From contig NXFV01001562.1 in the NCBI GenBank assembly GCA_002803225.1, positions 1 through 64,000 on the forward strand: a DNA stretch of 64,000 nucleotides, given 5' to 3'. Positions 1 to 64,000 of the stretch are shown here, in pieces (position 1 is the first letter of the stretch; each line of letters opens with the position of its first letter). The translations under genes were made by a program, and so were the position numbers. The notes beneath the pieces are model-generated. The model was not told where the DNA came from. It saw only the letters and a program-made list of their open reading frames with translations, and searched no databases. The stretch is from Gamarada debralockiae (taxonomy: Eukaryota; Ascomycota; Leotiomycetes; Helotiales; Hyphodiscaceae).

Positions 1-3000
1 ACTGCTGGGAGGAGCACTTTTCCTCGCTCGCTCTTTCCCTGGATTATATACAACATAGCCAAAGTATAAACAAAGCGTTCATCCCAACGAACGATTCTTC
101 TTCCTACTACACGAGGCACAACAACGTTACATTTTTGGTTACTTCTGAATCATTCAAGTGCCTTGAACACCCTGCGATATACATGTATATCAAGTCTCTC
201 CAGCACACCAAGACACCGGAGACGAGCCTCTCCTTGGGACTGTCAAAGCAAAGTCCACACCAGCGCCTACCAGTCTCAACATCTACTCATGTAAGATACT
301 CCATACTCCAGTACTTCATCCCCTCAAACAATCTGAACAAGACTGACGATTCTCGGATAGACCAGCGTATTACCCCAGCAACTCCGACTCAACTCCGCCG
401 TCGCTACGCATCAGATAGCCTTGAATATGACGGACACGAAGAAGAAACAAGAGCTTCCCAAGCCCGACATCCTCACAGCGAGTCCGCCAGTCTCTCCTTC
501 TTGGGGATGCAGATATCCCGTCGGTTCGGTCATCTTTGACGCTCTTACATCGAGCCCAGCCAGTCACCGAACGGCCACGAACGATGAGCAACAGGGCGCC
601 TCTCCAATTCTTTCACCCCGAGTGAACGATTGCAAGGACCCTGCTCCGCATCATCCTATCGACATCTTCGGAACCAACCCCGATAATCGTTCAGACATGA
701 TGAACGATTCAGCAGGTAGTCGTTCAGCTAAGATGAACGATTCACTAATGGCGCTCAAACCCCGAACCGACAAGCCGGTATCCCGGATAGTCCTGCGTTC
801 CGCGAAATCAATCGTTGAAACTAGGTCAACCATTGAAATAGAGTCGTCCAAAAAGCTCATATTCCCTATCCAATCGTCTCGAGCCAGTGGATTGCCTCAC
901 GAACGGATCATCCTCTTGAGTGTTGCACGCCCCTTCGACTTAAGTCAACGATTCAAGATGCGGAAGATTTGGATCTCGAGAATAGGATTCGTTCCGCACT
1001 CTATCGCCGACGCCGACCAATCGCTCTATCTGGTCCAACGATTCACAAGATGGTCAGATGGGATCCTATCATCATATCCTGCCGATCTCCGAAACCAATC
1101 GCTGAATCCATTTCAACAATTGAAAAGGAGGCGGCGGGCAATGCACATATCCCAATCCCCCATCTGAATCAGCGACTCGAAAAGACCTATCCGGATTGCA
1201 GGATTGCGTCAACACTATCTGTTCGTTGAAAAAGCATGACCGATTCATACTTCGGGAACTCCTACACGCCTGGATCCACGAGCACCCGCGTTCCAGACAC
1301 CCGCCACTCTAGGGGCTCATAATCGTTCAGAAAACTTGAACGATTGTAATACTTGGTCTACGCTACCAATTCTCAAGAGTCCACAAAGGGGGCCCCTGCC
1401 CCCGATCTGGATCCGAACCTCCAAGCCCATCAGCCTGCTCTGCGATCCGGCCGATCCGGTCCTGCCAATCGTTCACCCAGTCCCAACGATTCAAAAAAGA
1501 CCAGCAGATTCTGGTCCGGCCAACCTTATCCGCCCCCTCAAGCCAGCATATGCCCTCAATCGCTCATCGCGTTTCAACGATTGACGGAGACGGGTATGGC
1601 CGTGAGGCGAAGACACTTGATCCGGAGTGGGCGAAGTCTATACTGGATAGATTATAGCCAAGTATCCGTTGACTGGGAAGGTGAAGGCTGCAGCGCCAAC
1701 GGAGAGTAAGGGCCGGCTTGCAGCAGCCATACAGCAGCGTCTGGAGTACCTATTGATGCAGGAGAGAGAGAAAAAGGGCGCAGAGGCTAAGGCGGATATG
1801 AATCGTTCAGTTCAAATGGGAGATTGACGGATACATGATTTTGAATCGTTCATTAGAAATGAGCGATTGGGATAGCGGATTGCAAACATGATTAGAATCA
1901 CTGAAATAGAATCAGCGAATGAAATGAAGTCTTTTGACGTATCAATTAGGATATGATCCATACTCTTAAGAGTTCTAAATCCTAATCGTTCAAACAGATT
2001 GAACGATTTAGATATCTTACATTCCAAAATCCGGCTGTGGAAATTAAAATACTTGATGTCAATCGTTCCAGCAATTTCAGCTATCGAAACAAGGCCCTTC
2101 AAGGAGCTTTCCTCGAAACTATCGACTTCAATTGCTCATACAAATTGAAAGTTCAGACCTCGTCGTTTGCGAGAGGCTCTCTTTTCTAGTCACCTCCGTT
2201 TCGACGTTCAATGTACTATATCCCAATTAACACAGTACTGCATAATTTGGAAGATAAAATACCAATTATTCAACACGTTTCAGTGGCCAAATATGGACCC
2301 GTTGAAGCGTCTACTTCTCGTCCGGAAACCTTGGAGTCCAATCGTTCAATCTGAATGAGTGACTCAGATTCGCTGTCATCCGGAGATCATCCTTCTTTCA
2401 AAACTGTAATCGTCAGGGGGTGGAGAACGATTGACATCCCAGATTCCAATGACCGCGATATGCTGATTCTCGACGTTAATCCTCAAGGGGGCGCACCATC
2501 TAAGAGACATCACAGGAGATCTCCATTGACTGAGAAGACTACGGTAGCATTGAAAGAAGGATTCTGAGTTGCTGATTCTGAGAGATTGTGAGACGGACTT
2601 TGGGATCAGCAGATACATGAGTTTTTGGCCATGGGGATGCCGCATGACGCACGGGAAAGCAGCAGAATTCAATCGCTGGTTTGGAAACAGGGATTCATTG
2701 TTCCCTGAATAAGATTGATGGTTTACTGTTGGCATAGGATATCAACCAGTCCGCATATTTTGAGAGCTCAGGAGGAGAGACTTCACCCAGGTTCTCTGGA
2801 TGCAATACTCTCAGCTTTGATGGCTGGACTTGAAAAAGTGATTCAACGTTATTCACTCGAATGAGTTGAACAATTGGACTTCAAATCGTTCACATGGATT
2901 CAGTGATGGACATTTTACCAATTCTTCGATATTCATGAGACCTTGATGTTGATCCTCAAAGAGATTTGAAGCGGCCGCACGGAACCTTGCATCGAACAAA

Positions 3001-3243
3001 ATCAACAACCTCGAGACATCACAGACCGTCCTCTGCTGACTTCACCTTGTCGAAGTCTTCAAATTTGACTCGAATTCACTCGCGGAATGAATTGGATATA
3101 AAGTCATATTCCACAACGCGTCGGATTCCAACACCAGGACGCGTTGTTCTGGTTCTCTTCGAGGTCGACAAAGACCTTGACCCTCACCTCTGCACCAAGC
3201 CTTTTATCCATTCAACCCTCTCACAAATACTGTACAGTACGAA
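1..3243. other. Gene-poor region upstream of MED1 with dyad array
   Basis: No open frame here looks like a conserved protein. The longest (421-1167, +) runs through several copies of the 25-bp inverted repeat and has no recognisable domain, so I do not call it a gene. GC content is ordinary, so this is not an AT-rich repeat-mutated stretch like 22.9-24.5 kb. The distal part of the MED1 promoter and its 5' UTR must lie at the right-hand end. What stands out is the inverted-repeat array, annotated separately. Confidence 0.6.
73..2908. repeat. Array of ~20 imperfect 25-bp inverted repeats (9-7-9)
   Basis: The unit is AATCGTTCA, seven unconserved bases, then TGAACGATT. Perfect copies lie at 685-709, 1321-1345 and 1984-2008. 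Copies with 14-17 of 18 arm bases matching start at 607, 718, 810, 1019, 1097, 1467, 1558, 1801, 1844, 2340, 2408 and 2884. Weaker copies (11-13 of 18) start at 929, 1896, 2061, 2130, 2671 and 2851. A copy with a 6-bp gap lies at 73-96. The gap length is constant while its sequence is not. Spacing between units is irregular (33 to about 260 bp). This fits a symmetric DNA site, a short RNA hairpin or a decaying palindromic repeat. I know no described family with this form. Confidence 0.85.
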
Positions 3244-5350
3244 ATGGCGACTCCAACCGCACTCGCATCCAAACATGCGCCCTCCCAAGCGGTAGCCACA
3301 CCCCCCGTCTCAACGCCCTTCTCAGCGTCTCACGGGCATCCAGCCTTCTCACCCCACGGCCCGCGCTCTGTCGTGCCTTCCCCGCAACAAGTCAAGAAAT
3401 CGCCTGCGAATTCAAATACGTTATATGGGTATCCGAGTGGGAGTGGAGGTGGACATCCTTCGAATTCGAGTTTTGGGGCGGGGTATGACAGTCCTTCTGC
3501 GGCGATGGCTTTGGGTGGTGTGCCGAATTTGGCGGATCTGGGACTCGATGGCATGGGTGGGGGAGTGTCGGGGATGGGAGCGTTGGGGAGTTTGGGGAGG
3601 GGTGATGAGGATGAGCGGAAGAGAAGGCTGGGGGTTGTTATGGATATTTTGAAGGTATGTTCTCTGCGGTTGAGGGGTTGGGATTGCGTCGGGAGGGAGA
3701 AGTGCTAATGCTTGTGTACAGACGAACAAGGGACGCCTCAGCGAAGCAGGCATCGAGAGATTGGCTCGACGTGTAGGACTCGAGTGTTTATGGGAGGCAC
3801 ACATGGGCAGCGGAGGCAGCACGCGGACATTGATCATTGCAGGCTCTGCATTGGCACTCGACATCGACTTCTCGAATAACATAGTCAAGAAGGTTGCCCT
3901 CTCATTCCCCGATTCTGCGGAGACAGTTACTCGACATACAGAGAAAGCTGGGAATATGCTGCTTAGAGATCTGGAGTTCAAGCCTAATGAAAGCCCCTTA
4001 ACGAAGATGCTGGATCGTTTTGCGGCGAATTTGGAGAGATTGGCTGCGTTGGATAAACTGAGTGTTATACCGGGATTGAACTGTCATGAGGCGATTGCGG
4101 GCATTTATGAGAGTTTGGAAAGACTGCATAAATGGGAGGTGGAGAGATTGAAAGAGCAGGAGGATATGAATGGGAAACGAGACGAGTATGTTGAGCGGAC
4201 GGCGATGTGTATGAAGAGCGGCAAGCCGATTATGCATACGCGAGATAGACTCGGCATGAGCCTCGATTACTGGCAAGAGAAACGGCGAGTTGCGGCCAAA
4301 GGGGCGAAGCAAGAGCAGAAGACGTGGTCGTTGTTGGTGGAGTGCGCACCGATGCCTCCCATGGTCTATCCTCCACTACGGGTATCAGAGAAATGGATAT
4401 CTCCCGAGATACAAAAGGAGAATCCTCCAGCTGAAGACCTGTTCCTTGCGGCGGGAGGTCCGGTATTGGACTGGCTAGAGCCTGAAAATACCCTTCTCCC
4501 TAACACCGAAGCTCCCAAGGTCGACGCGATGGAAGGCATAGACCAGCCTTCGAACCAGAAGTTCCCTGAAGTCATATTCGTCGCCAAATTTGACCCTCCT
4601 TTGATCGTTCCCTATGGCATTGCAATGCAGATCTGCAGCTCTACGAATGCGCCGTTGGATATGTACCAACAAAGTACATTTGACGGACTCATGTTTCCTC
4701 CCAGCCCAGAAGACAAAATCGACACTGGCGAAGGACGAACAATCAAGCAACAGACCACCGTCCCAATCTTTTCCAAAAATGGCGAAAAGACAACTCAAAT
4801 CCACAAAAACACGCTGTTCATTGAGAAAATCGATTACGGACGAACCTTGACCGAACTCCCATTCTCCCATCCTAGACAATTGGTAGAAATGTTGCCTGCT
4901 CTCCGCCAATACGCATTCCTCTCAACCCTCCTCTCCAAATTGTTTCCTTCATCCAAAACCGCCCCCGCCGAATCCTCGCCAAGCACAGCTAAACTGGAGA
5001 AGAAGAACAAAAAGGACGAATTCGCCTCCTTCATGTCCCAATCCTCCTCATCCCTCCCCACCTCAACTCCCTTGAAAATCGACATCTCATTCACAGCCCA
5101 ACCCCTCCCACGTCTCCAAGTCGTCTTCCCATTCAAGAACCGAACCGCGAATGTCATCTTTGACATTAAGTTGAATGGGGTCGTGGAGGTTGTTTCGCAG
5201 AATGTGATTCCGGAGGTTGTGGATGGTGATGGTGATGGGATGGATGGGGGACAGGGAGATGGGGTGAAGGCAAGCGATTTGGGAACGATGCTGGAGATTA
5301 CGGAGGATTTGGGGATTTGGGTTGAGTTTGTTAGGAGGCGTTTGGGTTGA
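3244..5350 (+). CDS. MED1: Mediator complex subunit 1 (Med1)
   Basis: Two exons, 3244-3654 and 3722-5350, joined by a 67-bp intron with a GCTAATG branch site; predicted 679 aa. The first ~115 residues are low-complexity (Pro, Ser, Ala, then Gly) and probably disordered. The Med1 domain begins near residue 120 (DEDERKRRLGVVMDILK, then TNKGRLSEAGIERLARRVG) and covers most of the rest, as in fungal Med1. Med1 sits in the middle module of Mediator and links activators to RNA polymerase II in the nucleus. A Lys/Glu-rich stretch (residues ~400-430) and a Gly/Asp-rich loop near the C-terminus are probable insertions. The ATG was chosen because it is the first in frame and the frame stays open to the intron. 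It converges on the exportin gene. Confidence 0.85.
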
Positions 5351-6148
5351 GGGAAAGGAAGGATAGGAGAGTGTGATACCCGGCTTTAGATACTGAAATA
5401 TATGCCATGCTCTTTTGATCTTATGCTTGCTCTATTGGGGTCTCTTTGATCTTTAAGGTCATGAGCTAGCTTCTCTATTCTCAACCTGGACAGAGAACGG
5501 TATTTGAATATTGATCATGTGTCCGCCGGCCAGGAAGCAAGAGGGTCAGCGATTCAGAGGTCAAAGGAAAGCAAGATGATAGGGGTTTTGATTACACACG
5601 TTAAAATCATGTTGAACAATCACTCGTATTAAAAGGGGAATAGACTTATTTGCCATGTATCATAGGTATTGTGTGAAGTGCCTCCGGAACTACTTATAAC
5701 ATCCCTCGTCTTTCATATCTCATTTGCACCCATGTTTCCATCCCATCCATACCTTCATGCATGATTGCTCCTAGGGGGAGAGGTATCAAAGTCGAATTCT
5801 TCTTCGCAAATGCAATCAACGTGTATCGCCTCGCGATATGTGAGAGAAGTAATCTAAACCAAAAAGGAACTTTTAAGACAATCAACTCATCAAAATCCCA
5901 ACTCCATCGGCAGGAACCCTTCACGCGTGTTGTTGTCCGAGGGAAAGTGGTGGCGGAAACGTGAAATTTCATTATCCAGAGGGAAGAAAACGCCATGGTA
6001 CGAGAGGTAGGTGAAGGCGTCAAAGATCGTACATGTCCCAGCCATCCGCATGGTTGTTGACCAAATTGGATCGATGGTTGGATCTTTTGGTTGGCCTGGA
6101 AGTTTGTGATTCGACCTCCGCATATTCGGTCCTCAGCTCTTCTTCTAG
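5351..6148. other. Convergent 3' region between MED1 and CRM1
   Basis: About 0.8 kb between the stop codons of MED1 (+) and exportin-1 (-). It should hold both 3' UTRs. No conserved frame, RNA gene or repeat is apparent. Confidence 0.6.
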
Positions 6149-9100
6149 TCACAACTCGTCATCGTCGTCTGCAAGCTCAGCTGGCTTGAGCAAACCGCCG
6201 ACCTTCGACAGACGCTCCCGCTCAGCTGCCTTGGCATCTCTGTCTTGTTGTTCCTTCTCCTCGGCGTACAACTCGGCATTGTCACCAGCGAACTCCTTCA
6301 ACTGAATGAGGAAGTCACGTAGATTGAGCTTGAATCGGTCGTAGGCGTTGTTCAGGGTAAACAGACCCTCAACGAAGTTCTTGATTTGAGTACTACCAAC
6401 AGTTAGTAAGTAACAGCGTGATTTTCGAATGGTAAGCTTACGGTTGAAGGTTAGGGAAAGCATTCTGCAACAAGTTAGCAACGAAGCCTCCCAAGAATTC
6501 CTTGTTGCTTGTTCCGGCAGGAGCCTGATCTGAGGTATAAATTGGTCCTTGGATCTTGGGCGCTGTGCCGTCAGCGGGATGGATCAAGTAGAACATTCGA
6601 GAAAGCAACATGGATTGCGACTTAAAGCCGGCCTTGTGGTCTGTGTCGGTAAGAACAAAGAAGACGTCTTGCAGGATCGGAACAAAGAATTGCTGGAAGA
6701 AGGCATTCGATGTTGCGGGATCCGTCTCTGCAATGTTAGTGATCAACTCCAGACACATGTTGAGGCCGGCGTATTCAACTTCGCGGTTGTCGTGCTTGCT
6801 TGCCCACATGCAAGAGTCAATGACGAACTTGAATTGTCGGTTGTCGAGCTTGAGAAGAGCTTCACCATTGTTAAAAAACCGTGCGAATTAGACAGGGAAA
6901 TTAAGCTTACCAGGGAAGCAGTGAAGATTGATGGCGCGAAGGAGGGTGAAGAATTCGACTCGGTGCTCTGGAAACTCAGAGAAGTCTTTGTTAATCATCT
7001 CAAGTGTGCATTCAAACACATTCTCCATGATGGTTGGTACTTGGTCTTCCATTAGAGCCTATAAACACGTCAGTAAATCGTCCATTGAAACACAAGTAGC
7101 AAAACAGAAAGGGTATGCACCACTGAATATCTCGAGCGATGAGGGGTCCAACGTACAGAAAGCTTGGTAATGATGGTTGACATGACCTTCAAAACTTCAG
7201 CATCTCGAGCATTTGGCACGTTGCGGTTATAGTCGAGGAGAACGGCTTCAAGGAGAGCTGGGACAATATTGGTTCGGACCATCTCGAGATCATCAGCCTT
7301 CTCGACATAAGTCTCGATAAGCTTCAAGATTTCCTTCTTGATAGTTCGTAATCCTCGAACTCTGGGCATCTTTGTCGCAACATCACCTATTCAATGTCAG
7401 TAACTTTGCAAAAAGCAGCCATGGGTAAGAACTCACCATCTCGGGCAACAGCCTCGGAGATCATTTGGCTCGTAGCCCGGTACATGGACAACATGTCGAG
7501 GTAGATTCGGCCAATTTGAGGGTAGAAGTAGCTTCCAATCGATGTACAAGCAGAAACGTTCGTCTTCATGACATTTCCTATAACCTTGATGGTATCTGCA
7601 TCCTGCAAGATCGAAGGATTTGCGGTAGCTTGAGCAATGATAGCATCCCAAGCAGCATTCGGATATGACATCAACTCAGCAATAAGTCTCTCCTGGGCAT
7701 TCTTCTGAGGTTGCGCAGCAATCATGTAACCACAGGCTTCATAGAATGTATGGACTTGTTGAGGAGAGAGATCGCAGGTAATCTTGCGCATGGTTCTAAC
7801 GATTTCCTCGATGAATGGCTCCGACTCACCAGGCTGTAATGCAACAAAGTGTCGCTTGCATTGTCGGGCAATCTTGATGAATGTATCACAAGCCATGTCC
7901 TGAACACCCTCATGGGATTCGTGCATAAACTCAAAAAGCTTGTTGACAACGGTCTTCAAGAACTTCCAGTGTGCCTTCAAGAATCGTGGATATTGACCAA
8001 CGATATACATGATGTTGCTGGCAACCACAGCCTTGTTGTCCTTGCCCCGTTTCATCTCGGTCAAGCCAAGAAGATCCTTGATGACTGTGACCAAAAATCG
8101 CTTTTCAGTCTCCTCGTTCATGGCAAGAGAGATCGATCCGATGGCCCAACATAACGTGTTGCAGTTTGCCCAGGACCATTCGGTACCATCGACTTGGCGT
8201 GCCAACTTATCGGTCATGATGTTTTCGGTGTCCACAACATCCAAGTGCGTAAGGTAAACCAAACATTCTCTGGTAGTCTTGTAGAGTTGAATGGTGTCAC
8301 TCTCCTTCACGAACTCTCTGACAATCTCTCCCTCATCGTTTTCGACAATCAAAACTTCTTCTGGTCTAACCATCTTCTCGATCATGACCACTCTAAGGTT
8401 GGAGAGTACTTCGTTGTACTTGTGCTTGCGAAGAGGGTAGTTCGCCAGGACGCTTGGGTTTGGAGCGCCTTGGTTTGAGAGACCGCCAACACCCATGTTG
8501 ATGAGTGGGTTGACATCGGTAATTGGAAGGGATTGCATCTCATCGTATAACTCTTGAACAAGCTTGGTCCAGTATTCTAAGCAAATCTTGAAGATCTCTC
8601 TATCGTCGATTTGTGAGATTCGAATGAGGTAGAAGTGGGCATGTGTTAGGAAGTCGCGGTTTGGAAGGTTTTCGATGAGCTGCCAAATGAGTTAGTCCGT
8701 AAAATGGACGAAGTTGGACAGGGGACTTACATTTAGATGAACGCTGAAGAAGTTGCAAAGGAAAAGTGCCAAGTTTTGAATGAATTCTTGGTCTTTAGAG
8801 TTGCTGGAGCTGTAAGTGGTCTTAAGGTCGAGCGACAGGGGGATGATCTTGGAGATGGTTGTCAACACCTCTGTGAACATCTGCACAAGCTTCTCGTCGT
8901 ATGCATTCTGCTGGGCGCCAGTCTGCAGACCACCAATCTCGGTCAAGCACTTCAGCGTAACGTTTCTGAACTCTGGCATTTCCAAAAACCGGGTTCGAAG
9001 TGTATCGATGATGGGAGTCTCAAAGATATATCCAAGCGGGATCCAGTTGAAGAAACGGAGAAGAGTTTCCAGAGTAGCCTTGATCAAGCTTGCTTGAGTT

Positions 9101-9926
9101 GCACTATTCAAGACCTCGTTGCAGAGCTGGAAGATGGATGAGAATTCTGCGCACATCACAGTCTTTAGGTTCTTGGTCTTGGCCGAAGTCATTTGATCCG
9201 CCGAGAAATCGAAAACCTCTTCCGATAGCAGTCTCAAAATGGACATGTTGTTCTCGCATATGGACAGACTTGTGTGGCAGGAGGAGATGATTTCGTTGAT
9301 GAAGGTGGGCCAGTTGTGAGGCCATTCTTGCTTGAGGATGGATACGAGGACGAGGTTGAGTTTGTTGAGGAGGGTTCGCTGGGCTTTGAGGGATTCTTCG
9401 GAGCCTGAACATTGGATGATGAAGCTAACCACGAAGTTTCGAATACCTGGAGAATGTCAGTATATTCCGCGAAACCAGTCAAGCTGGCGCTGTCACCTTG
9501 GCACTGTTCCCGGGGCAGAACCTTCCATCTGGTCATGATAACATTGTCGAGTACTTGCAAGCCCAAGTCTATAATTTGTCAGCATCACGGTATTCCAAGA
9601 AATGAAGGCGAGGGGCACAAACATTTGGTCTGCGGGTATGTAGCTTCTTGCAAGATCTTGTCAACTAACAGCCATGCATCGGGGTCCTCCTTGAACTGTT
9701 ATGAGGCGTCAGCGGAGCCCAATATTATGAGATCATCATCGGCGCAAAGGAAGGTAGTACCTGGTTGAGGGTAGCTTGAGCAGCTTTTTGCTATGCATCC
9801 AACGCGTCAGTGAATATTCTCTTCTTGAAACAAAGATGCCCCGGAGTAGTATATGCATACCGTTTCTCCTCGGCCTTCATAGAAGGCGCGGACTGTCGCG
9901 TCAAGCTCTTCAATGGTTGGAGCCAT
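6149..9926 (-). CDS. CRM1: Exportin-1 (Crm1/Xpo1), nuclear export receptor
   Basis: Ten exons: 9861-9926, 9761-9790, 9623-9695, 9497-9568, 8731-9446, 7437-8679, 7157-7386, 6911-7058, 6442-6859 and 6149-6392. The phases close exactly to give 1079 aa, the usual Crm1 length. The start ([20 protein letters not shown]) matches fungal Crm1 N-termini. The protein is a HEAT-repeat karyopherin that carries leucine-rich export-signal cargo with Ran-GTP through the nuclear pore. The NES-groove segment [15 protein letters not shown] is clear. Its Thr526 replaces the Cys that leptomycin B attacks in human and fission-yeast Crm1. The C-terminus is acidic (DDDDEL). The very small second exon (30 nt) would be missed by simple gene finders. 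This is a single-copy housekeeping gene; confidence is high. Confidence 0.95.
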
Positions 9927-10905
9927 CTTCGCGGTGTGAACTCCAAATATGTGACCTTTTCCTGCAGCGATAGATGTTTCCTACGCTTCGAGTGTGCTTT
10001 TGTGCAGCTTGCGCTGGTGGGAGAAGTCTTCTCGAGAGGACTTGTTCGTTGTTGAAGACGGCGTTGTCAGTTGTGGTTGTTGGCATTTCTTCCAGCCTCA
10101 ACTTTGACCTCAGATACGCTAGAGTTGCCCCACCAATTTCGCGCTAAACCCGTTTTGTGAACCGCGCAGAAACTCCGAGAGGGCGCGAGATGAAGATTTC
10201 ATTCACCTAGAGGGATTCACTCCCGAAAACCTCCAATTTCGCTATTCGTCGTCCCGTATATCCGGGATGATCGCCAAGTAGTCTCCTCCTAACAGGCTTG
10301 GATGTTGTTTTGTGGCTCATAGCCCTCCAGAAAGAGCTCTCTCGATATTACGCATTCACGTGTAATCTGCGACTGCGAGGCTGGCCAACTGTACCTCCCC
10401 ATCAGCATCGAATTTTCAAGGCAGAATTCCCTTTGGTGGTGAATTTTCTCGGTGTATATCTATGTGTATATCTACATCGGACTGTCCACTTCTAGGATTT
10501 GCCTCAGGGTCAAGACGAAGTCTGCTTTGGGATGCAAGATCCCAAAACGCTCGGAAGATGTGAACAATTCATATCCAAGGGAAGAGGTCTTTCGATAGAT
10601 CCTCAAATGAATCATTCCACTGCGGTGAGCGATATAGAGGCCGAGAGGATTCTCATTCCAATACAAGTTGATTTTTGGCAGGCAAATCGCTCACTGTATC
10701 CGAGTGATTACTTCATGGGATCTTGTGGAGCAATTAATGTGATGCTTCAGGCGAAGAGAAGAACAGATATATTTCATACAATCTCCCCCAAAGAACCCTC
10801 AAGTTCCAATATGTACAAGAATTCCCCTTATAATGCTCTTCCCGTCCTGTCACCGAGCAAGCGCCATCTAGACCAATACATCCCACCAACTCTCCTCTCA
10901 ATCAC
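9927..10905. other. CRM1 upstream region
   Basis: Promoter and 5' UTR of exportin-1 (transcribed leftwards) and the 3' flank of the next minus-strand gene. An open frame on + (10499-11188) overlaps the Ser-rich gene in antisense; its acidic end is the complement of Ser codons, so I reject it. Nothing else is visible. Confidence 0.5.
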
Positions 10906-11421
10906 CTACAAGAACGCAGCAAGTACACCCGCTAACCCCGCAAAGCCCAAAACATACTTCTCCATCTCCACCGCGCTTCCTCCAGACATAGTAACAGGCT
11001 TAGGCGCCGCAGTCGATGCCATAGACGAAGAAGCAGACGAAGCTTTAGATGAGGAGGATGTGCTGTTTGCCGACTTGACGGAAGAAGAGGCAGAAACGAT
11101 CACGAGAGCGGAGGTAGTGGTCGAGTTGGCGGGCTTGGTGGTTGATGAGACGAGGGGGGAGGTGCTGGTGGAAGCCTTGGTGGTTTGAGGAGAGGGTTGT
11201 TGCTGGGATAAGGGAGATAGATGTAGAGGAGGCGGAGGTTGAGGTTGAGATTTTGGTTGTCTGTGAAGAAATGTGGGAGGTTAGTTGAAGGTGCTCTGGG
11301 GAGGAGGCAGGCTTAGGGTGGGGAGGGGAGGAGAGCGGATAGCGGATAGCGTACGGTTGTGGTAGTTTTGGCCCAGTATGCCTATTACGGCTATGACGAC
11401 GAGAAGGGACGAGACACGCAT
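10906..11421 (-). CDS. Probable small GPI-anchored Ser/Thr-rich surface protein
   Basis: The downstream exon (from about 11260 to 10906) encodes a Ser/Thr-rich stalk (repeated TTKAS, STTKPANST, SASSS). It ends in a typical GPI-attachment tail: small residues (SGGSA), then a hydrophobic C-terminus (KYVLGFAGLAGVLAAFL). An upstream ATG at 11421 opens a secretory signal (MRVSSLLVVIAVIGILG), followed by a GT donor at 11354. The intron to the acceptor at 11261-11262 is plausible, but joining these two sites gives the wrong reading phase for the GPI tail. So either I have a splice site wrong, there is a further small intron, or the gene is broken. Serine-rich DNA is open in several frames, which adds doubt. 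Likely a cell-wall or plasma-membrane protein; no enzymatic domain. Confidence 0.5.
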
Positions 11422-11510
11422 TTTAGTTGGAGTTCGATGAGAGTATTCGTGTTTAGATAGTAGAGTTTATTGAAGAAGGAAAGTACTGTAAGTGGTTTGT
11501 GGCAGCGTCT

Positions 11511-11516
11511 TATATA
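11511..11516 (-). promoter_or_regulatory. TATA box of the GPI-protein gene
   Basis: A TATATA hexamer 90 bp upstream of the ATG at 11421 on the minus strand, in a plausible position for a short 5' UTR. Assigned by sequence and position only. Confidence 0.4.
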
Positions 11517-11819
11517 CCTATTATTGGGACTTGAGAAACACCACTTTCACACAAGATTTCCTCATTTTCTGGAAGCAGATGAGAAGGAACGAATCAGAAC
11601 GCCTTTTCTTCAAAGTGGCGGAGACCTCTCGTCTAGGCCCTCGTCTTGAATCGAGATTAACATTAGGGCCTTCTCGACGAGGCTGAAAGTTAGGATGAAC
11701 CGTACCATTCGAGTGGTGTCTGTCCAAGAGCACATGCTCAGAAATGGTCATCCTATCTTCTAGACCTGCCAACAGATATAATAGCAAGGGAGCGGCGCTG
11801 TTCACAGGAAGACCGCGAG

Positions 11820-12815
11820 ATGGCTGCTGATGATCGTCATACTTCTGTGTTCAGGGAGAACGGAAGCACCATTGCCCCATCCGTTTCAGACGTTACAGCA
11901 ACACCCAGCACGGCGGAAGTTACGGCTTAAATAGGTTTGAAGTGGCAACCTTTGTACGTTCACATTATCAAGTTGACTTGGGATGGTATACTGACATCCA
12001 CAGTCACAATCCAGCCTATTCGCGAGGAAGTCAACCGCGTAATGTGCCACTACCTCGCCTTCACCTCCCCCCGCGAACTCAGCCTCTCCCACAAAGACCG
12101 CGCCCAATGCCTGCACGCCCTCTAACACACCACTTAGCCCTGAAGCCCGCCATCACAATCGCTGAAGCCGCTCTCCGCGGTCAATCCCACCCGAACTTCA
12201 TTAGCTGGTTCATTTGCAACTGCAACAAACCCGCGTCTTCTTTGTCCGCACCATGGGAGTCAGCCACATCGGTTTCGGATTCATCATCGCTGTGCTCCTC
12301 ACTCTTTCGACCGCAAGTGGCTGGTGGAGAATATTCGATACCCCGGTTTGGTTCATTGGTTTCTCTAGTATGGTCGCTGCATGTAAAGGCTTCTGTGTGA
12401 TCTTGCACCACACTTATGCGAGAAATCTTCGACCTTGGGAACAAGACATCGATTCCGAGATGGGTGATTCAAGACGGAATTTATTCTCCAGCACGGCACA
12501 ACGGGGTGTCAAATTAGCATCCCGAACTGGACATTACGATGATCTGAAATTAGGAGACGACGCATCGAGCTTCCGACCTACCAGCTTTCAGACCTTTGGC
12601 GCAAGAACAGCTTCAATGATGCGCAGTAGGTTGGGAAGTATGAGAAGAAGCCTTTGAGTAAGGTGTTTGAGAAGAATTTTTGGACGCAGGATGAGACCTT
12701 CGGGATTCTGCAAGATCTGATTGTGCTTGGTGCTAATTTTGGGATGTCATTCTTACCGTTGTTTGTACTGCTGTTTTTGTTGCGATTCCTAAGGGGAGTC
12801 ATTATTGAGGGGATG
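11820..12815 (+). pseudogene. Decayed RGS-domain membrane protein gene (copy A)
   Basis: Pieces of a fungal regulator-of-G-protein-signalling protein can be read in changing frames. In order: a linker (DDRHTSVFRENGSTIAPS); an intron at about 11957-12002; the C-terminal RGS half (PIREEVNRVMCHYLAFTSPR, then AITIAEAALRGQSHPNF); a membrane region with VFFVRTMGVSHIGFGFIIAV and HTYARNLRPWE; and a tail with VFEKNFWTQDETFGILQD. Lesions: one base lost before LNRFE near 11929; CAA changed to TAA near 12124; a 7-base deletion near 12138 relative to copy B; CCCC reduced to CCC near 12230; and another frame break near 12650. The first RGS half is absent here but a fragment like it lies at 22.2-22.5 kb. 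Intact homologues are expected to attenuate G-alpha signalling. A second, more partial copy lies at 27848-28242. Confidence 0.8.
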
Positions 12816-13309
12816 GTATATATCTCCTGTATGATGTTTAATGGCTCATCCAAATACGATTTCTTTTCTCCCACGTAAGTCTCACTTGACGTCTCAAGAC
12901 ACTCGCTTGACCGTGCTTGTGACCCCTTTTTCGTCGAAAAGGGGGAGGGGTAACCCAATCTCATCACGTGATACAATATTCACTCGTCCACTGCAGCTGG
13001 TCAATCTGCAGCTGGACCTTTCGATGAGACCCTCAGCCAATCTAGTCTCTTCATCGCGCGGAAGCCTTCCTATTCTACGTAGTCAAAATTTGCTGTATTC
13101 AGAAAGTTAACTCCCATTCTTGAAAGTCTCCAAGATCCTTGCAACCCCACTCCGCGGTTCGCGCCACGCCCTTTGTCGCGTCACATGGCTTATCTTCAAC
13201 TGCATCTTTTCAACCTTCCACCAGTTTTTAACTTCCTCCGCAAGTAGTTCATTCAGTATATATTGTCTATATCTATACCATTTCTTTGGTTTGGAGAATT
13301 AAAGACAAA
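12816..13309. other. Intergenic, promoter of aldolase-family gene
   Basis: End of the RGS pseudogene and promoter of the following + gene. A short GC-rich palindrome lies near 12929-12945 (CCCTTTTTCGTCGAAAAGGG). TATATA occurs near 13258, about 50 bp before the ATG. No gene is seen. Confidence 0.45.
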
Positions 13310-14488
13310 ATGGCACCATCAGCAACATCCGAGCTCGTCGTTCCGACTTCAAAAGTGGAGGTGGCTAAACAGCCTGAGCAACATGTTCACGGTGCTGAGG
13401 ACAAAACTCCTTTGGAGGCTATCAGTCATGGGCCTTTGATACATCCCGGTATGATACTTTGAGTTCTCTTCCCGCCCTACAAAGTATCTAATTCGACTCT
13501 TAGGAATTCCTACATTCTCTTCTCACGCTGAACACCGTCGGCACATCCTCATCCACACAGCAGCTGTCTTCCGGGACTTCTCAAGGAAAGGGTTCACAGA
13601 GGGGATGAGGTAAGACTTCTCATGAATTCCCCTTTCGTCTTCTCTATCGAGGTGCCTCCGGAGTCGGATTGGCTTCCCTCCGCACTTGGGGAGTGAGTTT
13701 GCTAACCTTAAGGACAGCGGTCACATCTCAGTCCGCGACCCCGAATTCCCCAACTACATCTGGATGAACCCTCTCGGGAAACACTTCGGACTCATGACAG
13801 CCGGCGACTTGATCTGTCTCAACGTCAACAGCGGAAAGGTAGTAGGAGGAAACATGACCAGAACCGCCAACTCAGCAGGATTCCTCATCCACTCCGAAAT
13901 CCACAAAGCACGCCCAGACGTCCACGCCGTATGCCATGCCCACACGAACGCTGGTCGTGCTTGGTCATCCTTTGCAACTGGGCTGGATATGTTGAATCAG
14001 GATATCTGTGATTTGTATAATTCGATTGCGGTTTATGCTTCATATGGAGGCATTGTTTTTGCGGAGGAGGAGGGACAGAATATTGCGAGGGCACTCGGAG
14101 AGAAGAACAAGGTATTGCCCTTTCTAACTTTCCACTACCTTCGAAGTCCTGTCAACATCATCGACTAATGCAACAATAGGTTGCCATCCTCCTCAACCAC
14201 GGCCTCCTCTCAACCGGTAGCACGGTCGATGAAGCAGGCTTTCTTTTCGGTCTCCTCGACCGAGGCTGTGCGATCCAGCTCCAAGTTGAGGCCGCTATGG
14301 CTGGCAATCCTAAGTTAGTGAAGCATGTTATTACTGATGAGGAGGCTGCATATAACTTTAAAATGGCGAGTGAGAAGAATGCTCTTTATGCGGAGGCGCA
14401 GCCGGATCTGGATTATGAGTTTGCGATGGCAGGGCCGGGAGTTATTGAGAGGGGGGTTGATGATATGAAGGTTGATCATGGACTGTAG
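13310..14488 (+). CDS. Class II aldolase/adducin N-terminal domain protein
   Basis: Four exons: 13310-13448, 13504-13609, 13718-14111 and 14180-14488; 315 aa with all phases consistent. The single domain (residues ~60-280) has the class II aldolase/adducin fold: [20 protein letters not shown], then the HAH pair in [16 protein letters not shown] and a third histidine in [16 protein letters not shown]. These are the expected metal-ligand positions, so a metal-dependent aldolase or epimerase activity is possible. Fungal members of this group (for example fission-yeast Mug14 and relatives) have no well-defined substrate. The N-terminal ~45 residues are polar and unconserved. There is no signal peptide, so it is probably cytosolic. 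The start is the first ATG after a TATA-like element. Confidence 0.85.
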
Positions 14489-15516
14489 ACCAAAAGTCTT
14501 CAATTCTGTTGAATATAGGAGAGACTATGATGTAGTAATGAAACATTGTAATTTCAGTCACGATGTTAGGAGGTGAACAATCGGCAGTCAACGCCGAATC
14601 CCGAAATATCGCCTCTTCTCTTCCTCTGTCTTCAACTCCGCGACATCCCGAAAATTCACAACATTCCGAAAACAACAACTTGAAGGCTCCAAATATCATC
14701 CAGATGGAGTCATCGAGGAAGGCAATCCTGCAAATGCTTGGACAAGCTGAAGTGTGGGCCTGTGCAGGTGAAATTTATTGTCCCGTCGATTGAACCGTGT
14801 GACAAGGTCTCACAATCAACGAGCGACGAGCTATACTTTGGGTAAAGTAGAGCTTTAAAACTTAAGAAAATACCGGTGGAATTCTATCAATTGATATTCT
14901 TTTCCTTCTGCTGTCACATAATTCGTGCGATGTTCCAACGCTCTGCTTCCCCGGCTTTGCCGGAGCCGCATTTCGTTGCTTTTCCAGATTCCCAGCCAAA
15001 ACTCCAGTGAAGTTCTTTACAGGCTATATTAGTACGCAAGAAGGGCTGACAAATTTATCCTGGCACAGTATCTGTATTTCAGCCATTTCTTGCTGCCTCA
15101 AACCCACTGCTGGCATTCAATCTCCTGCTCGGCTGTATGGTCAAACGCGTGGCAGCGACTCCGTTCCTTGTTCTTGAATAACGGGATCTTTGAAACGGGG
15201 TAAAATCGGGTTATTCGATTTGCTGGCTGCCGGCGATGGTATTTTTGCTCAGCAAACGCTTCGTTATCTAACGGCATTAGCTAAGGCATAGGGTGACTCT
15301 GCATGCAGGGACATGCTGACTCAGTGGTCCATAGTCATGAAAAACAACTTCCATCTGAGCTTCCAGTACAACGGACCAGTAAAAAGATCGTTGTTGAGAA
15401 TGATAGTTCTTATGCTAGTTGATCAAGAATATATAAGAGTTTTGAAGCTCTTTTGTGGTTTGCTTGGCCAGAAACTTCTAATTCGAATTTTGGGCAAAGG
15501 AAAATAACAAGTAAAC
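14489..15516. other. Intergenic, catalase promoter
   Basis: About 1 kb holding the 3' UTR of the aldolase-family gene and the catalase promoter. A TATATAAG-like sequence near 15430 lies about 85 bp before the catalase ATG. No conserved frame or repeat is seen. Confidence 0.5.
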
Positions 15517-17492
15517 ATGGCTTCTCAAGTAAGTTACTTGGTATAATGGGTCCGCTGTTATTGACAATGAATAGCTTCTATCGAAGGTACCACCAAAGTA
15601 CACACTCGCTGAAGGTTGCTAACTTCCCTTGAATTGTTTGACATTCTTCGATTAACCCTTGGCAGGACGTCCATACCGGGATCCCACAACAGCAATCCGA
15701 CTTAACAAGAGCAATGGCGCCGGATTGGTGCTCCTTCAAGACACACAACTTATCGAGACACTTGCACATTTTGCCCGTGAACGTATTCCAGAAAGGTAAG
15801 ACTTTCTTTCATTCAGACTCTCTTCGGGCATCTTGTCTGACCCCCCTTTTTGTTTAGAGTCGTTCATGCTTCAGCTGTCGGCGCCCGCGGAAAGTTCACA
15901 GTAACTCACGATATAACCGATATTACATCCGCAGCATTTCTGAGTGAAATTGGAAAGGAGACACCGTTATTGCTCAGAATCTCTACTGTCGGCCCTGAAC
16001 GAGGTTCTGCAGACTGCGTGAGGGATGTTCGAGGATGGGGAATGAAGCTATACACTGAGGAGGGTAATCAAGATTTTGTTTTCAACGACATTGTGGGTAG
16101 ACTCCTCTGGATTCAACTCTCCATGACCGCGTACTAATCAAATTTCGCAGCCCGTATTCTTCGTCAGAGATCCGATCAAATTTCCGTCACTGAATAGATC
16201 ACACAAGCGCCACCCACAGACAAACCTACCCGACTCTACTATGTTCTGGGAGTAAGTCTGCCATTCCGTGTCCACGCCACTTCTCTAACGATGAACAGCT
16301 TCCACAACAACAATCAAGAAGGCATCCACGCCCTCACCATGCTTTTCAGCGACCGCGGGACACCACTCTCCGTCAGGAACATCGACGCCTTCAGCGGACA
16401 CACCTACAAGTTCACCAAACCTGTCAGTCCCAGTCCCTCCCCACCACCAAAGTCCTCCAACTAACAAAACTCAGGACGGCACATTCCACTACGTAAAAAT
16501 CCACCTCAAATCCGACCAAGGCATAAAAAACAACACCGACGCCAGCGCCACAAAAATGGCAGGAGAAGATCCCAACCATCACACACGAGATCTCTACGAA
16601 GCTATCGAACGGAAAGAGTATCCCAGCTGGACGGCATATGTGCAAGTCATGGAGCCGAAAGATGCGGAGACGTATCGCTTTAATGTGTTTGATATGACGA
16701 AGGTTTGGCCACATGGAGATTATCCCTTGAGGCCGTTTGGGAAGATTATTTTGGATCAGAACGTGAATTCCTCTTTCTCCTCCGTTACAAGACCTGTTAA
16801 CTTACTAACATTGACTTAGCCACAAAATTACTTCGCAGAAATCGAACAAGCAGCCTTCTCACCATCCACCATGGTCCCAGGAATTGCACCTTCAGGCGAT
16901 CCAAGTACGTCTTTAACCCTTTCTCACCCCAAATCCATGCCTTCCACTAACCTCCGCTTCAGTGCTTCAAGCAAGAATGTTTCTCCTACCCAGACGCAGC
17001 GCGCTACCGCCTAGGAGTAAACTACCAACAACTTCCCACCAACCACGCCCTCTGCCCCGTCTACTCACCCTTCCAACGCGACGGCCTCTCCACCATCACC
17101 CCCAACTACGGTCCTGATCCCAATTACGTGCGTTCCTCTCTCTGTCCCCTAGCCTACGGCCCCGAAGAAAAGGCACACGATGAGTGGGTGGGTAAAGTGA
17201 GTGCATGGACAAGCGAAGTTACTGAGGTTGATTTTGTTCAACCTAGGGCTTTGTGGGAGAAATGGGGGGCAGAGGAACGGGAGATTTTTGTGGAGAATTT
17301 GGCTGGGAGTGTGAAGGATGCTTTGCCTGAGGTGCAGAAGGAGACGATAGGTGAGTTTAGTCTTTTGTTGTGTTTTGGGTTGACGAAATGGTGATTGATT
17401 GAACGGTACTGACTGTGATTGTAGCCATGTTCGCGAGGGTTGATGAGAAGTTAGCGGGGATGCTTGAGAGGAAGTTGGAGAGCATGGCTTGA
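15517..17492 (+). CDS. Haem catalase with one apparent +1 frameshift
   Basis: Ten exons: 15517-15528, 15575-15614, 15666-15795, 15858-16092, 16151-16251, 16299-16422, 16475-16762, 16820-16904, 16963-17350 and 17425-17492. The protein would be 489 aa (small-subunit size) and would convert hydrogen peroxide to water and oxygen. Seen: VVHAS with the distal histidine (residue 64), [12 protein letters not shown], and the proximal haem Tyr motif [12 protein letters not shown]. All phases agree except in exon 9, where TTT at 16980-16982 has one T too many. The first part reads MLQARM and the rest continues one frame over, with a stop soon after if read unshifted. No other lesion is visible, so a recent mutation or a base-calling error are both possible. 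The position of the usual catalytic Asn (GNNTP) reads FNDIP. No peroxisomal SKL tail is present. Confidence 0.8.
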
Positions 17493-18838
17493 GATTTGTT
17501 TGACATGTGTGGGTGATGGAAGTGGAGTTTGGTCAGTTTATGGGAGGTGTGATGAATGGTGTGGAATAGCATTTACTCGAGCTTAATGAGAATTTCCCAA
17601 TAAATGCCTCTGTGTGACAGTTCAGCTCGCTTAGAAAAGGGGTCACTGGGCGCACGAGCCTTGGCAACACGCAACGAAATCAAGTCGCCTGTGCCTCCGA
17701 ATTGAATCCATAAACCCATAACTCCATGACCGCACACTAGCGACAATTCCATTTCTGCAAGAATCCACCGTCGCAATCTGTAACTACCTTGCTATTCCCC
17801 ACTTCCAAATCACTTCTCAGACTTGACAGACACTACTTGCCTCCAGTCCTATACGACGAGACCTCGGGGCCGGTGGTGAGTATCGAGACACAGGCATAAT
17901 TCCTGCTGAAGCAATGTATCTCGCCTCAACACGCTCTCTGGTGATATATCCTGCTCGTTCTGGGGTAACATCGCTTCGATTTGAAGCCACTCTCGCAGCT
18001 CGCGTGCTTCGGATGTTCCGTAACCAGAGAGCTTCCTTCTCCCTACTCTGTTCACTCGGCCCAGCTTTCCACCAGCTCCAGACTATCAACTTGTCGACTT
18101 CTTCCTCGCGGATTATTTCCATTTCAGTAAGTAACATACTTTCCAAATGAAATGATCTTGGGAAACTTTATTTACTCACACCTTTTGAGCAATTGAAATC
18201 CTACGAGCCAGGTCCTCCAAAGCTGCCAATCCTCAATCATCCTGAAGAGTTGAATGATTCAAAGTCTCTTAGAGCAGGTTGAAAACAGGTGCTTAATCGA
18301 GTACAGCGTATAACAAGTGAGCCGCTGACTCTATTTGAGAACTTTCTCAACATCTCGATACCTTAACGAGAAAACCAAGTGCTTGATAGCGCTCGTCTCA
18401 CCGCATGGGCAAGCGTGCACGTGCCCCGCGATCTCGGAGCAAATTCGGGAGTGGATGAGTCTTTCACACGAAAATTTGATGACAAGTTGATCCACCGGAC
18501 ACAAAACTACAATTTCGGGCATCTTTTAGACAAATTTGGGAAGTCTATCCCTTTCTCCCCAAAAATTCACAAGTAAACACAAAAGATCTCCGTTGCGTTG
18601 TCCAATCGGACGACAGCGGGAGCAAAACTACGTAACCCTGGCTCTGCCTTTTACTTCTCGGGTCTACCCCGCCATCGCCATCAACGTGGCTCCCCACGCA
18701 AGACTTTCGGTCATATCCAGACATTTGGACCCAAGACAACCACTTCCTCTCAATACTCCATATTCCACAGATCGATTGTTAAGCCTCGAATCTCTAAAAC
18801 CGCAGACAAGACGATTCAGCTCGAGCTCGGAGAAACTC
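17493..18838. other. Intergenic, upstream of aminotransferase
   Basis: 3' flank of the catalase and promoter of the aminotransferase. A minus-strand frame at 17817-18146 has no recognisable domain and was not called. From 18536 an in-frame + extension of the aminotransferase is open (see that gene). Confidence 0.45.
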
Positions 18839-20185
18839 ATGATGTCGAATCAACCAAATCACCCCGCATTGCTAATTCCTGGGCCAATTGAGTTCGATGA
18901 TGCTGTCCTGCAGTCTATGAGCCATTACAGGTATACCTCCCTGAGAGCCCTAATCTCCTAGATGCCTATGCAAGCTTCTGTTGATTGAAGACTAATGGGT
19001 TTCTTGCTGCAGTGAGAGTCATGTCGGTGCAGCCTTTGTGAATACCTTCGGAGAGACCCTTTCTATGCTTCGAAAACTCTTCCAAACCACCGATACCTCC
19101 TCACAACCCTTCGTTATTTCAGGTTCCGGAACCCTTGGGTGGGACTTGGTTGCGGCCAATTTAGCAGAACCAGGCGATGACGTCTTGGTCCTCCACACTG
19201 GATACTTCGCAGACTCCTTTGCGGACTGCTTCGAAACATATGGCGTGAAGGCTACACAATTGAAGGCACCCATTGGATCAAGGCCTCAACTACCAGAAAT
19301 CGAGAAGGCATTGAAGGAGAAGAAATACAAGTTGTTGACAGTCACTCATGTCGACACATCCACTGGTGTTCTGAGCGAGCTCAAAGCTCTGTCAGAAATG
19401 GTCCACAGTGTGTCTCCAGAGACTTTGGTTATTGTGGATGGTGTCTGCAGTGTTGGATGCGAGGAGATCGAATTTGATAAATGGCAGCTTGATGGTGTGA
19501 TCACCGCTAGTCAAAAAGCAATTGGTTGCCCCGCAGGTCTCTCAATTTCGATGTACAGCGGCCGAGCCATCAAGGCGTTCCAGAGCAGAAAGTCGCCACC
19601 TGGATCATATTTCGCTTCCTTCAAGAATTGGATGCCAAGTAAGACACCTATTTTATCATTGATTTGCAGAGCTGACAGTGTCCGCCAGTTATGCAAAACT
19701 ACGAAGCCAAGAAAGCTTCCTATTTTGCCACTCCTTCACCACAGTTGATCCACGCACTCCACACGTCTTTGACTCAAATTCTTTCCAAGCCACTCTCAGA
19801 GCGCTTCGCAGTACACAAGGCTACTTCTCAAAAGATCAAGAAGGCAGTTACCGATCTCGGCTTGAAACAATTGGCTTCGGACCCAGCTGACCAAGCCAAC
19901 GGAATGACCGCAATCTACCTCCCAGAGAACGTTAAGGCACCCGAGCTATTGCCCAACTTGTTGAAGAAGGGCGTCATTTTTGCCGGAGGTCTACACAAGG
20001 ATATCGCCGCAAAGTATATCCGATTTGGCCATATGGGCGTCAGTGTGGTAAGTCTCATCTCATATTCCAAAGAGCTGAGAATATGGTTGACATGGTAGCA
20101 GACGGACCCCAAGCGCGACGACATCGACCGCGCCATCAAAGCCCTCGAGACCGGATTGTCTGATGCAGGCTACCAAAAGGCATAA
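18839..20185 (+). CDS. AGX1: Alanine-glyoxylate aminotransferase
   Basis: Four exons: 18839-18930, 19013-19638, 19689-20047 and 20102-20185; 386 aa, close to yeast Agx1. This fold-type I PLP enzyme transfers the amino group of alanine to glyoxylate, giving glycine and pyruvate. Seen: substrate-side LLIPGPIEF at the N-terminus, GSGTLGWDLVAANL in the cofactor pocket, VDGVCSVG with the PLP-ring Asp, and TASQKAIGCPAG with the Schiff-base lysine (Lys199). I chose the ATG at 18839 (a second follows at 18842). The same frame is open upstream to an ATG at 18536, and just before 18839 it encodes an Arg/Ser-rich stretch (TRRFSSSSEKL) like the end of a mitochondrial presequence. A longer mitochondrial form is therefore possible. 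There is no peroxisomal tail (ends YQKA). Confidence 0.92.
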
Positions 20186-20846
20186 ACAAAAGAAAGTTAT
20201 TTCCACGGCTTGTGCTAAAAATGTTACACGGAAAAAGCAAGTCGAGACATTTGGGCCTTGAGGCTTTGTCGAGAGTATCGGCGTAGCCAACGGCCAGGCC
20301 GAATAGCTAGAGTCAGGAATAGTAGATATAAGGAGGAGATTGAGCCTTGTATGAAAGGAGATAGAGATCACGAATTGAAGATTTTCAAGCCTATTTTTGG
20401 ACTAGGGTCAGATGCACCATACTGTTATGCTTCCTGAAACCAGTTGAAGAACAAATCTGCCAGTATCACGTTCCAATAGTCACAGGCTCTGCGCCGCCAA
20501 TAGGCTTCTCGGCTACTGAATTGTCAGGATCGATAGTTCCGCGCGACATGGTCGCTAGGGTCATCAAAATAAACCTCGATGCTCACTCGATATTTATGTG
20601 TTTAAGCAATTCAAACAAAGTTGAACACGCCGGGAATATTTACTCGGGAAGCCTCTAGACTAATCGACGGCGTACGGCAAGCACATATCAAAGCGATCTA
20701 TCTATTGTGTTATTGCCTCTATATATCTCCTTCGTATAGCGACGTCGAACTAGGAGGCTTGTACTGGTGTATACCTTGGCGCCCGTCACAGTGCCGACTC
20801 CGGCACCTTGTAACCCGGAATAATCCCTTATCAAACAAAGCTCGGG
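20186..20846. other. Intergenic, left edge of accessory island
   Basis: 3' flank of the aminotransferase, becoming AT-richer towards the island that runs to about 28.7 kb. No gene or clear repeat was found. Confidence 0.4.
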
Positions 20847-21745
20847 ATGTCAGTTGATAGGAAGAAAGACCTGTTAGAGCTTAAGAGAGGCAAAGGGCAT
20901 CGATATACTAGCTGGGCTTCAATTCCTCTGGAAATTCGCCTCAAGATATGGGCCTGGCGTATACGACACAAGGCCCTCGCCTTGTAGAAGTGCGGACCGC
21001 AGAGCATAGTCACTACCTCGGCCCTCACCCACGCTGGTGCCCTCGATATTCACCGAATCCGTCACCGAATGTTGTTAATATATGCCGCGAGTCGCGTAAT
21101 GAAGCCCGGAGAATAGCGGAGCAGGCTGGTCATCTTATCTTCGATACAGTGCCGGAAGCGCCCAAGACTCTATTTCAACTCAGATATAGATACTGTTGGT
21201 TGGAACTGGCTAATCAGGTATAGCCTGTATTTTCCCCTCTTTTGTGGTATAAGAGAGCTCTTCCCCTCCTTGTATTTTCAGCTCCTTAGATATCAGCTAG
21301 GTCCTAGAAATGCCACTATATTTTGCCCCCACTAAGCGTAACTGACAGATACTCTTATGTGCCAAACGAAATGAATTACTGGATTAGGGATTGGGGGCCC
21401 GAGGGGATCCTAACGGAATTCAACTACCAACCCGAGAGACTCCGCTCCCTGGCTATTAGTCTTGAGCCATTGACCCGCACAACCACCCCCTACTCGCTTC
21501 ACATGGACTTGATAGACTTTCAGAGGCTAGAGGAGATTATCTTTGTTGTGGGGAAGAGAGATAAGGAGGTATTTACTTGGATTAAGCGATTAGATCGTTG
21601 TCTACGGGTCTGGGCACAGGACCTCACATTACAGGGGAAAGTCCATTATCACCCATACCCAGGGGTATGTAGATTAGCGGTCAGGCGCGCTGAGCTCCTT
21701 GAGTTTGTTGAGAAGGAGAAGAATGGAGGATTTAGCGAGGTTTAA
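20847..21745 (+). pseudogene. Broken 2EXR-domain gene
   Basis: The first frame (ATG at 20847) encodes SIPLEIRLKIWAW, the hallmark start of the fungal 2EXR domain. It stops at about 20987. The domain continues one frame over as GPRLVEVRT and NICRESRNEARRIAEQAGH, so a frameshift lies near 20950. After a possible intron (21217-21281) a third segment to 21745 resembles the C-terminal half of the family (RLRSLAISLEPLTR, RLEEIIFVVGKR). Function of 2EXR proteins is unknown. The break, the AT-rich setting and the nearby RGS fragments point to a decayed gene, though unusual splicing could rescue part of it. Confidence 0.55.
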
Positions 21746-22193
21746 ATAGATTATAATAATAATAGGAGGGCAACGATAGTTACGCGAGCGCATATATGTA
21801 CAAAATCAGGAGTCGGTTAACCGCTTCCAATCCAAGGTCCCGGACCTTAAGGTATTCATAAAGATAAAGACAGAACATCGGAGTTAAAAACACAAGAACA
21901 GGAAATACTAAACAAGACAAGCCTCTAGGATCTGTCCGCGACACCCCGGGCCCCACCCGCCTGAGGCTCTACTGCTAATAGAGTGGTCGTGGTATCAGGG
22001 ACGTCATAACAACAATATTGTTGGGAAATACCTAAGACTAATATAGTGGTGCAATAGTGGTGGCAATCAGGGGTGGCAAAGCTTATAAATACAGTGACTC
22101 ATACCCTGAAGCATAGGCTAGAAGCTTCTAGTAGAAAAGAAAATAGGGTATATATAGGAGTCGTGGAACCTGTAGAGTAGAAAGTCAGTCAAG
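21746..22193. other. AT-rich spacer with possible repeat remnants
   Basis: No gene is seen. It contains a 15-base string at 22093-22107 (AGTGACTCATACCCT) that recurs exactly at 28006-28020, inside the insertion that splits RGS copy B. A short palindrome, ACAACAATATTGTTG, lies near 22008-22022. Confidence 0.45.
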
Positions 22194-22487
22194 TTAACAC
22201 ATGCAACCTGAACCGAAACTCAGAAAACCCAACAAATATCCCTGCTCTATCATCGCCTTTATTGTACTCCTCTTTGGCTTATGACCCTCTTTCTCTGGAT
22301 CCTTCTCCTTTGCTAAATTGGGGATCTCTTCGGCTTCCGGAACCCCCTCTTTGGACAGTGCTCTTTCCCTCTCTGGCAATGCATTGAATCGATGCTCATA
22401 GTCTCGGTACCATAGGTAGAATTGAAGGTTTTCGGCGTTGTGCTCAACGTAGACGAGGTAGTCCACAAAATCGTTCAATGAACATGG
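22194..22487 (-). pseudogene. Fragment of RGS-protein gene (N-terminal RGS half)
   Basis: On the minus strand, after a plausible AG acceptor at about 22488, the frame reads NDFVDYLVYVEHNAENLQFY, then LWYRDYEHRFNALPE and IPNLAKEKDPEKEGHKPKRS. This matches the first half of the RGS domain of the same fungal protein type whose second half is found at 12 kb and 28 kb. It ends after MIEQGYLLGFLSFGSG, where the expected linker is lost. No exon 5' or 3' of it could be attached with confidence. Probably a detached gene fragment; expression of a short protein cannot be excluded. Confidence 0.65.
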
Positions 22488-24523
22488 CTGATATCACAAT
22501 TAGCTGGAAAATTGCAGGTAAATGAGGGATCCTTAGTCTTGAATGCCAAGCGAGCTTGCAGGTCACTGTTGTATCATCCGCTATGCGTTAGCATCCAGAC
22601 TTCCTGAAAAGCTTTCAAGATCGCCTTTTGGTCTTCTTCAGGACTTTCATCCTCAGTTGAGTTCCCGACACCCAAGGCTAGCCGCCCGTTCTTGCCAGTT
22701 CATAACCATCTCTACTGCCTCTTTTGCTCTTCTGAGGGTGGGATGTCTTTAGATCTTCAAATTCAGCTGCGCCATTTTCAGAAGATCCCCGTGAAGTACC
22801 CATCGTTGTTGCCGTACACTGCGCATCTGCGGCGTTTCTTTTGGGATCAGGCCTGAGGGAAAGTTCTGGGTTCTGTAGACCATGCTGAGTTTCCGATCTC
22901 CCTGCCATAGTTGCGTTGCCCAATTTTTGGCGTGCCCAAGAACTTAGCAATAATGGTTAAAATCTGTTTGTTAAATTAAAATGTGTTCTAGATTGATGAT
23001 TCTTTTAGATTCAGTAGTCCTCGATTATCGATCTGTCTAATTAAGGCAAAATAGATAGCTCTATATAGGTGGTCTTGGAACCATTTAAGGCTCTTATCCT
23101 AGAGTCATTTTTAGCTTTTCTTTAACGCATCATTGGAGCCGTAATGGGCTCTGCCTTGGGGGACCATTTCTAGCTCCCTACAATAAGACTTCTTTAGCCA
23201 ATTTTTAAAGGGGCCTAAGTTGGCCCTTTGGGCAATCTACTCTGCCAATTCTAAGAATAGAACGTTCTCTCAGGCTAATCCCATCTTGTTCAAGATATCA
23301 ATAAGATCTTCTTGGCCAAACCCAGAAATTCTCTGAGTTTTGCCTTTCAGTCATTACTATGTGTTTCTCTACTTTTCCCCTAGTTATTTTCTTACTCGGA
23401 TTAGGTCTAGCACACAACAAAACGGGCCTAGGGGGGATTTCTAGAACACCACCACGGCCCACCCAACCCCGACTTCCTCAGGCTTCTTTGCAATAATAAA
23501 CAACTTGTTTATTAAAGAAGTGGTGACTATTTCAATCCAATTAGCAATTTATCCGGATCTGGCGTTATCAACCTTAGTAATGTTGCCACGACTTCCGAAG
23601 CAGCCCAATTGAGTGACCCGCTCGGCCCAACTTCTTTTACCAATCAACTTCAGTAAACTAAAGCTAATTCTTCACTGTTAGCATTCTATTCGCCTAATAT
23701 TACAGCTTTTTCTTACCAGAATACATCGGCTTAGAACTTCAACACAACCGTGGGGAGGCCCAACGGCGCAACCATTTGTGGGGCTAATACCACTCACTTC
23801 GCAGGTATTCACGGGTTTGGGCTCTCATATAAGTGCTGAACTTTTAAACCTTCCTGCCATTTTATCTGCGTTCATTATTTAAATTACTATAATGTCACTT
23901 GTTTAGAGTTGCTACAAAAACTTGCTATCTTTCATTTTCATGCTTAAATAAGCTATTGTGGACCGGCTGCGCCGAAGTAAAGGTTGATAGTTGATAGAAA
24001 TCAATGCGAGTCGTTATGCTTCCCTCCTTTATAGTTGATTCAATAATGCAAGAGAGTGTATTCTATCTTAATTGACTGATATACTAAAGTGAAATAAAGT
24101 AGGAAACCATTCGAATCTTGTTGGCTTTAATATACGAGTGCCCGGTGTCGGGCTGCGCGCTCCGCACTGAAATACGCTGCATTTTATAAAAGTTTGAGAA
24201 CGTTATAAGCTTCAAGGCGGGTGTAGTTACATGAGATACCTCTAAATATTCTTCGAGCAAATGTTTAGGTCGTCTATCATATGCCGAATCTTCTGGAATG
24301 TTCTAGGTGAAATTTGGTAGCAATTGTAAGTTCTACTCAGTAGTAACATTCTAATAACAGGTACAAGATATAAACATCAACTCCCCCGAGCCCTTCTCCT
24401 ACAAAGTTATTAAATAAAATATAGATTATAAAGATTTGTACCATTATCACGCAAAAGAGTATTTAAGATACATTACATTAAGATATTAAAGGGATATAGA
24501 ATAGGCAAAGAATTTGTAAAAGT
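22488..24523. other. AT-rich region, probable repeat-mutated transposon remains
   Basis: About 2 kb, strongly AT-rich from 22.9 kb onward, with stops in all frames. This is the look of old mobile DNA degraded by repeat-induced point mutation. I could not name an element. The minus-strand frame at 22678-22950 is Ser/Lys-rich without a domain and was not called. Confidence 0.5.
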
Positions 24524-25609
24524 CTAGCTAACTAGTGTGAGGAGCTTAACAATGGCATCATGCCTGTTCTCAACGGCCCACGATAGTGGTGTCTGACCAA
24601 ATTTGTCCTTCGAGTTAGTATTAGCGCCCGCCTTGAGCAGCAGCTCGACTATAGCCTGGTGCCCGTTCTCGGCCGCCCTCGATAGTGGTGTCTGACCAAA
24701 TTCGTCCTTTGAATCCATGTCAGCGCCTGCCTTGAGCAGCAGTTCGACGAAAGCATGGTGCCCATCCTTAGCCGCCACTAATAGCGGTGTCTCATCATTA
24801 TTGTCCTTTGAGTCCGTGTCAGCGCCCGCCTTGACTAGCAGTTCGACAACAGCCTGGTGCCCATTCTTAGCCGCCCACCATAGCGGTGTCTGACCAAATT
24901 CGTCCTTTGAGTCCGTGTCAGCGCCCGCCTTGAACAGCAGCTCCACTATAGCCTGGTGCCCGTTCTCAGCCGCCCTCGATAGTGGTGTCTGACCTAATCC
25001 GTCCTTTGAGTCCGTGTCAGCGCCCGCCTTAAGCAGCAGCTCGACTATAGCCTGGTGTCCGTTCTTGGCCGCCCACCATAGCGGCGTCTGGCCAGAGTTA
25101 TCCCCAATATCGGGTTCAATGTCGCTTCGGGTTAAGAGCATCTTAACTGCAGCCTCTTGCCCGCACTCTGATGCATGCGATAGCAGCGTCCGTCCATTAC
25201 CATCTTTCAAGTGGCCCCGGACATCTTCTCGGGCCAAAAACATATTAATTACCGCCTCATGCCCGTTCCTTGCAGCGTGTGACAGTGGTGTCTGTCCCAT
25301 ACTATCCCTTGAGTGTGGCTCGACATCGTTTCGAGCCAGTAACAACCACACCACCTCATCATGTCCCTCCCTTGCCGCGTGCGACAGCGGCGTCCATCCA
25401 TCATTATCTTTTGAGTCGGCCTTAACATTGCGTCGGGTGAGCAGCAACCATACTACCTTCGCGTGCCCTCCGCCTGCCGCGTGCGATAACGGCGTCCGTC
25501 CCTGTTTATCTTTCGAGTCGGCCTGGATGTTCCCTCGGGCCAGTATCGACCGTACCTCTTCCACAAGCCCACCCCCTGCTGCGTGCGATAGCGCCGTCCG
25601 TCCATCTCC
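24524..25609 (-). repeat. Ankyrin-coding tandem repeats (102-bp and 99-bp units)
   Basis: Units on the minus strand, in protein order: five of 102 bp (25508-25609, 25406-25507, 25304-25405, 25202-25303, 25100-25201), then 99-bp units at 25001-25099, 24902-25000, 24803-24901, 24704-24802 and 24605-24703, and a partial last one. The 99-bp group shares the core NGHQAIVELLLKAGADTDSKD with few changes, while the 102-bp group is much more diverged. The boundary between the two groups is sharp. Confidence 0.85.
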
Positions 25610-26941
25610 ATGAACTAAGTTTGTGTTCGTGTCGCTTGGAGCTGGCAGTAGCCATACTATGTCACCCCCTCCCTGTGGCGTGGGTAATAGTGCCGCCGGT
25701 TCCGTGACATCCACAAATTTCGTTAGCATCCCGTCAAACAATTCCCAATCCGAGTTTGGATGGGCCTTCCCTAGAGCAAATCCAGGTTCGTTTATCTTGA
25801 GTCCGTATTTCCGATAGTCTTTCTGTGATCTTACAATTGCCAAACGCCGTTGTCGGACACATATCCGTCTCGCAGGATACTGGGACGGTCGAAAAAGCCT
25901 TAGATCAATTGGTTCGAATTTTTCACACCATACCCTCTCGAAGCGCTCCATTGTGAGGGAGATATCCCTCAAGTAGATTGCGATCAACAAATCCTCTTTC
26001 CCAAGCTTCGTGCAATGAAGGATGCCGAGCCCTAATCCTCGGTGACCTATCCCTATAAAAGATAGTTCTAAATGGATCCCTTTGTTGGTTACAGTCAAAG
26101 GACTGTTAGTGGCGATAGAAGGATTATGTCCGAGGATTATATCGGCAGATTCTCTGAATGCATCCGGAGAGGTTGCTAGAAGTCCGCCGTGGCTCTGATC
26201 CTTAGATTTCCAGGCGAAAATGCTATGGTCATCCGAGACCTTCATGATCTCTTCTTGGAGTCTGATAAAAGCCCTCTCCCCTTCGCCATAAAGCAGCGGC
26301 ATATTAATGCCAAATATGCCCATTAGGCTATAGGCATGATCTTCAGGCTTTAATGTTTCTCTCTTTGCAGCCCATGACATTCTTTGTGCGATGCTAGCTG
26401 TTTCAAGGTCATCGTCTCCCGAGAGGATACGGACAGGTATACTAGTGATCTCGAATATATCCTTTTGTAGACTTGATTTGGTTCCGATTTGTTGCCATTC
26501 CTGATTAAAGAATATTACTTCTGATGGGGCAATAAGCTCTTGAAGCGTCCATCCCCTGGTAAACCATCTGCACTTTGACGACAATTGGGGTCCTATACGA
26601 CCAGCCGAGCCATCAGATGACACATCGGCCAAATACGCGTAGCAAACTTCGGCTCGTTGGTACCAACGATACATAGAGTTGATCGCTTCGGAAAGTTCAA
26701 CGCTGTTTGTTTTGTCAATGCAGCAAGTGTCGATCCAAACATAATCGAATCCGTGGGCCTCGGCCATGGTGCAGGTGTTTCTGACCTTTTCATATCCCGC
26801 CTTCCTTTCTGCGTCGCCGCTTTCGATATCCTGGAAGGTAATTTCATTTTCTCTCCACGTATGTGAAAGGATTGCGTACAGTGGGGTTTTGTTGCCTCCA
26901 AATTCCTGCACCTTGAGCGTACGTGTATGAAGCAAACGCAT
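24524..26941 (-). CDS. HET-domain protein with C-terminal ankyrin repeats
   Basis: Single exon, 805 aa from the conserved start MRLLHTRTLKVQEF at 26941 (an in-frame ATG 11 codons earlier is less likely). Residues ~20-150 form a HET domain: YAILSHTW, YVWIDTCCIDK, WFTRGWTLQELIAP. A second conserved HET-family segment follows (YSLMGIFGINMPLLYGEGER). From about residue 445 there are eleven ankyrin repeats: five of 34 residues, then five of 33 plus a shortened last one. HET proteins trigger cell death after fusion of incompatible hyphae, and ankyrin repeats could serve as the recognition part. The last repeats are nearly identical to one another at DNA level, as in fast-evolving allorecognition genes. 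There is no NACHT or NB-ARC domain. It is flanked by decayed DNA and RGS fragments. Confidence 0.9.
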   Translation of the reverse strand: MRLLHTRTLKVQEFGGNKTPLYAILSHTWRENEITFQDIESGDAERKAGYEKVRNTCTMAEAHGFDYVWIDTCCIDKTNSVELSEAINSMYRWYQRAEVCYAYLADVSSDGSAGRIGPQLSSKCRWFTRGWTLQELIAPSEVIFFNQEWQQIGTKSSLQKDIFEITSIPVRILSGDDDLETASIAQRMSWAAKRETLKPEDHAYSLMGIFGINMPLLYGEGERAFIRLQEEIMKVSDDHSIFAWKSKDQSHGGLLATSPDAFRESADIILGHNPSIATNSPLTVTNKGIHLELSFIGIGHRGLGLGILHCTKLGKEDLLIAIYLRDISLTMERFERVWCEKFEPIDLRLFRPSQYPARRICVRQRRLAIVRSQKDYRKYGLKINEPGFALGKAHPNSDWELFDGMLTKFVDVTEPAALLPTPQGGGDIVWLLPAPSDTNTNLVHGDGRTALSHAAGGGLVEEVRSILARGNIQADSKDKQGRTPLSHAAGGGHAKVVWLLLTRRNVKADSKDNDGWTPLSHAAREGHDEVVWLLLARNDVEPHSRDSMGQTPLSHAARNGHEAVINMFLAREDVRGHLKDGNGRTLLSHASECGQEAAVKMLLTRSDIEPDIGDNSGQTPLWWAAKNGHQAIVELLLKAGADTDSKDGLGQTPLSRAAENGHQAIVELLFKAGADTDSKDEFGQTPLWWAAKNGHQAVVELLVKAGADTDSKDNNDETPLLVAAKDGHHAFVELLLKAGADMDSKDEFGQTPLSRAAENGHQAIVELLLKAGANTNSKDKFGQTPLSWAVENRHDAIVKLLTLVS

Positions 26942-27193
26942 AGGTAGATGCTTAAGGGCGAAAACGTAGGGCAAGAGTGTCCGTTTCGGTCGCAGAAGAG
27001 CTCTATCAAGTTAAGTGAGATGTTAATGCCTATATAGAATGTACTTCCTAACACCAAAGATGTTTTGAAATCGCTCAATTTGAAAATCAAGTTTTGCGGC
27101 TTGAAGGATGCCACAGATGTTCAGAGAAAAAAATGGTATCAGAGGTCCAGGCTGTCACCGAGCCCTCGCTTAGCGTCATCGAGCCCTGCGAAA

Positions 27194-27529
27194 TCATCCA
27201 ATTCCCAGCCAAACGGCACGTCCCGTGACCGCCAGGCCCTCACGATACGATGCCCTATTGTGGTGGATGAACCAAAAAAGTCGCTGGCCCCATCTGAAGC
27301 AGGAGAACGTGCAACCTGCTGGGAGGGCCTTGTTGTTGATGACTTCGTCAAATGGCAGCCCCTTTGGAATTGCTCTCTCGGATTCTGTCAAATTGTTAAG
27401 AGTTTCCGTGAAGTTTAACGGGAGGTCAAAGGTTACTTTTGGCTCTCTCGACGTAACGCTGATATTCTGTGGCATTGATAGGGCCACTTGACTTGTGGAG
27501 GTAGTCTGGCCGTCTATAAAATATAACAC
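27194..27529 (-). CDS. Hypothetical protein upstream of the HET gene
   Basis: An open frame reads DGQTTSTSQVALSMPQNISV, then FDLPLNFTETLNNLTESERA and LPFDEVINNKALPAGCTFS. The composition looks protein-like rather than random and codons are ordinary. A short upstream exon reaching about 27570 (MGYVSRQLDLGTLL) with a tiny intron is possible. I do not recognise a family. It shares the strand of the HET gene about 250 bp away, so it could be a partner gene, a decayed exon of it, or unrelated. The C-terminal part after residue ~75 is doubtful. Confidence 0.35.
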   Translation of the reverse strand: MLYFIDGQTTSTSQVALSMPQNISVTSREPKVTFDLPLNFTETLNNLTESERAIPKGLPFDEVINNKALPAGCTFSCFRWGQRLFWFIHHNRASYREGLAVTGRAVWLGIG

Positions 27530-27847
27530 TGTTCGAAGTAAGCAGCGTTCCTAGGTCCAGTTGTCTTGAAACGTACCCCATTTTGCTGGAATGTTCTTCT
27601 GAGCCTCAAATACAGATATGGATACAAAATGTTAAAGCCTAAGGAATAACTGGGAATCAAGATAAAGAACTGAAACGATAGCGAGGGGTTTATTTAAAAG
27701 AACGCAGGAAAAACTGGAAAAAGGCTATGAAACCCTTCGTCGAGTGGAACTGTCATGAGAGCATATGGAGAAGAACTTATATCCCACGCCTTCAGAGTTC
27801 GTTAGATTGTGACCGTTGGACTGCGCGCAGTTCATGAACTATTCTAC

Positions 27848-28242
27848 GCCAGCCACAGCGATTAATTCCGCTTGTGGCTGACTCCCATGGTGCAGACAAA
27901 GAAGACGCGGGGTTTGTTGCCGTTGTGTTGCGAGGTCATAATTGTAGAATGTGAAAGCAGCTTGACATTTAGAGAGTAGTGATCCTAGGGCTATATATAC
28001 AGCGTAGTGACTCATACCCTAGGCAACAGTGCCAAGTGGGTTAGGACTCAGGTGTCACGTTCCAACACGTTGCAAATGGACCAACGAATGAAGTTGGGGT
28101 GGGATTGACAGCGGAGAGCGACTTCAGCGATTGTGATGGCGGGCTTCAGGGCGAAGGGCTGAGTGGTGTGTTGGAGGGCGTGCCGGCATTGGGCGCGGCC
28201 TTTGTGGGAGAGGTTGAGTTCGCGGGGGGAGGTGAAGGCGAG
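27848..28242 (-). pseudogene. RGS-protein gene fragment (copy B), split by an insertion
   Basis: 28069-28242 on the minus strand matches 12054-12220 on the plus strand with about 11 mismatches and a 7-base length difference (roughly 93% identical over the aligned bases, counted by eye). It reads LAFTSPRELNLSHKGRAQ, then ALKPAITIAEVALRCQ and SHPNFIRWSICN with no stop. Homology resumes at 27848-27931 (NKPRVFFVCTMGVSH) after a 137-bp insertion. Copy B keeps CAA where copy A has the stop TAA, and CCCC where A has CCC. It is the downstream half of the gene only; a 5'-half fragment lies 5.4 kb away on the same strand. Confidence 0.75.
27932..28068. mobile_element. 137-bp insertion in RGS copy B, MITE-like
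   Basis: It interrupts the RGS homology exactly between codons for ICN and NKP. A GTTG precedes it and is repeated just after it, which could be a target duplication. The ends are weakly inverted (TGTTG and CAACA). Inside is a CCTAGGG/CCCTAGG inverted pair, and a 15-base string shared with 22093-22107. Too short to code; probably a non-autonomous element or fragment. Confidence 0.45.
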
Positions 28243-28740
28243 AGAAGGAGAAGAGGTCTACGAGCCAGTCTACGAGGCCAGGAAAAAAGGTCAAGAAGCG
28301 TCCGCTGGCCAGTTTACAGGTCTGGAAAAGGGGGCTATAAGCCAGTCTCTAGGTCAAGTAAGGTCTACAGGCTACCTTAGGAGCCAAGAAGAGGCAGAGT
28401 ATTATTATTTTAAAGATTACTAAATAAATATACCAGTTCAAGCTCATAATGTCTACAATTAATATAACCTCCTAATACAAAGAGCCTTAAGGCCCTAGCG
28501 GAGGGGAATAAGGGGGGTGTAAGCTTTAGGCAAGCACTAAAAATCCCACTAGCAAGCCTTGGCGAGCTGCCCAGCAGGCCAGTCATCATTATCTCATTCA
28601 CCCGTGGTTGACACTACTCGTGACGGCCGGAAATTCTTCAAACGAAAACACAACTCTCAACTTTCGAAATAAACAATTAAGATGTTTATGTGATTTGTAC
28701 TGACGATAGTGTAGAATCGCATAGTTAACTTAATTTTTCT
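28243..28740. other. Intergenic with degenerate short direct repeats
   Basis: Between 28263 and 28385 a loose GCCAGT(C/T)TACNAGG-like string recurs three times. No gene is seen. It forms the right border of the accessory island. Confidence 0.4.
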
Positions 28741-29966
28741 TCATAAAGTTGTTGTGGTGAGATACGGTCTTTCCAAAGTTTCTGATCCGTCACGAATTAT
28801 GACACACCCTGGTGATTCATTTATTCTTACCGCTGGGATCAAATCAAGAGGCGCCGGTCGCCTCTGGACCGAGTGCTGTTCGATCCCCGCCGGCCTTTTG
28901 CTCAAATTTCCTCCCCCGCCGCCATGATGCCCATGGGTTCCAGCTCCCGGTCCTGGTAATCCTTCCTCTTCGTCTTTGAAAAATCTCACATACAGAACTC
29001 GAACTACCAGAGAAAGTCCAATCACAAATGGAATAAGCTGGCCTGCAGAAGATAAGCTGTTTACAGCTGTGATGCCGTTCCACTGGATGGTCAGCTCTGT
29101 TGCCGTCACGACAATTGTTGCAATGGTAATGTTGGTGAGAGATTGGAATTGCTGAAGGACCTGGATCTGGGCTCCACTATTCCAGAGAGTCAGTCTTTCT
29201 GAGTGATCAATGACAATAGGAGGAACAAACTTAGGCAAATCCTCATAATCATATTCTCTGTCGTCCCATAGTCCTGCCGCCTTCCCGCCCGTAATACACA
29301 GATTCCCAACACAGATAAGTAGTAGCAAGAACTGGAATGCAATATTCACCGCTACAAAGGCCTTGCTGTTCAACTCAATTTTGGTGAACAAGAACCCATA
29401 TTCAGCGCAGCCATCTGTACGGGAACCCAGACTGGGAACATCCACGAACCAAAACCAAAGCTGGAACCCGGAGACCGCTACCAGTAGTATGAAAGTCATG
29501 GCACTGGAGACAGCACTGACTGGCACTCGTGGCCATCTGGATGGGTCATAGCGGGGATTGCATCTGATAAGCAGTCTCCATATATAGAGAGGGACAAAGT
29601 ATAGATAACCGCCAAAACATAGGAAGATGATGATGTATATTTCCACAGGACGTAGATTGTCACGCACGGTTTGGATGAGGAGCCCGAGAAAGGTAGCAGC
29701 GATGAAAACGCTTCGTTAAGTCAGTCACATTCATGAAGAGATAAATATACAGGGTCCTCGAATTGCATGGTGTGTCTCGAAGCCGAATCGAGGGAGCAGC
29801 TTTATCTTGGGAGGACTAACGTGTTCGACAGGTTCAGGCCCGGGACTTCACCGCGGGCGAGCCAGGACGCAGCAGTTGTTCCATACCATTGAAGATAGAA
29901 TGCGAGGCGGATACCGAGGCCATACATATCTGTATTGCCGTCGAAGGTGCATGCTGATGAAGACAT
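28741..29966 (-). CDS. Conserved fungal multi-pass membrane protein
   Basis: Two exons, 29821-29966 and 28741-29710; 371 aa with phases matching. The opening ([17 protein letters not shown], then [20 protein letters not shown]) is typical of a family of fungal plasma-membrane proteins of unknown function. I count about seven hydrophobic segments: residues ~20-40, ~50-70, ~75-95, ~125-145, ~165-190, ~245-265 and ~280-300. A Gly/His-rich patch ([11 protein letters not shown]) sits in the cytoplasmic tail near residue 320. The start is the ATG just before [11 protein letters not shown]. It has no enzymatic motif and a role cannot be given from sequence. A minus-strand frame overlapping its promoter (29848-30243) is a shadow. 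Confidence 0.75.
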
Positions 29967-30563
29967 AGTAGGAATAAAGTAATAAAGATAGACATCGAAA
30001 GGGGGAGTGGGGATGGGTAGCAGATATATACCAATAAATAGGGAACTTCGAATGAAGTTGGATCGCCAGAGCATATAAAGAGGAGGTGGCACTGGAGAAG
30101 TATAATGTGAGATGCAAGTCGGGAGTAACAGGGCTGGGGCTGAAGTTGATCATCATCGCTTCATGCATATCAACGTCAACGGCGACACTAGTCGACCAAT
30201 CAGAATTAATTACTCTTGAACTCTTACAAGTCCCTTTCGTCAATTGCTGAACTTGTGAAAGGCCCTAAATCTAGCGAGACGAAGTCAGAACGTTATCAGC
30301 TTTGATCTGCAGACCAAGTTTGAAGAGTTGGGTGGCACCTATAACTAAATACACGTGCGTGGCTTTGGTTGGCCGCATAAAGTGCGGGAACTGCCCCGCT
30401 TCTTCTCAACCCTTGCCGTAGATCCACTCTATACTGGAAATATGGTGCAGATGGGGTGAAAGACGATTCCCAGGATCACATGTCGCACATTCAAAACCTT
30501 CTTATGATTTGCATTGGTGCATTTGTAGGATATGTCACCTTAACTACATTCATGCCGTACGGT
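29967..30563. other. Upstream region of the membrane-protein gene
   Basis: Promoter of the minus-strand membrane protein. TATATAC near 30025 is about 60 bp before its ATG. No other feature is seen. Confidence 0.4.
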
Positions 30564-30980
30564 TTATAGCAATTCAATAGCAGTTTCCACGATATCCCAA
30601 GTTCGCAATCTTTCCCAGCGAAGCTTCGCTTCTTCAGATCGCAAGAATCTCATTAGAGCGGCAACGAATACCAGGAACGAGACACACGAGTATGGAATAA
30701 ACAGATTCATCGCCACGGAATTTTTCGACCCAACTCCACTCTGTGCAATCTCTCCCTGTATCACTATCGTAGCTGTTGCTGCTGGGACTTCGGTGACGGT
30801 GGCCGGCCGGTAGGAGTCACTGTAGCTGTCGGCCTGCCAATAGGGTCAGACAACATCCTCCGTTCTCTTCATCCAGGCATTCGAAGTATGAAGGCATGCA
30901 TTTCGGCGCACGGTTCAAGTTCCGTCGCAATCTAAAGTCGTCTCGTTTAAGTTGCAGCAGCATATATCCGAGTTTGTGGG
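30564..30980 (-). pseudogene. Possible Cys-rich/transmembrane protein gene, probably broken
   Basis: On the minus strand one frame reads KCMPSYFECLDEENGGCC, a cysteine pattern seen in fungal secreted or wall-sensor ectodomains. A second frame then reads DSYSDSYRPATVTEVPAATA and IPYSCVSFLVFVAALMRFLR, a Thr-rich stalk and one membrane helix with a short basic tail, stopping at 30564. No intron long enough separates the two frames (about 20 bases), so a one-base frameshift near 30845 is the simplest reading. An N-terminal signal exon could not be fixed. Low certainty. Confidence 0.3.
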
Positions 30981-31079
30981 AGGTGTAAGGTGGCAGGTCA
31001 TTTTGACTGGACAGCAGACATTCTAGTATTTATCAGCTTCTGTCTTTGGCATTGGATAAATTTGGTGGACTTACTGGGG

Positions 31080-31550
31080 TTATACTTCGCAGCTTGCTTG
31101 CTGATCACCGCACGCATAGTATGGCACCTCCATCGGCGTCCTTCGGCTCCACCTATCCTCTTCGTCGATTGTCGCAACCTTTCGCAATAGCGGGAAAACC
31201 TTGGGCGCATCGATATCTGATGTCACATACAGGCCCCTGGCCTTCAGGAAATCTTGTCCTTTAAAGGTAACGTAGTAGTGGTGCACTGCAAAAACAATCC
31301 CCAGGCACATGATCGGCAACAATAACACAGCACCAATACTAAGCCAGCAGCGACGGTGTGAAACATATTCGCGCAATTCGGATGAGGTACGGGAGCTTTT
31401 AGAGTACGACTGAAAGGACTCCGTTTGCGGAGGGGATGGGGTAATGGATCTGGTTGGGTGGGAGTACTGGGTGCAAACGAGACGGAGAAGTTGAAGGAGG
31501 AGCATCAAGGAAAATGTGACGTGGCTGTATAGAAGACTCTCGAGAGCCAT
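31080..31550 (-). CDS. Hypothetical two-helix membrane protein
   Basis: A 156-residue frame starts with a strong hydrophobic segment (residues ~8-27), followed by a Ser/Thr/Pro stretch, and has a second helix near residue 70 (WLSIGAVLLLPIMCLGIVFA). No family is recognised. It may be an exon of a larger minus-strand gene that includes the Cys-rich piece at 30.9 kb, or chance. An exon beyond 31080 could not be joined. Confidence 0.25.
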   Translation of the reverse strand: MALESLLYSHVTFSLMLLLQLLRLVCTQYSHPTRSITPSPPQTESFQSYSKSSRTSSELREYVSHRRCWLSIGAVLLLPIMCLGIVFAVHHYYVTFKGQDFLKARGLYVTSDIDAPKVFPLLRKVATIDEEDRWSRRTPMEVPYYACGDQQASCEV

Positions 31551-32429
31551 CTAGGTTATATGAAAGTGAGGGTCATTGATTATCGATGATGATAAAGTAC
31601 TTTGTAAGTGAAATTGATGAGTATTGGAGATTGCCGACCTCAGATCTGGAGCTATTTTGGAGATCGGATGCGATGAACTTGGAAATGGAAGGAGTAACTG
31701 GCTCCAATATAATTGTCAGGAACATGGTAGATAAAAGACTCTAGGAAATACAAAGCGCAGGGGAAATAACTTGGATTGAATATATGGTGGCATGATACTC
31801 TGCATGCAAATGTGATAGAAAGTTTGACCATGCATATTGTGCGGGAAGAAAACAGGGGGATAAATCCGTTTGACAGCCTTTGGACGAGCAGTGTATATTC
31901 ATCCTCATGATATTCGTGTGGTTTCTATGAGTACACAGTAGCTCAAAGGATGTTTGTGGGATGTTGTTTGGAAGATTGAAGCTTCGAGTCTTTGGGGATG
32001 TCGTCGACAGAAATCCAGAGACAGGGGCATCTCGGATGTTGCTCTGGCTAAATTCAGGGGTTGAATCCCTCCAATGATGTCACAAATGCCTATTTGTACC
32101 CCCCTGCTTCTCATGTGGTAAATAAACATTGAAAATTTATCGATTTTTCACTGACTGCAGCATCCTGTTCTTCTCTCATCTCCACAAGACTGAAAATAAT
32201 AAGCTGTCATCCGACCTCGCTGACAGCTTTGACATCTGGCCAATAGGGTCCGCCGTTCGTCTGCCTCGGCTTCTTTTTAGCGTGGAATGCTTCGAGAAGC
32301 AAACATGACGCCCATGAGTTGGATGAGAAAACGAGGCAGGCTCATGACCGAGGGCCGAAGACAACAAGACCAAATATTTATCTTGCCTCTGATCCCAACT
32401 TCCCAACATCATATCAATCATAATTCACA
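31551..32429. other. Intergenic, acyl-CoA oxidase promoter
   Basis: No conserved frame. It should contain the promoter of the acyl-CoA oxidase gene. No repeats seen. Confidence 0.4.
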
Positions 32430-34622
32430 ATGGCTCCTCCTCAATGGGTCAAAGACTTGAAGCCGTCTCCCCCACAGGGCGTTGACCTCATCAACGCAGA
32501 ACGAGCCAAGTCCAAGCTCGATGTCGAGAAATTGTCAAACTTCCTCTTCACCAAAGAGGTTCTCGAGCGCCAGGAAAAGATTCTGAGTATTCTGAAATCA
32601 GAGAAGGTCTTCGACAAGTCTCAGAACTACTTCGATGGCAGAGTCGATCGATTCAAGACCGCGCTGGCCCGGGCCAAGCGCTTGAGGCAATTGCAGGTCA
32701 AACACAACTGGGATCGAGATGAATATATGACGGCCAATGAGTTGATCAGTGAGCCTGGCCCATATGGCTTGCATGCGAGCATGTACTTGGTATGTTACTC
32801 TTGTGTCACTCTCTTGCACCGCTAATCCGCGTTCAGACAACTCTCCGCGATCAAGGTACTCCAGAGCAACACAAGCTCTTCCTAGAACCCGCCGAAGCGT
32901 ACAGAGCCATTGGATGTTATGCACAGACTGAATTGGGACATGGAAGTAACGTGAGAGGTCTCGAGACCACTGCGACTTGGAATCCAGATGACAAAACCTT
33001 CACCCTTCATTCACCTCATCTCACAGCGTCGAAATGGTGGATTGGATCTCTCGGACGAACCGCAAACCATGCTGTGGTTATGGCCCAGTTGATAATTGGT
33101 GGGAAGCCATACGGCCCACATCCGTTCGTGTGCCAGATCAGGGATATGGAGACTCATGAGCCGTTGGAGGGGATCCATGTTGGCGACATTGGCCCCAAGT
33201 TTGGTTACAATACCATGGACAACGGTTTCCTTCTCCTCAACCACGTTAAAATCCCACACGTCAACATGTTGGCACGTTTCTCCAGTGTAGACCCCGAAAC
33301 GAACAAGTATATGAGGCCATCGTCTCCATCTCTGGTCTATGGAACACTCACCTGGGTGCGATCGACAATTGTCCTACAATCAGGTGGTGTCTTGGCACGT
33401 GGCGTCACTATTGCAACGAGATATGCCGCCGTACGCCGACAGTTCCAAGATCGTGATGCTCCATCCGACGCTCATGGCGAGAACCAAGTTCTCAACTACA
33501 CAATGGTCCAATTCCGACTTCTTCCTCTACTCGCTGCAACATTTGCACTCCACTTTACAGGAAAGGCCATGATGGGCTTGTACCAAGAGAACCAGAAGAA
33601 AATGCAATCAGATGCTGGAAAGGCGTCTGATACGAACAGAGGAGCGGGCCCGGAGGAGACTCACTCCGGAAGTGATTTACTCGCCGATTTGCATGCCACT
33701 TCTTGTGGTCTGAAGGCTTTAGGTAGTACAACTGCTGCGGAGGGACTGGAGGTCTGCAGAAGGGCTTGTGGAGGACACGGATACAGCAGCTTTGGGGGTA
33801 TTGGAGCTTGGTATGCTGATTATCTCCCAACAACAACTTGGGAGGGAGACAACTATATGTTGACGCAGCAAGTCGCTCGATACGTAAGTTATTACCACTT
33901 TACCACCTGAAACTTTACTGACTGATTTCCAGCTCCTCAAATCCGCTCGTGCTGTTTTGAAAGGAAATGCCCCCAACAATGATACCACAAGGATCTTCAC
34001 AACCTTCCTCCAAAAGCAAGATATGGGAGCCGCACATGACGTTCTCGGCTCTGACAGTGACCTTGTCGCTGCCTTCGCATGGCGAACATCTTTCTTAACC
34101 TTCGAAGCTCTCAAGCACCGAGACGCAGAGAAGAACTCCTGGAATTCTCTCCTCGTCGACTTCTGGCGTCTCAGCACCGCACACTCCCAATACCTCGTTG
34201 TTAAAAACTTCTACGAAGCCCTCCAAAGCCCGAGTCTCCGCTACGAGCTAGACCCCGACACCATCGATGTCCTCCACAAGCTATTCCGTCTTTATGCACT
34301 CAACACCCTCGAGAAAGAAGCTTCTGAATTCTACTCCTCATCCGCCGTCACCGTTCGCCAAATCCAGTTGGCGAGAACTAAGTCCGTGATGAAATTGCTT
34401 GAGGAGATCAGGCCTCATGCTTTGAGACTTGTCGACGCCTGGCAATTCCCAGATTGGCAGCTCGATTCCTCGTTGGGAAGAAAGGATGGAAAGGTTTATG
34501 AGGATTTGTTTTATAGAGCTAGTGAGCTTAACCCGCTTAATGGCTTGACGGTTGATCCATATCCGGATAGTGATGTTTTGGTTAAGAAGGATGAGACTGC
34601 CAAGTTCAAGAGCAAGTTATAA
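32430..34622 (+). CDS. POX1: Peroxisomal acyl-CoA oxidase
   Basis: Three exons, 32430-32789, 32837-33883 and 33933-34622; 698 aa, the family norm. This FAD enzyme performs the first step of peroxisomal beta-oxidation, making trans-2-enoyl-CoA and hydrogen peroxide. Seen: N-terminal acyl-CoA oxidase domain (residues ~15-135), the FAD-site segment GCYAQTELGHGSNVRGLETT, KWWIGSLGRTANHAVV, the catalytic Glu in TTWEGDNYML (Glu456), and a C-terminal SKL peroxisome signal (KFKSKL). All hallmark residues are present and it looks functional. The peroxide it makes is the kind of substrate a catalase removes, but the window's catalase lies 15 kb away and lacks a peroxisomal tail. Confidence 0.95.
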
Positions 34623-34686
34623 ATATGGGTTGGCAGTTTATTGGATCCCCAAAATGCTGTATATTGGCATGTATTTATTGTACCAG

Positions 34687-36521
34687 TCATGAGGCAATTA
34701 CTGGTCTGGGAAGAAGTAAATAAGTCTTCGTACTGATGGCCCCTCCTGAGATGTTTTCTCGTGACTCTGAAATTGCTCTACAGCAGGCTGGGAGAGAACA
34801 AAGCTCGTCGCATTTGAATCGAGCAATCTTATTCGAGTTTTGGGGGGCTAAAGTATCACAATAATAGTTTAGTAACTCTCTCAAGATTGCTCCCTTAAAG
34901 AGTCATACCATCTGGGTCGTAAGTCGGCCACCCCATAACCTTCTCCAATCCCCTCTGTGGATCCCTCGCAAACTCTGCCCACGCCTTCTGCATCATCGCT
35001 TGCGTTTTCATCTCATCTTCGCTCTCCGGCAGTCCGCTCACATCCTCCGATGCACCAAATATCATTTCAAGGTCTGAACCGTGATATGCGCCGCTCGTGG
35101 GATACAGTCTTAGGTTATCCCAATCGCCAAAGTAGCGGAAGCGCCAAGTAAGGACTGAATGATTCACCCGGAAAGAAGCAGAGAGGGAAGTAGCACACGT
35201 GAAATCTTGCAAATTGAAAGCATCCCATGCTGAGTCATTGAGGACTTTGCCTTGGCCGTAGGCCGAGATTTTGTAGTAGCCTGCTTCGTTGTCGTTGTTT
35301 CCTAGTAGGTACGGCTACCACATCTCTCCATCAGCAAATTGGTTTTCCTTTCTTGAAGACTTTCCTATCAAACCATTATCAAATGAGAACTTACGATCTT
35401 AGCAAACATCCCCTTAAAAGACCTCTCATAATAATCAGAGAACACGGTAATATTGTCGACAACAGGCTGGAACGCGGGTTGCGACCTTGCCTGGCTCGAA
35501 GCAGGAGGCGGGAATACAGCCGCAGCAGCAGTTTTGATATCTGTCCAGTTTGCACTACGCATACACTCCATCACAGCACCCTCACTTCCGCACCCAAGCA
35601 TCGCTGAGGCATTATACCAGTTCTTGGCTGCTAGCTCGGGGCTATTAATTGGGAAACTGAAAACGTCGCCGGAATGAGAGATCAGGCCCGCGACGATGGG
35701 ATCCTGGGGATAGGCGTAGGCCCAGTAATCTACTGCTACGCTGCCTGAGGATTGGCCAAATATCGTGATGCGGGAAGGATCCCCGCCAAAGGAGCGAATG
35801 TTGGAGTGTATCCACTGGATGGCGACACGTTGGTCTTGGAGCCCAAGGTTTTGAGAGGAGTTTGGGGTGCCGGGATAGCCGAAGATATTGATGCGGAAAT
35901 TTACTGTGACAATGATTACGTCTTGGAGGAGGAGAGGTATTGGCCGCTGTAGAATGGGGTGTTGGTTGAGCCTATTGACCAGCGACCGCCGTAGAAGAAG
36001 ACGAGAACTGGCTTGTTTGTTTTTGAAGTTGCTTTGCTCCAGATATTCAGGTATAAACAGTCCTCACTTTGAGGGTTCCCATTCTGGTTTGCAAAATTCG
36101 CAACAATTCGTTCTTCCTGAGGGGTTGCATTGGGGTAGAGGACGGGCTTTGAGGGGGTTTGGGGACAGTCGCTGAAGTTCCCATCAGCAACCATGAACCG
36201 CTCCCTAGCTTATTTCACTCACTCTGGCTTTGAATCCTCAGCAATGGTGTTTGGAAATTTAGGATGAGAATTAACATACATATTTAGAAGCCATCAAGTG
36301 TGCTGACTTGCTCGTTGGGCAATATTTCTCTGGCGATGCAAACCGCAGAGATCCAATAGGAGGCTGAGCATATGGAATCCCAAGATACTCATAGACTTCA
36401 GTACGATTAGGAGCTTCATGTCCTGTGATCAATCCATTGTTTGTCTGGACTGTCAAAGACAATGGATAGACTTGAATCAGAAGAAAAGAGGAGGCGAGCA
36501 GTGACAAAAGTGGACTTCTCA
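34687..36521 (-). CDS. Secreted type-B carboxylesterase/lipase
   Basis: Four probable exons: about 36276/36280-36521, 35395-36171, 34909-35314 and 34687-34847. The N-terminus (MRSPLLSLLASSFLLIQVYP) is a signal peptide. Then YLGIPYAQPPIGSLRF, SEDCLYLNIW, the nucleophile motif TIFGQSSGSVAV (Ser in GQSSG), the acid in LLGNNDNEAGYY and the histidine in AYHGSDLEMIFG: a full catalytic triad of the carboxylesterase family. The oxyanion region reads FFYGGRWSIG rather than the common FIHGGGF-like form. The first intron is uncertain. The obvious donor after ASKY gives the wrong phase; a donor four bases on, with an acceptor near 36207, restores the frame. A last intron (34848-34908) was chosen because without it the protein stops early. 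Confidence 0.8.
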
Positions 36522-37060
36522 TTGTGCGATTGCTTGAAGAAGTGAGAGACTGTAGATTTGAGATTGAGAGGAAGTCACAGGATATTTCCCTATCATTAAA
36601 AAATAGAATGCTCGAAGATGCGGTGTTGTCCTTCAAGATATTCTCGGCTGGGTAAAGATCATCAACCACTTCGGCTTAGTGCTCTGCCGGCCAGCACAGG
36701 ACTCCGCCGCAAGTGCTCCATAAATGCGCTAGCGATAGACAAGACTCTAATTCAGCTTGCGCTGAACAACTCCCCTGTACCCTCATTCGTTGCTCCAGCG
36801 ATGTATGATTCTTCATGTTCGGCATACCTACAGGGATACATGACGGTGTAGTTCTGTCTTGACTTAGGCTTGGAGATGTACGGCACTTGGAGTCACGTAG
36901 ATCGGACGCATGCTTTTATCGGAATAAATATTCCATCTAAAGTCCAACTACACGCCTTTGAGCGCTAAATACCAGTCAATTTTGAAACTCCTATTCAGCA
37001 TATCCTCGTCAGGGAGACACAACGCTCTCAACCCCACCACCAAGCATCCCATGGCAACAC
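36522..37060. other. Intergenic, esterase promoter
   Basis: Promoter of the minus-strand carboxylesterase and 3' flank of the next minus-strand gene. No further feature seen. Confidence 0.4.
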
Positions 37061-38412
37061 CTAATCCTGCGGCTTTCCACCATTCCTATACTGCCAAAGC
37101 CTCGAAACATCCTTAAGTCTCTTCTGCCTATGACCATTCAAACCATTCAAGAAGCCCTCACTAGCTTCCCTCCCATTGCTACCACGGGTCAGCATTCTCT
37201 CACCCCTTTTCTACCACAGAGAAGACTTACCTATTAGGAACCAACGAATCCATAAACGTATTACCATCCTCCACCCTCCCATCAACCCTCGTAAACATAT
37301 TATCCAAATAATGCATATTCAACAAATGCCCACTTCCCTTCCTAATGAACACCGGCCCAAAAAAAGCATTTCCATCCGCATACGGCTGCGCTTGCGGACT
37401 TGTAAAATTCAGTACCCCGATATTAGCCACGAAGTCTTCACTGTTGGCATAATGCTCAATATGTTTAATCACTCTCTCGCCGCGTCCATCCTTATCATCC
37501 TTTGACAAAGTGAGAAGGGGATTATTAAAATGTCGTGCTGCGTTCCCGAATGTGAAGATCTCGAGCTTGGACACTACTTCGTGAGATAAGTCGGCAAGTA
37601 GCCAGTCGAGAATGCTGGACCCTTCGATGCCGCCTTGAGAATGTAGGATTAGGACAATTTTTTTGGTCGTGGGTGAAGAGAGGGCGGAATGTAGTTGCAT
37701 TCTGCCTTGGCGGATGTCTTGGGTTTTGAAATCGAGGTCGCGTTGGATTAGGCATTCGATCAGGTCGAAGAGGAGGCCTTTGGTTGGGTTGTGGATGCCG
37801 ACAATTTCGCGTTGGAAGGTGGAGGCTAAGAGGTTGAGGTTTGATTGTAGCCAGTTGTCTCTGGGTTGGCGTTAGATTGTTTTGTGAGATGGGGTGTGAA
37901 GGAACTTACCCGGTTGCGATGCCGTTGATGAAGAACCAGAGTTCGCTCTCATCATTTACTGGTGGTTGCCTGTCTGGTAGACCGACTAAGCATTCCGCTC
38001 TTGGTCCTCCATTGAGTAATCTCATCACAAACAGTGTTGATACAGTAAAAACAACGCAGAAAACAATGTGAACAATTCCTGGAAAGAACCAGTACAACAT
38101 TGCCATAATTGGCAGAGCAACAAGTAACAGCAGTTGACTGATAATCAATATAGTATGGAGCAGGATGTCTCTTGCATTCGCCCATGTTGCTGAAAGCTCA
38201 TCGAGTTTGCCTGAAATACATGGTCGAAGAGGGATGACAATGAGAGGGAGAAGTCTGCTGAATTCGAAGACGGATAGGATGTCAATCCATATGAGACGGA
38301 AAGGGTTTCTGTCGACGTCAGGTGGGATCTGGATGTATGGGTTGTTGCCGAATGGTTTGTTCGCATTAAACATTCCGCTGCCAGGCTTCTTTTTGCTCTC
38401 GACTCCGTTCAT
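37061..38412 (-). CDS. Membrane-anchored alpha/beta-hydrolase (lipase-like)
   Basis: Three exons, 37910-38412, 37231-37860 and 37061-37160; 410 aa with matching phases. Two adjacent hydrophobic helices near residues 80-125 anchor the N-terminal part. The C-terminal part is an alpha/beta-hydrolase with the nucleophile elbow IVLILHSQGGIEGS (Ser in HSQGG), a strand-turn KLEIFTFGNAARHF and histidines in HYANSEDFVANIG and GHLLNMHYLDNMF, one of which may complete the triad. Similar fungal proteins are usually uncharacterised, so the substrate is unknown; a lipid ester is a guess. The short last exon was added because the frame otherwise ends right at a good GTAAGT donor. Confidence 0.7.
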
Positions 38413-39130
38413 GATGAAGTTGATTGTTCAATCTGTGAGGTTTAGTTGAGACAAAAATAAGAAGAGATGAAGAAAAGCTTTATTAAAGAACGGTGCCACT
38501 GGCAAGAATGCTCGCCAAGGCTGAGGTAAGGGGTTTGGTCTGCCTCTTCCTCAAATGTAAGCTGAATCAATCAAATGCCACGTATCGTTCCGCAATAAGC
38601 AAACTTTCACGTGAAAATGAAATATTGACATAGGCCATTTTTACGAAGATATCGAGTGGAGGCTGAGTCACAACCAATTGAGGAAACCGCGATTCTCTTG
38701 CACAACATTCCAGTCCTTCGAATATCGCGATGCTCGAGAACTTTCATGTGAAAGAAAGCGGTACGCCCCGTTCATGACAGGAATCGCGAGGCTGACCTTG
38801 GCAGTGTGAGCTGGAGTTCCAGGCAGAGCGGTGAAATTGTAGAACTCGAGATGTAAGAAATAGATGCACGATGCTCGCCAAAGTCTCAATGCAATAAAAT
38901 TCGACCGATGTTATGTGAGGCGTCGGAAAATATTAGCCCCACAGATCGGATTGGACGCCACAAACGCTGGAAAGTTCAGATTGAGCCTCCTGTTCCAAGG
39001 AGGAGCTGAAACAAAGAACAAAACCCCGCATCCTCACCGTCCCCCCGTTTTTGACTTAGACCCTGATCCACATTGCAGTTTCCCATTCTGTCTCACATGT
39101 GATAGAAGGCCTCCTTCAGAACTGGATCTG
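38413..39130. other. Intergenic between lipase-like and MAPEG genes
   Basis: Promoter of the lipase-like gene and 3' flank of the MAPEG gene. Nothing else supported. Confidence 0.4.
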
Positions 39131-39577
39131 TCAAGTCAGAGCGAAGCCGCCAGTAACGAAAATACCCATACACAACAAAGTACTAAGCAGCCAGATGGCG
39201 GTCCTTAATAAGCTGAATCGATGCGAGCTGACAGAGATGTAGACGAGTGTATAGGCAATGCGCAGGCACAAATAGGCCATAACAAAGGTGTTGAGAGTGA
39301 GAGTGTCGAGTTTGGCGATGTTGCCAGCCAGGATTGCTCCGACGAAGATAGGGAGGTTCTCCATTCCATTCTTATGAGCAGCTTCTGCTCTTTCATAACG
39401 ACCGTAGACCTCAGCCGGCGTAGACTCGCGCAGGGTGGCGTCCCACTTGGAAGATCTCGGGCTACTGTTGTTCCAGCGCCCATTGTTGGCCTTTTTCATA
39501 ATTGCAATGGCATAATTGTGAGGCAGCAAGGTAACAACCCAGTAGGCAGGAATGGCGAAAAACGAGAGGTTGGCCAT
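39131..39577 (-). CDS. MAPEG-family microsomal protein
   Basis: Single exon, 148 aa from the ATG at 39577. It has four hydrophobic helices and the family signature ERAEAAHKNGMENLPIFVGA (residues ~60-80), where Arg, Asn and Glu line the glutathione site in characterised members. The family (membrane-associated proteins in eicosanoid and glutathione metabolism) includes leukotriene C4 synthase and microsomal glutathione transferases, which conjugate glutathione to oxidised lipids or reduce hydroperoxides in ER membranes. It is transcribed divergently from the fatty-acid oxygenase gene 1.2 kb away, which makes a shared lipid-peroxide substrate plausible. A GTG five codons upstream is not needed as a start. 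Confidence 0.85.
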   Translation of the reverse strand: MANLSFFAIPAYWVVTLLPHNYAIAIMKKANNGRWNNSSPRSSKWDATLRESTPAEVYGRYERAEAAHKNGMENLPIFVGAILAGNIAKLDTLTLNTFVMAYLCLRIAYTLVYISVSSHRFSLLRTAIWLLSTLLCMGIFVTGGFALT

Positions 39578-40755
39578 TTCGAGGAAAGTCACCTATCTGG
39601 GTAATCGCGTCTCTCTCGTACGATAGATAAAAGAAGCCCGATCGAATTTGGAAGTCGCTTTCCTGCCGTCAGCAACTTGGTGATCTAGACGAGGATGAGG
39701 CAAATGATGAAGCGTAAGGAGGGTCAAAATGCAGCAAATTTCAAGGCGTTACGGATTGGTTTAGAGTCAAGGGAATTTCCCAGAATGTGGGCTTGGTATG
39801 GATTGTTGTGTTACGTTCAAACCCTCAAATCAGAATACAGAGATCATTGGAAGGGAGTTGAAGAGAGGAGAAGAGCGTCGAGCCTCCGAAAAACATCACT
39901 GAAGGAATACGCATGGGCTTCCCGTCGCTACTACAGTGGCCTTCTATTTACGAGTTAGCGCTTATTTTCACATGCTAAACGGCATTTACAAGGCTCTTAG
40001 CGGAGTGCAACGTCGCTTGGGGCGTAAACTCGACGTCCAATCCTCAACCTCCGGAATCTCTTGAATCCCACCAACTCCGCAGTCATCGTGGTCACGACCG
40101 AAGGCTAGAATTGTAGCCCGCATTATGTCTCTGCCCATCAGGAAAGATTCTCATTGTTCAGCATGGTTTCTCTATTGCGCATTCCTTCAGCTGGCTCTTT
40201 TCCGCCGCTGAAGCACGAAGATGTTGAGCCGTCAAGACGTTGCAGTGCAGCTCGACGGGATCATCGTCAGCCTACCTCTAGGCATTATCTTCTGGTGACA
40301 TCCTGATCCCGGATCTCGAGCTTCTCTCGTCCATCCCATGGTCTAAATGCTTCTGGATTACGCTCTCTTCTCTGTGGCAGTCCATAGATATTGAGAGCAT
40401 GCCAAGCTTGAAGATACGACTCGCTCGCATGAGCTTATGAGCGGCGTAATATCGTGTACTGATTTGACCACCTCCACATGTTCAAGGCAGCCTGATCGAA
40501 GGTAGGGTCTCATTGGCAAAGCCCCTTTCTGCTCGTGTCCCTCTGCAGCTACCAATCTTCATCTCTTCATCGTTTTGCATGTGAAGGATAAGTCGTCGAT
40601 GTCTCGAGGAGCACAGCTACTCCTTATATTGAGAAGACATCTTTCATTCCGCCCAGGGAAGCCACCCAGGAACATTCGAACTCTGTTCCCGGTCTTAGCA
40701 TATTCCATATCAACCTGAGAATTCTGTCTTTCCAAGTCACAATCCATCACCCATC
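39578..40755. promoter_or_regulatory. Divergent intergenic region, MAPEG/Ppo
   Basis: 1.18 kb between the start codons of MAPEG (-) and the fatty-acid oxygenase (+), so it should contain both promoters. I see no coding frame worth calling and no clear operator repeat. Divergence is compatible with co-regulation but does not prove it. Confidence 0.45.
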
Positions 40756-43700
40756 ATGGCCTCAAACAGTAACAAAGCCGAGGAAGATGATCTCATCTCG
40801 GTCTTGAGTCGGGTAGTCGAAGATCTCTGGAGCCAAGCTGGCCGCATTGGCCCAGACGTCACAGCAGTTCGAGGTATTGCTATGACCACCTTCGCTGGCG
40901 GAATCGTAGACGATCATAAATATATTGTGAGTGCAAATCGTGCCCTATTATTTTTAGCCTGCTAATGTCAAGGTCCCAGATCGAGAACGTCGTTCAAGTG
41001 GCAGCATCTCTGCCCAATGACTCTCAACTCCGAAACGACCTTAGCGGACAGTTCATCAAAACACTGTGGAACGGTTTGAAGCACCCACCGATCTCATACT
41101 TGGGTGATGAGTTCAAGTATCGTGCTGCCGATGGATCCAACAATGTACGTGGCTTAGAAGAAGGTGGAGAGTTACTGACATTGCTCAGAACATTATGTAT
41201 CCAAATCTAGGAGCTGCTGGCAGCCATTACGCTAGGAGTGTAGTGTCACAGCGCATGAAGCCTGCGACTCTACCTGACCCTTCACTCATTTTCGACAGTA
41301 AGTTGTCGATGAAATGTTGAGCGATGAGCTGTGCTTACTTCTTGGAGCTATCATGGTTCGAGATGGACCGGCTAGAGAGCACCCAAGTAAGATATCGAGC
41401 ATGTTGTTCTATTTCGCCACAATCATTATTCATGGTGAGTGATATTGCCCTTGAAGTAGCGGATGTGTTTTCTGAAATTCAACAGATGTCTTCCACACCG
41501 ATGAACAAGACTACACACGTGTCAAGAGCTCATCTTACCTCGATCTCGGTCCACTCTACGGTCATAACGAGAGCCAGCAGAAACTCGTCCGAACTTACAA
41601 AGATGGGTTGCTAAAGAAGGATGCTTTCTCTGAATCTAGGCTCTTAGGACAGCCTCCTGGAGTGTGCGCGCTCATGATTGCTTTCAATCGCTTCCACAAT
41701 TACGTTGTTGGGGAGATAGCGGTCATCAATGAGGGTAATCGCTTCAGCATTCCGGATGGAGTAACGCCACAAGATCCCGGGTACGAAGCAGCACAGTTGA
41801 AGCGTGATAATGACTTGTTTCAAACTGGAAGACTGTAAGTAATGGACTCTGTCTGCAAGAGAACTTGCTAACATTGCTCTGCAGCGTTACATGTGGCCTC
41901 TATGTCAACATAATTCTCCATGACTACCTGCGAACAATCCTAAACTTGAATCAGAACACCATCGACTCAGACTGGACGCTAGATCCACGCAAGAACTTTG
42001 ACAATGTCTTCGACGCTTCAGGAATCCCGAGTGGTATCGGAAATCAAGTCAGCGCCGAGTTCAATATGATATACCGCTGGCACGCAGCTACTTCTAACCA
42101 TGACGAAGCTTGGGTGAAGGACTTCATGAAGGTTGTGTTTGGACCTGACGTTGACCCCAGTGAGCACTCTCTTCATTCACGTACTAAATTCGACTGTGCT
42201 GACGCTTCAAAGGTAAATTGACATTACCGCAATTCCTTGGGGGTCTTGCGAAATGGGCGCAGGGTCTTCCCACAGATCCTGGGCAATGGGAGTTTGGCGG
42301 TTTGAAACGGCAATCAGACGGCTCTTTCCAGGATGGGGATCTTGTTGGCCTCCTTCGAATAGGAACGGAAAATGTTGCTGGTAAATCTCCATCCGATGCC
42401 CGAATGGTCAGAACTAATTGTCTACAAGGTGCCTTTGGAGCTCGTAATGTACCTGCTGTAATGAAAGCTATCGAACTTTTGGGAATTGAGACAGGTCGCA
42501 AATGGAACATTGCAACACTGAATGAGGTTCGATTATTCTTTAAGCTGAAGCCGCACGCAACATTTCGTGAGCCTTTCCACCATAGGTTTTTAATGGTCTA
42601 CTAAAACGTCTATAGTTGAGGTGAACTCAGACCCCGCCGTTGCAGACGCTTGTAAGATTTCTCAGACCCATAGCCTCGTCCAATACTGAGCTTCGATATA
42701 GTGCAATCATTGTACGAAACTCCAGATGACATCGAATTATATCCTGGGCTCCAAGCTGAAGAGGCAAAACAACCATTCCTGCCCGGGTCCGGCCTCTGCC
42801 CTGGCTTCACAATCGCCACAGCTATCCTGGCTGACGCCGTCGCCCTGGTTAGGGGAGATCGTTTCTACGCCGTTGATTACAGCCCTGCGAATCTTACAAA
42901 CTTTGGGTAAGTGCGTGTTGTGAGATATAATAGCTCTCCTGCTAATGTTTCTTTCAGTTTCAATGCTGCCAGTTCATCGTTCGATGTTGCTAATGGAGGA
43001 GTCATGTACAAACTCTTGATGCGAGCGTTTCCTGGCTGGCACAGGGCGAACTCTGTCTATGCTTTGTTTCCATTCTCAACCCCAGACAAAAACAGAGAGA
43101 TCTTTACAAAGCAAGGCCATGCGGACGAGTACAGTTATGATCCTCCTTCTTTCATCGGACCACCTATTCCTGTGATCACATGGCAGGGCGTGGTCGATGT
43201 TCTCAATGATCAAACGAAATTTAAGGTCCCTTGTAAGTAATAGCGTTAGTCCGAATTTTGAGAAATATTTTCTTATGTTCAACAGGGGGAAAGCACACCT
43301 TCCAACTAACTCAGCATGATTACATGCTAAGTGGCGACTCGGTTGCTAACGGGAAGCAACGAGAGTTCGTCAAAGGTTGTCTTTACAAGCCTCAGAATGC
43401 TCTGGACGAAGTTCGAAAGTTCTATGAAGCTATCACATTGAGTCTCATTCGACGATACAGCCGTAAGACTGGCGATTCATACCAAGTTGATGTTGTGAGA
43501 GAGTAAGCAAAGTTACAATTTTCTGCCACATCACGCAGCTAATTTAGATAGCATTGGCAATCTTGCGCATGCCAACTTCGCCGGCCATTTCTTCCGCATC
43601 CCTCTCAAGGACTTCGGTGGTGGAGAAGATTCGTTCACGGACGAAGAGCTCTACGATGCTTTAGCCCAGATCTTCGCCTACGTCTTCTTGGACTTGGATA

Positions 43701-44715
43701 CAGCCACTTCGTTCCAGCATAGCGTGAATGCTGCGAAGGCAACTAAGAAGCTTGGAGACGCCATGGTTCCCTCCGTAACTGCCGTTAAGACTGAACATTT
43801 CTCCAGCTTCAAACACATGATGGGCATTACACCCAGCGAGACTATTCTCAAGGATTATGGCACTCGCCTTGTCGACAGGTTGTTCGAAGGAGGGAAGAGT
43901 ATCGATGAGGTGGTATGGACCATCATACCAACAGCTGCAGCTGCGGCTGCCACTCAAGCCCAAGGGGTAATCGGACTCCTCACTGTTCAATCGTTCATGG
44001 TCACTGACATAAATAGTGGGCTCAATTGATTGATCTTTACTTGTCTGACAACTACGTCTCGCATTGGCCCGCGATCCAAAAACTTGCCAACTCAGATGCA
44101 TCCGAGGACTTCGAGAAGCTGAAGAAATACGCCCTCGAAGGCCTTCGTCTGGCCACTCCTGCTTTCGGTGTCCTTCGAGGTAAGATAGTCTCCTCTCCAA
44201 AAGCATTGCATCTCCCTGTCCATCACCGACTAGCAACGTGATGTACTGACTTACAACATGCAGTTGTCGGCGTCTCTAAGGTAGCCATCGAAGATGGATC
44301 GCGCGTTGTCCCAGTCAAAGAAGGCGATACAATCTTCGCCGACTTCGTGACTGCAGGTACCGACTCCACTAAATTTCCAGATCCCTTGGAAATCAAACTC
44401 GATCGACCGGACGATGATTATATCCACCACGGTTGGGGTCCGCACTCTTGTCTTGGACGGCCCATTGTCACGACGGCAGCAGCTAGCATGTTGAGGGTCT
44501 TTGCTAGGTTGGGGAACTTGAGAAGAGCCCCGGGACCGGCTGGTGAGATGACGAATAAGGTTGTTGGAGGCGCTTTCAAGGTCTTCTTGTTGCCAGATGG
44601 GAGTGATTGGGGGTCTTTCCCTTGCAGTGAGCCTCCGCGCTTGAAAGGATTCTATGATTGCGCTGACAGATTTCTAGCTAAGAAAGTGCTTTTTGATGAG
44701 TTTGCGAGTTCTTGA
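40756..44715 (+). CDS. Ppo-type fatty-acid dioxygenase/P450 fusion
   Basis: Fourteen exons: 40756-40926, 40980-41144, 41189-41297, 41348-41434, 41486-41834, 41885-42159, 42213-42566, 42616-42651, 42702-42906, 42958-43232, 43286-43502, 43552-43966, 44017-44179 and 44264-44715; phases close to 1090 aa. The N-terminal haem peroxidase-like dioxygenase has the distal His in TIIIHDVFHT and the radical Tyr357 and proximal His360 in MIYRWHAAT. The C-terminal P450-like domain has EGLR (ExxR) and the haem-thiolate Cys1003 in WGPHSCLGRP. Relatives (PpoA, linoleate diol synthases) oxidise C18 fatty acids at C8 to hydroperoxides and rearrange them to diols that control sporulation. The cysteine is kept, unlike in PpoC types. 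However, the isomerase motif normally containing Asn (ANQxxQ) reads ATQAQ, with Thr882. Product therefore uncertain. Confidence 0.9.
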
Positions 44716-45282
44716 GCTAATCAGAAACATTACAGTCGAAGTTTTGCTCCCGTTTGTTTCGTTTTCGGTCTCTGTCTCATTCAACATTCGGTCGGTTGTT
44801 GGTTGGCCAGGAACATCCACTCCTTATTCTAATCGACGATTCAAATTGAAATCATTCTGCAATTCCCGCAACCGTGTTTCTACCTAATCTCACCTTTAAG
44901 CATCACTCAAAATTGGTCTCATTATTTCCGGTGAGCAGTGGCGTCGTCCAGGTCAATTCCGCTACAACGCACCTGATGCCCCCCCTTTACTTCTCCCTCG
45001 AAGCCTGCATAGTAGTTCGAGTAGATTCGCGAATTTGAGTCAGCCCTGCAGAAATCTGGTACTCTGGTGACTCGGAAGTCGCAATGACGTAATAATAATA
45101 CGGAAAGCTTGACCAAAATGAGCAAGTGCTTACCCTCCTTAGGGTTGTCGCACTACATATGCACGAACATGGCTTGCCGTCAGAGACAACGACATTGCAT
45201 ATTGATGCTGAATCATGAACAGCACCTTTGGGATTCACTAAACTTTATATTTTCGTTTTTGATCCCATTCCTTGGTTTTACC
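44716..45282. other. Intergenic, FAD monooxygenase promoter
   Basis: 3' UTR of the Ppo gene and promoter of the next co-oriented gene. Nothing else seen. Confidence 0.4.
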
Positions 45283-46634
45283 ATGGATTCAGGAAATAAT
45301 TTCGAAGTGGCTGTCATTGGCGGGGGAGTTTCCGTAAGAAGGGAAACTGAGCTCGTCGTTGACCATACACTAACTCCATCCAGGGGCTCTGCTTGGCGCT
45401 TAGTCTCAGACGGCACAATATCAAATGCGCCGTCTTCGAGAAAAGACCCCAGGGTCTCACGCAAGGCGGCTCCATCACTCTATTTCCTAACAGTCTCCGC
45501 ATTCTGGATTCTCTAGGTGTTTACTCCACCATCCACGACAAGGGATTTGACATGACCGCGACTACCATCAGAGATGTCTCTTTCAAGACCCTAAAAACGG
45601 TACAAATCAGCAAACCGGAGCGATACGGCTATGCAGCTCTTCGGATTAGGCGTGATGCACTCATCGGGTCTCTCGTAGCTGCAGCTCGCAAGTTTGATAT
45701 TCCAGTCAATTACGGGCACAAACTGGTTGATATCGTCGAACACGATTCCGGATCTACATGTCACTTCTCTAACGGTATCACGAAAATAGTTTCGCTTGTT
45801 GTTGGAGCAGATGGTCTCCGCTCTAAGGTTCGCGAGATCAGTTTCCCCAATGCTCCAGCTCCAGCATACACCGGGCAAGCTGGAATCATGTGGTCTGTCC
45901 CACGTTCTGAGCTCAAGTATCCGGCCAACTATAACTCAAAATTTCCGAGTGATGTGAACTCGGAAGCCACTTCCATGGCAACCCCACAAGGAGTCGTACT
46001 TCTTGTTCCCGATTCTTCGGATGGTGCTGATATGCGGATCGGGACTCAGAGACCACTCCCTGAACGAGATGTCGCTGCGTGGAAGAAGCTCGGTGAAGAT
46101 CAGGGAGATTTGGCTAGAGCACTTCACAATAATGGCGCGGATATTCCAGAACCAGTTCGGTCAGCAATTGAATACGCTGAGAGGAGTAACAAGAATGAGT
46201 TCTTCTTGTGGCCATTTTATGTCTTGTCAACGATAGATGGATGGATCTCGAACGCTGGGAATGGTAGGGTTGTGTTGATCGGAGATGCAGCGCATGCGTT
46301 TCCTCCAACGGGTGGACAAGGGGCTGGAATGGCGGTCGAAGATGCGGAGGGTTTGGGTTTAGCTCTTAGTGACGTGAAGATTGGTTCGAGTACTCAGGAG
46401 AGACTTTCAGTTTGGTTGAAGTGGAGGATGAATCGGATTGATCGGGTTGCTGAGTATACTGCTCAGCTTGGTAGGAGTAGAGTTGCACCACCACAACCGA
46501 GGGCAGGTGATGAAGGCAGTGGCAAGACAAAACCTGCAAATCCTCTTGGGGACATTGATGAAATGGCTTGGCTCTATGACTGGAAATCGAAGGAGGATCT
46601 TGCAGCATGGTTGGAAGGGAATAAAGAGGTTTGA
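45283..46634 (+). CDS. FAD-dependent monooxygenase (salicylate-hydroxylase-like)
   Basis: Two exons, 45283-45333 and 45384-46634; 433 aa. The intron falls inside the Rossmann motif (VIGGGVS then GLCLALS). Further hallmarks of group A flavoprotein hydroxylases are present: VVGADGLRSKVR (DG motif) and VLIGDAAHAFPPTGGQGAG (GD motif). It would use NAD(P)H and oxygen to hydroxylate a small, often aromatic, substrate. No membrane segment or targeting signal is obvious. It follows the fatty-acid oxygenase by about 570 bp on the same strand and could act on the same pathway or be unrelated. Confidence 0.88.
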
Positions 46635-47405
46635 AGGCAGAAAGTCAACTTTGGCTAGCCCTAGTAGTCTAAATTCAAAGGAAAAAAACCAACGATTCTC
46701 AGCTCTTCAGGGTTGCTTTCTTGCCACCAAAGGGGGTTGGATGTGTATTCAGACATTGCGAGCGAAAAGTGGGGTGGATTTAGCCATGTATGAGGTCATA
46801 TTTCAGCCACATTTTGATTGGGGATGGTGTCGGTCACACTTACTGTAGGTGTGGATTTATTCGCCACACTAATGCCCACTTCCCTCCCGATTTTTCGGTA
46901 TGGATGTGTCCTCGCAATCTAGCCGACAATGATTCGGTTGCGAGGCTAGAGCCTGGACCTCCTTTGTTGATATTTGACAAGAAATGATTCGGCGATACCA
47001 AATCCGTGCTGCCATCTGCAGTGCATCACCGCCAATCGCGGAAGACGGGAGGAACCACTTCTGCATCAATTCCGGAAGTGGGTAGGAGCGGGCAACCATC
47101 CGTCCTATCAAGTAGTATTAGGGGTCAGTAATTGATTTGAAGGTGCTGAGGAAGCGGTATATGGTGGAAACCACGGGTATTCCCGACCCGCCTCTATCCT
47201 GTTTTGAGTCCCCCATCCGAGGCGGGGGTTCGGGACTTTGGAATCGGGGCAGCTGATGCTTTTTGGTATAAGGTCCTTAGTTCTCGAAATAAAGTTTCGG
47301 GGCAGGCTAGCTTTGGAGAAATTTGAAATATTAGCACTAACTAGTCTTCTTCCGCTCCTAGTTATCTTTCCTCAAGCAACTGCATCACAATCAACATAGC
47401 TTCCG
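46635..47405. other. Intergenic with GC-rich inverted repeat
   Basis: Contains an imperfect inverted repeat: 47181-47194 (TCCCGACCCGCCTC) against 47219-47235, whose reverse complement differs by three extra bases. With a 24-base loop it could form a hairpin about 170 bp upstream of the transporter start. No gene is seen. Confidence 0.5.
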
Positions 47406-49548
47406 ATGGCAGAAGACCAAAAGACCCCGCTTGAGGCGGATCCCATTGAACTGCCTTTCACAGCAGTTGCTGGTCCAAGTGCAGACGACTCGGCCAATGA
47501 TTCGAATGACCTGCCTGAAGTTGATCATCACGTCGGTCCTCCTGCCACCAGGAAAGAGATTTTCTCTTACTACTTGTACTATGCTGGGAACAACGGCATA
47601 GGCTCCTTCCAATAGTTCGTTCCCATCAAATTTCTCAATCTTCCTATACTGAGTTTTTGTGTTCGACATAGTTCAAACCTCCTCTTCCAAAATCTCATCT
47701 ATCAAGCTGGATTCAACCCAAACGTCTTGCCTCTCGGCAGCGCCCCTTGCAGCGTCGACCCAACAGCACCATGTCACGTCTTTTGGGGAGGTGGGAACAA
47801 ACACAAGGCGTACGAATCCGTCATACTGATTGGCAATGGGTTGAGTTTCCTGGCTCAGGGTATCATCTTTATCTCGATCGGCAGTTTGGCCGACTACGGA
47901 AACTGGAATCCATGGGTTGTCAGAGGATTCTCTATTCTCTCTTACGCTTTCGAATTTGGTTTCTTAGGCGTCAAAACACCTGAGAAGTGGAGGACCGCAA
48001 TGGCACTGTACATTTTGAGCAGTGAGTTATTACTGAATTTCGAGAAAATCCTAAACCTTAACTTACTCTGTGATACAGGCGTCACTTGGTGGGCATCTTA
48101 CGTGTTCTTCAATGCCATCTTTCCGAAATTGGCACACGATCTCGTTGAGGTATGTCTGTGGCGTCCTTTGAAACCCTTAGACAGTGCACCTTTCCAGGAC
48201 TAACCAATCCAATTCAACCAGGTCCGCACTGCAAAAGAAGAATTTCTCAACGGCAATATCACTGAGGAAGAATACGAGTTCAGGCGTTCTATGGCGCGCT
48301 CTAAGATTATGAATATAAGTACGAGACCCTCTCTTTTCGAAATGACTTTGCATTGCATCGGGGATTCTGGCTGAAAACTGACAGGCTGGATTTGGAACAA
48401 CATCGGATTCGTGATATGCTGCGCTTTATCACTTGGTGCCCTATTTGGAGTGCACGCCAACGACTCGACGGAACAGAACAACTGGGGCTATTCTGTATCT
48501 GTTGCTGTTTGTACTGGATTTTGGGTGATCTTGGCGATCCCTTGGTTTCTATGGGAGAAGAGACGTCCTGGTATGGACCGGTCCCCTTCGTTCTGGGACA
48601 GCTCTGACTTTGAGAATTTTCAGGCCCGAAGCTCCCTGCGGGTGATAACTACTTGACTTTTGGATTCAAGCAGACTTGGTTCACGATCAAACAGGCGTGG
48701 AAGTTGAAGCAAACCTTCTTCTACCTTATTGCATTCTTTCTGCTTGCAGACGGAGTAAGCAAATTTTCGGGGTCATCTATTTCCCATTCAGTTCAGATTT
48801 ACCAGCTCTACTCCCGAATTATAATCTGAAGCAGATGTCCGTTGAGTAGACTGCTGTCTCGGAACTCCCGAAAGCTCTCTCACCACTGTCTTTCTTCCTT
48901 TATCAGGTATATGCTAACTCAGAGATTTTGCAGATCGGAACAACCATCACACTGGTAGCAATAGCTCAAACGCAGGTCGTGCAATTCTCAGTGACGGAGA
49001 ATACATATCTTATCATGGTTCAGGGGGGTTCCGCAATTGTCGGAGTAACTTGCGCGTACGCTTTCCAGCGTCGCTTCAAAATACGAACAAAGACCATGCT
49101 TCAGTTGTCGAATTTTGGTTGTCTTTTGCTGCCCCTCTGGGGAATGATTGGGATCTGGACCACCAAAGTTGGGTACCACAACCTATGGGAGTTCTGGTTC
49201 TTCAACGGCCAGTATGGCTTTACTCTTGGTGCTCAATTCGGGTACGGACAGGCTTTCATGGCTGAGTTGGTACCTCGTGGCAGAGAATATATGTTCTTCA
49301 GCTTGCTTGGCATAGTCTCCAAGGGATCAGCTTGGATCGGTCCTATCGTTTCGAGTGCGATTGTCGACCATACGGGGAATCAATGGACTGCGTTTCCTTG
49401 GGTTGCGGCTCTTATTTTTGTTCCATTTGTGGGTATTTTCTTCATCAGCGAGGTTAGGAGCCGGAAGGAATGCGCTGAATATCTCGCAAAGGAGGCGAGC
49501 GATTTGAGAAAGGTGAACAGTGATCAGCCGGAGGATAAGTCCTCGTAG
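47406..49548 (+). CDS. Atg22-like vacuolar effluxer / MFS transporter
   Basis: Seven exons: 47406-47614, 47672-48021, 48079-48149, 48222-48318, 48385-48570, 48624-48754 and 48934-49548; 552 aa, about 12 membrane helices after a polar N-terminus of ~55 residues. The segments KEIFSYYLYYAGNNGIG, LADYGNWNPWVVRGF, FYLIAFFLLADGIGTT and FGYGQAFMAELVPRGREYMF match the Atg22 family, whose yeast member exports amino acids from the vacuole after autophagy. Many fungal paralogues are of unknown substrate. The sixth intron (48755-48933) is unusually long for this window. An alternative acceptor at about 48906 would add nine residues, but the shorter form aligns better with the family. Confidence 0.82.
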
Positions 49549-50359
49549 AGAGTCTCACCTCAAATACCGCCAGGCGGTCTAACGGTCCAAGCCACAAAAT
49601 TTCCTTTAGAAAGAGGTGGGATCAGTAGGTATTGTTTGCACCCTAATAATTCGATCATAAAATCCGCAGAGTTAGTTAAGACGACATCCAAGAAGAACAA
49701 AACATTTTTCGTCGACGGCTAAAATATAAATTGGTCCACCTCTCGTAACGGCAACCCTTTGATCCGTCCGAAGGGCTCTGGTTCGTTTAATAATCCCATT
49801 TGGCGTTGACGGCTGCCACAAAAGCGCCTCCAAACGCCTCTTAAAGTCGAAGGCAAAGACAATGAGTTCTACTATTCGTACCCACAACGACTTTGATTCG
49901 ATGACTAAGAATGACAATAACGCACCTTAATTCTGTACGTCAAAGTAGCAAACGCACGATTCTCTGGTCTCGAAGTCAGATCCTTATCCACGAGGAACTG
50001 GAAAGACCATGAATCCGGATGGTGGTCGTGTAGCGCCAATATCGTATTCTCTGTGCAGCTTGCGGATCCAGCCAGTAACCTTAAATATCGAAATTCTCTT
50101 TTCGGGTTGGAGGCTCTTGGCACCCGCACCTGAGGCCTCGAACAAAGGCTGCACCTTTCTTTATCTTCTTGCGCGATTGTCATCTGCTTTCTCTTTCAAT
50201 TCTTTCTGCAAAGCTATGCATTCTTTGCGCAAGATGGTTTGGAAGTTCTTTCGCGCATTCATGACTTCTAATTCTTGATCTTCGACCCCCTGAAGCGACC
50301 CCTACTTTTAGCGCAAGTCAGCACCTACGCGCGGGCCTCCCCGCCGAATTTCGTGTAAC
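49549..50359. other. Intergenic, possible small minus-strand gene
   Basis: 3' flank of the transporter and promoter of the acyltransferase. It includes the doubtful spliced minus-strand reading listed next. Confidence 0.4.
49672..50183 (-). CDS. Hypothetical spliced protein
   Basis: Two frames on the minus strand join through a clean intron at about 49867-49920 (donor GTGCG, acceptor AATAG). The first contains SWSFQFLVDKDLTSRPENRA and FATLTYRIK; the second continues VELIVFAFDFKRRLEALLWQ. Joined, they read like a compact folded domain, but I cannot name it. An upstream Lys/Glu-rich exon (ATG near 50262) may belong to it but reaches a stop before a usable donor. Confidence is low; RNA evidence would decide. 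Confidence 0.3.
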
Positions 50360-51979
50360 ATGGAGGAACTTGTGGTTAATATGTACGACGAGGAGTTCGA
50401 CGAAAAGAAGGGATTTGAAGTCAGCACGCGAAGTTGTACAAGCAGCGACAGCGACGATAGCTCACGGATTAATCGTGGCGATTTCAGACAGCTTGGCACA
50501 TTCAACTCCTCATCATTCTCTCCACGGCTGATAGTTTCGGACATAAGATCGCAAATACGACTCTCGAAATACTCAAGATGGACTCCTCCAGCCAAGTACA
50601 CCAGGTTATGGAATATTTTCTCCAGCATACTACGTGTATTGTTACCAAGCTTCCTTCTACCATCACAAGGGCATCAGTCGACTCACGAATTACACCCTTC
50701 TGCTTGGCTGGATGGGCTTCGAGGAACGGCCGCACTGTTTGTCGTCTTCCATCATACGTCGCGCGCATGGTTTTCGGACAGAGCATTCGCCGGGTGGGGC
50801 AGTGGAGGAGATAATTTAAATCAATACATCATTCAATTACCGATCCTTCGAATTATCATCTCTGGATACCCTCAGATCGCGATCTTCTTCGTCATCTCAG
50901 GATACGCGCTCAGCTACAAACCAATGAAGCTACTTCATAGTGGTAGATCGAGCGAATTCCTCGATTCATTAGCCATGTCAGTCTTCCGTCGCCATACGAG
51001 GTTGTTCCTGCCTGCGGCAGGGGTTATGCTTTGCACGGCGCTCATGACTTGGATGGATTGGTATGGAAAGGGAGCGGGATCTCGCGAACCACCACATCTA
51101 CCCACTCTGGGCGCACAAATATGGAACTGGGCAGGTTGTGTGGTGGAATTGGCAGAGCCGTTCAGTCTTCGAGACACCGTCAGTCGATATCAACCGCCCT
51201 ACGATACGAATCTCTGGACCTTGCCAGTGGAGTTCCGAGACTCGTTGATTGTTTTCACAACCATCTTGGCACTTGCGAAAACTCGGAATACTGTACGAAT
51301 ATGCGTCTCCTTGGGCATAATTGGATATTGCCTGTACAAGACGTATTGGGACATCTTCCTCTTCCTCAGCGGTATGCTGTTAGCCGATCTGAGGTTCAGA
51401 CGTCAAGCACAAGCCGAAGTTCTCCAGGATCCAAACCAGCCAGGTTCGAGGAGCAGATTTGCGGAGTGGAAAGCACGGCACCCGACAGCCGTCCACAGAT
51501 TCTGGGTCGCCAACTTCATCATCGCATTGTGGATCGTTGGCATGCCGGAAGTCGGAAGAGGTTCAGGCACATCGCCAGGTTTTCAGACCCTCACAACTCT
51601 CATTCCCCACAAATATCTCGCAGCTCACAAACCTGACCTCTTCTGGATACCCATCGCAGCGGTCTACCTCGTCTTCGTACTCGACAACGACACATCACTT
51701 CAAGCCATCTTCACGAATTCCTTTGCGCAATATATTGGCAAGATTTCCTTTGCAATGTATATGGTACATGGCCCAATATTGTATAGTCTAGGATGGCATC
51801 TTCAGCTGAAGACAGTAAAGTGGACCGGTGGACAGACGGATCTGCGGTATGGCTTTGGGATAATCCTCGCGTTACTGGTGGTGTTTCCGACGATATTTTG
51901 GGCTGCTGATGTGGTTTGGAGACTTATAGACATGAAGAGTGTCAAGTTTGCTAGATGGGTTTCGGAAAAGTTTCAATAG
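50360..51979 (+). CDS. Acyltransferase-3 family membrane protein
   Basis: Single exon, 539 aa. A polar N-terminus of about 110 residues is followed by the acyltransferase-3 domain: AWLDGLRGTAALFVVFHHTS with the family's conserved histidines, AIFFVISGYALSYKPM, RRHTRLFLPAAG, TLPVEFRDSLIVF and a C-terminal SFAMYMVHGPILYSLGWHL, spread over about ten membrane helices. Members move acyl groups onto sugars, lipids or secondary metabolites. Fungal ones are often found in or near biosynthetic clusters but most are uncharacterised. It is co-oriented with the neighbouring oxygenase, monooxygenase and methyltransferase genes. Confidence 0.88.
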   Translation: MEELVVNMYDEEFDEKKGFEVSTRSCTSSDSDDSSRINRGDFRQLGTFNSSSFSPRLIVSDIRSQIRLSKYSRWTPPAKYTRLWNIFSSILRVLLPSFLLPSQGHQSTHELHPSAWLDGLRGTAALFVVFHHTSRAWFSDRAFAGWGSGGDNLNQYIIQLPILRIIISGYPQIAIFFVISGYALSYKPMKLLHSGRSSEFLDSLAMSVFRRHTRLFLPAAGVMLCTALMTWMDWYGKGAGSREPPHLPTLGAQIWNWAGCVVELAEPFSLRDTVSRYQPPYDTNLWTLPVEFRDSLIVFTTILALAKTRNTVRICVSLGIIGYCLYKTYWDIFLFLSGMLLADLRFRRQAQAEVLQDPNQPGSRSRFAEWKARHPTAVHRFWVANFIIALWIVGMPEVGRGSGTSPGFQTLTTLIPHKYLAAHKPDLFWIPIAAVYLVFVLDNDTSLQAIFTNSFAQYIGKISFAMYMVHGPILYSLGWHLQLKTVKWTGGQTDLRYGFGIILALLVVFPTIFWAADVVWRLIDMKSVKFARWVSEKFQ

Positions 51980-52465
51980 TGTAGAAATATACTGGTTTGG
52001 CTTTTGAATGCTCCGGCTTCTTGATCCTGTGTCGGACCCTACAACCCTAAGATTGGAATAGGGTCCAACGGTTCGGACCGGCCAAATAGGGGCTTCAAAC
52101 CCTGAGATTTAGAGCTCATTCAGGTGTGCACTTCCTCGGCTAGGTCCTATCCGCTCACCTCAACTTTTGGGCAACATTGAGTTCGAATTCTCCAATAATG
52201 TTCACGCATTTAAGTGAATCAATTGCAATACTGGTTAATAAATTGCTGCTAACTGTCAAGTGACACGGTTATGACTTAATTGAAGAAATAAGCATGTGCA
52301 TCCCGAAAGTCGTGCCGTTCTTACATACAAATTATCATACCTACCCCGCATGACGATATCGGAGGGCCCTTTCTCTTATACAGCGTCGAGTTGACTTACT
52401 AAATCTCTCAAACATATTGAAACAATCAGTCATTCTCCAACTCTTTTCCTATACCCCTCTGAAAA
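51980..52465. other. Intergenic, methyltransferase promoter
   Basis: Contains a short inverted pair around 52035-52080 (TCGGACCCTA and TAGGGTCC, then GGTTCGGACC). No gene. Promoter of the methyltransferase. Confidence 0.4.
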
Positions 52466-53264
52466 ATGTCTTCAAACATCCGCCCACCAGTCGTGGCCAC
52501 TCCCAAAGTCCATCAACTCCTCCACAAGCTGCACGCCCTCTCCTCAGCGCAAGAAAATTCCTGGTCACAATCCTATTTCTACGTCTCGCGCGTCCTCCGA
52601 TTCTACATTTTTGGCGAAGTTTGGGCCAACGCCTCAGATGATCACATGAGAGACAAATTCGTCGCGTTGGAAGAAGATAAATGCCAGTTCATCTACCTCC
52701 TCGCTAGGACAATGGGAGTTCGTAATGTAGTGGAGGCGGGGACCAGTTTTGGAGTTTCGACTATTTATTTGGCGCTGGCTGTAGGGCAGAATGTTACTCA
52801 AGCAAGGAAGATGGAGGAAGATGAGGTGGAGGGGAAGGTGATTGCTACAGAGAAGGAACCGAGTAAAGCGGCCAGGGCTAGAGAGCATTGGAAGGAGGCG
52901 GGAGAGGAAGTTGAGCCTTGGATTGAGTTGAGGGAGGGAGATTTATTGGAGACGCTTAAGGTTGAGGAGGGGTTGCCGAAGGAGATTGATATGTTGCTGT
53001 TGGACAGTACGTCTACCAGTTCCTTCCTTTTCCATCGACTGCTAATAGTATCTAGTTTGGACACCGCTGGCTCTTCCAACACTCAAGATCATACAGCCAC
53101 GGCTGAGACGCGGGGCAGTTGTCATTGCGGACAATACTTCCTCCTTTAAGATCTTGTATAAAGACCTTCTTGAGTATCTCCGGAATCCCGAAAATGGTTT
53201 CAGGAATCTCACAGTTCCTTTCAGGGGAGGTTTGGAAGTCGCTGTGTACTTGCTGGACGAATGA
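52466..53264 (+). CDS. SAM-dependent O-methyltransferase (family 3)
   Basis: Two exons, 52466-53006 and 53056-53264; 249 aa. The SAM-binding motif I is VVEAGTSFGVSTIYLALA (residues ~88-105). An acidic strand end (DMLLLD) and the metal/substrate segment VVIADNTSSFK follow, as in catechol/caffeoyl-CoA type methyltransferases. It would methylate a hydroxyl of a small molecule. The intron splits the LLLD motif. No targeting signal. Together with the co-oriented monooxygenase and acyltransferase it forms a set of typical tailoring enzymes. Confidence 0.88.
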
Positions 53265-53355
53265 AAAAACATTGATGACACTTTAAGGTAGTTTTAACTC
53301 TCAAATTTACTCCACTCAAGACTCAAGAGGGCTCAGAAACACATCTCTCACTATC

Positions 53356-54379
53356 TCAGGCATGACCCAATTCCTCCCCAACAGCCTCGAGCGTTTCTTC
53401 CGCCTTTATCGTTACTGCTCCGAAAACCATCATGCCAGCGCTCAGGCTCCGCTTTTTGGAAATATTCCACTTTTCCATCACAATTTGTCCACGGGCTGGC
53501 GATTCCGCTGTTGTTGGCAACTCATAAGTGAACTTCTTCGCATTTTTGAACGTAGTCATGAGCCATGAAATCCCTATGTACACGCGATCAGTTGGATCTA
53601 AAGCTTCTTTCACCCCCACTGCCAGGCTTTCAACCAGGAGAATCTCTGAACTGAGAGTCCTGGGAATGATATCCTCTAAAAAGTTGTTCTGCTCGTAATC
53701 ATCAAGCTTGAATCCGTCGTTGTTCGGGGTGAGTCAGGAGGACAATGCCGCGCTTGAACTCGAACCATGTAGTCCCCAAAGCACATTTTGCCGCGAAAGT
53801 CTGCGTAAAGAGCTTTGCTGCCACAGCGAAAGACTCGTGGCAGACGTACACCAATATCGGAGGAGTGGCTCTGGAGTGGAATCCCGAGAGGTTGGAGAGG
53901 TTTATTCGTTCGGGATACTCCAGGAAGTGGTTTCTACTTATGGTTCTTTCTGAACTTTCCTCGACGAGCTTTTTGATTTTGCGGGGAGGGTGCTCAGATG
54001 AAGTTGGCCATTTGGTCCATACGCGGCCCGAGCGTATGAGAGGTAGGATTTTGAGGAGCTTTAGCTCCGTGTGAACTATTCAAGGTCCTGGGAGAGCTAG
54101 TTCCCACTGGGAGGTCGGTTAGCATATCCTCTGTAGGAATGAGTTCAGTGCAAAAGGCATTTGAAGTCAACACTGGCTCGAGTTAATAAGGAGAAAGAAG
54201 GACTGCTTCGTCAATGGACGAAACAAGCTATGAGTTGAAATGTTCCTTACGATTATGAGACGGATCTCTATGGGTAGTTCGTTGAAGCAAGGGAATGAAC
54301 TCTCCAAGCCGGTCAAACCCGGTGATTTCTCCGACCTCCAAACAGATTCAGGAGGTTTCTTCATTCTCTTCTTCCTCAT
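53356..54379 (-). pseudogene. 2EXR-domain gene, probably frameshifted
   Basis: The minus strand opens with FPCFNELPIEIRLII (ATG at 54379), the start of a 2EXR domain, followed by a GTAAGG donor. Later frames contain VYVCHESFAVAAKLFTQTFA, typical of the domain's second part, then DRVYIGISWLMTTFKNAKKF up to the stop at 53356. Between LLT and NNDGFKLDDYEQ (near 53730) the frame shifts by one with no room for an intron. It is therefore either broken or my splice model is incomplete. 2EXR proteins are abundant in filamentous fungi with unknown function. A second, also broken, member lies at 20.8-21.7 kb. Confidence 0.5.
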
Positions 54380-54795
54380 CCACTTGGGCTAGAATTGTAG
54401 ACTATTAGGGAAGCCTTTAGCCCTCTGAATCGATATTTCAATCCCGTCTCGTGGTCAACATCAGACGAGGCTGGGAGTCTATGTTTAGGTGAGTTGACAG
54501 TAGAATACCATTCTGGCTTTCTTCAGATGAATGAAAGGGTGGCTATCAAAGAGCATAATTGGAAATGCGTACATATAGAGAAGGTGAGGCTCGGAGTTGG
54601 TCTCAGTTCCGATGGTGCCTGAAATAGGGCAGCATGTGATACAGGCTGACTTTAAAGTATGGTCCTCTTCGGTTGACTTTCTTTGCGTAGATCTAAGCAC
54701 TTCAAAATTGAAAGAAAATTGAAGTACATGTGTGTTTCATGGTGGATCTCTTCCACTCAGCCTTGTCAGCCGTGCATGATTAGCGCAGCACGGGT
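54380..54795. other. Intergenic between 2EXR gene and MITE
   Basis: No conserved frame or repeat was found. Confidence 0.35.
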
Positions 54796-55072
54796 CACCA
54801 GGGGGTGTACTAATTGATGACGGATTTGTCAACAGCCGAAAACACTAAAAATTGAGCTGTAAAGTCTGTTTTCTTCTACAATACTACCATATATCACTCT
54901 TAATTGGTGTTCCCTCTGATTCTACGACTCTCTTACACCTATCTAGCATCTCACCAATATGCGCACCGACTTCTACTATAGTACTAGATACGTAAGAATG
55001 ATCATTTATTTACGCGTTTTTTGGTGTTCTGGCTGCTGACAAATCCGTCATCAATTAGTACACCCCCTGGTG
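54796..55072. mobile_element. MITE-like element with long terminal inverted repeats
   Basis: Two arms of about 55 bases face each other: 54796-54850 and the reverse complement of about 55018-55072. The first 36 bases, beginning CACCAGGGGGTGTACTAATT, are identical; the inner parts differ at several places. The ~165-bp centre is AT-rich with no frame. Size and structure fit a non-autonomous DNA transposon. A GGGTCA string lies at or near both outer ends, but no clean target duplication can be defined. It sits 130 bp before the sugar-transporter start and could carry or disturb its promoter. Confidence 0.75.
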
Positions 55073-55201
55073 GGTCACTTGTTTCTTCCTTCAGATTCGT
55101 CACCAGTGACATGCCGCGAAAATAAAACACCCCTCGTTGATGGCTTCGAATGCCATAACACTTAATTCAAAACGGCGCTCGAATCGATAGCACTCGAAAC
55201 G

Positions 55202-56938
55202 ATGGCGGATGCAGAGGAGCCTTTGATGGGCCATGAGCCGGGCAACGACGAGGAAGAAGGCCACGATGTTGACCTGAGTGATGTCTCCCTTCTCCTCGAG
55301 AAGAACCTCCGGCACCCGGGCATTTTCGTTTGGTTACTCACCTTCTCGGCTGGAATTAGCGGTCTGCTGTTTGGATGTATGCTTTTTCGTCCCAATGTTA
55401 GCGTAAATACTAATGTTGTGGCATTCAGACGATACGGGCGTCATTTCAGCAACTCTCGTCTCAATCAACAGTTCTCTGGGACACCCCTTGACCACTCTCG
55501 ACAAATCTCTCATAACATCCGCTACCGCCCTCTTCGCACTCCTCATCTCTCCAATTTCAGGAATCCTCGCAGATGCTCTGGGCCGCAAACGAGTTGTCCT
55601 CCTTGCAGACGCTGCATTCGTTCTCGGTGCGGTCATACAAGCAGTGACTTCCTCCGTGCCAGGCATGATAGCTGGCCGCTCAATAGTGGGTCTAGCGGTG
55701 GGTGCAGGAAGTTTCGTGGCACCTCTTTACATCGCTGAGCTCTCGCCTGCGCCATTCCGAGGACGGCTCATTACTGTCAATATCTTATTCGTAACCCTCG
55801 GACAGGTGGTAGCATATATCGTTGGGTGGGCGTTCGTACAATGGGGAAATGAAAACACGGGATGGAGATGGATGGTTGGTCTTGGTGCTGCGCCTGCTGC
55901 CGTACAGTGCTTCGTTATGCTTGTCATGCCGGAAACTCCAAGATGGCTGGTGAAGGTTGGAAGGGAGGATGAAGCTAGAGGTGTACTGAATAAGGTTTTC
56001 GGTGCCGGCATTGATGTCCAGCGTATGGTTGATGGCGTTTTGAGGGGCATAGAGACTGAGGTTCGAGAAGAGGAGGAAGCTGTGAAAGGACGAAGACGAG
56101 GAAACAAGAGTCGAGCGTATTTCTCTGGCAGTAAGGACACTTGGGATGAATTATTCCGAGTTGGTGGGAATAGGAGAGCTCTCACTATTGCTTGCTTATT
56201 GCAAGGTCTCCAGCAGCTTTGCGGTTTTGTATGCTCCCCACTCCTTTACTCGAAGCCTCACTAATTTGTGGCATGTAGAACTCCTTGATGTACTTCTCCG
56301 CCACCATCTTTACCATCCTAGGCTTCTCCAGTCCAACATTAACATCGCTATCAGTCGCCTCAACCAACTTCATCATGACTTGTGTCGCTCTCGTATTAAT
56401 AGATCGCGTCGGAAGGAGACGAATTCTCCTCTGGTCGATTCCAATCATGGCCCTCGGACTTCTGCTCTGCTCTGTCGGTTTCCATTTCATCACCATACCA
56501 GCGGACCTCAACTCAGAAAACCCATCTTCATCTCTCGCAGCCCACGAGGAAATCCCATTGTCAGAACGCACAGCACCCTTACTGGTCCTCGCCAGTGTAA
56601 TGCTCTACGTGGGAGCATACGCACTTGGACTTGGCAACGTCCCTTGGATGCAAAGCGAACTTTTCCCTCTCAACGTGCGCTCCTTGGGTTCAGGCTTGAG
56701 CACAAGCACTAACTGGGGTGCGAACTTCGTTGTTGGACTTACGTTCTTGCCCATGATGGAGTTTCTGACTCCAGCTTGGACATTTGTTATCTATGCGGGT
56801 GTTTGCATTGGAGGCTGGATTTGCCTACGGCGCATATATCCTGAGACGAAGGGGTTGAGTCTTGAGGAGACGGGTGCTTTGCTTGCTGAAGGATGGGGAG
56901 TCAAGGAGAGTTTGAGACGGGCAGATGCGAATACATAG
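55202..56938 (+). CDS. Sugar transporter, myo-inositol (ITR) type
   Basis: Three exons, 55202-55376, 55429-56228 and 56279-56938; 544 aa, twelve membrane helices with an acidic cytoplasmic N-terminus (GHEPGNDEEEGHDVD). Sugar-porter marks: GYDTGVISATLVSI after the first intron, DALGRKRVVL, PETPRWLVKVGREDEARGVL, DRVGRRRILLW and RIYPETKGLSLEE. The wording of helix 1 (LLTFSAGISGLLFGYDTGVI) is that of fungal proton/myo-inositol symporters in the plasma membrane. The long loop between helices 6 and 7 is Lys/Arg/Glu-rich. Substrate is inferred from family resemblance only. Confidence 0.88.
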
Positions 56939-56956
56939 ACCATCTGCTCAATTGTT

Positions 56957-57240
56957 CCCCATCCCAGTGGCGATAGAGCTACCTGGCTTTGGAAGCATCA
57001 CGAATAGCGTCGTGGCAAACACATCAGTCCACCTCCTTTTAGTCATTCAATGCCACGTTGTGTGCTTGTGACTAGAAATGTCACTGACAGCTTCTAGTCC
57101 CCATCCCAGTGGCGATAGAGCTACCTGGCTTCGGAAGCATCACGAATAGCGTCGTGGCAAACACATCAGTCCACCTCCTTTTAGTCATTCAATGCCACGT
57201 TGTCTGCTTGTGACTAGAAATGTCACTGACAGCTTCTAGT
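56957..57240. repeat. 142-bp perfect-period tandem duplication
   Basis: 56957-57098 and 57099-57240 are the same sequence except for two substitutions (T/C near 56993/57135; G/C near 57062/57204). It begins 18 bases after the stop codon of the sugar transporter, so both copies may lie in its 3' UTR. A recent slippage or unequal-exchange event. Confidence 0.9.
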
Positions 57241-57529
57241 ACCCAACGCCTCAGCTTAGGCTGTAGTTCTGCTCCCCGATCTGCGAGACTCTAAAGAGTA
57301 AGGCGACTCATAGCAGTGCTATTGTTGGGGACGGCAGTGTGGGTGCCTGGACTTCGAGCAGTGTGTGGAGGCTGCTGGACGAGGTTGACACGAGGTGAAG
57401 TCATGCACGCAGCTGAGAGAGGAGTATTCGGGGATGCCAAAACGCCATTATCAAGTGCTAAATAAGATGTACAGGAAGTCATGAGACCTCCAGCTCAGCC
57501 CTCTTCCATGTAGGAATAGAAAGTTAATT
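57241..57529. other. Intergenic
   Basis: No supported feature. Confidence 0.35.
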
Positions 57530-57850
57530 CTACCCAAGATGTTGTCTTAAAGTGAAACAGGTTGAATATATTTCAAGGTACTCACGAGGCTGAAGCTGAA
57601 ATAACATCTTTGACCCGAACTCTGTCAACGCTCTCCTTGGCAATCGAATCCTCCCATTGCGCGTCAATCTCAACCAGTGAAATAAAACTCCATAAAAATT
57701 CTCCCAGCTAATAAAATTTGCAAATAGCTCTTTCCATATGCAGTAAATTTTATATGGGACTTCCGGTTGTTCGGCATAGGAGTCGGCTAAGAACGGAGAC
57801 AAAGAAAATTGCTCTGGTTGGTTTAATGGTTTTGACGCCATTGTCGTCAT
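57530..57850 (-). CDS. Hypothetical small protein
   Basis: A 106-residue frame on the minus strand (SLSPFLADSYAEQPEVPYKI, then FGVLFHW-like aromatic stretch) without a recognisable domain. A GTGAG donor inside FQLQPR could lead to further exons. It may equally be chance. No homologue comes to mind. Confidence 0.2.
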   Translation of the reverse strand: MTTMASKPLNQPEQFSLSPFLADSYAEQPEVPYKIYCIWKELFANFISWENFYGVLFHWLRLTRNGRIRLPRRALTEFGSKMLFQLQPREYLEIYSTCFTLRQHLG

Positions 57851-58292
57851 GAATTTTCTGCTGTGGAGATGGCCAAAGCTTTCATCGAGTCCTCAATTTT
57901 CATCTGATATCACAGCTTTTATACATTCACATCAATCTCAAACTATCTATTCCTTTCTAATCAAGAAACGCTTCTAAATCCAGCCCGCGCCGCACAACTG
58001 TCAAGATTGACAGCGGGGTTCGCTCAGGATTCGTTCGTTCCAGTTTCATCGTTGGGCTAGCAACGAAGCTACCCTGTAATTCGCTGCATCCTGCTGAGTA
58101 ACTTAATAATTAACCTAAATCCGCTCCGCGGTGACATTGTTTTTCATAAGCCGCGCCTGGTGGGGCGCCAACCAAACATCTGAATAAAAGACGACCTCAT
58201 ATCCCCAAATCCCTGCTGTTGTCTATTTCGCCATTTCTTCTTATTCTTTTCTCAATTGATTGAATTTTGGAACAGGAATTGAAGCCGCCAAG
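57851..58292. other. Intergenic, promoter of DHA1 transporter
   Basis: Promoter and 5' UTR of the following gene. Nothing else supported. Confidence 0.35.
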
Positions 58293-60416
58293 ATGAACGA
58301 AGCAGATCTTGAGATGGAGAGGAATGAGCGCGATGCATCTCCAGAGCGCTTCATCAACATGCCTCCAGGTCGCCCTAGCCATGAAATCGAACGGATAATG
58401 ACGGCGTCAACAACCTCGAGCTCTTCCTCAGAAGGATCTGCCATGCGGAGGGAGAGGATGATGAGTAGAGCGTCCACGCAACGCGATCTCGAACGACACC
58501 CTACAGTCCTAAGCAGAATCCAGACGGCGAAGAGTCAACATACTGGCACAGTTGGGAGGAGCTTGACGGGGAAGAGCAGAGAGTCAAAGCGACCATTACC
58601 TGAGATGGGGCTAGGGAAACCATATCCACCTCCTTTGCCGGCGCAGGAAGAATATGTGGTCGAGTTCGATGGCCCTGATGATCCTTTGCATGCGCAGAAT
58701 TGGCCAATGAAGAAGAAGTAGGTTCTTTGCTTGCAAATATATTAGATAAGGGATGAAAGCTAATTTTGACGTTCAGGGTTCTCACGGCTGTTATGTTGGG
58801 TTTTACTACACTCGTATCGGCTTTTACTTCCTCTATTTTCTCGACGGCTACGAGGGTTGTTGCTGCGCAATATCATGTCTCGACGGAAGTGGGCTTACTG
58901 GGCCTGTCGTTCTACGTCCTGGGGTTCGCTCTTGGTCCTCTTTTCTGGGCTCCGCTCAGTGAACTACGAGGACGACGACTGCCGATTGTCATAGCCATGT
59001 TTGGGTTCTCGATATTCCAGGTTGCAGTCGCTGCGGCGAAGGATCTGCAGACTATATTGCTATGCAGACTCTGGGGAGGTATTTTCGGAGCATGTCCTCT
59101 GGCTGTTGTGGCAGCTGTTTTCTCGGATATGTTTGACAACAGAACTCGTGGACTGGCTATTACCGTCTTCTCCATGACTGTTTTCACTGGACCTCTACTG
59201 GCGCCATTTATAGGAGGATTCATTGTGGAGAGTTATTTGGGTTGGAGATGGACTGAATGGTAAGCCCACCTCAAAATTGACACAAGCGTTTGCTTAATAA
59301 AGTTAAATAGGCTCGTCGCAATCATGGGCTTCACAGCCTTCCTCCTCGACCTCTTCTTCCTGGAAGAAACCTACCCACCCGTAATCCTCATCTCCAAAGC
59401 TGCTGAGCTGCGCCGCAGAACCAAGAACTGGGGCATTCACGCCAAGCAAGATGAAATCGAAATCGACTTCCAAGAACTCATCACTAAGAATTTTTCGCGT
59501 CCAATGCGTCTACTTGTTACCGAACCCATCGTTCTCTTGCTCTCGATCTATATGGCTTTCATCTACGGCCTTTTATACCTTTTCTTGACCGCATATCCTA
59601 TTGTGTTCCAGCAAATTCATGGCTTCAATGGTGGTGTTGGTGGATTGCCGTATTTTGGCATGATTATTGGCATGTTGTGCGCTGGAGTCTACATTGTTCT
59701 TACGCAGCCAAGTTACAACAGGAAACTTGCTGCTAACAACGGTATCCCTGTGCCAGAATGGCGTTTGCCACCGGTGGTACGTATCCTTCTATCTCAAATT
59801 CCTATTTCCAGCTTCATTACGAGTTGTGGTTCTTGATTGTCACCTGAGACACCCGTCTACGGGGTGAATTCTGTCCCATAACACGTCAATTTTCTCGGAG
59901 CTACTCACCTTTCATCCATGCGAATGCTAAATCCTATTTTAGATCCTAGGCGGAATGTCCTTCGCATGCGGCCTCTTCTGGTTCGGCTGGTCCGGCTACA
60001 AAGCCGACATCCACTGGATCGTGCCCACCCTCTCCGGTCTGCTAACCGGATTCGGCCTCCTATCCATCTTCCTCCAATCCCTCAACTACCTCGTAGACGC
60101 CTATCTCATATTCGCCGCCTCCGCCATCGCTGCCAACACCTTCTTACGATCATTAGCAGGAGCTGGCTTCCCCTTATTCGCACAATACATGTTCAAAGCT
60201 CTTGGGGTGAATTGGGCGGGTACCTTGCTGGGATGTGTAGCGTTGTGTTTGGTGCCTATCCCGGTATGCTTCTATATCTATGGCGAGAAAATTAGGAGGA
60301 AGAGTGCTTTTGCGCCAACGAGACCGTTGCCAAGCGAGGAGGAGGCTGAGGAACCAGCTATGGTTGCGGACCCGGAGAAGACGGAGAGTAGGGTTACTGG
60401 TGACGATGCTGTATAA
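58293..60416 (+). CDS. MFS drug/polyamine:H+ antiporter (DHA1)
   Basis: Four exons, 58293-58717, 58777-59259, 59311-59776 and 59943-60416; 615 aa. A long cytoplasmic Ser/Arg-rich N-terminus (~130 residues) ends in the DHA1 signature [13 protein letters not shown] and is followed by twelve helices. Motif A reads [12 protein letters not shown] and the antiporter motif C reads [12 protein letters not shown]. It resembles the yeast Tpo1/Flr1 group, plasma-membrane exporters of polyamines, drugs or metabolites. The long N-terminus with many Ser and Arg is a likely phosphorylation region. As the last of the co-oriented genes it could export the product of a neighbouring pathway. Confidence 0.9.
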
Positions 60417-61696
60417 AGTTTGAGGGGGGAGGAGGATTTGGGATATTATGTTTAATTTTGAGAGGTTTTGCTTCATATGGGTGGTTGATACTTTGGCGTT
60501 GATGGTGAAAAGCTAGGGGGTTGAATTGGCTCCATATGTGGTCAGTCCTTGTTTATGTACTTGTATAGTTTGATACCAAAGTTGTTTATAATAATTTATA
60601 GAAAGAGCGTTACTACAGTCCCCATCTCGGGATTCCAAATTTTGTTTTATGACTAAATCCTTTTAATTTCCAACATATATCAACTCCTCTCATACTTCAA
60701 AAATTCCAACATGACCCCACTTATAGGGATTCATTCTCTCCATTAGCATTAAAGAGATACGCAGACGATGTTCCAGATAGTTGGAAGGGACTGCGAAGGA
60801 CTAGTCATTTTTCTGCGCAAGAATTGGCTTCTGATCACACTTGCGCAAGCCAACTTGTGTGGTTGCCGCGTTCCATTCCCCGATCTTCTTCGTCTCAGGC
60901 GCACTATTCCTTGATCATTTCGAATGTCGCTCTCGTTGAGGTGATTGTTCTTAGGAGAGTTGGCCTCAAACTGCGCCTTGTAGCTGACTCCATCAAAAAA
61001 GTCCGAGTGTGCTTTCCACTGTCAAGGCTTTCAGCCTAGCAGAGTACTTCGGTATTGGCATCCAGAGTGATTATGGCACACGCATGAGCCTCACTGTGTG
61101 CTTGAGGACTGGTGTTAACGGTTAAAGCTCCAAAATTCTTGCTTGGTTTATATCATGGTCACTTGTCGTTGGTCATAGAGCTGCTTGGCAAGGTTCTGAT
61201 ACGCCTTGGTGGCGTCTTCGTAGGTAATGAAGTCGTGCTTCGATTCTCCTCAATAATCCTAGCATAGCTGCTGGGATGATTGAGATGAAGCGCCCACGTC
61301 CCGGGCCGCTGGGGAATTCTCCAACTCTTGAGAAGAAGCTGATAGGAATTCATTTCCCTCTGAGTGAAGATATAAAAAAGCCCGCTCTCTCTCGACTTGG
61401 CCATGCTGGCCAACTTACGAGCGTGTGGACAGCAGAAAAAGAATACAGGATCTCGTCTTTGCTGAAAAGAGATCATGGCATCTTCCGACTTTCTGTAAAC
61501 ATTTTTTCTGCTGTGGCCGCATTCCGTTTCTTCTCCCTTCCCGGTCACTTCAGGGCATCTCAATCTTCATTACCATCCCAAATATATTTCCATTACTGAT
61601 TATTTCATCATTCTTTCATTCTTTTATTTCTATATTTCCCCATTCCTTCGAGAGCAAACACATACAATCCTCAACCACACCATCTCCCCTGCAATC

Positions 61697-62305
61697 ACAA
61701 CTCCTTACGCTCAGCGCACTTACTCGATCGCACTCCCTAAGTACTAAATATCTCCTATCAACGTCTTGCTTTGCTCCCATTCCCCTCTCCCCTCTCTTTT
61801 ATGTCGACACAAACTCCAACATCTCCACCACCACCGAAATGTTCCTCAACACGACAGCCCCGTTCCCTCACAAGAAACAAACAGCCCTGCCATCTCAAGT
61901 TCTGGTGTAGTTTACGCGTTACCAACTTGTGGCGGTGAAGATAGCGAAGTGAATACTTTTGGGGAACGTCATTAGACCAAGTCTCACACTGCGGAAACAC
62001 CCCTCCGGGATGCGACTGACATCGAAGGCGTAACGTTGATTTCCTCGCTGAATTTATACTGCGCTTTTGCAGGGTCGAGCATCGTGACTCACTCTACCCC
62101 ACTTGATCTGCCCCTTGAGGCTCAGTGACCTTTTGGTTCTTGGTGGCTTAGTTCGAAACTTGGGATTCATCGAATATGAAGTTTATGGAATTGATGCTCA
62201 GATCCTCAGCAAACCCATTCGACTGTCTCCGCTACAACCATAACTCCTCAAGCTCAGCCCATACTCTGTACCACTCTCTAAGTACTAGATATTTCCCTCC
62301 CAACG
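61697..62305. repeat. Diverged direct duplication (two ~65-bp copies)
   Basis: 61697-61763 and 62239-62305 align over their length, sharing CTAAGTACTA and TCAACG/CCAACG ends, with about a quarter of bases changed (by eye). Neither copy codes for anything recognisable. Confidence 0.6.
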
Positions 62306-62550
62306 GAGGTTTTAGGTGCATATTCAGCAGTCCGTCATTAAACCGCCACAGGAAAATCTCTACTGGAACAGACCAGAGCTTTCTTAACTCGATTCCGTTT
62401 TGAAAATCCAATACCAATTAAAACGGAATACATTCCACCTTCCCAGAAACTACTTAAATCCCCTCTTAATTGTCAGACACGTTTTCTTTTGACCATTTTC
62501 CCTACTACACTAACATCTCATACCTCGAGGCCTCAAGCTTCGCGAATCGG

Positions 62551-63312
62551 GGATGACCTGGAAGTGGAAGTAGGAAGTGCCTCAACTGAGTTGGAGTCTA
62601 TGCCAAACAATTCCATCTTGCATGTATGCTTCATTGCTCTCCTTCAACAGTGTGATACCAGTCCATTGTGTTGACCGACTTTCAACATTGTGAGCAGAAG
62701 GTTTTAGTTCTTCAACTGTTTGTGATCAGTGCCTTCTTGAAAATCAGGATCTCCGCATCACCATTTTGGAAGGCCGGAAAATGTCAACAGGACTGAATTT
62801 CATATGGCTGTCTCGATTCCAAACCTATCTTCTGCTAGGGCTCTTCGTCGTCTCAAGAACTTTAGGTCGCTTCATACATTTGTCCCTGATCTTCCATTAC
62901 TGAGAGCTGCAGCAAAATCCTTCACTTCATCAGAAATGCCGTTGAATTTGCATTTTAGTATTCAACTCCAGCACTCGTAGAGGTCTTAATTCCGTATCTC
63001 AGAAAGTAATAAAAGACCCCTTCTCTCCCTCCTTCCCCCGTTCTACCATCTTCACCAAAATGTTATCTTCTAATATCGGGCAGAATCAACTCCAGAACTC
63101 TTGCCCACATTGAATCGTAGCACATTACTCTCAAACACAAATATCTGATTAATTGCTCTATTCTTCATCTCGATACTACCGGTGATCATCAATGTCTCGA
63201 ATTATTATTGTGGGCAATTGTATCATTGTCGAGTCCTTTTGTCGCGGTTGTTTCTCATCTCTCAAGAACTCGCATTTGAGTGGAAGTAGAAAGTGTCTTG
63301 ACTGAACTTGAG
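62551..63312. repeat. Second diverged direct duplication (two ~40-bp copies)
   Basis: 62551-62596 and about 63270-63312 share the order GTGGAAGTAG, AAGTG, ACTGA, TTGAG/TTGGAG. Together with the previous pair this suggests that the block 61.7-62.6 kb was once copied to 62.2-63.3 kb and has since decayed. Confidence 0.45.
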
Positions 63313-63859
63313 GCCGCTCACAATAAGGACTAGCACATATTGGCTTTCTTGATCTCTCAGCGAAGCTAAATTAGTTCCGAAGGAGACCTCGTGCTGATTT
63401 TTGTGATTTGGTTTTTGGTAATTTCCGTTGCCGAAGGGCGGAAGGACTCGCAGAGCCGGCTAGTGCGAGTTCCTCAAATTCCAAAGCTCTCCCTTGGTCG
63501 CGGCTTTCCCAGTGTCAAGAAAACTTGAGAACCCCCTTTCCCTCTCTTTTACCCTATTTACTGTTATTAGAGCGTCCTATCAGGCTTTTTCGTCTCATCA
63601 GGACTGCTGATAGCTTTCCAACTCAACTACGCAAGAACCAAAGCACAAGATTTGAAGGAATGGCCCCTGCTAAAAAGTATGTAAGACTCTCCTTCGTTCC
63701 CCTGTCCCCGTCTTTGAATCAGAGCTATCTACTCACCATATGGCCTCCTTTGGGAGCTATGGTAGGAATCTTTGAGAGCGGAGAGGTTGAAATAATTTAT
63801 TAATCAAACAGACTTGTAGAGGCTTCTCATTTTAAACGGGAAATCATACATCCATTCAA

Positions 63860-64000
63860 TCACCCAAACACAGCTTCCCCATTCGCACAAGTCACGGATC
63901 CAGTAACCCATCTCGAGCCTTCTTCGCACAGAAAAGCCATAATCTGCGCAATGTCATCCACGGTTGCTACCCGAGGCTCTGCTGGGGTTTGCGCGATGTA
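63860..64000 (-). CDS. Short-chain dehydrogenase/reductase, C-terminus (partial)
   Basis: Truncated by the window edge; 46 residues and the stop are present. The frame reads VDDIAQIMAFLCEEGSRWVT then GSVTCANGEAVFG, the typical C-terminal end of classical SDRs (DIA, then LxSxxSRxxTG and a Gly-rich end). An NAD(P)-dependent oxidoreductase is expected; the substrate cannot be told. Cofactor and catalytic motifs would lie beyond 64000. Confidence 0.8.
   Translation of the reverse strand, partial: YIAQTPAEPRVATVDDIAQIMAFLCEEGSRWVTGSVTCANGEAVFG

Follow-up and report, generated by a model that had tools for sequence, protein, structure and literature searches.

Clustered palindromic sites in the nuclear genome of a Helotiales fungus: candidate recognition sites for a symmetric dimeric protein

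Introduction

Homotypic transcription-factor clusters consist of many degenerate copies of one motif gathered in a short region without shared flanks. Bacterial parS and operator arrays are clustered palindromic sites for dimeric proteins, and bacterial REP elements are short dispersed palindromes, mostly outside genes, that are associated with RAYT transposases. According to the excerpt of a published account (PMC10246852), CTCF occurs in metazoans only, and the characterisation of fungal boundary elements is incomplete.

The sites described here, found as an array in a 64,000-nt stretch of DNA (the window), resemble homotypic clusters in comprising many degenerate copies that are conserved by position and lack shared flanks, but they are not promoter-centred, occupying introns, exons and the sequence beyond stop codons, and they have a phased, dimeric motif of ∼22 bits in more than 1000 copies. 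With CTCF-type boundary sites they share a long genome-wide motif that is intergenic and intronic, single and clustered; here, however, the motif is symmetric and fungal, with a predicted binder. The likeness to parS and operator arrays lies in the clustering of palindromic (here putative) dimer sites, whereas the present ones lie in a eukaryotic nucleus and number more than 1000 degenerate copies. REP elements are likewise short, dispersed and mostly outside genes, but clear covariation, a Y1 transposase match and signs of copy ancestry within arrays are absent here. Fungal introner-like elements, as far as the available extracts of that literature describe them, also place repeated sequence inside introns, whereas here a splice-signal scan makes intronic sites a minority and similarity does not extend beyond the site. 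Mitochondrial palindromic elements of fungi and algae (e.g., PMC2670323, Volvox, in extract) are abundant and short as well, but ours are in nuclear DNA with nuclear genes and their arms do not clearly co-vary. A MITE has terminal inverted repeats, internal sequence and a target-site duplication; the unit here is only 31–35 bp.

The partial texts that we consulted on fungal inverted repeats, nuclear palindromes, homotypic clusters, insulators, introners, Leotiomycetes and Hyphodiscus do not describe the motif, and the two 9-mers, searched as letters, returned only apparently unrelated papers among those listed, as far as their excerpts go. Clustered dimer sites are a known kind; scale, phasing, location and predicted binder set the present case apart.

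Materials and Methods

Pattern counts across the 54.3-Mb genome (1112 contigs) are lower bounds and were controlled with the reversed pattern. Loci L002, L003, L005–L024 and L026–L035 were picked around perfect sites, so that site density in them is biased; L001 is nested in L002 and L004 in L005. The symmetrised weight matrix was built from the window, L002 and L005–L024 (21 loci), 256 kb in all. Covariation was tested on the same set with the tested position pair removed from the site-selection score. L003 is absent from the site lists, compensatory counts, locus-versus-locus matches, and matrix and covariation tests, and is included in later analyses; L025 (rDNA) was dropped from the weight-matrix analysis onward. 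Pfam was searched with 50 ORFs (one from the window array) hand-picked as nearby and likely coding, 26 of which had a family at E ≤ 1e-3; in 4 of the 26 (L022 second exon, L024, L032 and L007:6132-6560) the best match was under the curated cut-off.

Results

The contig starts at window base 1, and the array occupies its first 3 kb (Table 1). Because the gene for Mediator subunit 1 (Med1) lies on the same contig and its best named relative comes from Hyphodiscus hymeniophilus (80% identity), the DNA can be assigned to the nucleus of a Helotiales fungus. An earlier note on the window had described at least 15 stronger and six weaker inverted repeats with a 7-bp gap. Our count for positions 1–3000 is 16 gap-7 sites with 14–18 of 18 arm bases and a further six with 12–13, including all three sites that the note had called perfect (685, 1321 and 1984). 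An element is indeed present at position 73, where the note began the array, but in a gap-6 form. In 1000 dinucleotide shuffles of positions 1–3000, sites matching 14 or more of the 18 arm bases averaged 0.024, with a maximum of 1, against the 16 observed. The other 61 kb of the window hold 5 such sites versus 0.35 expected (60 shuffles), so the pattern is not equally dense elsewhere. With the full weight matrix, the site at 2408 falls below 14 bits, and those at 2264 and 2671 enter as weak sites.

Table 1. Palindromic sites and neighbouring genes, in window coordinates or by locus
Feature	Location	Strand	Remark
Array of palindromic sites	73..2908	.	upstream of Mediator subunit 1 gene
Gap-6 form	73..96	.	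2 mismatches
Weak site	148..172	.	13/18
Site	607..631	.	16/18
Perfect site	685..709	.	18/18
Site	718..742	.	17/18
Site	810..834	.	15/18
Weak site	929..953	.	12/18
Site	1019..1043	.	14/18
Site	1097..1121	.	14/18, 29 bits with flanks
Site	1221..1245	.	14/18
Perfect site	1321..1345	.	18/18
Site	1467..1491	.	16/18
Site	1558..1582	.	16/18
Site	1801..1825	.	15/18
Site	1844..1868	.	17/18
Site	1896..1920	.	12/18, 24 bits with flanks
Perfect site	1984..2008	.	18/18
Weak site	2061..2085	.	13/18
Weak site	2130..2154	.	13/18
Weak site	2264..2288	.	weight matrix only, 15 bits
Site	2340..2364	.	15/18
Site	2408..2432	.	14/18, <14 bits by weight matrix
Weak site	2671..2695	.	weight matrix only, 17 bits
Site	2851..2875	.	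13/18, 21 bits with flanks
Site	2884..2908	.	14/18
Mediator of RNA polymerase II subunit 1	3244..5350	+	neighbouring gene, two exons read
Small cluster	10545..10709	.	three 14/18 sites at 10545, 10610, 10685
Site pair	18170..18259	.	18170 (12/18) and 18235 (14/18), about 25 bits each
MJ1316 gene	L018		site 3 bp past open frame
Miro GTPase	L021		site 54 bp past open frame
FAA hydrolase	L012		site 142 bp past open frame
RING/zf-UBP	L023		site 151 bp past open frame
Vps41	L027		site 166 bp past open frame
Velvet	L008		site 267 bp past open frame
M18 peptidase	L011		site 318 bp past open frame
HET	L014		site 338 bp past open frame
LETM1	L019		site 388 bp past open frame

The possibility that the repeats follow from codon repeats, which the earlier note had raised against its own proposal, is not borne out as tested: a homologue search with the ORF at 421–1164 found nothing at E ≤ 1e-3, Pfam gave no match up to E = 1 for six array ORFs, and the array was rejected as a coding region on both searches. 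Positions 1660–1827 inside the array resemble protein by eye, without a family match, and a fast-evolving gene may overlap the array around there. The window has no match to Rfam at gathering scores and a tRNA scan of it found none. Viral contigs held no exact match of the perfect site, and among prokaryotic genome contigs no stray fungal DNA adjoining Med1 was confirmed.

Searched genome-wide, as the earlier note had proposed, the gap-7 pattern occurs at at least 1667 places with up to three mismatches (31 in the reversed control) and at least 697 with up to two (1 in the control); at least 40 sites have perfect arms. By comparison, gap 6 gave at least 112 places (control 25), gap 8 at least 110 (control 21) and arms in direct orientation at least 84 (control 36), although perfect arms also occur at gap 6 (at least three sites) and gap 8 (at least two). 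Inverted half-sites at one fixed spacing, as expected of dimer sites, thus greatly exceed the other arrangements. Further arrays include those of L007 (16 sites of at least 13/18), L016 (18 of at least 13/18) and L018 (11 of at least 13/18, between 4802 and 6884); sites also occur singly or in small groups. An association with contig ends (assembly gaps), judged by eye from lists, was not convincing. The hexamer CCGGAT, noticed post hoc among 7-mers, is ∼4 times denser in the arrays of the window, L002, L007, L008, L009, L016, L018 and L031 (19 in 13.3 kb) than in the rest of the sequence analysed (92 in 272 kb), and may be a further motif of this system.

The motif carries about 22 bits, and 155 places in the 256 kb score at least 14 bits versus 3 in Markov sequence of equal length. 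Its consensus is T-N-T-S-AATCGYTSA-A-W-Y-N-R-W-T-TSARCGATT-S-A-N-A, in which C or G stands beside each arm and T at positions −1 and −3, with their mirror images. The 25-bp unit of the earlier note is therefore too short, since the flanks are partly conserved too and the palindrome reaches 31–35 bp. Its account of the gap stands as regards length, 7 bp being strongly preferred, but not as regards sequence, which is not wholly unconserved and has a weak inner symmetry (A-A/T-T/C-N-R-A/T-T).

The two halves of the palindrome vary independently or nearly so. At position 0, beside the arm, the left–right combinations of C and G number 25/21/21/18 (odds ratio 1.02), and at arm position 8 they number 80/25/18/6 (odds ratio 1.07). 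Of 19 positions, only position 5 matched across the axis more often than expected at p < 0.05 (85 vs. 74.7, p 0.016), with two flank positions at p 0.054. Compensatory pairs numbered 27 versus 21.5 expected over the nine arm pairs of sites of at least 13/18, a count in which the tested positions were not removed from selection. Because the halves are nearly independent, conservation does not act on a base-paired hairpin, and the stem is not kept by compensatory changes in the way expected of REP/RAYT elements. This slight compensatory excess aside, half-sites that vary independently and tolerate changes according to position are what dimer sites would be expected to have. RNA folding is good for three perfect sites, with free energies between −9.6 and −12.5 kcal/mol (z between −3.0 and −5.6), and weak for two imperfect members of their array, at −4.1 kcal/mol (z −3.2) and −3.5 kcal/mol (z −2.2).

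The substitutions themselves depend on position. The right arm is perfect at 280 strand-wise places, and 68 of the 100 places listed are imperfect at left positions 5–8. Among the listed left arms with a single mismatch (n = 38), T6 is changed 13 times, always to C, and T7 never (p 2.4e-4), while G5 is changed in 17 (to T in 8, A in 5, C in 4) and C8 in 8 (to G in 4, T in 3, A in 1). Across all 68 listed imperfect arms, T6 is changed 36 times and T7 12 times. Replacement of C8 by G is three times as frequent as by T in the matrix, but the two number only 13 and 8 in the genome-wide list. Since similar mutability is expected of T6 and T7, the pattern reflects tolerance by position rather than the mutation spectrum.

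Perfect-arm sites have better flanks and spacers than the remaining sites, and pairwise similarity between sites is overdispersed (z 3.7 to 7.5). These two observations speak against a pure binding-site reading and would also be expected of decaying copies derived from one master, but unequal site strength or age fits them too. Between sites of one array, similarity is no higher than across arrays (z −1.8 to 0.6). In BLAST comparisons between loci, matches that cover sites are ∼22–40 bp long with no further shared flank, and two longer matches (114 and 53 bp) do not touch sites, both among the 60 of 72 matches listed. Tandem duplication as a source of an array was seen in L020 only. At L020:4884-5058 three sites lie in a 75-bp tandem duplication with copies about 83% identical, in which the palindromes remain strong while the flanks diverge.

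Spacings between adjacent sites cluster at 32–33, 41–45, 52–57, 64–70 and 74–79 bp, with 36, 61 and 82 bp once each between clusters. With the tandem locus L020 excluded, none of 75 spacings falls between 25 and 31 bp, and the best period is 11.5–11.7 bp when compared with jittered spacings (p < 0.001 at score thresholds 12 and 14; 0.008, 0.024 and 0.037 at thresholds 16, 18 and 20). All site pairs up to 200 bp apart give a period of 11.2 (p 0.007). One weak pair, in L021, overlaps at 18 bp. The period of B-DNA is 10.5, and that observed is nearer 11–11.5. We read this spacing as steric exclusion by a ∼32-bp footprint combined with roughly same-face binding by a putative protein.

For strong sites (at least 30 bits), the nearest coding end is a 3′ end in 19 of the 25 with a coding end within 1 kb, versus an expected fraction of 0.52 for random positions (p 0.013; 0.016–0.056 under 11 other settings), a modest excess, and seven further strong sites have no coding end within 1 kb. 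Weaker sites (16–25 bits) have no significant 3′ bias (p 0.09–0.54). ORFs of at least 150 codons contain 35 of 155 sites, although they cover 45% of the sequence. Sites 3 to 433 bp past a Pfam-supported frame occur in L003, L008, L011–L014, L018, L019, L021–L023, L027 and L032 (examples in Table 1), and the sites so placed in L013 and L019 lie 300–360 bp upstream of the next likely coding frame as well. The sites are not mainly upstream of start codons, as those of promoter-type clusters would be, although the window array itself is upstream of Med1 and the array of L007 upstream of an SNF2 gene. The neighbouring gene families have no evident common function.

Some sites lie within genes. In the MJ1316 gene of L018, three introns of 54, 51 and 77 nt contain sites; their excision gives an open frame of 547 aa, and the homologue P0121 continues through the third junction. 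Since 51 nt cannot hold both a pre-existing intron and an insertion, these sites at least originated in place. The Sec39 gene of L016 has introns of ∼305 and 130 nt (by eye) with five and two sites, respectively; Sec39 domain matches flank the first and are also found before the second. A splice-signal scan for introns of up to 160 nt with strict signals, which had no control and missed two introns found by eye, placed a possible intron around 15 of 177 sites. In several introns of L018 and L016, the right arm abuts a branch-point-like sequence (GATT-ACTAAC, GATT-GCTAAC).

The exons of the L018 gene contain four sites of 14–16/18, at 5316, 5382, 5997 and 6733. Two of them are in the linker before the MJ1316 domain, and one of these reads NHSTQENDS. 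At the corresponding place, P0121, a JGI metagenome protein 54% identical to the L018 protein in its best local match, has NRSQQENDS, NRSKQENDY, NRSKQEKDS and NHSTEINDS. The sequence AATCGTTCA-N7-AGAACGATT, one base off consensus, can encode such peptides in that frame, and we infer that the DNA encoding P0121 would carry the palindrome. At 39 aa, the L018 linker nearly equals in length the 42-aa linker of P0122, a homologue without sites (both counted by eye), which argues that the L018 exonic sites arose in place. The linker of P0121 is much longer than those of its homologues, and this argues for insertion or expansion there. The motif suggests DNA-level selection that reaches introns and, apparently, a protein linker, where conflict between DNA-site and coding constraint could be studied.

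Discussion

With moderate confidence, we favour the explanation that the repeats are recognition sites on double-stranded DNA for a predicted symmetric dimeric protein with a chromosome-wide role. Of the three options offered in the earlier note, namely a symmetric dimeric protein, hairpin-forming repeats and a nuclear REP analogue, the dimeric protein is the best supported, on the grounds of half-site independence, positional tolerance, the 7-bp gap and phased spacing. We infer that binding is dimeric and cooperative. Each subunit would read one half-site, TSAATCGYTSA, and with the half-sites inverted and their centres 16 bp apart, one site would cover 31–33 bp. Neighbouring sites would face the same side of the helix (period about 11 bp) and keep at least 32 bp apart, except for the one weak overlapping pair, so that dimers could sit side by side and cooperate in arrays. 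The protein would act on chromosomes generally, as a boundary, loop anchor or gene-end roadblock; a general chromosomal role is preferred to that of a promoter regulator because sites are found in intergenic DNA, just downstream of stop codons, inside introns and within some exons. An architectural role of this kind is a guess. Its most specific form, a lineage-specific CTCF- or ParB-like protein that marks gene ends and domain borders via thousands of symmetric, phased sites, selected strongly enough to invade introns and disordered parts of exons, seems to us conceivable but doubtful. Were the sites architectural, a long symmetric motif in phased, genome-wide arrays beyond promoters would be a candidate fungal boundary system.

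Alternatively, the palindrome could be a small element that moves or amplifies, equivalent in the nucleus to bacterial REP or mitochondrial hairpin elements, and that was copied and then decayed. Well over a thousand dispersed copies, their relative scarcity in open frames, the better flanks and spacers that accompany perfect arms, gap-6 and gap-8 forms each at about 5–7% of gap-7 forms, and the extended P0121 linker with its four site-like peptides all fit such an element. Yet left and right halves are not linked, the listed matches between loci stop at site edges, arrays other than that of L020 do not consist of related copies, and the unequal changes at T6 and T7 are not mutational in pattern. 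The introns of 51 and 54 nt could not accommodate an older intron together with an insertion, and the L018 linker with two sites is about as long as the site-free one. The Y1 transposase family PF01797 also has no match in the genome, in a search that matches 5 of 14 control genomes. We consider mobility unlikely, and the REP analogue of the earlier note is not supported either, given the missing PF01797 match, listed matches ending at the site and same-array sites no more alike than others. Introner-like elements, in which introns are born from a multiplying element containing the palindrome, would account for several short introns in L018 and L016 made up mostly of one or two sites, but a possible intron surrounds few sites in the strict, uncontrolled scan, similarity in the listed matches between loci ends with the site rather than extending over whole introns, and large arrays are outside introns, all of which makes this origin highly improbable.

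An ordinary transcription-factor regulon with homotypic clusters would make the window array the upstream regulatory region of Med1, and the array does end 335 bp before the Med1 start codon; the SNF2 array and the sites of L013 and L019 that also precede a likely coding frame would suit it equally. It is nevertheless unlikely too, a slightly less credible account than mobility, as strong sites follow stop codons more often than they precede start codons, sites also occupy introns and exons, and the neighbouring families share no evident function. Hairpins acting at the RNA level in transcripts or introns, with a 9-bp stem and a 7-nt loop, could draw on the good folding of the three perfect sites, the many sites that are intronic or past stop codons and the slight excess of compensatory pairs. 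Mismatched halves at the C/G-variable positions are, however, as frequent as chance, folding is weak for two imperfect sites from the array that holds the three, and long intergenic arrays are also full of sites, so that we give RNA hairpins very little credence. The hairpin-forming repeats of the earlier note fare no better, their arms lacking covariation beyond that slight excess.

Additional Observations

The small-subunit rRNA gene at L025:100-600 is apparently interrupted in its 3′ end (by eye) by an insertion of ∼400 bp ahead of the last conserved stretch, perhaps a group I intron. Within the window, 12054-12268 and 27873-28242 are copies of a ∼220-bp dispersed repeat, inverted relative to each other and matching in two pieces of 90–94% identity. 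Tandem repeats at 24561-25094 and 25331-25606 have periods of 99 and 102 bp, the length of 33–34-residue protein repeats such as ankyrin. Positions 56956-57245 comprise two nearly identical 142-bp tandem copies (97% matches).
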